From Candidatus Wildermuthbacteria bacterium RIFOXYD1_FULL_50_12 (GTDB lineage: Bacteria > Patescibacteriota > Minisyncoccia > Minisyncoccales > UBA10102), in the NCBI GenBank assembly GCA_001825035.1, contig MHUO01000004.1, positions 7,160 to 39,752 of the forward strand: a DNA stretch of 32,593 nucleotides. Direction: 5' to 3'. The translations under genes and the position numbers were made by a program. How positions within the stretch are numbered: the stretch's first letter is position 1; every line of letters starts with the position of its first letter. Under the pieces are notes generated by a model, which was not told the origin of the DNA, did no database searches, and saw only the letters and a program-made list of their open reading frames with translations. Positions 1 to 32,593 of the stretch are shown here, one piece after another.

Positions 1-126
1 CCTCCGGATGCGATTCCGCTCCACTGCGCGCTTGGCGACTTTCTTGCTCACCACAATCTTTATCTGCGGGCGCGCCGCCTGCGCCCCATTCTCTATCTTC
101 AAGAGAAGCCCGTCCTCCCGCGTCAT
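1..126 (-). CDS. rnpA: Ribonuclease P protein component, 3' end cut by window edge
   Basis: Only the first 42 codons lie in the window. The translation contains [19 protein letters not shown], the typical RnpA core that binds the RNase P RNA and helps mature tRNA 5' ends. The ATG at 124-126 overlaps the rpmH stop in an ATGA junction, so translation is probably coupled. Only about 24 residues precede VSKK, whereas most RnpA proteins have roughly 45, so the first helix seems short or absent from this start. The same frame stays open upstream through all of rpmH but has no ATG, GTG or TTG there. Identification is strong; the exact N-terminus is uncertain. Confidence 0.9.
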
Positions 127-257
127 ACCGTAAGCTTTTTTCTTCCTTTTCTTCGCCGGCGCGCCAGGACATTCTTGCCACCCTTCGATTTGGCGCGTTT
201 CAGAAAACCATGGGTTCTCTTGCGCTTTTTCTTTCTGGGCTGATATGTAATACTCAT
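123..257 (-). CDS. rpmH: 50S ribosomal protein L34
   Basis: A 44-residue, very basic protein beginning [20 protein letters not shown] and ending [12 protein letters not shown], which matches L34 along its whole length. L34 is a small large-subunit protein and its gene classically sits beside dnaA with rnpA downstream, as here. It is read from ATG at 255-257 to TGA at 123-125. The last codons read AGA AAA AAG, which forms the heptamer A AAA AAG immediately before the rnpA overlap. This gene is too short for many ORF cut-offs. Confidence 0.96.
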
Positions 258-301
258 AAAGCCATAAGGGTAGTATAGTAGAAAGTGGGGCAAAGGTCAA
301 T

Positions 302-341
302 TTATCCAATTTTTACCCATGTTATCCACGCGTTATCAACA
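302..341. promoter_or_regulatory. DnaA-box cluster upstream of dnaA
   Basis: Three 9-mers resemble the DnaA box TTATCCACA: TTATCCAAT (302-310), TTATCCACG (322-330) and TTATCAACA (333-341). The last two differ from consensus at one position each. They lie in the rpmH-dnaA gap, a place where DnaA commonly autoregulates its own gene and where part of a bipartite oriC is often found. Function is inferred from sequence and position. Confidence 0.65.
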
Positions 342-382
342 AGGGCAAGTTTTTTGAGCTTATTTTTGCACCTTTGTTGGTA

Positions 383-391
383 TGCTATAAT
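383..391 (+). promoter_or_regulatory. dnaA promoter, extended -10
   Basis: TGCTATAAT (383-391) is an extended -10 element with a perfect TATAAT. No good -35 is visible 17 bp upstream. Only 8 nt separate it from the dnaA ATG, so the transcript would begin within a few bases of the start codon. The AAGG at 392-395 would then lie at or before the transcription start. Confidence 0.65.
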
Positions 392-399
392 AAGGTCCT

Positions 400-1764
400 A
401 TGAGCAACGAGGAGCTTTGGCAAGCCGTACTTGCGCAACTTCAGTTTCAGATATCGCCCGCAAACTTTGCCACCTGGCTCAAAAATACCTACATCCTCTC
501 GAAAAAAGACGGGGAGCTTCTCATTTCCGTCCCCAACAATTTCTCCAAGGAATGGCTTGAGAACAAGTATAACAAACCCATTTTCCGCATTATCCGCGAG
601 CTGGATGGGGAAATACGCGAACTCAGATATACGGTCGGCGCGCCTCCTCAGCAACCCAAACCCGCTCAACCGACGCAACGCGCTGCGGTGAGCGCTCCTC
701 CCACCCCTCAACTTGAGTTAGAGGAGCTTAAAATTGACCACGCGACCAACCTGAACCCAAAATATACGTTTGATACGTTTGTGGTTGGGCCGTTCAACGA
801 GCTGGCTCATGCGGCCTCTCTCGCCATTTGCAAAACCCCGGGCTCTGTTTACAATCCCTTTTTCGTATACGGTGGGGTGGGTCTTGGGAAGACCCACCTG
901 CTGCAGGCGATCGGCGGGAAAATCGCAGAGGGCTTTGCCGAAAAGCGAATACGGTATATGACCTCGGAGCGCTTCACCACGGGCGTGGTATCTGCAATCC
1001 GCAACCATGCCATGGACAATTTCCGTTCCCTCTACCGGGAACTTGATGTCCTCATCATAGATGATATCCAGTTTCTCGCGGGGAAAGACAAGACGCAAGA
1101 AGAGTTGTTCCACACGTTCAACGCCCTGTACGAAAGGGGTAAACAAATTATTTTTTCTTCGGACCGCCCGCCAAAATCAATCCCCGCCATGGAAGAACGT
1201 CTTCGCTCGCGTTTTGAGGGAGGGATGATCGCGGATATCAGCAACCCCGATTTTGAGTCGCGCCTCGCCATCCTAAAAACAAAGATCGCAGAATATAATA
1301 TAGAGGTTGCAGATGACGTATGCGAGTATATTGTGTCCCACATTCAGCGGAATATCCGAGAGCTGGAAGGAGCTCTTAACCGCCTCCTTGCTTTCCATCG
1401 GCTCAACAATAAAACCCCCACCCTCCAAGAAGCGCGCACCCTTCTGCGCAGCGTAATCCAGAACCCGAGCAGGGTGGTGAGCCCCAAAAAGATTATGCAA
1501 ACGGTTGCGGAGTTTTATGACTTAAAAGAAAGGGAGATCATCGCCATTTCCCGGAAAAAAGAGGTGGTAAGGCCGCGTCAAATTGCAATGTACCTGCTCA
1601 GAGAAGAGCTTAAAAGCTCCTATCCTCTAATCGGAAAGAGGTTCGGGGGGAAAGACCACACTACGGCCATTTATGCTTGCGAAAAGATTTCAAAGGAAAT
1701 ACAAGAGTCAGAATCCTTTTTTGACGAAATCAACTTAATAAAACAGCGGATATACAATGGATAG
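400..1764 (+). CDS. dnaA: Chromosomal replication initiator DnaA
   Basis: The 454-residue product is full length for DnaA, the AAA+ ATPase that binds DnaA boxes and melts oriC. Domain I is at about 1-80 and is followed by a Pro/Gln-rich linker. The Walker A motif GGVGLGKT is at residues 158-165 and Walker B (LIIDDIQFL) is around D221-D222. The C-terminal domain carries the DnaA signature GGKDHTTAIYACEKI that contacts the box. The ATG at 400 fits the usual N-terminal helix (SNEELWQAVLAQL). The gene lies between rpmH and dnaN in the classical origin order, with DnaA-box-like sites on both sides. Confidence 0.98.
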   Translation: MSNEELWQAVLAQLQFQISPANFATWLKNTYILSKKDGELLISVPNNFSKEWLENKYNKPIFRIIRELDGEIRELRYTVGAPPQQPKPAQPTQRAAVSAPPTPQLELEELKIDHATNLNPKYTFDTFVVGPFNELAHAASLAICKTPGSVYNPFFVYGGVGLGKTHLLQAIGGKIAEGFAEKRIRYMTSERFTTGVVSAIRNHAMDNFRSLYRELDVLIIDDIQFLAGKDKTQEELFHTFNALYERGKQIIFSSDRPPKSIPAMEERLRSRFEGGMIADISNPDFESRLAILKTKIAEYNIEVADDVCEYIVSHIQRNIRELEGALNRLLAFHRLNNKTPTLQEARTLLRSVIQNPSRVVSPKKIMQTVAEFYDLKEREIIAISRKKEVVRPRQIAMYLLREELKSSYPLIGKRFGGKDHTTAIYACEKISKEIQESESFFDEINLIKQRIYNG

Positions 1765-1941
1765 GGCTGTGGAGAAGGGGGGCGGCAGAATGTTTCCGTG
1801 GATCCCCTTACGGTATCCCTGTTTTATCCCCAACTACGCAGAGGCGTGCATAGCGCGGACAGCGAAGAACATTCCCTTTTTCCACAAATCCACAAACACA
1901 ACAACAACAAACAAGTTTAGATATCTTTATTACTATTTGTT
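1765..1941. other. Probable replication origin oriC (dnaA-dnaN intergenic region)
   Basis: This 177-bp non-coding region holds box-like 9-mers: TGTGGAGAA (1768-1776, reverse strand TTCTCCACA), TTATCCCCA (1824-1832), TTTTCCACA (1878-1886) and the weaker AAATCCACA (1886-1894). A run of ACA triplets follows and then a very AT-rich tract (about 1915-1941) next to dnaN, which could be the unwinding element. The top strand TTATTACTATTTG there would give trios AAT-GAT-AAA on the other strand, loosely like a DnaA-trio. Position between dnaA and dnaN is typical for oriC. GC skew over the genome would be needed to confirm. Confidence 0.7.
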
Positions 1942-3069
1942 ATGGAGACCACTGTGTTAAAAGCACTCCTCAAAGAAGGGCTTGAAATTGCCAATCGCAT
2001 CGCGGTGCGCTCTACTCAGCTTCCCATATTGAGCAATGTATTATTATCCGTGGAAAAAGAAAAAGTGCAGCTTTCTGCGACGGATTTGCAAATAGGCGTT
2101 GTGTACCGGTTTTTGGGAACAACACGCGCGGGAGGGGCAGTGGTATTCCCGGGGCACCCCCTATCTGCATTGCTGTCTATTTCTTCAGGCGAGCAGGTTT
2201 CTCTTTTATCCAAAGATCGGCGCTTGTCGGTTACAACTGGGGAGCATAGAGCAACTCTTCAAGCGCTTGACGCAGAAGAGTTCCCCATTATTCCATCTCC
2301 CCAGGAATCAGAGCTCCTTACGGAGATAGACACTGCAACCGTGTGCCGCGCCTTAAGCCAAGTGGTGGGGATGACGGGTCAAAGTCAAGCAAGGCCAGAA
2401 ATTTCTGGCGTCCTGTTTACGGTAATGGGGAAGACAGCTTCTGCGGCGGCAACTGACAGCTTTCGTTTGGCAGAGCGTAGGTTTTCCCTGGAGAAAGAGA
2501 CGGGCAGAGAGCAAAGCTTCATCTTGCCCGCAAAGACCGTCCGAGAGCTCATCACGATTTTGGGGGAGCGTCCCGGCAGGGCGGAGCTTTACCTCTCTCC
2601 TGCCCAGGTAGCGTTCGTGTACGAAGCAAAAGAAAACCCTTCCCGACTGCGCATCCAGATCGTATCGCGGCTCATTGAAGGGGAATACCCGCGCTATCAA
2701 GAGGTTATCCCCGCCTCTCACAAGACCCTGGTCTCCCTAGGGAAAAACGAATTCCTCAATCATTTGAGAGCCACAGGAATTTTTGCTGGTAAGGCCCAAG
2801 AGGTGCGGCTTCTCGCCGACCCCCGGAAAAAAGCAATAGAATTCTTCTCCGAAAACAAAGAGGCCGGAAGTCACCGCTCGGCGCTGAGGGCCGAGGTAGA
2901 GGGCGATTCTGTGGAGGTGGCGTTCAACTGGAGATTTTTGATGGAAGGATTGGTGCAAATGCGCGGCGAGCGCGTGGAGTTTGCATTAAACGGAGAAGAC
3001 GGAGCCGCTCTTCTGCGCCCCTCAGAGCAGGAAGGGTATCTCTACGTACTCATGCCCATCAAGGCGTAA
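1942..3069 (+). CDS. dnaN: DNA polymerase III beta subunit (sliding clamp)
   Basis: The 375-residue product has the usual clamp length and sequence (METTVLKALLKEGLEIANRI near the start, SATDLQIGV and LPAKTVREL further on). As a ring-shaped dimer it tethers polymerases and repair enzymes to DNA. The C-terminal YLYVLMPIKA matches the conserved C-terminus that borders the protein-binding cleft. It follows oriC directly. The 3' end overlaps the convergent penicillin-binding protein gene by 11 bp, with no room for a terminator between them. Confidence 0.97.
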   Translation: METTVLKALLKEGLEIANRIAVRSTQLPILSNVLLSVEKEKVQLSATDLQIGVVYRFLGTTRAGGAVVFPGHPLSALLSISSGEQVSLLSKDRRLSVTTGEHRATLQALDAEEFPIIPSPQESELLTEIDTATVCRALSQVVGMTGQSQARPEISGVLFTVMGKTASAAATDSFRLAERRFSLEKETGREQSFILPAKTVRELITILGERPGRAELYLSPAQVAFVYEAKENPSRLRIQIVSRLIEGEYPRYQEVIPASHKTLVSLGKNEFLNHLRATGIFAGKAQEVRLLADPRKKAIEFFSENKEAGSHRSALRAEVEGDSVEVAFNWRFLMEGLVQMRGERVEFALNGEDGAALLRPSEQEGYLYVLMPIKA

Positions 3070-5041
3070 TGCCGGCGGATCTCAAAGAGGGGGAGGCGAA
3101 GGCATAGGTCATAACCCGGTTCCATATGGGGGCCGCAAGCGCGACGCCCGGCTCCCGGAGCGTCGGCGAGTTGTCGTTATTCCCCGCCCAGACGCCCACC
3201 ACAAGGTTTGCGGTGTACCCGAGAGTCCATCCGTCGCGGAACTCCTGGGTAGTCCCGGTTTTAACGGCGACAGGAGCAGAGGCAGAGGGGATGAAGAGAA
3301 GGGAGCGTTCTCCAAAAACCGGCGCGCGGGCTTCGTTGTCGGACAAAATACCTGTAATAAGATGGGCGATCTCCGGAGGGAGAACGCGAATGGGAGTATT
3401 TTGGTTTTTCCCCAGCATGTTCCCACGAGCGTCTTGGATGGAAAGAATGGCTACGGGAGGAGTTTTCTGCCCTTCCGCGGCGAAAACTCCGTACGCAGAA
3501 GCCATATCAAGGAGCCGAACCTCCCCGCCTCCCAGCACGAGCGCTGGGCCGTAGAACGAGGGGTCGCGGAGCGTGCCAATTCCCAGGGTTTTTGCAAAAT
3601 CTACACTCTCCTGAACCCCCGCCATATCCACGAGCACCTTGATTGAAGGGATGTTGAGGGATTGAGCCAGGGCTTGACGCAACGTTACTTCTCCGCGAAA
3701 CCTTCCGTCATAGTTTTGGGGGATGTATTCTTTTCCGCCCCACACTCCGAAGTTCGTGGGCTCATCCACGACCACTGTTTCGTCGGTTGCGCCGTTCTGA
3801 AAGGCGAGCGCGTACACAAAGGGTTTAAACGCAGAGCCCGGCTGGCGTCCTTGCCGGTAGGTTGCCACATTCACCTTTGGGTCAAAGAGGCAATCCTTGC
3901 CCGACGCGCAGCCCTCCGGGTAAGAGGAAGCGAACCAGTCCTTGGAACCCACCATTGCCAAAATCTCCCCGTCCCGAGGGTTGAGCGCAACAAGAGCCGC
4001 GTTGTGCGCCCCGAACGCGACATTCTGTTGAGCCACCTCTTTCACTGCCTGCTCTGCTTGCTGCTGAAGTTCCCAATCCAAGGAAGTGATAACGCGTAGC
4101 CCCTGTTCTCGCACAAACTCTTCCCCATACCGCTTCATGAGGTCGTCCAGTACGTAGAGCACAAAGTGAGGGGCGCGAATGGTGATGGAGGCGTCTTGGA
4201 AGACGAGCGGCTCCGCTTTCGCCGCCTCCGCCTCTTCTTGCGCGGCAAAGCCCTCCTCTACCATGCGCGAGAGCACATGATCTTTGCGCGCGAGAAGAGT
4301 GTCTTTATGGGGGCCATATGGCGAATAATAGGTGGGTGCCTGGATAAGGGCGGCGAGCACGGCGGACTCCGCAAGGGTTAGGTCTTTTGGATGTTTTTGG
4401 AAGTAGAGCTCACTTGCCGCGCCAACGCCGTATGCGGTTGACCCGAAGGGAATTTGATTAAGGTAGAAAGTCAGGATTTCTTCTTTTGAGTATCGGCGCT
4501 CCAGTTCCAAAGCGAGAACCAGTTCGCGTATCTTTCTTGGGATCGTTTTTTCTTTCGTCAAAAAAGAATTGCGCGCAAGCTGCTGCGTGATGGTAGATCC
4601 GCCCGGCTTTTGGAATTGCGACTCGCGAAGCCCAAGATTTATCAAGAAAGCCCTTCCTATCCCCTTTAGACTTATGCCTTTGTGGCTGTAAAACTCCGCA
4701 TCCTCGATGGCAATGACCGCCTGCTGGAGATGAAGGGGGATATCTTTAAGAGGGACTACTTGCCGCTTCTCTTCTCCGTACACTTCGTATAAAAGAACTT
4801 TGCCCGCGCGGTCATAAATTTTCGTGGGTTGGGCAAGGACAGCCTCGCTGAGACGCTCTGGCCGGGGGAGATCTTTTGCATAGTAAATAAACGTACCAAA
4901 CCCTACCACGGGAATAATGAGGAGCGTAAAGACGGCTGCTTGGAGCATGATGAGGGCCCACTTTTTCTTTGGCGCCCCCTTTTGGTAGATTTTTTTGTAA
5001 TGGCGCGATTTTGACATGGTTGCCTGTTTTATGCGTAGCAT
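3059..5041 (-). CDS. Class A penicillin-binding protein (transglycosylase/transpeptidase, PBP1A type)
   Basis: The bifunctional peptidoglycan synthase has 660 residues: a short basic cytoplasmic N-terminus, one membrane segment (about 28-52), then a GT51 transglycosylase domain with the catalytic-Glu motif (AIEDAEFYSHKGI) and GGSTITQQLARN. The transpeptidase domain follows, with SxxK in QPGSAFKPF, SxN in SLNIPSIK and KTG in AVKTGTTQEF. It builds and cross-links the cell wall outside the membrane. ATG at 5041 has a weak GGGGCGGG upstream; a second in-frame ATG at 5017 (MSKSRHYKK) is an alternative start. It is divergent from tyrS and overlaps the end of dnaN. Confidence 0.95.
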   Translation of the reverse strand: MLRIKQATMSKSRHYKKIYQKGAPKKKWALIMLQAAVFTLLIIPVVGFGTFIYYAKDLPRPERLSEAVLAQPTKIYDRAGKVLLYEVYGEEKRQVVPLKDIPLHLQQAVIAIEDAEFYSHKGISLKGIGRAFLINLGLRESQFQKPGGSTITQQLARNSFLTKEKTIPRKIRELVLALELERRYSKEEILTFYLNQIPFGSTAYGVGAASELYFQKHPKDLTLAESAVLAALIQAPTYYSPYGPHKDTLLARKDHVLSRMVEEGFAAQEEAEAAKAEPLVFQDASITIRAPHFVLYVLDDLMKRYGEEFVREQGLRVITSLDWELQQQAEQAVKEVAQQNVAFGAHNAALVALNPRDGEILAMVGSKDWFASSYPEGCASGKDCLFDPKVNVATYRQGRQPGSAFKPFVYALAFQNGATDETVVVDEPTNFGVWGGKEYIPQNYDGRFRGEVTLRQALAQSLNIPSIKVLVDMAGVQESVDFAKTLGIGTLRDPSFYGPALVLGGGEVRLLDMASAYGVFAAEGQKTPPVAILSIQDARGNMLGKNQNTPIRVLPPEIAHLITGILSDNEARAPVFGERSLLFIPSASAPVAVKTGTTQEFRDGWTLGYTANLVVGVWAGNNDNSPTLREPGVALAAPIWNRVMTYAFASPSLRSAGITP

Positions 5042-5094
5042 TTTTTCCCGCCCCTTTCAAGCGCGCGTTTTATAATTTATGATACACTAATCGT
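5042..5094. promoter_or_regulatory. Divergent promoter region, pbp / tyrS
   Basis: This 53-bp AT-rich gap must serve both divergent genes. On the plus strand there are TATAAT (5071-5076), TATGAT (5078-5083, with TTTCAA 17 bp upstream) and TACACT (5083-5088, 6 nt before the tyrS ATG). On the minus strand the same stretch gives TTATAAAA. The actual -10 used cannot be decided by eye. Confidence 0.5.
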
Positions 5095-6297
5095 ATGGGA
5101 AAGCGTCGTCTGACAATATCGGAGGTTTTAACTCGGGGGGTGGAACGCATTTATCCTAGCTACAATGCGCTGGGGAGTGTTTTGGGGGCCGGTAAAAAAC
5201 TTAGGATTTACCACGGCATTGACCCGACAGGCAAGCTGCACATAGGGCATTTGGTGAGCTTAAGAAAGTTGCGTGAATTTCAAGACTTAGGGCACGAGAT
5301 TATTGTGCTGATAGGTGATTTTACGGCCACGATTGGAGACCCAACCGGCAAAGGAATGACGAGGAAGCCGCTTACCCGCGCGCAGGTTTTGGCGTACGCC
5401 AAGGGCTACAAGAAACAGATTGGCAAAATTCTAGACCTTCAAAAATCAAACATCAGGTTTTTACACAATGAACAGTGGGCCAGCAAGCTAAAACCCAAAG
5501 ACATGCTTGAGTTGGCCTCCAAATTTACTGTTGCGGGACTGCTCGAAAGAGACATGTTCCAAGAAAGAATAAAAGCCGGGAAAGACATTCGTGTCCACGA
5601 GTTTTTGTATCCAATATTTCAGGCCTACGACAGCGTGACAATGGATGTTGATCTTGAGGTGGGAGGGAACGATCAAACGTTCAATATGTTAGCGGGTAGG
5701 GCGCTATTGAAAAAAGTAAAAAACAAAGAAAAATTTGTCTTGGCCCTAAAACTATTAACCGATTCATCTGGTAAAAAAATGGGGAAAAGCGAAGGCAATT
5801 TAATATCCCTTGATGAGAAACCCGGCGAAATGTATGGCAAAATTATGGCCTGGCCTGACGAACGCATTGTATTGGGACTCGAGGTTCTTACCGATATTCC
5901 CCAGAAAGAGATTGGAGAGATGCAGCAGCGGATTAAATCAAAAAAACTTAATCCGCGCGAAGCAAAGGCCAGACTAGCTAGGGAAGTTGTTGCTACTTGC
6001 CACGGTCCCAGAGTAGCTTCTCTGGCAGAAAAAGAATTTGCACGGGTGTTCCGGCTAAAACAAACCCCGAGGAATATTCCAGCCCACTTCCTTACAAAAA
6101 AGAAACTAAAACTTGTTGAACTTCTTACGCAAACGAAACTCGCCTCCTCGAAGTCAGAGGCGAGACGACTCGTGTTGCAGGGGGGAGTGAAGATCGATGG
6201 CGTTGTTCAAAACGACTGGGATAAAATCATTGCTTCCGTAAAGGGTGCGGTGTTGCAGGTGGGGAAGAGGAGGTTTGTAAGAATTTCCAAGGGGTAG
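5095..6297 (+). CDS. tyrS: Tyrosyl-tRNA synthetase
   Basis: This is a 400-residue class I synthetase that charges tRNA-Tyr. The HIGH motif is at residues 49-52 (GKLHIGHL), and the KMSKS loop appears as KMGKS at 228-232. The Tyr-binding region RIYHGIDPTG precedes HIGH. A C-terminal S4 RNA-binding domain (about 335-398, with SSKSEARRLVLQGGVKIDG) separates it from tryptophanyl-tRNA synthetase. No Shine-Dalgarno precedes the ATG. A strong hairpin follows the stop. Confidence 0.96.
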   Translation: MGKRRLTISEVLTRGVERIYPSYNALGSVLGAGKKLRIYHGIDPTGKLHIGHLVSLRKLREFQDLGHEIIVLIGDFTATIGDPTGKGMTRKPLTRAQVLAYAKGYKKQIGKILDLQKSNIRFLHNEQWASKLKPKDMLELASKFTVAGLLERDMFQERIKAGKDIRVHEFLYPIFQAYDSVTMDVDLEVGGNDQTFNMLAGRALLKKVKNKEKFVLALKLLTDSSGKKMGKSEGNLISLDEKPGEMYGKIMAWPDERIVLGLEVLTDIPQKEIGEMQQRIKSKKLNPREAKARLAREVVATCHGPRVASLAEKEFARVFRLKQTPRNIPAHFLTKKKLKLVELLTQTKLASSKSEARRLVLQGGVKIDGVVQNDWDKIIASVKGAVLQVGKRRFVRISKG

Positions 6298-6310
6298 GGG
6301 GGAGAACAAA

Positions 6311-6350
6311 GAGAAAAGCGCCCGCACGGGCGCTTTTCTCTTCTTGAGTC
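6311..6350. terminator. Bidirectional terminator between tyrS and the small acidic gene
   Basis: A perfect inverted repeat GAGAAAAGCGCCCG / CGGGCGCTTTTCTC (6311-6324 and 6327-6340) forms a 12-14 bp GC-rich stem with a 2-4 nt loop. It is followed by TTCTTGAG on the plus strand and by TTTGTTCTCC on the minus strand, so it can end both convergent genes. Confidence 0.9.
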
Positions 6351-6355
6351 AGAAA

Positions 6356-6508
6356 CTACGCAGCTTCTTTGCTGTCGCCCTCTTTCTCGCCATCTAGAAG
6401 GGCTTCTGGAGCAGGAGTTTCTTTTTCTTCACTCTCTTCGCCATCCAAGCGGCCGGAGGGCTTAGTTCCTCCTTCTTCACCATCAAGAGAAAAGATTGTC
6501 TCAATCAT
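6356..6508 (-). CDS. Small acidic protein with three LDGE motifs
   Basis: A 50-residue ORF runs from ATG at 6506-6508 to TAG at 6356-6358. It begins MIETIFSLDGEEGG and is rich in Glu, Asp and Gly. It contains LDGEE, LDGEE and LDGEK spaced by about 12-20 residues, which looks like an internal triplication or a short linear motif array. There are no Cys, no membrane segment and no recognised family. Support for being a real gene comes from a strong promoter upstream (TTGACA-17-TACCAT at 6562-6590), a terminator just after the stop and the repeat itself. Only a weak GAAGAAA serves as ribosome site. Function is unknown. Confidence 0.7.
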   Translation of the reverse strand: MIETIFSLDGEEGGTKPSGRLDGEESEEKETPAPEALLDGEKEGDSKEAA

Positions 6509-6561
6509 AGTGTTTCTTCAGCTAAAATTAACAAACAGACCTTTCTCGAAATCTGCCCCCT

Positions 6562-6590
6562 ATGGTAGCTCTTTTGGGAAGGGCTGTCAA
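6562..6590 (-). promoter_or_regulatory. Promoter of the small acidic gene
   Basis: On the minus strand a perfect -35 TTGACA (plus 6585-6590) lies 17 bp from TACCAT (plus 6562-6567). Predicted start of transcription is near 6555, giving a leader of about 47 nt. It lies just downstream of the ruvC stop, so the small gene has its own promoter. Confidence 0.75.
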
Positions 6591-6593
6591 CCC

Positions 6594-7070
6594 TCAGCCC
6601 CTGAGCGCAAGAGAGCAGGCGATTGCCACGGCAAGGCCGTCTGCCGCATCATCTGGTTTCGGGATTGCCTCAAGGCGCAAAATCTCCTTCACCATATACT
6701 GCACCTGCTTCTTTTCCGCTCTTCCATACCCTGCGACAGCCATTTTTATCTGAAGAGGGGAAAACTCATAAGCCGGAATTTTGCGCTTCGCGAGCGCGAG
6801 AAGAGCTACGCCCCGGGCTTCGCTTACCGGCATTGCGGTTTTGAGGTTCTTAAAGAAGAATAAGCTTTCCACGGCCCCCGCGTCCGGTTTGGTCTTCACA
6901 AGGAGCGAAGACAGCTTTCGCTCTAAAATCAGAAGACGTTCTGCCCTGCTCTTTGTCCGGGGGGTCACGATACAGCCGTATTCGAGGCACTTGAGTTTGG
7001 TTCGAGGAAGCTTTTCAACCACGCCATAGCCGGTTCGTTCAGATCCCGGGTCAATCCCAAAAATGGTCAT
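6594..7070 (-). CDS. ruvC: Holliday junction resolvase RuvC
   Basis: The 158-residue product is the usual RuvC length. The acidic catalytic residues are visible: D7 in IFGIDPGSERTGYG, E68 in GAVESLFF, and D141 and D144 in KPDDAADGLAVA. As a dimer it cuts Holliday junctions moved by RuvAB. The ATG overlaps the yebC stop by 4 bp (ATGA), so it is the last gene of a ruvB-yebC-ruvC operon. ruvA lies elsewhere in this window (17611). Confidence 0.96.
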   Translation of the reverse strand: MTIFGIDPGSERTGYGVVEKLPRTKLKCLEYGCIVTPRTKSRAERLLILERKLSSLLVKTKPDAGAVESLFFFKNLKTAMPVSEARGVALLALAKRKIPAYEFSPLQIKMAVAGYGRAEKKQVQYMVKEILRLEAIPKPDDAADGLAVAIACSLALRG

Positions 7071-7783
7071 AGGTTTGAGTAAATGTCTTGAACGTCCTCT
7101 TGGTCATCCAGCGCCTCAAAAAGCCGTTCCGCAGCAGCTTGATCTTCCTCTGATATCCGAATATGCTCTTTGGGGACCCAATCCAAAGAGCTCGCGGCTT
7201 CCAGGCCCTTTTCTTGGAGTTTTTCTCTAATAGAGGCGAGAGCCGACGGATCTGCATATAAATCAAGGGCGTTATCGTGCCAATAAAGATCTTCGGCGCC
7301 GGCCTCTATCGCAAAAAGCTCTAATGCTTCCCGAGAGGATGGGCTTGTTTCTTTGAGCTCTACGGTGACCACGCCCCGGCGCTCAAACATCCAGCGTACC
7401 GCCCCTCCCTCCACCACCTTCCCAAGATTTCTTTGGAGGAGCTGCTTAATCTCCCCTATGGTGCGGTTCTTGTTGTCGGTGATTACTGAAATCAATAAGG
7501 CGATTCCTCCTGGCCCGTATGCCTCAATGAGCATTTCCTGAAGCTGTCCTACGCCTTCTCCCGCAGCCCGTTTCAGGGCTCTTTCCACGTTTTCTGTGGG
7601 CATGTTCGCAACCCTCGCTTTTTCTATAACGGTACGAAGCCGCGGGTTAGTCATAGGGTCGCTGCCGCCCTCTTTGGCTGCTATGGTGAGCTCTCTTGCC
7701 AATTTGGAAAACAGCTGACTTCGCTTTGCGTCAGCCAGCCCCTTCTTATGTTTAATTCCTGCCCAGTGGGAATGTCCGCTCAT
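7067..7783 (-). CDS. yebC: YebC/PmpR family DNA-binding / translation-associated protein
   Basis: The 238-residue product starts MSGHSHWAGIKHKKGLADAK, the signature of the YebC/TACO1 family, and continues with KLARELTIAAKEGG and NPRLRTVIEKARVANMP. Members have been described as transcriptional regulators and, more recently, as factors helping ribosomes at difficult sequences. It sits between ruvB (8-bp gap) and ruvC (4-bp overlap), a linkage known in many bacteria. The acidic C-terminus (EDQAAAERLFEALDDQEDV) is normal for the family. Confidence 0.95.
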   Translation of the reverse strand: MSGHSHWAGIKHKKGLADAKRSQLFSKLARELTIAAKEGGSDPMTNPRLRTVIEKARVANMPTENVERALKRAAGEGVGQLQEMLIEAYGPGGIALLISVITDNKNRTIGEIKQLLQRNLGKVVEGGAVRWMFERRGVVTVELKETSPSSREALELFAIEAGAEDLYWHDNALDLYADPSALASIREKLQEKGLEAASSLDWVPKEHIRISEEDQAAAERLFEALDDQEDVQDIYSNL

Positions 7784-7791
7784 ACGTTATT

Positions 7792-8784
7792 TTATAACAA
7801 TTCTGGTCGGGGAGGGGAGATGTGAAGATGACGGAATGCCAAAGGAGTTGCGACTCTCCCTCGGGGCGTCCTTTCCAAAAGCCCGAGCTGGAGAAGATAG
7901 GGTTCGTTGAGGTCCAAAATAGTATCTGCGTCTTCAGACGCCGCCGAAGCCAACGCCTGGATTCCCACTGGCCTCCCGGCAAATTTATGGATGAGGGTTT
8001 CGAGGATTTTCCGGTCCGCGGGCTCCAAGCCCAGCTCGTCTATTCCGAGAAAAGAAAAGGCCTTTTCTGCGATCTCCCTTGTAATAGTACCCGATCCCTC
8101 TATTGTTGCAAAGTCGCGCACCCTTCTTAAAATACGATTTGCGATGCGGGGAGTATAGCGAGAACGCGCCGATATAAGGTGGAGGGCGTCTTCGTCAACG
8201 GGCATGCGCAGGAGCGAAGAAGAGCGACGAAGGATTTGTTTGATTTCCTCCTGGCTATAAAATTGGAGCTGGAAAATCGCGCCGAATCTATTTCGGAAAG
8301 GCGAGGGCAAAAGAGCCATACGCGTGGTGGCGCCAATCAGGGTGAAGCGCGGAAGGTCAAGGTCCATGGTGCGGGCCATGGGGCCCCTTCCCATGACAAG
8401 ATGGAGTTGGAACTCTTCAAGGGCCGGATAGAGCATTTCCATTACTGATTTTTGCATCCGATGACATTCATCCAAAAAGAGAATGTCTCCTTCTTCCAGG
8501 TTCGTGAGGAGAGACGCAAGATCGCCCGCCTTCTCAAGCGTGGGGCCTGTGCAGGTCTTTATGTGCGCTCCCAACTCATTTGCAATAACATGCGCAAGGG
8601 TGGTTTTCCCAAGACCGGGACTTCCGTAAAAAAGGAGGTGCTCAAGAGTATCCCGCCGCTTTTTCGCGGCCTCAATGATAACCCTGAGGTTATCTTTTAC
8701 CCCCTTTTGTCCTAGGTATTCGTCCCATCTCTGGGGGCGGAGATTTCTCTCCAGCGCCTCTTCCGCAGGGTCCTTGACAAACAT
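7792..8784 (-). CDS. ruvB: Holliday junction branch migration ATPase RuvB
   Basis: This 330-residue AAA+ helicase motor works with RuvA and RuvC. It opens with LRPQRWDEYLGQKGVKDNL, then Walker A (GSPGLGKTTLAHVIANELG), Walker B (DILFLDECHRM), sensor 1 (LIGATTR) and the arginine finger region SPFRNRFG. The winged helix at the C-terminus ends ERTPRGRVATPLAFRHL. Walker B has ECH rather than the common EIH. It is the first gene of the operon. Its promoter region contains the 18-bp palindrome at 8810-8827. Confidence 0.97.
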   Translation of the reverse strand: MFVKDPAEEALERNLRPQRWDEYLGQKGVKDNLRVIIEAAKKRRDTLEHLLFYGSPGLGKTTLAHVIANELGAHIKTCTGPTLEKAGDLASLLTNLEEGDILFLDECHRMQKSVMEMLYPALEEFQLHLVMGRGPMARTMDLDLPRFTLIGATTRMALLPSPFRNRFGAIFQLQFYSQEEIKQILRRSSSLLRMPVDEDALHLISARSRYTPRIANRILRRVRDFATIEGSGTITREIAEKAFSFLGIDELGLEPADRKILETLIHKFAGRPVGIQALASAASEDADTILDLNEPYLLQLGLLERTPRGRVATPLAFRHLHISPPRPELL

Positions 8785-8809
8785 TTTAGGATGGTTTATA
8801 ATAAGGAGG

Positions 8810-8827
8810 AATAGGACATGTCCTATT
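8810..8827. repeat. Perfect 18-bp palindrome
   Basis: AATAGGACATGTCCTATT is a perfect 18-bp palindrome 26 bp upstream of the ruvB start. It either overlaps the -35 side of the ruvB promoter (TTATTATAAA lies between it and the ATG), acting as an operator, or is one end of the repeat element that continues to 8960. It does not resemble the known LexA boxes. Confidence 0.85.
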
Positions 8828-8836
8828 CTCTGTAAT

Positions 8837-8960
8837 AACCCCTCAAAGCTGGGGACCTGGAATTATTTTTGATGGGTAGCCCGGGTAATGCTGAGCTATT
8901 CCTCAAGATAACTCCACATTTGCGTTCCGAACACCAAATGGTCCCCGGCTTTGAGGGGTT
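8837..8960. repeat. Inverted-repeat element, possible REP/IS200-like relic
   Basis: The 21-nt arms AACCCCTCAAAGCTGGGGACC (8837-8857) and its inverted copy (8940-8960) match at 20 of 21 positions and enclose 82 bp without an ORF. Each arm can also fold on itself (CCCC...GGGG), like the subterminal hairpins of IS200/IS605 or REP elements. The right arm touches the pilB stop codon, so it may also end pilB transcription. No transposase is present. The mobile-element reading is inference. Confidence 0.6.
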
Positions 8961-10315
8961 TATGTTCTCTCTTTTCCCGTTACTCGTGCTAATTCTTCTA
9001 ACGTGGTAATTCCTTGCATTACTTTCAAGAGTCCGTCTTGATAAAGGGGAGTCATTCCTTGGGCAATTGCAAATTTCCTAAGGGCGGAGGCGGCGGGCTT
9101 TTGGAGAATAAACTCTTCCATGGCTCCGTTCATAGGCATAACCTCAAATAGGCCAATCTGTCCTCTGTATCCGGTTGCATTGCATTCTGGGCACCCTTGA
9201 ACTCGCGCGAGCTTCAGCGCCTTGGGGGACAGGGAGGATTCCGCTTCTTTCATCCCCTGGAGTCCCCGCTTAATCTGCGCAAGCTCTGACGGGGTTGCTT
9301 TTGTGAAGGTGGCGCATTGGGGGCAGATCTTTCTTACTAAACGCTGTCCGATAATTACGTTTGAGGCGGCCCCGATGTTTACGGGTTTAGCGCCCAAACT
9401 CACAAGCCGGGAAATGGTGCCGGGCGCGTCGTTTGTGTGGAGAGTGGAAAATACAAGGTGGCCGGTAAGCGCAGCCTGAAGCGCGATCTGAGCGGTTTCT
9501 TTGTCACGAATCTCGCCCACTAAGATAATATCTGGGTCTTGACGCACGATCGCCTGCAACCCCGTAGCAAAGTCGTATCCTTTTTCCGGGTGAACCTGGG
9601 TTTGCGAAATCCCCGGCAAGTGATATTCAATCGGGTCCTCAATGGTAATGATTTTGATTTCCGGCCTCTGAACTTCTCTTAAGAATGCGTACAGCGTCGT
9701 GGTCTTCCCGGACCCGGTTGGCCCGGTGGCTACAATCATGCCGTTCGGTTTTTTGAGTTCGCGGCGCAGGATTGAAAGAAGCTCAGGGCGCAAGCCCAGC
9801 TCTTCTATCGCAATTAAATTCTTTGGGTTGAGGACGCGGAGTACTATTGCCTCTCCATATTCTGCCGGCAACGTGGCAACGCGCGCCTCCACAACCGTTT
9901 CCCCAAGAGCGAGAGAGAAGCGTCCATCCTGAGGCCTGTCGGGCACATTAAGCTTTATGCGAGCGGTAAGTTTAATTCGGGAAAGGAGCGCTTCGTAGAC
10001 AGAAAGGGGGATGTTGATTATGTCGTGGAGGAGTCCATCAATGCGCAATCTGATTTTTGCTCCGTTTTCTTCCGGCTCAATATGAGCGTCGGAAGCGTCC
10101 AGGAGTAAAGTTGCAACGAGCAACGTGTGAAGAAAATTAGTTATCCCATCCGGCGCGATTCCCGAAAGTCGTTCGGAAAGCTGAGCGAGGTTTCGCACGC
10201 TCGCGCGCATTTCTTCAATCAGGGAAGCTGGAATCTGGATTTGCCCGGTAAGCTGGGTCCGCCCTTCTTCCTGTTCCTGGGCAGCTTGCGGACTTGGGTT
10301 AGGATAAGAAGGCAT
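8960..10315 (-). CDS. pilB: Type II secretion / type IV pilus assembly ATPase (PilB/GspE family)
   Basis: The 451-residue product is a hexameric ATPase that powers pilus or pseudopilus assembly at the inner face of the membrane. It has the N2 region (LRIDGLLHDI), Walker A GPTGSGKTTTLYAFL, the Asp box (TIEDPIEYHLPGISQTQV), Walker B (DPDIILVGEIRDKETA), the His box (GHLVFSTLHTND) and a four-Cys zinc site (CPQC and CPEC). The ORF is open for 58 more codons upstream, but that part overlaps the preceding gene and looks out of frame, so the ATG at 10315 is preferred. It overlaps the upstream gene by 17 bp. The partners pilC, pilD and pilin are not in this window. Confidence 0.93.
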   Translation of the reverse strand: MPSYPNPSPQAAQEQEEGRTQLTGQIQIPASLIEEMRASVRNLAQLSERLSGIAPDGITNFLHTLLVATLLLDASDAHIEPEENGAKIRLRIDGLLHDIINIPLSVYEALLSRIKLTARIKLNVPDRPQDGRFSLALGETVVEARVATLPAEYGEAIVLRVLNPKNLIAIEELGLRPELLSILRRELKKPNGMIVATGPTGSGKTTTLYAFLREVQRPEIKIITIEDPIEYHLPGISQTQVHPEKGYDFATGLQAIVRQDPDIILVGEIRDKETAQIALQAALTGHLVFSTLHTNDAPGTISRLVSLGAKPVNIGAASNVIIGQRLVRKICPQCATFTKATPSELAQIKRGLQGMKEAESSLSPKALKLARVQGCPECNATGYRGQIGLFEVMPMNGAMEEFILQKPAASALRKFAIAQGMTPLYQDGLLKVMQGITTLEELARVTGKERT

Positions 10316-10889
10316 GTTTGAGCTGTTCACTTGATAATGGGGCGGGACGGAGGAGAACCCAGGGTCCCTTCTGCTGGCCGCCCGCAATGTTCTGGAATTT
10401 TGCCCGCAATGAGGGAGAGCGACTCCACAGAATGCCCTGCGCCCCGTAGGGAGAATCAAGAAGGAAAAGATACGATGATTGTTCGCCAAAAGCGTCTTTG
10501 AGTTCTGAAATCACCGAGGGAAGAATTTTCTCTTCTGCCTGCGCGCTCAAAAAATCCTCTTTGGAGAGAAGGGCACTGAGGACCTCAAAACGATGAGCAT
10601 ATTCAAGCTTCGATAAAACGGCGCCCAAAAGCCGTGCTTGAGGATTTCCGTGCGATTTGAGAAGATTGATGAGAAGGGATTTGGCGCCGCCGAGAGCAAT
10701 GCCGTTTGGGCGGATGAGGTGATTCTGAGCCTCAATAGAAATGGCTTCCCGGGGGATTTTTTCTCCCTCGCGCAAAACGAAATGAAGCTTCAAATCCCCC
10801 TCGTCCTTTTCGTAGCGAACGGAAACTATGCGATGGGCGACTCCCTTCAGCGAGACGACAAAGCTTTTTTCTTGTTGCGTCCCAATCAT
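10299..10889 (-). CDS. Conserved-looking hypothetical protein coupled to pilB
   Basis: The 196-residue product from ATG 10889 is not recognised. The ORF extends upstream as an antisense shadow of tsaE, but a promoter (TTGACT-17-TACGGT) ends exactly 6 nt before 10889, which sets this start. The N-terminal half looks beta-rich (KSFVVSLKGVAHRIVSVRYE, LKLHFVLREGEKI). The middle is helical and contains SLLINLLKSHG and KLEYAHRFEVLSALLS, and the C-terminal part has SSYLFLLDSPYGAQGILWS. There is no signal peptide or membrane segment. The 17-bp overlap with pilB suggests co-translation and perhaps a role in the pilus or secretion machine. Confidence 0.8.
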   Translation of the reverse strand: MIGTQQEKSFVVSLKGVAHRIVSVRYEKDEGDLKLHFVLREGEKIPREAISIEAQNHLIRPNGIALGGAKSLLINLLKSHGNPQARLLGAVLSKLEYAHRFEVLSALLSKEDFLSAQAEEKILPSVISELKDAFGEQSSYLFLLDSPYGAQGILWSRSPSLRAKFQNIAGGQQKGPWVLLRPAPLSSEQLKHAFLS

Positions 10890-10895
10890 GGCTTT

Positions 10896-10924
10896 ACCGT
10901 AGCGAATCTTTATGAAAAAGTCAA
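10896..10924 (-). promoter_or_regulatory. Promoter of the hypothetical-pilB operon
   Basis: Minus-strand TTGACT (plus 10919-10924), a 17-bp spacer, then TACGGT (plus 10896-10901). Only 6 nt separate the -10 from the ATG at 10889, so the mRNA should be leaderless. The -35 lies inside the start of the divergent tsaE. Confidence 0.75.
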
Positions 10925-11403
10925 CGACAAAAATTGAGACGCGTTCATCAGAAGAAACAAAAAAAGTTGCGCGGCAGTTTGTAAAACAACTTTTCGAAAA
11001 GCAACCAAAGGCAGAGAGAGCCCGTGTGATCGCCTTACAAGGCGAGCTCGGAAGCGGCAAGACCACCTTTATCCAAAGCGTTGCTCGCGGCCTCGGCATA
11101 AAAGAGAAAGTCCTTTCTCCCACATTCGTGATTGTAAAATCATACTCCCTTTCCCGTGCGGCATACGGCATACGAAACTTGTATCACGTCGATTGTTATC
11201 GCTTAAAAGGGCCCAAAGAATTAAAAGAGCTCGGATGGGACAGCATCGTGTCCGATCCTCGCAACCTCATCCTCATTGAATGGCCCGAGCGGATCCTAAA
11301 GATTTTACCAGAAGATATCACGATACTGAAATTTCTGATAAAGGGAGAAAAAGAGCGGGAAATAGCAATATGGCGGAAAAACGGAAAATACTCATCGTTA
11401 TAG
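10912..11403 (+). CDS. tsaE: tRNA threonylcarbamoyladenosine biosynthesis ATPase TsaE
   Basis: The 163-residue protein carries the TsaE/YjeE P-loop (LQGELGSGKTTFIQSVARGLG), the switch segment SPTFVIVKSY and the motif HVDCYRL, followed by LILIEWPERI. TsaE works with TsaB and TsaD to make t6A37 on ANN-decoding tRNAs. Its start lies 22 bp from the divergent gene at 10889. The 3' end overlaps polA by 34 bp, indicating an operon. An internal start is possible because the first residues are Lys/Thr rich and poorly conserved. Confidence 0.93.
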   Translation: MKKSTTKIETRSSEETKKVARQFVKQLFEKQPKAERARVIALQGELGSGKTTFIQSVARGLGIKEKVLSPTFVIVKSYSLSRAAYGIRNLYHVDCYRLKGPKELKELGWDSIVSDPRNLILIEWPERILKILPEDITILKFLIKGEKEREIAIWRKNGKYSSL

Positions 11404-13574
11404 ACGCAAACTCTCTGATTCACCGGGCATATCACGCCCTGCCCCCCTTGACGACTCCGAAGGGCGAGGCGGTAAACGCGGTATACGGATTTTTCTTGAT
11501 TTTTTTCAAGATTCTGAAGGAATTCAAACCAGAGTATATCGCCGCCGCCTTTGATGCGCCCGGTCCTACCGAGCGAAAGAAAAAATTTGAAGAATATAAA
11601 GCAAAGCGGCAGAAGGCGCCAGACGAATTGTATGGCCAGATTCCAAAAATACAGGAAGCGCTGGAGACATTAGGTGTTCCTTACTACGCGAAAGAAGGGT
11701 TTGAAGCAGACGATATTATCGGCACCATTGCAAACACTATTCCCAAAAGACAAGCGTATCCGCAAGTAGAGGTCCTCATGATTAGCTCAGATATGGACCT
11801 TGTGCAACTCATCAACGAAAGGACGCGGCTGTATTATGCCAAGGGCTCGCAACAAGCTGCGCTCTATGACAGGGCTGCAGTGAGAAAAAAGTTCGGGGGC
11901 TTGGGGCCCGAGCGGATCACCGATTACAAGGCATTACGCGGTGATCCTTCAGATAACATACCGGGGGTAACCGGCATTGGAGAAAAAACCGCGATTGAAC
12001 TGTTGAACGAATTTGGCTCTTTGGACAATTTGTATAAGCTGCTCGCGGCGGGGGAGTTAGGGGGGAGAGTGAAGCCGAGAACCGCGCAGTTGCTTTGCGA
12101 TTACAAAGAGCAGGCATTTTTAAGCCGACAGTTGGCCACCATTGAGAAAAAGGTGCCTATTGAGATACGGCTGGATGACTTGAGATGGAATGAGGACGCC
12201 TCAAAGATACAAGAAATCCTTGAGCGGTTTGGGTTTCGCTCCCTGGTGCAGAGGCAGGAGACAATCTACGAAAAAATTGAGCAGCTGTATCGCGAGCGCG
12301 TGCTCCCAAGGCAAATCTATGAACTGGAGAAACGGTTGGTTCCTGTGGTGCGGAAGATGGAAGAAAGGGGAATTAAAATAGACAGAAAGTATTTTCAGGA
12401 ACTTCAGCGAGAAATGGAGCAAGCGCTTGCTCGTCTGAGGGGGAATATTCATGCGACAGCCGGCAAGGAGTTTAACGTAAATTCAACCCAGCAACTGTCT
12501 GAAGTATTGTTCAAAGACCTTGCGCTTCCGGTGAAAGGACTGAAAAAAACTCCCAAGGGAGTGATTTCTACTGCTTCTCCTGAGCTGGAAAAGCTGGCGG
12601 GGGTTCACCCTATCATAGAAGATGTTTTGAGGCATCGGGAAATCCAAAAACTTCTCACAACATATGCGAGGCCCCTCCCACTGTTAGCAGACGAGAAAGA
12701 CAGAGTGCATACCCATTTTGACCAGCTGGGGACTGCGACGGGGCGCATTTCCTCATCGGAGCCCAACCTGCAGAATATTCCCAATCAGGGAGAATGGGGA
12801 AAGCGCATTCGCCGAGGGTTTGTTGCAGAGAAAGGGTTTTCATTGGTTTCCTTTGATTACTCTCAAATGGAGTTGCGCATAGCGGCTCACCTGTCAGGGG
12901 ATAGCACCATGCAGAAGTTTTTCCTTGAGGGGGCAGATATCCATACCATGACTGCTTCATCCGTGTTCGGGGTTCCAAGCAAAGACATAAGTCCAGAGAT
13001 GCGATTTCGCGCCAAAGCGCTGAACTTCGGCGTGCTCTACGGCATGGGAGCGCATGGATTTGCCAGGTCTGCCGGTATTCCCTTGGAGGAAGCCCGCGAT
13101 TTCATTGAGCAGTACTTCGCGCGCTTTCCCGGAGTATATGCCTTTATGGAGAAAACGAAAGAATTCGCCAGAACCCACGGATACGTAGAAACCATGTTTG
13201 GAAGGCGGAGATATCTCCCTGACGCAAACTCAAGCACGCCTCAGCTGCGCGCCGCGGCAGAACGCATGGCGCAGAATCATCCCATTCAGGGAAGTTTGGC
13301 AGACATCGTGAAGATGGCAATGGTGAAGATACAAGAGAACCTCGGTTTCTCAGAGGAGGATACCCGCATGCTTTTGCAAATCCACGACGAGTTGCTATTC
13401 GAAATAGCGGATGATAAAGTGGAGGAAAGGGGGCGCTCCATAAAAGAACTCATGGAGCACATAACACCCTTGGTGGTGCCCCTGCAGGTAGATGTAAGGA
13501 AGGGGAAAAACTGGGATGATGTGGAAAAAGTTCTCTTGCCGTCTTCTCTTGTCCCCAAAAGCGAGATAGGATAG
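11370..13574 (+). CDS. polA: DNA polymerase I lacking the 3'-5' exonuclease domain
   Basis: The 734-residue product has a 5'-3' exonuclease at about 1-290 (LIVIDANSLIHRAYHA, GFEADDIIGT, GDPSDNIPGVTGIGEKTA) and then, after a short linker, the polymerase domain (YELEKRLVPVVRKMEERGI onward). Motif A is FDYSQMELR with D496, motif B is RAKALNFGVLYGMG, and motif C is IHDELLF with H672-D673-E674. The proofreading domain of about 190 residues is missing rather than merely inactive, as reported for several reduced genomes. The start MAEKRKILIVIDAN fits the family; the longer ORF upstream is just overlap with tsaE. Confidence 0.96.
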   Translation: MAEKRKILIVIDANSLIHRAYHALPPLTTPKGEAVNAVYGFFLIFFKILKEFKPEYIAAAFDAPGPTERKKKFEEYKAKRQKAPDELYGQIPKIQEALETLGVPYYAKEGFEADDIIGTIANTIPKRQAYPQVEVLMISSDMDLVQLINERTRLYYAKGSQQAALYDRAAVRKKFGGLGPERITDYKALRGDPSDNIPGVTGIGEKTAIELLNEFGSLDNLYKLLAAGELGGRVKPRTAQLLCDYKEQAFLSRQLATIEKKVPIEIRLDDLRWNEDASKIQEILERFGFRSLVQRQETIYEKIEQLYRERVLPRQIYELEKRLVPVVRKMEERGIKIDRKYFQELQREMEQALARLRGNIHATAGKEFNVNSTQQLSEVLFKDLALPVKGLKKTPKGVISTASPELEKLAGVHPIIEDVLRHREIQKLLTTYARPLPLLADEKDRVHTHFDQLGTATGRISSSEPNLQNIPNQGEWGKRIRRGFVAEKGFSLVSFDYSQMELRIAAHLSGDSTMQKFFLEGADIHTMTASSVFGVPSKDISPEMRFRAKALNFGVLYGMGAHGFARSAGIPLEEARDFIEQYFARFPGVYAFMEKTKEFARTHGYVETMFGRRRYLPDANSSTPQLRAAAERMAQNHPIQGSLADIVKMAMVKIQENLGFSEEDTRMLLQIHDELLFEIADDKVEERGRSIKELMEHITPLVVPLQVDVRKGKNWDDVEKVLLPSSLVPKSEIG

Positions 13575-13577
13575 AAT
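13549..13577 (+). promoter_or_regulatory. Promoter of the receiver-receiver-holA operon
   Basis: TTGTCC (13549-13554), 17-bp spacer, TAGAAT (13572-13577). The -10 is 6 nt before the ATG at 13584. The -35 lies within the end of polA. Confidence 0.6.
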
Positions 13578-13583
13578 AAAGAA

Positions 13584-13958
13584 ATGAAAAAGGTTTTGGT
13601 GGTGGAGGACGAACAGCTCATTGCCGACTTGCTGCAGAAGAAATTAATAAAAGAAGGGTACTATGCGTTTGCGGCAGGAGACGGAGAAGCGGCTTTACAA
13701 CAGATCAGGGAAGAGCGCCCCGACATTGTACTTTTAGATATTGTGCTCCCCCGGATGAATGGCTTTGAGGTATTGGCAGAGTTGAGGAAGGACGAGGAGT
13801 TGCGGAAGATCCCCGTTATTATAATTTCAAACTCGGGTCAGCCGGCGGAGATTGAAAAAGCAAGGGAGGCGGGGGTTCGCGATTGGCTGATAAAGACCGA
13901 GTTTGACCCGCAAGAAGTGTTAGAAAAAGTGCGGCGGCAGGTTGGGCCGCCCCAATAA
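13584..13958 (+). CDS. Stand-alone response regulator receiver protein (1)
   Basis: This is a 124-residue CheY-like REC domain with no output domain. The acidic pocket is E8-D9-E10 and the phospho-acceptor is D52 in PDIVLLDIVLP. The switch Ser lies in IIISNSG and the conserved Lys in DWLIKTEF. No histidine kinase is near. It is followed 11 bp later by a second receiver and then holA. Likely a signalling shuttle or scaffold; partner unknown. Confidence 0.93.
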   Translation: MKKVLVVEDEQLIADLLQKKLIKEGYYAFAAGDGEAALQQIREERPDIVLLDIVLPRMNGFEVLAELRKDEELRKIPVIIISNSGQPAEIEKAREAGVRDWLIKTEFDPQEVLEKVRRQVGPPQ

Positions 13959-13969
13959 TATTTCCTCCT

Positions 13970-14356
13970 ATGGAGAAAATTTTACTTATTGAAGACGATA
14001 AATTTCTGAGAGAGCTTATCATTCAGAAGCTCGGGAAAGAAGGATATGAGGTGGTTGAGGCGGCGGAAGGAGAGACGGGGCTCGCAAAAATGAAAGAGGA
14101 GAAGCCGAATCTCGTTTTGCTGGATCTTATTTTGCCTGGCATCGACGGCTTTGAAGTGTTGAGCCGCATCAAGAAGGATCCCAGCTTGGTGCAAATACCC
14201 GTTATTATTCTTTCCAATCTCGGCCAGAGAGACGATATGGAAAAGGGGATTGCCTTGGGCGCGCGGGATTACCTTATCAAGGCGCACTTCACCCCGGGAG
14301 AGATTGTGGAAAAAATTAGAGCTACCCTGCAGCCGCAAAAAGCGCAAAGTCAATGA
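13970..14356 (+). CDS. Stand-alone response regulator receiver protein (2)
   Basis: A second 128-residue REC-only protein, clearly paralogous to its neighbour. It has E8-D9-D10, D52 in PNLVLLDLILP, the switch Ser in VIILSNLGQ and Lys in DYLIKAHF. Both copies keep every residue needed for phosphorylation. The stop overlaps the holA ATG by 4 bp (ATGA). The tandem looks like a local duplication followed by divergence. Confidence 0.93.
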   Translation: MEKILLIEDDKFLRELIIQKLGKEGYEVVEAAEGETGLAKMKEEKPNLVLLDLILPGIDGFEVLSRIKKDPSLVQIPVIILSNLGQRDDMEKGIALGARDYLIKAHFTPGEIVEKIRATLQPQKAQSQ

Positions 14357-15321
14357 TTTTCTTTCTGCACGGTCCGGATACCTATCGGGCCCGGCAAAAA
14401 CTCAAGGAGATTCGGGAGAAGTATCAAGCAACCTACCTGCACGCAGTCAACGTGCAGGATTTTGATTGCGCGGAAACAGAGATTCAGGAAGCGAAAAATG
14501 CGCTGAGCACCATTTCTATGTTTGAGCAGAAGAAATTGCTGATTTTTAAAAATGTGTTCGGCAATAAGGCATTTGAGGACTTTTTGTTTGCCCAGAGGGT
14601 TCAACTGGAGAGAAGCGACGAGATCGTCGTTGTGGTGTTTGGGGCAGGGACGGTGAAAGAGAAGGGAGTGCACCCCCTCTATCAATGGCTTAAAAAAAAT
14701 GCTCGGCAGCAAGAATTTCTGCCCATCTCGCCTTCCAAGCTTAAGCTCTGGATCGTGCGGGAGTTTGCCTGCTACAATCTCAAAGCGACCCTTGTCGCTC
14801 AAGAGGCCTTGGCTCAGGCCGTGGGGAACGATCTTTGGCGGCTTTCCAATGAAGTAAAAAAAATCGCCGCGTGGAAAAGTGGTGCGCGAGCATCCATCTC
14901 CGATTCCGGCCGGGTGAAGGAGTCAGATGTGACCTTGTTCCTGAGCGTAGACGAGGAGGCAGATGTGTTCTCTACAGTTGAGGCCGTTGCCGCGAAAAAC
15001 AAAAAGCGGGCGCTTTCATTTCTCTATCGCCATCTCCAGAAAGGCGACTCGCCTGCATATCTCTTGAGCATGCTGCACTATCAATTCAGAACCATTCTGC
15101 AGATTCAGGACATGAGAGAAAAGGGGTTCTCGCAAGGCGCAATACTGCAGAAAACGAAACTGCACCCTTACGTGCTTAAAAAAGGGTTGCAGCTTGCACA
15201 GACATTTTCGCTGCCAGAGTTGAAAGCTATATACGAGCGCCTGTTTACGGCTGAAAAAAATATAAAGACAGGCGCAAGAGAGCCAGAAGCAGTCCTTGAC
15301 CTTCTCGTGGCTACGCTGTAG
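14353..15321 (+). CDS. holA: DNA polymerase III delta subunit
   Basis: The 322-residue protein begins MIFFLHGPDTYRARQKLKEI, typical of HolA, the clamp-loader subunit that opens the DnaN ring. FEQKKLLIFKNVFG, the region around EIVVVVFG and NDLWRLSNEVKKIAAW match the family. The C-terminal collar includes SPAYLLSMLHYQFRTILQIQ. holA next to rpsT is a common bacterial pairing, seen here in convergent form with an 11-bp overlap of the two ends. Confidence 0.92.
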   Translation: MIFFLHGPDTYRARQKLKEIREKYQATYLHAVNVQDFDCAETEIQEAKNALSTISMFEQKKLLIFKNVFGNKAFEDFLFAQRVQLERSDEIVVVVFGAGTVKEKGVHPLYQWLKKNARQQEFLPISPSKLKLWIVREFACYNLKATLVAQEALAQAVGNDLWRLSNEVKKIAAWKSGARASISDSGRVKESDVTLFLSVDEEADVFSTVEAVAAKNKKRALSFLYRHLQKGDSPAYLLSMLHYQFRTILQIQDMREKGFSQGAILQKTKLHPYVLKKGLQLAQTFSLPELKAIYERLFTAEKNIKTGAREPEAVLDLLVATL

Positions 15322-15604
15322 GGATTGCTGAGGTTTTGCCGGCAGCACTCTTCTGGATGAGTTTGGCAAAGCGAGCTTTTTTTCTCGCTGCAGTATTCGG
15401 CTCCAACACGCCTCCGCGGACCGCCTTGTCTAAGGCCCTGGAGAGTTGGGGGAAGAGCCGTTGTGCCTCCTCAAGGTTTTTTTTAGCAATAAAGCCCTCC
15501 GCCTGCTTTACCAAGTTGCGGTAGTCCCGTTTTCTTTTGAGGTTTCGCACCCTTCCTTTGGCGCTCTGCCTTAAAGCCTTTTTCGCCGATTTAGTAATTG
15601 GCAT
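15311..15604 (-). CDS. rpsT: 30S ribosomal protein S20
   Basis: The basic 97-residue protein begins MPITKSAKKALRQSAKGRVR, with the helical S20 pattern continuing through NLVKQAEGFIAKKNLEEAQ and GGVLEPNTAARKKARFAKLI. The reading frame is open for 20 more codons, but the ATG at 15604 fits the family start and has a promoter directly in front. Residues after KSAAGKTSAIPTA form a short tail. It lies downstream of uvrB on the same strand. Confidence 0.96.
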   Translation of the reverse strand: MPITKSAKKALRQSAKGRVRNLKRKRDYRNLVKQAEGFIAKKNLEEAQRLFPQLSRALDKAVRGGVLEPNTAARKKARFAKLIQKSAAGKTSAIPTA

Positions 15605-15612
15605 ACGAAGGA

Positions 15613-15641
15613 AGTGTAAAACGGAAAGAGAAAAATGTAAA
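15613..15641 (-). promoter_or_regulatory. rpsT promoter
   Basis: Minus-strand TTTACA (plus 15636-15641), 17-bp spacer, TACACT (plus 15613-15618), then 8 nt to the ATG at 15604. There is no Shine-Dalgarno sequence in between, which suggests a leaderless or nearly leaderless mRNA. Confidence 0.75.
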
Positions 15642-15653
15642 GAGCAGCGCTTT

Positions 15654-17597
15654 TTATGCTTCACTCGGCGCCCCCAGCTTTTTTATGAGGTCTCTAATTT
15701 GGGCGGCACGCTCAAAGTCGAGGTTCCGGGCAGCGTCCCTCATCTCTCTTTGGAGAAGCTCAATGTCTTTGATGGGACCGAATTCTGCGACAGTTGTCGC
15801 TTTTGCGTCGGCAAACCCCCATGGTCTGATATCCTTGCGCACGGGCTGGGGAATAATACGATACTTTTTATTGTATGTCTCCTGGATGCGCTTTCTTCGT
15901 TCAATCTCTTTGATGGCGTTTTTGAGCGAAAACGTAAGCGTGTCTGCGTATAGAATTGCCTTGCCTTCAGGGTGTCGAGCGGCTCTTCCCATGGTTTGGA
16001 TAAGCGTGGTCTCATTTCTGAGGAAGCCCTCCTTGTCTGCATCAAGAATTGCCACGAGCGCGACCTCGGGCAGATCAAGGCCTTCCCGCAAAAGGTTAAT
16101 CCCCACGATCGCGTCGTACGTCCCCCGGCGGAAATCTTCCAAAAGTTTTGGCCGTTCAAGCGTCTTTACCTCAGAATGGAGCCATTGAGCGGAGATGCCC
16201 CGCTGCGCCAGATACTCTGCGATGTCTTCTGCCAAGCGCTTGGTGAGCGTGAGCACAAGTACTCGCTGTTTTTTTGCTTTATGCTTCTCAATTTCTTTAA
16301 TTACATCTTGAATTTGGTGTACGGTTGGGCGAATTTCAATGGAGGGTTCCAGCAATCCCGTCGGACGGATAAGCTGTTCTGCGATATGCGGTTTTGATTT
16401 TTGCATTTCGTAATCGCCGGGCGTCGCAGAAACGTACACTGCTTGGGGAATGCGCTCAAACGCTTCCTCAAACGTGAGCGGGCGATTGTCCACGGCCGAA
16501 GGCAGGCGGAAGCCGTATTCAATGAGGGCGAGTTTACGCGCCCGGTCCTGCACCGCCATGGCGCGCATTTGAGGAAGCGTAAGGTGACTTTCGTCAACGA
16601 ACACCAAGAAATCTCCCTGAAAGTAATCCAACAGCGTAAAGGGAGGAGAGCCCGGCGCGCGAAATTCCAGGTGCCGGGAATAATTCTCAATTCCGTGGCA
16701 GTATCCGGATTCTTCTATGAGTTCCAAATCGTAGTTGGTGCGCTGTTCCAGGCGCTGCGCCTCCAAGAGCTTCTCCACTTTCCGCAATTCTTGCAAGCTC
16801 TCTTGAAGCTCGGCGCGTACATTCTCCATTGCGATGGCAAGTTTATCTTGCGGCGTCACCCAAAATTTCGCGGGGAAGAAACGATAGCTGTCCGCCGTAT
16901 TCCAAGAGGGCTGGATGATGTTCTGAGAAACGGCGAGTTCCTCAACGCGGTCCCCGGTCATCTCTATGCGCACCAGTTCCGTTCCTGTTACGCTGAAAAT
17001 TTCAATGCTGTCGCCGCGCACCCGAAAAGTGCCCGGCGCAAAATCCATATCATTCCTTTGGTATTGGAGCGACGCAAGATGGGCGAGCAAATTCCGCCGC
17101 TGAATTTTTTGACCCTTTGTGAGATCAAGGGCGATATCCTGGTAATCCTCGGGAGAGCCGATATTGTAGAGGCAGGAAACGGATGCTACGACAATGGTGT
17201 CTTTGCGCGAAAGAGCGTCTTGCACGGCTTCGTGGCGCATGCGGTCAATTGTCTCGTTTATTTTCGCGTCCTTTTCAATGTAGGTATCGGTCTGAGGGAT
17301 GTAGGCCTCGGGCTGATAGTAGTCGTAATACGAAACAAAATAATGCACGGCGTTTTGCGGGAAGAATTCTCTAAATTCTTGGTAGAGCTGAGCAGCCAGG
17401 GTTTTGTTCGGGGAGATTACGAGGGTCGGTTTTTGCGTTCTCTCTATGACGCCGGCCATGGTGAAGGTTTTGCCAGATCCAGTTACGCCCAGAAGAACCT
17501 GGTGCCTTACTTTTGACCCTATGCCGGCCACGAGCTTTTCAATGGCTTTTGGCTGGTCGCCGGTCGGCTTGAATTTTGATACGAGGCGGAATTTCAT
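15654..17597 (-). CDS. uvrB: Excinuclease ABC subunit B
   Basis: This is the 647-residue damage-verification helicase of nucleotide excision repair. Walker A (GVTGSGKTFTMAGVI) is near residue 38, the beta-hairpin that threads DNA follows (YYDYYQPEAYIPQTDTYIEK), the DEAD-type box is VFVDESH, and helicase motif VI is QTMGRAARH. The C-terminal UVR motif (LLQREMRDAARNLDFERAAQ) binds UvrA/UvrC. uvrA and uvrC are not in this window. It is divergent from ruvA with only 13 bp between start codons. A possible TTGCCT-16-TACTTT promoter ends 8 nt before its ATG. Confidence 0.97.
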   Translation of the reverse strand: MKFRLVSKFKPTGDQPKAIEKLVAGIGSKVRHQVLLGVTGSGKTFTMAGVIERTQKPTLVISPNKTLAAQLYQEFREFFPQNAVHYFVSYYDYYQPEAYIPQTDTYIEKDAKINETIDRMRHEAVQDALSRKDTIVVASVSCLYNIGSPEDYQDIALDLTKGQKIQRRNLLAHLASLQYQRNDMDFAPGTFRVRGDSIEIFSVTGTELVRIEMTGDRVEELAVSQNIIQPSWNTADSYRFFPAKFWVTPQDKLAIAMENVRAELQESLQELRKVEKLLEAQRLEQRTNYDLELIEESGYCHGIENYSRHLEFRAPGSPPFTLLDYFQGDFLVFVDESHLTLPQMRAMAVQDRARKLALIEYGFRLPSAVDNRPLTFEEAFERIPQAVYVSATPGDYEMQKSKPHIAEQLIRPTGLLEPSIEIRPTVHQIQDVIKEIEKHKAKKQRVLVLTLTKRLAEDIAEYLAQRGISAQWLHSEVKTLERPKLLEDFRRGTYDAIVGINLLREGLDLPEVALVAILDADKEGFLRNETTLIQTMGRAARHPEGKAILYADTLTFSLKNAIKEIERRKRIQETYNKKYRIIPQPVRKDIRPWGFADAKATTVAEFGPIKDIELLQREMRDAARNLDFERAAQIRDLIKKLGAPSEA

Positions 17598-17604
17598 TTA
17601 CTAT
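17576..17604 (+). promoter_or_regulatory. ruvA promoter
   Basis: TTGATA (17576-17581), 17-bp spacer, TACTAT (17599-17604), then exactly 6 nt to the ATG at 17611. The -35 lies within the start of the divergent uvrB. This promoter decides the ruvA start and implies a leaderless mRNA. Confidence 0.8.
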
Positions 17605-17610
17605 GAAAGT

Positions 17611-18177
17611 ATGATCTCTCATATTAGAGGCAAGGTTTTATGCAAGGGCTCTGAGTATATCATACTTGAAACAAACGGAGTAGGGTACAAGGTATTTTTG
17701 CCAGAAGCGCTGCGGGCGCAATTTACGGAAGGGCAAGAGCAGGCAGAAATCTTCTGCGCGCTTCAGGTGCGAAAAGACGAAACATTGGAGCTGTACGGCC
17801 TACCCTCTTTTGAGGCGCTAAAGCTCTTTGAGGTATTTCGCGATGTTTCCGGTATAGGGCCCAAAGCAGCCATGGTTTTAGCTTCTTTGGGGAAACCGGA
17901 AGATATCAGAAAGGCAATTGCGTCCCGCAATACCGGGTTTTTCCGTGGCATTAAAGGAATTGGGGAAAAGAAAATCCAGAAAGTTATTGTGGAACTTACC
18001 GGAAAGCTCGGTGTCTTTGAGGAGCCGCGGTCTTCAGGAGATGAGGCCGTGGACTCGCTTGTTTCGCTCGGATTTTCCAGGGCGGAAGCGCGGAACGCTC
18101 TTTCCCGCGTTGCGCCGGAAATAACGGATCTGCAGGCAAAAATAAAAGAAGCACTCAAATTCCTCGGGCGCCGTTAA
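17611..18177 (+). CDS. ruvA: Holliday junction branch migration subunit RuvA
   Basis: The 188-residue protein begins MISHIRGKVLCKGSEYIILE, the typical RuvA OB-fold start. Two helix-hairpin-helix motifs follow (FRDVSGIGPKAAMVLAS and FRGIKGIGEKKIQKVIVEL). The C-terminal RuvB-binding domain is EAVDSLVSLGFSRAEARNAL. It binds the four-way junction as a tetramer and recruits RuvB (7792-8784). The frame is open well upstream, but that part is antisense to uvrB and is rejected. Confidence 0.96.
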   Translation: MISHIRGKVLCKGSEYIILETNGVGYKVFLPEALRAQFTEGQEQAEIFCALQVRKDETLELYGLPSFEALKLFEVFRDVSGIGPKAAMVLASLGKPEDIRKAIASRNTGFFRGIKGIGEKKIQKVIVELTGKLGVFEEPRSSGDEAVDSLVSLGFSRAEARNALSRVAPEITDLQAKIKEALKFLGRR

Positions 18178-18204
18178 TCCCTTTATTTCCGGGCAAAAAG
18201 CGGC

Positions 18205-18210
18205 TATAGT
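18205..18210 (+). promoter_or_regulatory. -10 box of the Mur ligase gene
   Basis: TATAGT lies 6 nt upstream of the ATG at 18217, with a weak TTTATT 17 bp before it. A GGAGG (18212-18216) directly touches the ATG, which is too close for normal Shine-Dalgarno use with that ATG, so either the mRNA is leaderless or the next ATG (18220) is used. Confidence 0.55.
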
Positions 18211-18216
18211 TGGAGG

Positions 18217-19515
18217 ATGATGGCAACGGGAAAAAATCTTTTGCGGCGCGCGCTGCCCGCATTCCTTTTGAGCTGGTATCACTTTGTATGGGCGGTTTTG
18301 GGCGCGGTTCTCTGCGGGTTTCCCGCCCGGCGCATGACTGTGATTGGAGTAACGGGCACGGACGGCAAGAGCACCACCGTGGAAATGGTTACGCGCATTT
18401 TGAAAGAGGCAGGGCGCAAGGCGTGTTCTACCTCTTCTGTGTGGCTTCAAATCGGAGACACGAGAGAGAAAAACGCTCTTAAGATGGGGATGCCGGGTCG
18501 CATGTTCCTCCAGAGGTTTTTGCGCCAAGCTCTCAGAGAGGGGTGTACTCATACGGTCATTGAAGTGAGCTCTGAAGGAATTCTCCAGCATCGCCACCGT
18601 TTTTTGAATTTTCATACCGCCGTTATCACCAATCTTTCTCCAGAGCACATTGAGCGTCACGGTTCCTTTGAAAATTATCGCAAAAGCAAGCAGAAGTTGT
18701 TTTTAGTTGCCAAGAACACGCACGTTGTGAACGGAGACGACGAGAACGCAGAATATTTTCTCCGGCTCCCCGCAAACCGTACGTATGTGTACGGATTGCA
18801 AAAAGTGCCGAATTTGCCGGAAATTACAGCGTATCTTACCGCGATAGATATTCAAGAACATCGGAGCGGCACCAGCTTTCAAGTGCGAGGAACGCAATTC
18901 AATCTTCAGCTTATCGGGGGGTTCAACGCCTATAACGCGCTCGCCGCGATTTGTGTTGGTTTGACTCACGGGATTTCGCTTGAGACCTGCAAAGAAGCAC
19001 TGGAGAAAATGCCGCGGATGCCAGGCCGTACCGAGCCCGTGATTACAAAACCCTTTTTGGCGATGATTGATTATGCCGTAACTCCCAAGGCCTTAGAGAA
19101 CTTGTATCGGGGAATTCGACGCCTGTTTGAGCCAAAGAAGCTCATTTGCGTGTTCGGAGCTTGCGGCGGCGGCCGCGACAAATGGAAGCGCCCGGTGCTC
19201 GGCAGTATTGCCTCTTCCTATTGCGACGAAATTATCCTTACGAACGAAGATCCGTACGATGAAGACCCGGAAACAATTATCAAAAACATTGCAGAAGGCG
19301 CGCATCACCCCGTCCAAAAGACAATAGACCGGCGAGAAGCAATTCGTGCCGCGCTTTCCATGGCGGAAGAGGGGGATGCGGTCGTGGTGAGCGGAAAGGG
19401 GTCTGAAGATGTAATTGCTGTGGCCGGTGGCAAAAAAATTCCGTGGGACGAGCGGAAAGTGGTGGAGGAGGAATTCGCAAAACTTTCTGGCGGAAAAGGA
19501 AAGGCCACGCGCTAA
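18217..19515 (+). CDS. Mur ligase family protein, MurE-like, with atypical N-terminus
   Basis: A 432-residue ATP-dependent amide ligase with P-loop GVTGTDGKSTT (44-54), EVSSEGILQHRH, TNLSPEHIERHGS and NAYNALAAI. It should add an amino acid to a UDP-MurNAc peptide for the cell wall. MurE proteins normally have about 100 residues before the P-loop; here there are 43, largely a hydrophobic stretch (AFLLSWYHFVWAVLGAVLCG). The usual DYAHTP reads DYAVTP (285-290), and the residue-3 specificity region reads NEDPYDEDP (343-351) instead of the diaminopimelate-type DNPR. The third amino acid therefore cannot be assigned. A 2-codon start ambiguity exists (18217 or 18220). Confidence 0.85.
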   Translation: MMATGKNLLRRALPAFLLSWYHFVWAVLGAVLCGFPARRMTVIGVTGTDGKSTTVEMVTRILKEAGRKACSTSSVWLQIGDTREKNALKMGMPGRMFLQRFLRQALREGCTHTVIEVSSEGILQHRHRFLNFHTAVITNLSPEHIERHGSFENYRKSKQKLFLVAKNTHVVNGDDENAEYFLRLPANRTYVYGLQKVPNLPEITAYLTAIDIQEHRSGTSFQVRGTQFNLQLIGGFNAYNALAAICVGLTHGISLETCKEALEKMPRMPGRTEPVITKPFLAMIDYAVTPKALENLYRGIRRLFEPKKLICVFGACGGGRDKWKRPVLGSIASSYCDEIILTNEDPYDEDPETIIKNIAEGAHHPVQKTIDRREAIRAALSMAEEGDAVVVSGKGSEDVIAVAGGKKIPWDERKVVEEEFAKLSGGKGKATR

Positions 19516-19525
19516 AGGCGTGGCC
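19503..19525 (-). terminator. Terminator of the small gene at 19551-19829
   Basis: GGCCACGC (19503-19510) pairs with GCGTGGCC (19518-19525) around a 7-nt loop that contains the Mur ligase stop codon. On the minus strand the stem is followed by TTTCCTTTTCC, a U-rich run; on the plus strand there is no U-tract, so it mainly serves the minus gene. Confidence 0.7.
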
Positions 19526-19550
19526 GGCTTACATGAGACGGGAGCGGGGG

Positions 19551-19829
19551 TTAGAGGTGGGTTGCCTGCAGTGCCTCCCACTTTCTACTGACGGCCTTCT
19601 TAATCTCCTCCTGCGATGGGCAGGGGAAACCATAGGCCCTGCAGTATCCCTGTATAGCGTGGGCCGTGGATTGCATGAGGCCCTCGGGAGGAACCACGAG
19701 GTCTCCGGTTTCGCCAGAGAACTGTTGCCAGTTATCGAACGCCTGTCGCCAAGCGATTTCGCATAGGCGTTCCCCTGGATCTTTCCGGGGCCCAAACTGT
19801 ATCTTTAACCAGAGGTCTCGGATTTTCAC
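19551..19829 (-). CDS. Small hypothetical protein with GTG start
   Basis: The 92-residue ORF starts with GTG at 19827-19829, preceded by AAAGGAGGATAGCA, one of the best ribosome sites in the window. A promoter TTGACT-17-TAAAGT lies upstream and a hairpin plus U-run downstream, so the gene is a complete unit. The protein begins MKIRDLWLKIQFGPRKDPGE and contains WRQAFDNWQQFSGETGDLVV and CRAYGFPCPSQEEIKKA. It has four Trp, two Cys and no membrane segment. No family is recognised. Strand, strong ribosome site and isolation from neighbours could point to later acquisition. Confidence 0.8.
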   Translation of the reverse strand: MKIRDLWLKIQFGPRKDPGERLCEIAWRQAFDNWQQFSGETGDLVVPPEGLMQSTAHAIQGYCRAYGFPCPSQEEIKKAVSRKWEALQATHL

Positions 19830-19850
19830 TGCTATCCTCCTTTGCCAAAT

Positions 19851-19879
19851 ACTTTACGGTATTTTCAGGGTAAAGTCAA
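19851..19879 (-). promoter_or_regulatory. Promoter of the GTG-start small gene
   Basis: Minus-strand TTGACT (plus 19874-19879), 17-bp spacer, TAAAGT (plus 19851-19856). About 21 nt separate it from the GTG, leaving room for the AAGGAGG ribosome site. Confidence 0.75.
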
Positions 19880-19889
19880 GCCCCACGGC

Positions 19890-19918
19890 TGGACAATTTT
19901 CGGGCAAAATGATACCCT
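19890..19918 (+). promoter_or_regulatory. Candidate promoter for the 71-aa gene and nif3
   Basis: TGGACA (19890-19895), 17-bp spacer, TACCCT (19913-19918). It lies back to back with the minus-strand promoter at 19851-19879. The leader to the ATG at 19945 is about 19 nt, with no clear ribosome site. Confidence 0.45.
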
Positions 19919-19944
19919 TAAAAAGTTATCAACCTTGTATTTTT

Positions 19945-20160
19945 ATGAGTTTGCCAAAGAGCACAAGGAAATATATTCGCAGAGAAAAAGCTCGCATTCG
20001 ACGGGAAGTTTCAGATAGCGCAGAGCAGAAAAAGCGCATAGAAGAGCTTCTGCAAAAATTCGTAAAAAAGGAAGAAAAACAGCCAGCAGGGCCGGAAACG
20101 AAAAAATCTGTCCCGTCGGCAAAGAAGAAACAAGAGCTCGTAACCCCCATCAAGGAATGA
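19945..20160 (+). CDS. Small lysine-rich hypothetical protein
   Basis: The 71-residue ORF begins MSLPKSTRKYIRREKARIRR and is strongly basic and charged (RIEELLQKFVKKEEK in the middle, Lys-rich tail ending VTPIKE). It is likely a helix or coiled coil at 10-50 and disordered after that. The frame is open upstream but that part is antisense to the 19551-19829 gene. The stop overlaps the nif3 ATG (ATGA), suggesting co-translation. It resembles small nucleic-acid-binding or ribosome-associated proteins in composition only; no family recognised. Confidence 0.7.
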   Translation: MSLPKSTRKYIRREKARIRREVSDSAEQKKRIEELLQKFVKKEEKQPAGPETKKSVPSAKKKQELVTPIKE

Positions 20161-21116
20161 TGAAAATAGAGGACATCTACGCATTATCCATACGAAAAGG
20201 GATTGAGGCGGATCCTCGAGGGGAGGAGCGCGTGCAAAAATCGCTTGAGCGAAAGCGCGAGAAGTTTGAAAAACTTGCAGGGCATGAAAAGGAGGAGTTT
20301 GATCAGGAGTCGCTTAAGAATCCTTACTCTGACACGCGCGTGCTTTACGTGGCAGAGGACAAGGAGATAAAAAAAGTGCTCGTGGGCATAGACATTGAGG
20401 CGGCAGAAATTCTGCTCGCAAAAGAACTCGGCGACATTGACTTGGTCGTGGCGCACCACCCTTCGGGCCGCGCCATTCAGGATTTGCACGAAGTTATGGA
20501 TATGCAGGCAGACATTTTGTATTCCTACGGCGTGCCTATCAATGTGGCAGAGGGTCTTATGAGGGAGCGCAAGTCCGAAGTGTTTCGTACGTGGAACCCT
20601 CGGAATAACTGGAGGGCGGTGGATGCCGCCCGCCTGCTCGGCGTGAACTTTCTGTGCATGCACACGGCAACAGACAATCAGGCGGCGAAGTTTCTGCGCG
20701 AAAAAATTGAGGCAGAAGGGCCGGAGCGGGTGGAGGACGTGATGAACGCACTCCGCGCCATTGAAGAATACAAAAAAGCAATTGAGATGGGGGCGGGGCC
20801 GGTGATTCTTTCCGGCAAGCCGGAAAACCGATGCGGCACTGTGTACGTGGGGATGACCGGGGGAACCGAGCCCCCGCCCAAGCTCTATGAGAAAATGGCG
20901 CAGGCGGGCATTGGCACCATTGTGGATATGCACATTGGAGAAGAGCACAAGAAAGAGGTGGAAGCCGCCAGCATGAACATTGTGGTAACCGGGCACATGT
21001 CCTCTGACTCTATTGGTATGAACCTTATTTTAGACGAGCTGGAAAAGCAGGGGATTGAAATTGTGCCCTGCTCCGGGCTCATCCGTGTCTCCCGCAACGC
21101 AACCCAGATGCTATAA
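20157..21116 (+). CDS. NIF3 family dinuclear-metal protein
   Basis: The 319-residue protein has family motifs: VLVGIDIEAAEILLAKELG, VVAHHPSG with the metal-binding His pair, FLCMHTATDN, and VVTGHMSSDSIGMN near the C-terminus. NIF3/YbgI proteins form toroid hexamers with a two-metal site; the reaction is not settled, though some were linked to GTP cyclohydrolase I-like or phosphoesterase activity. The first 60 residues (RGEERVQKSLERKREKFEKL) are a charged helical extension. ATG at 20157 and ATG at 20160 are both possible starts; CAAGGA lies just upstream. Confidence 0.88.
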   Translation: MMKIEDIYALSIRKGIEADPRGEERVQKSLERKREKFEKLAGHEKEEFDQESLKNPYSDTRVLYVAEDKEIKKVLVGIDIEAAEILLAKELGDIDLVVAHHPSGRAIQDLHEVMDMQADILYSYGVPINVAEGLMRERKSEVFRTWNPRNNWRAVDAARLLGVNFLCMHTATDNQAAKFLREKIEAEGPERVEDVMNALRAIEEYKKAIEMGAGPVILSGKPENRCGTVYVGMTGGTEPPPKLYEKMAQAGIGTIVDMHIGEEHKKEVEAASMNIVVTGHMSSDSIGMNLILDELEKQGIEIVPCSGLIRVSRNATQML

Positions 21117-21128
21117 TGGGACTGTGAT

Positions 21129-21202
21129 GTCTCCGTAGCTCAATTGGATAGAGCGTTGGCCTCCGGAGCCAAAGATTGCGCGTTCAAGTCGCGCCGGAGA
21201 CA
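21129..21202 (+). tRNA. tRNA-Arg (anticodon CCG)
   Basis: The 74-nt cloverleaf has acceptor GTCTCCG / CGGAGAC with discriminator A, D stem GCTC/GAGC, anticodon arm TTGGC-CTCCGGA-GCCAA with CCG in the loop, and T arm GCGCG-TTCAAGT-CGCGC. It reads codon CGG. CCA is not encoded; the sequence after the discriminator is CCC. A terminator follows. Confidence 0.97.
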
Positions 21203-21229
21203 CCCTAACCCTAGTAGGGGCCACCAACA

Positions 21230-21259
21230 AAAACCACGGCAATTCTCTGCCGCGGTTTT
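21230..21259 (+). terminator. Terminator after tRNA-Arg
   Basis: AAAACCACGGCA (21230-21241) pairs with TGCCGCGGTTTT (21248-21259) with one A-C mismatch and a 6-nt loop. The A and T runs at the stem ends make it usable in both directions. Confidence 0.8.
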
Positions 21260-21260
21260 G

Positions 21261-21269
21261 TGATATACT
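21261..21269 (+). promoter_or_regulatory. Permease promoter, extended -10
   Basis: TGATATACT (21261-21269) is an extended -10 without a clear -35, 7 nt before the ATG at 21277. An AAGG at 21272-21275 is very near the start codon and unlikely to be a normal ribosome site. Confidence 0.6.
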
Positions 21270-21276
21270 CTAAGGC

Positions 21277-22422
21277 ATGGGAGGGCTGTTCAACAATCCT
21301 TTTGCACTCGCATTGGCCACGCTCGTGGGCACCATAGTGGGAGCTGGCATCTTTGGATTGCCCTACGTTACGGCAAAAGCCGGCGTGGCGCTCGGAGTAT
21401 TCTACCTTGTGCTGCTGGGAGTTGTGGTGATGCTGCTGCACTTAATGTTTGGGGAAATCGCCCTGCGCACGCAGGCAAAGTGCCGCCTCATCGGATATGC
21501 TTCCCTGTATCTTGGCGGCTGGGCAAAGAAATTGGTAACGCTCTCCACGGTGGTGGGAATAGTAGGCGCCTTGCTTGCTTACACGATTCTCGGCGGGGAC
21601 TTTTTGCGTATTGCTCTCGGATCCTTTATCCCCATTCCCAATTTCGCCTTTGCGATTGTGTTCTGGCTCATCTTCTCGCTTTTTATCCTGCGCGGCATCC
21701 AGACAATCGCGAGAATGGAGCTGTTTTTCAACATCGCGCTCTTTTTGGTGGTGGGAGCTATCTTTGTCTTTGCATTTCCGTATATCCAAACAAAAAACCT
21801 TATTCTCTTAGATTTCTCGTATCCGCTTCTTCCATATGGCGTGGTGTTGTTTGCGTATTTGGGATTGTCTGCTATTCCGGAAACTGCAGAACTCTTTAAG
21901 CGTAGCTCAGAAAAGCAACATCTGGACAATCTTATCGTGTGGGCGTCTATCATTTCAGGTGCGCTCTTTTTGGTTTTTACGCTTGTTGTGGTTGGGGTTT
22001 CGGGCGCGGCAACTTCGCAAGATGCTTTAACGGGGCTTATTCCGTTTCTTGGAGAAAAGGTAGCGGTGCTCGGAGCCTTGTTCGGCTTGATTGTCATAGC
22101 TACCTCGTTTCTCGTGTTGGGCAATTATTTAAAAAATTCTTTGAGGTACGATTATCACATGCCCTACGGACTGGCTTGCGCGCTCACGATTTTCCCGCCC
22201 ATCTTCCTTTTTCTGATTGGCTTGCGGGAATTTATTTTGGTAATCGGACTAGTGGGGGCGCTGGTGGCGGCTTTGGAGGGTTCGGTAATCGCACTTGTCT
22301 ATCGAATAGCGAAAAAGAAGGGGGATCGTGAGCCAGAATACAGTTTGAGCATCCCGCGGCCCTTGCTCTTTACTATGGTAGCGTTGCTTCTGCTTGGAGC
22401 CGTTTTTGAATTTTTCTTCTGA
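21277..22422 (+). CDS. Amino acid permease (aromatic amino acid/HAAP type)
   Basis: The 381-residue protein is very hydrophobic with about 11 membrane segments. The first helix carries GTIVGAGIFGLPYVTAKAG, the unwound substrate-binding segment typical of the tryptophan/tyrosine permease and related APC-fold carriers. Later helices include GIVGALLAYTILGGDFLRIA and FAYLGLSAIPETAELFKRS. It probably imports amino acids by proton symport, which suits an organism with few biosynthetic genes. Substrate is not decided by the sequence. The gene starts after a terminator with its own promoter. Confidence 0.85.
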   Translation: MGGLFNNPFALALATLVGTIVGAGIFGLPYVTAKAGVALGVFYLVLLGVVVMLLHLMFGEIALRTQAKCRLIGYASLYLGGWAKKLVTLSTVVGIVGALLAYTILGGDFLRIALGSFIPIPNFAFAIVFWLIFSLFILRGIQTIARMELFFNIALFLVVGAIFVFAFPYIQTKNLILLDFSYPLLPYGVVLFAYLGLSAIPETAELFKRSSEKQHLDNLIVWASIISGALFLVFTLVVVGVSGAATSQDALTGLIPFLGEKVAVLGALFGLIVIATSFLVLGNYLKNSLRYDYHMPYGLACALTIFPPIFLFLIGLREFILVIGLVGALVAALEGSVIALVYRIAKKKGDREPEYSLSIPRPLLFTMVALLLLGAVFEFFF

Positions 22423-22431
22423 TAAAATCGT

Positions 22432-22719
22432 ATGGAGAAGATGCGGGTTCATCTATTTGTCTATGGCCGCGTGCAGGGTGTGTTTTTCCGCGCGGGCGCC
22501 CAAAAGCGCGCCCGCAAGCTCGGTCTTACCGGCTGGGCCCACAATCTCATAGACGGCAGAGTTGAACTAGTCGCAGAGGGAGAGAAGGGGGCTGCGGAGC
22601 AATTTGTACAATGGTGCCGCGAAGGTACGCCGCTCGCAAAGGTGGATCGGGTGGATGTGCGGCAAGAGAAGTGCACGGGCGAGTTTGAGGATTTCTCCAT
22701 CCACGAGTTTGGATTTTAG
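22432..22719 (+). CDS. acyP: Acylphosphatase
   Basis: The 95-residue protein has the full acylphosphatase signature VYGRVQGVFFRAG with catalytic R20, followed by GLTGWAHNLIDGRVE with N38. It hydrolyses carboxyl-phosphate bonds such as in acetyl phosphate or carbamoyl phosphate. It lies 9 bp after the permease gene and may be co-transcribed; TAAAAT at 22423-22428 is very close to the ATG and could be a separate -10, but no -35 is seen. Confidence 0.95.
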   Translation: MEKMRVHLFVYGRVQGVFFRAGAQKRARKLGLTGWAHNLIDGRVELVAEGEKGAAEQFVQWCREGTPLAKVDRVDVRQEKCTGEFEDFSIHEFGF

Positions 22720-22761
22720 CGCGCACCCGGCGCGGGAATTTTGTTTCGCCGTATTTTGTAG

Positions 22762-22767
22762 TATAGT
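22762..22767 (+). promoter_or_regulatory. -10 box of the VIT1/CCC1-type gene
   Basis: TATAGT lies 9 nt before the ATG at 22777, with TTTGTT (22740-22745) 16 bp further upstream as a weak -35. No ribosome site lies between. Confidence 0.5.
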
Positions 22768-22776
22768 CAAATCAAA

Positions 22777-23565
22777 ATGGCAGATGAAAAACTTCAGTTA
22801 GAGCGAAAGAAAAAAGAGCGTTACCTTGCCTTGCGCGAGAACCGAAAACATAAAGAGGCGGAGGAACTGTGGCATCGGCTCCGTCAAGGCACCTACATTG
22901 GAGATTTTGTGTACGGTGCAAACGACGGTATTGTTACAACCTTCGCCGTTGTTTCAGCGGCGGCGGGAGCGGCGCTTTCTCCCGGGGTCGTCATTATCTT
23001 GGGTTTTGCGAATTTGTTGGCAGATGGGTTCTCCATGGGGGCTTCAAACTTCCTTTCTTTGCGATCGGGGAAAGAGTTCGTGCGGATGCAGAGGGGGAAA
23101 GAAGAATGGGAAGTGGAGAATTTTCCTGAAATTGAGAAAGAAGAAATACGGGATATTCTGCGTACGTGGAGTGTGCCGCGGCAATACATCGAGCCATCTA
23201 CAGCAGCAATTGTGCGGGATAAGAAACGGTGGGTTGATTTGATGATGAGAGAGGAGCTGCATATCATAGAGGAAGATGCGGCGAATCCGATAAAACACGC
23301 AATGGCAACTTTCCTTGCATTTCTCGCGGCCGGCGCAGTCCCGCTTGTTCCCTATCTGTTTGCATTTTCTCCGTATATTCAATTTGAGCTCGCCACTTTT
23401 TTCGCCGCCATCGCGTTCTTCGCGGTGGGGGCTTCACGCACCTTGGTTACGGGAGCGAACCCATGGAGGGCTGGCCTTGAAATTCTCCTGGTGGGAGGAT
23501 TTGCGGCCACGGTTGCTTATGGTGCAGGATGGGGAGTGAAAACGTTATTCGGCATAGCGATATAA
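22777..23565 (+). CDS. VIT1/CCC1 family metal transporter
   Basis: The 262-residue protein has a charged N-terminal helix (LERKKKERYLALRENRKHKE) and then the family signature YGANDGIVTTFAVVSAAAGA. The second helix is GFANLLADGFSMGASNFLS. A cytoplasmic Glu-rich region (EEWEVENFPEIEKEEIRDIL, with further Glu around MREELHIIEED) matches the metal-binding domain, followed by three more helices. Members export Fe2+ or Mn2+ from the cytosol. The downstream nuclease gene starts 5 bp after this stop. Confidence 0.92.
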   Translation: MADEKLQLERKKKERYLALRENRKHKEAEELWHRLRQGTYIGDFVYGANDGIVTTFAVVSAAAGAALSPGVVIILGFANLLADGFSMGASNFLSLRSGKEFVRMQRGKEEWEVENFPEIEKEEIRDILRTWSVPRQYIEPSTAAIVRDKKRWVDLMMREELHIIEEDAANPIKHAMATFLAFLAAGAVPLVPYLFAFSPYIQFELATFFAAIAFFAVGASRTLVTGANPWRAGLEILLVGGFAATVAYGAGWGVKTLFGIAI

Positions 23566-23570
23566 TCAGT

Positions 23571-24320
23571 ATGACCGCTGATTTGTTTAAAGAAAAATTC
23601 GGATACGAGATTGAAGGCGTGTGGTTTCCTCGCGTAACCTCCATTACTTCGCCCCTGCAGAAAAAGTGGTGGGGGATGAGAAGGGCGGCAGAGTGGGGCA
23701 CGCTTATTCATGAAACCGTGGAGGATATGTTGAGGGGAGAAAACGTAAGCCCCGATGCCAAGTGCGCAGTGGCCATTGAAACGTTTCTGCGCTGGCAGAG
23801 CGAGTACCCAATGCGCATTGCAGATCCTGTCAACGATATTGAAAAAAGAGTATGGGATCCGGAGTACGGATATGCCGGAACCGTAGATATTATTGCGGAA
23901 GTGGAAGGAGTGCGCGGCATTATTGATGTGAAAACGAGCACCGCGGTGGTAAAAGAGCACTATTTGCAGACGGCGGCGTATTTATATGCCTACAACAAGA
24001 CAAGCGGGACAAATCGCCCCTGCCAAACGCGCTGGATCTTGCGTATAGACCAGTATCAAGAATGCAGGGGGTGTTTGGCAAAACTTCGGATAAAGTATGG
24101 GTCTCAAAGTATAAACGGGGGGAAATCCGCCAATTGGCGGATATGCAATCATCAGTGGGGTGCCGCGAAAGGAGAAATTGAGTTTCAGGAGCTCAAAGGG
24201 TACGAGCGCGACTTAGCCCTGTTTTTTGATTTAAAAGAGCGGTGGGAGTGGGCGAACAAAGAATGGCTTGCCCGAATTCCCAATTATGAGAAAAATATTC
24301 GTCAGCATGCGCTATTATGA
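23571..24320 (+). CDS. PD-(D/E)XK superfamily nuclease (RecB-like)
   Basis: The 249-residue protein has a RecB-type nuclease core: H47 in GTLIHETVED, D106 in AGTVDIIAE, D119-x-K121 in IIDVKTS, and Q133 in YLQTAAYLYAY. A Cys-containing insert follows (ECRGCLAKLR and ICNHQW), possibly metal binding. The ORF is open 14 codons further up within the transporter gene, but ATG 23571 lies 4 nt after a TATAAT (23561-23566) and is preferred. The stop overlaps the start of the endonuclease Q-like gene by 4 bp, so the two are probably made together. Likely a DNA exonuclease; no helicase is adjacent. Confidence 0.88.
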   Translation: MTADLFKEKFGYEIEGVWFPRVTSITSPLQKKWWGMRRAAEWGTLIHETVEDMLRGENVSPDAKCAVAIETFLRWQSEYPMRIADPVNDIEKRVWDPEYGYAGTVDIIAEVEGVRGIIDVKTSTAVVKEHYLQTAAYLYAYNKTSGTNRPCQTRWILRIDQYQECRGCLAKLRIKYGSQSINGGKSANWRICNHQWGAAKGEIEFQELKGYERDLALFFDLKERWEWANKEWLARIPNYEKNIRQHALL

Positions 24321-25579
24321 AATTCGTAGGGGACTTTCACATCCACTCGCACTTTTCGAGGGCAACCTCCAAAGAATTGACCATTCCCAATCTTGACCGC
24401 TGGGCTGCCGTGAAAGGGATCACGGTGATGGGCACTGGTGACTTTACGTATCCTGCGTGGGTGCAGGAGATGAAGCAGAATCTGGAGCTGGCCGAAGAAG
24501 GGTTGTATAAGCTGAAGGGGAAAGATACGCCCACGCGATTTCTGCTGTCGAGCGAAATCAGTTGCATTTACAGCAAAGGGGGAGCCGTACGAAGAATCCA
24601 TTTAGTTGTGTTGGCTCCTTCGTTTGAAATCGTGGAGAAAATCAACGCTCATCTGGGGGTACGCGGAAACCTAAAATCAGACGGCAGGCCCATCTTGGGC
24701 ATTGATGCCAAAGAAATCGTAAAAATAGCTCTCGACGCCTCCCCAGAGTGCATGGTGATTCCGGCGCACGCCTGGACCCCGTGGTTTTCGGTGTTTGGGT
24801 CAAAATCGGGATTCAACTCTTTGGGAGAATGCTTTGACGAGTACACCAAATATATCTACGCAATTGAGACGGGCCTATCTTCGGATCCCGCAATGAACTG
24901 GCGTCTATCGGCGCTTGATTCCATCGCGCTCATTTCAAATTCAGACAGCCATTCGCTCGCAAAAATTGGGAGAGAAGCGAACGTATTTGATACAGAACTC
25001 AGCTATGCTGGCATCGCAGAGGCTATTCGCGCAAAAGACCCAAAGAAGTTCCTTTTTACCGTGGAGTTTTTTCCGGAAGAAGGAAAGTATCATTACGACG
25101 GCCACCGGCTTTGCGGGGTGAGCATGCAGCCGGAAGAATCAAAGCGCCACAACAATATCTGCCCCAAATGCAAAAGGCCCCTAACGATTGGCGTTCTGAA
25201 CCGCGTGGCAGAACTTGCAGATCGGCCCGCCTTTGATAAATCCTCGGCGGGCAAGCCCGGAGGGGCGATTCCATTTAAGAGCTTGATCCCATTGGAAGAA
25301 ATTATCGCGGACGCTTTAGGTATTGGCGTAATTTCCAAAAGAGTGAGGGACGAATACGAAAAGCTGGTAGGCGCTTTGGGCAGCGAGTTTGAGGTTTTGC
25401 TCAATGCAGATCAATCATCTCTCCAATCTGCGACCTTGCCAGAAATCGCAGAAGGAATTATGCGAGTAAGGGAAGGAAGGGTGCATATTGAGCCAGGGTA
25501 CGACGGAGAATACGGCAAAATCAAAATCTTTCAGGAGGGAGAACAGCAAGCCCTCACCACGCAAAAAAGTTTATTTTAG
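24317..25579 (+). CDS. Endonuclease Q-like PHP-domain DNA repair nuclease
   Basis: A 420-residue protein with a PHP phosphoesterase domain: D6-x-H8-x-H10 in GDFHIHSHFSRATS, Glu in LSSEISCIYS, His in IPAHAWTPW, and SNSDSHSLAKIGREAN. A zinc-binding segment follows (HRLCGVSM, then CPKCKRPLTIGVLNRVAELA). Length and order match EndoQ, first described in Thermococcales and later in some bacteria, which cuts 5' of deaminated bases and abasic sites. Related proteins are often annotated as a UvrD-like helicase, but no helicase motif is present here. The protein ends TTQKSLF, which fits the clamp-binding motif Qx(S/D)LF. It overlaps the nuclease gene upstream. Confidence 0.87.
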   Translation: MKFVGDFHIHSHFSRATSKELTIPNLDRWAAVKGITVMGTGDFTYPAWVQEMKQNLELAEEGLYKLKGKDTPTRFLLSSEISCIYSKGGAVRRIHLVVLAPSFEIVEKINAHLGVRGNLKSDGRPILGIDAKEIVKIALDASPECMVIPAHAWTPWFSVFGSKSGFNSLGECFDEYTKYIYAIETGLSSDPAMNWRLSALDSIALISNSDSHSLAKIGREANVFDTELSYAGIAEAIRAKDPKKFLFTVEFFPEEGKYHYDGHRLCGVSMQPEESKRHNNICPKCKRPLTIGVLNRVAELADRPAFDKSSAGKPGGAIPFKSLIPLEEIIADALGIGVISKRVRDEYEKLVGALGSEFEVLLNADQSSLQSATLPEIAEGIMRVREGRVHIEPGYDGEYGKIKIFQEGEQQALTTQKSLF

Positions 25580-25582
25580 ATT

Positions 25583-26566
25583 ATGGCAGGGCGTTCCGAC
25601 CACACCGTCCTTAGGCAGCTCTTCCGAGATTGGGGGAGGCCTCTTGCAAAAATAAGAAAAGCAGGAGGACAGACTAATCGGAACTACAGGGTATTAACCA
25701 AGAAGGGAGAAAAATTTTTTGTTCGTCTTCCTTGGAAGCAGGAAGATATGGTAGACCGGACGGCAGAAGGAAAGAATATACAAGCAATTTTGGAAAACAA
25801 AAAAACGGCTTCCCTCGTGCCGCGAGCGTTTGTGTACGTGCTGAGCACAAGGAACATCCTCAACTCAAAAGATGAACTTCGCTATCAGGCGCCCGATGGC
25901 ACGATGATTTCAGAATATATTGAGGGAAGAGAGTTTACCACTGCGGATTTTCAGAAAGGGCGATATCAAGTTGCGCTTGCCAACCTCTTGCATCGGTTCC
26001 ACGCGAGCGGAGTTCGTTTCGCAAATCCATATAACGTTTTTCGCGATGAGGTCCGCAAATACCGCGTAAAAGCTCTGCGCCATCCTTGGAAACAGCTTTT
26101 GGATGCTGCCACCGCTGCGCAGCTCAAAACGCTTGAGAGGGAGGCAGAGCAACGCCTCCGCGCATACGGGCGAGGAGTATCTACACACAACGATGTTATC
26201 TTCCAAAATATCCTTGTCGCAAAGGACGGCAATCTCTATCTTTTGGACTTTGAATATGCGGGGCTGAATACGAAAGGAGGAATTTTTTACGATCTTGGCT
26301 ATGTCCTGCGCGACAGCTTTTTTAATCCCCCTCGAATGAGGATGCAGATGTTTGAACAATTTCTTTTACGAGCAGACAAGACGCATAAGAAGCATCTTGA
26401 TCGCGAACAAATTTACTGGTCGGTTATTGCGGCATTGCTTGTGGGGATTTGGTGGGGAGTTCTGCGCTATTTCAGCGTACCTCAAAAAGAGCGGGCGTAT
26501 TTTCGCCGGTATATTCAAAGAGGCGTGCGCGGAGTTAAAGAGATGAAAGCCCTCTTGAGGGTGTAA
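25583..26566 (+). CDS. Choline-kinase / aminoglycoside phosphotransferase family protein
   Basis: A 327-residue kinase-like fold. It starts with AGGQTNRNYRV (nucleotide loop) and FFVRLPWK (Lys-like strand), then MISEYIEGREFT. The catalytic loop THNDVIFQN has H202, D204 and N209, and the metal loop is LLDFEYAGLN. These suit the choline/ethanolamine kinase (LicA-like) branch. It may phosphorylate choline, ethanolamine or a sugar; the substrate is not shown. It follows EndoQ by 3 bp and ends at a hairpin. Confidence 0.85.
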   Translation: MAGRSDHTVLRQLFRDWGRPLAKIRKAGGQTNRNYRVLTKKGEKFFVRLPWKQEDMVDRTAEGKNIQAILENKKTASLVPRAFVYVLSTRNILNSKDELRYQAPDGTMISEYIEGREFTTADFQKGRYQVALANLLHRFHASGVRFANPYNVFRDEVRKYRVKALRHPWKQLLDAATAAQLKTLEREAEQRLRAYGRGVSTHNDVIFQNILVAKDGNLYLLDFEYAGLNTKGGIFYDLGYVLRDSFFNPPRMRMQMFEQFLLRADKTHKKHLDREQIYWSVIAALLVGIWWGVLRYFSVPQKERAYFRRYIQRGVRGVKEMKALLRV

Positions 26567-26574
26567 ATACAGTT

Positions 26575-26599
26575 GAGCCGGAACGCGAGGTTCCGGCTC
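26575..26599. terminator. Hairpin between convergent kinase and HAD genes
   Basis: A perfect 10-bp stem GAGCCGGAAC (26575-26584) / GTTCCGGCTC (26590-26599) with loop GCGAG, lying between two convergent stop codons. The U-tract is weak on both sides. Confidence 0.75.
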
Positions 26600-26614
26600 T
26601 TGATGCCTTGAGTG

Positions 26615-27340
26615 CTATTGTTCAAAAGGAGGAGCGAAGAAGTCAATCGCTTCGCAAGCCCCTAAGATGAGGGGCTTGGAAAGCAGTTTGCCCCCTTGCC
26701 CGTCAACCCACTTTTTGAGTTCCTCGTCTGCGTTTGAGACGGCCGCCACTCTGGTCCCGAGGAGCTTGAGCCACGAAATATCTGTTTCGGAGTCCGCGAC
26801 TCCGAAACATCGCTCAAGGTCCAATCCCGGGAACCGTCCGAGCGCGAGTCCTTTGTCAAGACACGGGGGCCAGACATCCGCGGCGATGCTTGACGCAGTA
26901 ATGTTCCCGGGATATCCGCGCCACTCCTCTCGAATGCGGTCTCGAAGTTGTACAGGGGACATCCACCTTGGCGGGTATGCCGTAAGGCAGATGCTTTTTC
27001 CGGGATAAACAATCCCCCCTATGCCCTTGACGAATCGCTCAAAGTCCTGCGGAGGAATGCGGTCTCCTGTCTTAAGTCCCTCCAAAAGCGGGCTGGGGAC
27101 GATAATTTCCTGCTCGGCGTCGAGGATGAACCAGGCGCCGTGCTCTGCGACCCCTCCTCTAAGGCCTAGGATACGGGCAGCCGCGAGGAAGAATCCTACA
27201 TCCCGACCCGTGCAACCCAGTGCTTCCTCGAGCCTCTCGACCCTCAGGTCAATGAACTGCTTAATATGAGAGCCGCCGTTTACGATGGGGAATAGGACAC
27301 CGTCGAAATCAAAGATGCCAGTGGGCTTTTGAGATACCAT
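26615..27340 (-). CDS. HAD superfamily phosphatase
   Basis: A 241-residue protein with HAD motif I GIFDFDGVLFP (D11, D13), a motif II-like CLTAYPP, Lys in CLDKGLALG and motif IV GVADSETDISWL. The cap position and CLDKG block suggest the Cof/sucrose-phosphatase-like (HAD-IIB) branch. Substrate is unknown, perhaps a sugar phosphate. The ATG at 27340 has AAAGGAGGGATTATT in front, a strong ribosome site. It lies downstream of hisB on the same strand but is separated from it by a terminator. Confidence 0.87.
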   Translation of the reverse strand: MVSQKPTGIFDFDGVLFPIVNGGSHIKQFIDLRVERLEEALGCTGRDVGFFLAAARILGLRGGVAEHGAWFILDAEQEIIVPSPLLEGLKTGDRIPPQDFERFVKGIGGIVYPGKSICLTAYPPRWMSPVQLRDRIREEWRGYPGNITASSIAADVWPPCLDKGLALGRFPGLDLERCFGVADSETDISWLKLLGTRVAAVSNADEELKKWVDGQGGKLLSKPLILGACEAIDFFAPPFEQ

Positions 27341-27420
27341 AATAATCCCTCCTTTGGAGATTGTTAATGGGGTGCCACCATTGTCAGCAAATCATAGATT
27401 GCGTCGTCTGTCAAAACAAA

Positions 27421-27453
27421 GAGGGTCAAGGCAATATCATTGCTCTGACCCTC
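27421..27453 (-). terminator. hisB terminator
   Basis: GAGGGTCA (27421-27428) pairs with TGACCCTC (27446-27453), and inner bases GCA/TGC can extend it. On the minus strand the stem is followed by TTTGTTTTG. The TTTTGACA beyond it may feed the HAD gene's promoter. Confidence 0.8.
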
Positions 27454-27477
27454 GTCCCGAAGGACTGGCTCCCTTTC

Positions 27478-28086
27478 TCATGAAAGGGTTCCTTTGGTAC
27501 TTGGCACTTGGCCAGCGGCGTGGGAATCTGGTTCGTGGGCTTCCCGCAGGGCTCGCGCTAAAGCCTTGAACACTGCTTCGGCCTTATGGTGCGGGTTCTT
27601 GCCATACAGGACCTTGGCGTGGAGAGTGATTCGGGCCTCAGTCGCGAAGGTTTCTAGGAAGTGCCGAACAAGATCTCCTGGCAGAACGCCCTCTAGCATA
27701 ACGTCGGGATCAATAGAGGTATCAACCACAGCGTAGGGACGGCCGCTGCAATCCACCACCACTCGGGCCAAAGTTTCGTCCAGGGGAGCATGTTTATCTC
27801 CCATGCGGCGGATGCCTCGCCCCTCGCCGCGAGCCTGTAAGAAGGCTCTTCCCAGTACAATGGCCGTGTCCTCAGTGACGTGGTGCCAGCTTATATGGAT
27901 GTCGCCGCGAGGGATTCCCACGGTGATATCGAACATCCCATGACGAGCCAATTGCGCCAGCAGGTGGTCCGAGAATCCGTTGCCGGTGGAGCCAGAGAAA
28001 TTGCCCTGTCCGTCAAGGTTGACGGTTACGGCAATTTTCGTTTCATTCGTTTCGCGCTCCACCGAGGCGAAGCGCTTCTCTTCCAT
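27478..28086 (-). CDS. hisB: Imidazoleglycerol-phosphate dehydratase
   Basis: A 202-residue protein matching HisB: ERETNETKIAVTVNLDGQG at the start, SDHLLAQLARHG, GDIHISWHHVTEDTAIVLG, KHAPLDETLARVVVDCSGRP, and NPHHKAEAVFKALARALREA. The His and Glu metal ligands (HHVTED and HHKAE) are present; the usual DD before the first HH pair is SW. The enzyme makes imidazole-acetol phosphate in histidine synthesis. No other his gene is in the window, so pathway context is missing. Ribosome site GAGGAGG lies 8 nt upstream. Divergent from the PRTase-Lrp regulator. Confidence 0.9.
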   Translation of the reverse strand: MEEKRFASVERETNETKIAVTVNLDGQGNFSGSTGNGFSDHLLAQLARHGMFDITVGIPRGDIHISWHHVTEDTAIVLGRAFLQARGEGRGIRRMGDKHAPLDETLARVVVDCSGRPYAVVDTSIDPDVMLEGVLPGDLVRHFLETFATEARITLHAKVLYGKNPHHKAEAVFKALARALREAHEPDSHAAGQVPSTKGTLS

Positions 28087-28147
28087 GTTCTTTCCTCCTC
28101 AAAGATATTTGTTCGATCGATCCCTCCGTCCAAGGGCCGTTCTGCTC

Positions 28148-28181
28148 TTGCAACGCTACCAGAAAAAGTGTTTAATGTAAA
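28148..28181. promoter_or_regulatory. Overlapping divergent promoters, hisB / PRTase-Lrp
   Basis: Plus strand: TTGCAA (28148-28153), 17-bp spacer, TTTAAT (28171-28176), leading to 28191. Minus strand: TTTACA (plus 28176-28181), 17-bp spacer, TAGCGT (plus 28153-28158), leading to hisB with a leader of about 60 nt. The two overlap almost completely, so they cannot easily fire together. Confidence 0.5.
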
Positions 28182-28190
28182 GAGAGGCAT

Positions 28191-29060
28191 ATGCCAATTC
28201 AAAAAAGCATTTTTGATTTTGAACCAGTTCAGACGTTCCTCAAAGTTCTCGGGAAAGATATTGAGCAATATTTTGGCGCGGAAAAGGGCGCCCTTGTCTA
28301 CCTGAAACCCGACGGCGTGTGGTACGCAGAGGCCTTGTATCAGTGGCTCAAAGGAAAAAAGAAGGACATCACCATCAGCTCAATGGAGGATGACGGAACG
28401 GACTTGGAAGAAGGGAAGGTGCGGGATAGGAAGGTACTCATTGTTGTCAATGAGAGCTTCACCGGGAAGGCGCATAAGCGCTCTACCGAAGCGATGCGCG
28501 CGCGCAAGGGACATTTGAACATCAAAGCCATCAAATTTGCTGCGTACCGGGATCGACCGGGAACTGCGGATTTTGCCGTGGATCAGTATTCTGCAGAAAT
28601 GATTTGGCGCAAAGGAGACATAGACGCTCTGGATTTAAAAATCATTAAGCTTTTGGAACAAGATGGAAGATCTTCCCTTTCTTCTATTGCGGGAAAGACC
28701 AATTTAAGCTCTGTGGCGGTTAAAAATAGAGTGGAGCGCCTTCTGGGCAGGAAAATCTTGAAAGTGCAAGGCGCCCTGAACATGGATCGTTTCTACAGCT
28801 TTGTCGCACATCTTCATATAGAGGCAGACGACGAGGCCATTCACAATCTTATTGAACGGCTCGAGAAGTTCCAAGAAGTGTATCAGATGGTCCGCATGGT
28901 AGGCGGCGTGAAATTGTTAGTGTGCATACTCGTCCAGAATTTAGAAAACGTTGATGAGTTTATTGAGAGGGAAATCCGGCCGGTGTCCAGGGTTAAAGAT
29001 ATCAGGGTGGAGATCGGGGAGCTTCCTGTGTTGCCAAAGACATTTGCGCCCAAGATTTGA
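28191..29060 (+). CDS. PRTase-like domain fused to Lrp/AsnC-type regulator
   Basis: A 289-residue two-part protein. Residues 1-140 look like a type I phosphoribosyltransferase, with the PRPP-loop position at KVLIVVNESFTGKAH (81-95), but the acidic DD pair is NE, so catalysis is doubtful and ligand sensing is more likely. Residues 145-200 form a clear AsnC/Lrp helix-turn-helix (DALDLKIIKLLEQDGRSSLS, then VAVKNRVERL). Residues 203-285 match the RAM ligand-binding and oligomer domain. The order is opposite to PurR of Bacillus, where the DNA-binding domain comes first. Ribosome site GAGAGG. It likely regulates itself and perhaps hisB. Confidence 0.82.
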   Translation: MPIQKSIFDFEPVQTFLKVLGKDIEQYFGAEKGALVYLKPDGVWYAEALYQWLKGKKKDITISSMEDDGTDLEEGKVRDRKVLIVVNESFTGKAHKRSTEAMRARKGHLNIKAIKFAAYRDRPGTADFAVDQYSAEMIWRKGDIDALDLKIIKLLEQDGRSSLSSIAGKTNLSSVAVKNRVERLLGRKILKVQGALNMDRFYSFVAHLHIEADDEAIHNLIERLEKFQEVYQMVRMVGGVKLLVCILVQNLENVDEFIEREIRPVSRVKDIRVEIGELPVLPKTFAPKI

Positions 29061-29133
29061 CCCCCTCATTTTGCGAAAAATGCTTTAAAATCTGAATAGA
29101 ATAAGCAAAAAACATTAAAAAACTAAAGAGGCA

Positions 29134-29161
29134 TTGACAAACATTCTTGGTCCTCTATAAT
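29134..29161 (+). promoter_or_regulatory. greA leader promoter
   Basis: Near-perfect promoter: TTGACA (29134-29139), 16-bp spacer, TATAAT (29156-29161). Predicted start near 29168, giving a leader of about 175 nt before greA, the longest in the window. Confidence 0.85.
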
Positions 29162-29179
29162 AAAAATGCATCTTATCCT

Positions 29180-29254
29180 ATGGAAAATGTGAACACGTTG
29201 CTTCAGACGATTTGCAATCCCTTTCAAAAAGCCATTTCCTATGACAGTGGCTAG
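29180..29254 (+). CDS. Possible leader peptide in the greA leader
   Basis: A 24-codon ORF (MENVNTLLQTICNPFQKAIS and four more residues) whose stop TAG at 29252-29254 falls inside the 5' arm of the large stem at 29248-29308. A ribosome at that stop would cover the arm. No good ribosome site precedes it. A shorter 8-codon ORF (MHLILWKM) starts at 29166, close to the predicted transcript start. Proposed only because of its position. Confidence 0.35.
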   Translation: MENVNTLLQTICNPFQKAISYDSG

Positions 29255-29326
29255 ATTCATTGAATTATCCAAAGCATCACGATCACGAGGAATCAATGAA
29301 TCTGGCCAAGCGGAAGCCAGATTTTT
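29248..29326 (+). promoter_or_regulatory. Candidate transcription attenuator upstream of greA
   Basis: Two mutually exclusive RNA folds share one arm. Fold 1: TGGCTAGATTCATTGA (29248-29263) pairs with TCAATGAATCTGGCCA (29293-29308), 16 bp with one U-G pair. Fold 2: ATCTGGC (29300-29306) pairs with GCCAGAT (29316-29322) around a 9-nt loop and runs into TTTTT (29322-29326), an intrinsic-terminator shape. Forming fold 1 removes the 5' arm of fold 2. This is the antiterminator/terminator layout. The leader-peptide stop lies in the fold 1 arm. Confidence 0.65.
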
Positions 29327-29342
29327 CATCAAGAACACTATT

Positions 29343-29822
29343 ATGACTGCGACACTCAACAAGTTCTACGTAACGAAGGAAGGATTAGAGAAGATACAAG
29401 CAGAGTACGAAAAGCTGCGGGATTTCAAGCATCAAAAAACAATGGACGGCACGCCCAACCTTCTGCATTCGGAAGAAGCGAATCCTGAATACTTGGCATT
29501 TCAGGAAGATATGAGTTTGCTTGACGCACGCCTCGCAGAATACGAAAACATCCTCCAAAACGCAGAACTTATCGTGCGTCCTCTGAGAAGCAAGCAGAAT
29601 GTCGTCGATCTTGGGGCAAGAGTAACCGTAGAAGTGGCTGGTCAATCTGATGAGTTCGAAATTGTTGGAACGTTGGAAGCAAATCCGTCTGTGGGCCGCA
29701 TTTCTAACGAATCTCCGGTGGGGAGAGCGCTTTTGGGTCGCAAGGTTGGAGATGCGATTGAGATCTCATCTCCTACAACGACCGTGTACCGCATCAAGAA
29801 AATTCGGTATGTCGCTGATTAG
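29343..29822 (+). CDS. greA: Transcription elongation factor GreA/GreB family
   Basis: From ATG 29343 the product is 159 residues, the standard length: N-terminal coiled coil (KFYVTKEGLEKIQAEYEKLR, LLDARLAEYENILQNAELI) and the C-terminal FKBP-like domain (LGARVTVEV, ISNESPVGRALLGRKVGDAI). It rescues backtracked RNA polymerase by stimulating transcript cleavage. The tip acidic residues are probably within NPEYLAFQEDMS. The frame is open to an ATG at 29241, which would add 34 residues across the attenuator; that extension does not look GreA-like. No clear ribosome site precedes 29343. Confidence 0.93.
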   Translation: MTATLNKFYVTKEGLEKIQAEYEKLRDFKHQKTMDGTPNLLHSEEANPEYLAFQEDMSLLDARLAEYENILQNAELIVRPLRSKQNVVDLGARVTVEVAGQSDEFEIVGTLEANPSVGRISNESPVGRALLGRKVGDAIEISSPTTTVYRIKKIRYVAD

Positions 29823-29866
29823 GCGCGCGAAAGTACGTTGCTTTTCTGTACGGGTTGTAGTAGCAT

Positions 29867-29893
29867 CCAAGGGCTTATTCCCCTTGGTTTTTT
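29867..29893 (+). terminator. greA terminator
   Basis: CCAAGGG (29867-29873), 7-nt loop, CCCTTGG (29881-29887), then six T (29888-29893). It ends only 8 nt before the next start codon (29902), so the next gene depends on readthrough or on a promoter overlapping it (TTGCTT at 29838-29843, TAGCAT at 29861-29866). Confidence 0.85.
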
Positions 29894-29901
29894 AACGGCG
29901 T

Positions 29902-30468
29902 ATGGCATTGAAGGTAGGAATTATAGGGCCGACAAACATGCGCAAGCTCGTCAAGCTGACCGGGAAGTCGGAGCAGTTTTTTCTTAAAAAAGCGGATACC
30001 GTGGGGAAAATGCTTGCTGCTCACAGATGTGAGCTCTGGGTAAACAGTGATGGAGGGATGATTAGGGAGGTAGCTGTCGCCTATAAGAATGCGGGAGGAG
30101 GCCGACTTGTGATGCTCTATCCTAAGAAGGGGGAGCCGTGGCCGAATAAACATGTGAAGTCCCACACAAGGATAGCAAATAAGCTGAACAGGCAGCAAAA
30201 CTGGTTCTGGACGAATTATCAGGTTGTCTCCATCCCAGAGCTTGTCGTATGTGTAGGACTGAGCGCCGGCACCCTCAGCGAGTTGGCGTATATTAAGTGG
30301 AATCGCCAGTTTAAGCGGGGCAACCTCAAACGACTAATCGTTCTTCAGGAATTGGTGCGAGGCAAAAGGATCCCGCCGGAAATCGAAGTTGAAATAAAGG
30401 GGATTCTTGTGTATCTTAAAAAAACCGAAGAGCTTAAGCGCATCATTTCGCAATACCTTAAAAATTAA
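29902..30468 (+). CDS. SLOG/LOG-like Rossmann protein (copy 1)
   Basis: A 188-residue protein starting MALKVGIIGPTNMRKLVKLT. It has a nucleotide-binding Rossmann pattern of the SLOG type: VGIIGPT at the first strand, ELWVNSDGGM, GRLVMLYP, and VVCVGLSAGTLSEL (G119-x-x-x-G123-T124-x-x-E127), which parallels the PGGxGTxxE signature of LOG (nucleoside-monophosphate phosphoribohydrolase) proteins. It is a clear paralog of the gene at 31215. The HD-domain gene follows 9 bp later. Enzymatic or sensor roles are both possible; the substrate is unknown. Confidence 0.78.
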   Translation: MALKVGIIGPTNMRKLVKLTGKSEQFFLKKADTVGKMLAAHRCELWVNSDGGMIREVAVAYKNAGGGRLVMLYPKKGEPWPNKHVKSHTRIANKLNRQQNWFWTNYQVVSIPELVVCVGLSAGTLSELAYIKWNRQFKRGNLKRLIVLQELVRGKRIPPEIEVEIKGILVYLKKTEELKRIISQYLKN

Positions 30469-30477
30469 CAGCGTTTT

Positions 30478-31161
30478 ATGTATTCTTTCCTCCAGTTTCT
30501 CAAAACAATCAGGCAGTTGAAAGACATTAAGCGGCAAGGCATTCTTTACTATGGCGTCAAAGAAAAAGACGTGGATAGCGCAGTTGATCACAGCTTTCGC
30601 CTTGCTGTCATGATTTGGCTCTTGGGACAGGGGAAGAAGATGAATTTAGCTAAGGCAATGAAATTGGCTCTTGTGCACGATCTCTGCAAGGTGTACACGG
30701 GGGACATTACCCCCTACCAGGGGCTGTTTCCGAAGAAAGATAAAGGATTTCGTCTCGCATGGCGATGGAGGCGTCTCTCTCTCAAGGAGAAAGAGAAACG
30801 GCACAAAGAAAAGTTTCAAAAAGAGCAGGCCGCAATGAAAAAACTTACCGCTAACCTCCCTCCCGCTATGCAGGGGGACATCATGAATGTGTGGGCTGAC
30901 TATCAAAAGATGGAAAGCCCGGAAGCGAAATTTGTTCTGCAAGTTGACAGAATTGAAAATCTTTTGGAAGCATTAGAGTGTTTTGAAAACGATCCCAATT
31001 TCCCGACACAGCCCTGGTGGGAACACGCCGATGAAGTTGTTGCTGATAAAGAGCTTCTTTCCCTGATAGATGAGATTTCCAGCGAAGAGGAGCGGATTTC
31101 GAATAAAAGACGGAAGGGGAAAGGGGAAACATCAAAAATAAGAAAAAAGAAATTAGCATAG
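30478..31161 (+). CDS. HD-domain phosphohydrolase (HD_3 / YfbR-like)
   Basis: A 227-residue protein with the HD_3 layout: H38 in VDHSFRLAVM, H67-D68 in LALVHDLCKVYTGDITP and D157 in QVDRIENLLEAL, giving the four metal ligands. The family includes 5'-deoxynucleotidases. At the place where YfbR has a catalytic Glu (HDxxE) this protein has K71. The middle (WRWRRLSLKEKEKRHKEKFQ) is a charged helical insert and the C-terminal 20 residues are Lys/Arg rich. It is flanked by the two SLOG paralogs. Confidence 0.85.
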   Translation: MYSFLQFLKTIRQLKDIKRQGILYYGVKEKDVDSAVDHSFRLAVMIWLLGQGKKMNLAKAMKLALVHDLCKVYTGDITPYQGLFPKKDKGFRLAWRWRRLSLKEKEKRHKEKFQKEQAAMKKLTANLPPAMQGDIMNVWADYQKMESPEAKFVLQVDRIENLLEALECFENDPNFPTQPWWEHADEVVADKELLSLIDEISSEEERISNKRRKGKGETSKIRKKKLA

Positions 31162-31214
31162 TTCTTTCATGCCTAAGGCGATGACTTGACTCTCGTTCGA
31201 AAGGAGGTAAGAGC

Positions 31215-31808
31215 ATGAGAGTCGGCATCATCGGACCTACCGACGTAGCCCAGCTGGCGCAGTTCCTCAATCGTCCCCAGGAATTCTTGCTTGAGCGCGG
31301 AAAACTTGTGGGACGCATCCTTGCGGAGACCGACAAGGAGCTTTGGGTGAACGCGGACGGCGGCATGCTGTACGCGGTAGCCCAAGGATATAAGGACGCT
31401 GGTGGCAAGAAGCTCGTTATGCTCTTGCCGTTGCATGGCGATCCTTGGCCCATTGAGCACGCTCGTCCATATACCGTGCTAGCGGACGAGGTGAGACGTC
31501 CGGCAAATTGGCTCCGGGCGAATCTGGAAGTGGTTTCTCTTCCCGAGCTCGTTGTGTGCGTGGGACTGAGCGCCGGTACGTATTCTGAGCTCTCCTACAT
31601 CCGTTGGAATATTGAGCATTCCGGGAACGGAAAGGAGAGCAACCACCGCCCGCGGCCTTTGGTAGCAATCCGCGAGTTCATTCGGGGCGGAGAGGTCCCG
31701 CCGGAGTTCAAGCAAGTGCTTGCGCCGGTTCTTCGATACATCCCTGTGGTGGAAGGCCTCAGAGAAGTTCTCGAAGCTCTCCAAAATGGCACACCGTCGC
31801 CGTTGTAA
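31215..31808 (+). CDS. SLOG/LOG-like Rossmann protein (copy 2)
   Basis: A 197-residue paralog of the 29902 gene, sharing VGIIGPT, ELWVNADGGM, YKDAGGKKLVML, the PWP block and SLPELVVCVGLSAGTYSEL (E125). It differs by a short insert (HSGNGKESNHRPRP) and by higher GC. A near-ideal ribosome site AAGGAGGT (31201-31208) lies 6 nt before the ATG, unlike most genes here. It ends at a strong terminator. Keeping two copies suggests a heteromer or two substrates. Confidence 0.78.
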   Translation: MRVGIIGPTDVAQLAQFLNRPQEFLLERGKLVGRILAETDKELWVNADGGMLYAVAQGYKDAGGKKLVMLLPLHGDPWPIEHARPYTVLADEVRRPANWLRANLEVVSLPELVVCVGLSAGTYSELSYIRWNIEHSGNGKESNHRPRPLVAIREFIRGGEVPPEFKQVLAPVLRYIPVVEGLREVLEALQNGTPSPL

Positions 31809-31809
31809 A

Positions 31810-31852
31810 GCCGCCTTCTTCCGTTTCAAGATGAGGAAGGCGGCCTTCTTTT
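31810..31852 (+). terminator. Terminator after the SLOG-HD-SLOG cassette
   Basis: GCCGCCTTC (31810-31818) pairs with GAAGGCGGC (31836-31844), followed by CTTCTTTT. The stem starts one base after the stop codon. Confidence 0.85.
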
Positions 31853-31881
31853 AGGAGATTTCAAGAAGTCCACGCATTTGG

Positions 31882-31887
31882 TATAAT
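31882..31887 (+). promoter_or_regulatory. -10 box of the flippase-like gene
   Basis: TATAAT at 31882-31887 with a weak TTTCAA (31859-31864) 17 bp upstream; 10 nt to the ATG at 31898. No ribosome site. Confidence 0.6.
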
Positions 31888-31897
31888 AGGGCATTCT

Positions 31898-32593
31898 ATG
31901 AAACAATTGGTCCTCTTTTTGGGGGCGCTTGGGGCAGGAGTTTTGCTTTTCGGCGTTTTGATTTCGGGCGTTGGCTGGAATGAAATATGGGAGGTGCTCC
32001 GGGACTTTTCCTTTTCCCACGCCCTTTTTGTGTTTTTGCTTACTCTCGCCTTCCTTTCTGCGAGCGTCTTGCGTTGGTATTTTATTTTGAAGAGGCAAGG
32101 ATGCGCCATTTCGTTTGGAGCCGCATGGAAGACGTATCTCGCAGGATTTTCCCTTTGGTTTTTTGTACCAATGTTTCCGTTTGCCAACGAGCTTCTTCGA
32201 GCCTCTTTGCTAAAAGAGCGATACCACGTAGAACTTCCCAAGGGAATGGCTTCGGTTATTACAGACCGCATCCTTGAGGTTACTTCAAATCTTCTGATGG
32301 TGTTGGTAGGAGGGATTATTTTTCTGCTCTTGGGCGACCGCGTTTCCTATTCTTCCAAGACCATTGCCGTCATGCTGTTTGTTGGCATTTGGGTTCTTCT
32401 CCTTTTGCTTTTGTACATGCGCTTGTTTCAGAAAAGGAGTATTGTGCGGCTGTTTTGGAAAGAGAATGGAGGAGCGCAAGAGGCGGAACAGGAGGTGTTT
32501 CGTTTCTTTCAGGTGCGCAAGGCAACTTTTTGGGAGGGGATTGGGTTGTCCCTACTCAAAGGCATTATAGGAATTGTGCGGGCGGCAGTAATC
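31898..32593 (+). CDS. Flippase-like (YbhN/AglD2, LPG synthase TM-type) membrane protein, 3' end cut
   Basis: An open frame of 232 codons runs to the window edge without a stop. It begins MKQLVLFLGALGAGVLLFGV and has at least five hydrophobic segments. WYFILKRQGCAISFGAAWKT and FSLWFFVPMFPFANELLRAS, followed by TDRILEVTSNLL, match the UPF0104/YbhN family (GE-R-x-DRxxE-type pattern), which is related to the flippase part of lysylphosphatidylglycerol synthase. Likely a lipid-linked substrate transporter or cell-envelope protein. The C-terminus is outside the window. Confidence 0.8.
   Translation, partial: MKQLVLFLGALGAGVLLFGVLISGVGWNEIWEVLRDFSFSHALFVFLLTLAFLSASVLRWYFILKRQGCAISFGAAWKTYLAGFSLWFFVPMFPFANELLRASLLKERYHVELPKGMASVITDRILEVTSNLLMVLVGGIIFLLLGDRVSYSSKTIAVMLFVGIWVLLLLLLYMRLFQKRSIVRLFWKENGGAQEAEQEVFRFFQVRKATFWEGIGLSLLKGIIGIVRAAVI

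Follow-up and report, generated by a model that had tools for sequence, protein, structure and literature searches.

TkoEndoQ (TK0887), an archaeal endonuclease Q (EndoQ), binds PCNA via a C-terminal PIP box with a KD of 55 nM (Shiraishi et al. 2016, PMC4858679), which bears out the statement in a sequence-only reading of the present locus that archaeal EndoQ binds PCNA. TkoEndoQ is stimulated by PCNA, and deletion of the PIP box abolishes both binding and stimulation (PMC4858679). Bacterial EndoQ homologues were stated in 2016 to have consensus beta-clamp motifs at their C-termini (Shiraishi, PMC4858679), and a functional bacterial EndoQ is known from Bacillus pumilus (cited in PMC6202378). 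No published test of the EndoQ–beta clamp interaction was found in the searchable literature. The idea of a clamp tail on bacterial EndoQ has been known since 2016 and is extended here to a new lineage; the support added to that prediction is the match to DnaE, the rule relating tail type to domain, the clamp pocket and the replacement of UDG. The beta-clamp motif has the consensus QL[S/D]LF, of which positions 1, 4 and 5 are the most important (PMC3919608), and position 2 is tolerant of substitution (PMC11139829). We consider it about 90% probable, from sequence comparison, that the tail QKSLF of the bacterial EndoQ described here docks in the DnaN pocket and tethers the nuclease for the repair of deaminated bases.

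The EndoQ gene and its product

The window (the whole stretch of DNA analysed, 32,593 nucleotides) carries the single EndoQ copy of a genome of 677 kb that is 98.8% complete:

24317..25579, + strand: EndoQ-like endonuclease gene, 420 aa (PfuEndoQ match, TIGR00375 match, AF2 model compared with 5zb8)

Residues 4–407 of the protein align with residues 4–385 of PfuEndoQ (PF1551), a sequence similarity over nearly the full length (E 3e-52). The NCBIfam hypothetical equivalog TIGR00375 matches with 186.9 bits (E 7e-55), below its curated cut-off of 326.6 bits, which is attained by only two of the three control genomes with a match. As the score is under the cut-off, the equivalog assignment was dropped and the protein is classed only as EndoQ. 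The AlphaFold2 (AF2) model, calculated from a 34-sequence alignment, has a mean pLDDT of 93.8 (94 in the core), and its top PDB matches in Foldseek are the PfuEndoQ structures 5zb8 and 7k30 (TM about 0.84/0.89). The catalytic Zn in PfuEndoQ is coordinated by E76, H84 and H139 (PMC8307549); these correspond to E80, H95 and H151 of the window protein, which are invariant in the 34 sequences. In the zinc-finger region (CxxC...CxxC in PfuEndoQ), three of the four Cys are retained, the first being His in the window protein. Sequence and predicted fold identify the window protein as a bacterial EndoQ, with the PfuEndoQ fold and the catalytic Zn residues retained; both are shared with the archaeal enzymes PfuEndoQ and TkoEndoQ. 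It joins the B. pumilus enzyme and the homologues from B. subtilis and Desulfovibrio as a bacterial EndoQ but, unlike these, comes from a Patescibacteria-like lineage with reduced genomes. Of 120 related genomes, counting that of the window, 101 have EndoQ.

The C-terminal tail and the clamp

The open reading frame (24317–25579, + strand) ends in GEQQALTTQKSLF followed by the stop, and the C-terminal stretch reads GYDGEYGKIKIFQEGEQQALTTQKSLF. Two segments can be distinguished:

25532..25561, + strand: variable, probably flexible linker QEGEQQALTT, residues 406–415 (column entropy in 98 tails; drop in pLDDT)
25562..25576, + strand: predicted C-terminal beta-clamp-binding motif QKSLF, residues 416–420 (conservation; same motif class in DnaE)

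The motif is encoded by CAA (25562–25564, Q), AAA (25565–25567, K), AGT (25568–25570, S), TTA (25571–25573, L) and TTT (25574–25576, F), with the stop TAG at 25577–25579. The sequence-only reading had recognised the ending QKSLF and its fit to the clamp consensus, which the translation of the reading frame confirms; it had placed the motif at 25565–25579, one codon (3 bases) late, missing the Q codon and including the stop. Q416, L419 and F420 occupy the key positions 1, 4 and 5. Position 2 is Lys and the preferred aliphatic residue is absent. The protein stops at +4 from the Gln and does not have the form of a PIP box (Qxxhxxaa, aromatic at +6/+7 from Q). Its placement at the C-terminus has parallels in Pol II and Pol IV. 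Compared with the canonical motif (QL[S/D]LF or QxxLF in DnaE/PolC, Pol II and others), it shares Q1, L4, F5 and the flexible location and differs at position 2, where the canonical residue is aliphatic and both the window EndoQ and the DnaE of the same genome have Lys.

Pentapeptide motifs are short, and such an ending could arise at a single C-terminus by chance. A DNA-level scan for Q-x-[S/T/R/C/W]-[L/F]-F-stop across all 677 kb of the genome gave five matches; EndoQ is the only long open reading frame among them, the other four being open frames of 8–64 codons. Within the same order, an exact terminal QxxL[F/L/I] is present in 89 of 98 complete EndoQ C-termini and, in five more, the motif lies no more than four residues from the end. 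Together these counts make a chance match scarcely credible. Absence from close homologues had been named beforehand as one observation that would speak against the clamp motif; the two nearest relatives (78% identity overall) have QKSLF unchanged. Four of the 98 are without the motif, so it is not strictly essential; one of these has an in-frame stop upstream of a still-encoded QKALL. With columns numbered back from the C-terminal end and no selection of sequences, the entropy is 0.58 bits for Q (−5) and 0.63 bits for L (−2) as compared to 1.8–3.5 bits for the linker (−6 to −15). All six Leu codons and both Gln codons occur in the tails, so the tail is kept as protein sequence and not as DNA. 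The pLDDT of the AF2 model averages 58 for residues 411–420 and is below 50 for residues 418–420; on the model, the tail is in a flexible, disordered and accessible location.

In the replicase DnaE of the window genome, NGQKGLFDAHF precedes the OB domain, where the clamp-binding site usually lies (domain order from PMC3919608). QxxLF is found at this site in all 30 DnaE compared (that of the window genome plus 29 from related genomes), as QKGLF (9), QRGLF (5), QQSLF (5), QKSLF (5) and single variants. Position 2 of the lineage's DnaE peptide is mostly Lys, Arg or Gln. Since these peptides are QxxLF and some are exactly QKSLF, the EndoQ tail looks like the clamp peptide of its own lineage, down to the Lys, an unusual residue at position 2.

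Peptides at the C-terminus often act as recognition sites, and a conserved end might instead serve as a degradation signal, contact another protein or fold back onto the enzyme. The model gives the tail no confident structure (pLDDT under 50 at 418–420). Positions 1, 4 and 5 of the tail fit the clamp motif, DnaE has the same peptide, and the tail type tracks the clamp of the domain (below), which leaves a role of this other kind highly unlikely. Docking on the clamp, the reading that we prefer, has its presumed partner in the window:

1942..3069, + strand: dnaN, beta sliding clamp, presumed partner (TIGR00663, E 2e-59; pocket mapped to E. coli DnaN)

Residue mapping, with the list of pocket residues taken from PMC11139829, shows the peptide pocket to be mostly conserved with respect to E. 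coli DnaN; R151, T171, R175, L176, P250, V255, V369, M371, N329 and P372 are retained. Three changes from E. coli are lineage-wide: H175 to F, R246 to E/D and V344 to D/E (F, E and D in the window DnaN). We speculate that Lys at position 2 could be favoured by an acidic residue close to its site on the clamp, in a lineage that varies little. The sequence-only reading had pointed to dnaN lying in the same window. The gene is indeed present, about 21 kb from EndoQ, and the spacing is 21–30 kb in the family and 26–84 kb in six other relatives with both genes on one contig. Inherited gene order around the origin would produce such mostly kept spacing; the distance reflects conserved gene order, is no evidence by itself and was dropped as an indication of a link with EndoQ.

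Archaeal and bacterial tails

We took 80 named EndoQ loci from genome contigs, 78 of them with complete C-termini; Firmicutes tails lie outside this comparison, and the motif of B. subtilis rests on PMC4858679. In archaeal and window EndoQ the clamp peptide is at the same place, after the motif PG[YG][DG]G.YG. Most archaeal tails are PIP boxes (QRSLLDF, QKSLFEF, QQLNLADFW and similar); Methanomicrobiales EndoQ stops before any tail, and a few other archaeal ends are degenerate. The archaeal tails place an aromatic residue at +6 for PCNA (QRSITEFL, QRTLLQYI, QKSLFEF), whereas in the window protein F at +4 is the last residue, as in the beta-clamp form. Bacterial tails are mostly QxxLF (Omnitrophota, Caldifarciminota, Bipolaricaulota, Thermodesulfobacteriota, Sungbacteria, Shapirobacteria and others). 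In the 99-row tree set, a strict classifier assigned 33 bacterial tails to the beta type and 2 to the PIP type, and 0 and 39 archaeal tails, respectively (Fisher p 5e-19, relatedness ignored). The strict version was used for the counts, a looser one having mislabelled several bacterial QLxLF ends as PIP. Of the two bacterial PIP calls, one (L183) is a misread QMKLF and the other (L176, Peregrinibacteria) is QKTLFSFF, a tail compatible with both the beta-clamp and the PCNA PIP type. With PIP tails in archaea and QxxLF tails in bacteria, the type of EndoQ tail, as read from sequence, follows the clamp of the host domain. On this reading, one repair enzyme carries a predicted clamp hook in both domains, suited in each to the host's own clamp.

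The EndoQ tree, built without the tails, shows a single change of domain. The bacterial sequences form one group (support 90), neighboured by DPANN and Bathyarchaeota sequences, and the named EndoQ closest to the window protein is from Sungbacteria. A transfer of EndoQ from archaea to bacteria is likely, its direction being taken from the midpoint root. As the bacterial EndoQs are one group among PIP-bearing archaeal ones, one inherited PIP tail was probably converted into a beta-clamp tail, again with the direction set by the midpoint root. A bacterial tail parallel to the archaeal one had been suggested beforehand; the beta-clamp-type tail stands, and the tree favours conversion of a single inherited tail over a parallel solution. 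The archaeal contact between PIP box and PCNA would have its proposed bacterial counterpart in QKSLF and DnaN, and the docking peptide appears to have been re-targeted by few terminal residues. A mobile-element origin is unsupported, as EndoQ was not found in plasmids, phages or IMG/VR viral contigs.

The same tree could be read as saying that the tail is a shortened archaeal PIP relic, inherited and of no further importance in bacteria; archaeal QKSLFEF and bacterial QKSLF are only two end residues apart. A relic is expected to decay at the rate of the linker, yet the linker varies and Q, L and F do not, the motif is identical in two close relatives with 78% overall identity, and F is the very last bacterial residue, which is what the beta-clamp motif requires. 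We regard an inert relic as highly improbable.

Repair context and proposed mechanism

Profile searches for UDG (PF03167) and EndoV (PF04493) gave no match in the 98.8%-complete window genome; the same searches find UDG in 13 and EndoV in 6 of 14 control genomes. Among the 120 genomes, UDG is present in 16 of 19 without EndoQ and in 37 of 101 with EndoQ (Fisher p 2e-4, relatedness ignored). In these relatives, one of EndoQ and UDG tends to stand in for the other. This complementarity, together with the lack of detectable UDG and EndoV, suggests that the repair of uracil and hypoxanthine in this genome is probably initiated mainly by EndoQ. The locus indicates that the repair of deaminated DNA in this bacterial lineage probably begins with an enzyme that nicks directly, not with a glycosylase.

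Docking of the tail on the clamp would then work as follows. QKSLF, on its short flexible linker, would insert into the peptide-binding pocket of DnaN, the same pocket that DnaE would use via QKGLF. This would tether, and probably stimulate, EndoQ on clamp-loaded DNA, where the enzyme would nick 5′ of AP sites and of the deaminated bases uracil and hypoxanthine. Either PolA, with its 5′ nuclease, or DnaE would take over the nick as polymerase, followed by ligase. Binding, stimulation and hand-over at the clamp are inferred by us from sequence. For finishing the repair after the EndoQ nick, the window offers a candidate:

11280..13574, + strand: PolA, with 5′ nuclease and polymerase domains (PF00476, PF02739, PF01367)

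Its 5′ nuclease domain could remove the damaged end. Several points count against clamp docking: the Lys at position 2 and a DnaN pocket that differs from E. coli at H175, R246 and V344; the four of 98 relatives without the motif; the 37 of 101 EndoQ-bearing relatives that also have UDG; and the general fact that short motifs can persist for other reasons.

Directly upstream of EndoQ is a second nuclease gene:

23529..24320, + strand: PD-(D/E)XK nuclease, Cas4/RecB-like (PF12705, E 5e-5)

Its stop overlaps the EndoQ start by 4 bases (ATGA). The gene is present in all 25 family genomes checked, adjoins or lies close upstream of EndoQ in most family members and is rare elsewhere in the order. 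It also occurs in two relatives without EndoQ, so a function shared by the two nucleases is only possible.

A wider and tentative reading, which we would rate as doubtful, joins these elements. A clamp-tethered EndoQ, in one operon with the PD-(D/E)XK nuclease, would have replaced UDG-initiated base excision repair in the lineage, after one transfer from archaea in which the PIP tail was trimmed to QxxLF and its target changed from PCNA to the beta clamp. Clamp and ligands would have co-adapted, the former with acidic residues at positions 246 and 344 (E. coli numbering) and the latter with Lys, Arg or Gln at position 2 in DnaE and mostly Lys in EndoQ.

The EndoQ proteins of nine relatives (L093–L101; genomes G012, G001, G006, G002, G085, G070, G082, G045 and G116) contain inteins of 403–441 aa. 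The insertion point is immediately C-terminal to the catalytic His (PAH^), the first intein residue is Cys and the intein ends HN|C; the intein-free window EndoQ has Ala at the position of the Cys. The single intein that was scanned contains a LAGLIDADG-like domain and has an Intein_splicing match (E 2e-8, just below the curated cut-off). In Desulfonatronospira (L178), a UvrD/Rep-type helicase and EndoQ are fused in one open reading frame of 1031 aa, which ends VLKLF.
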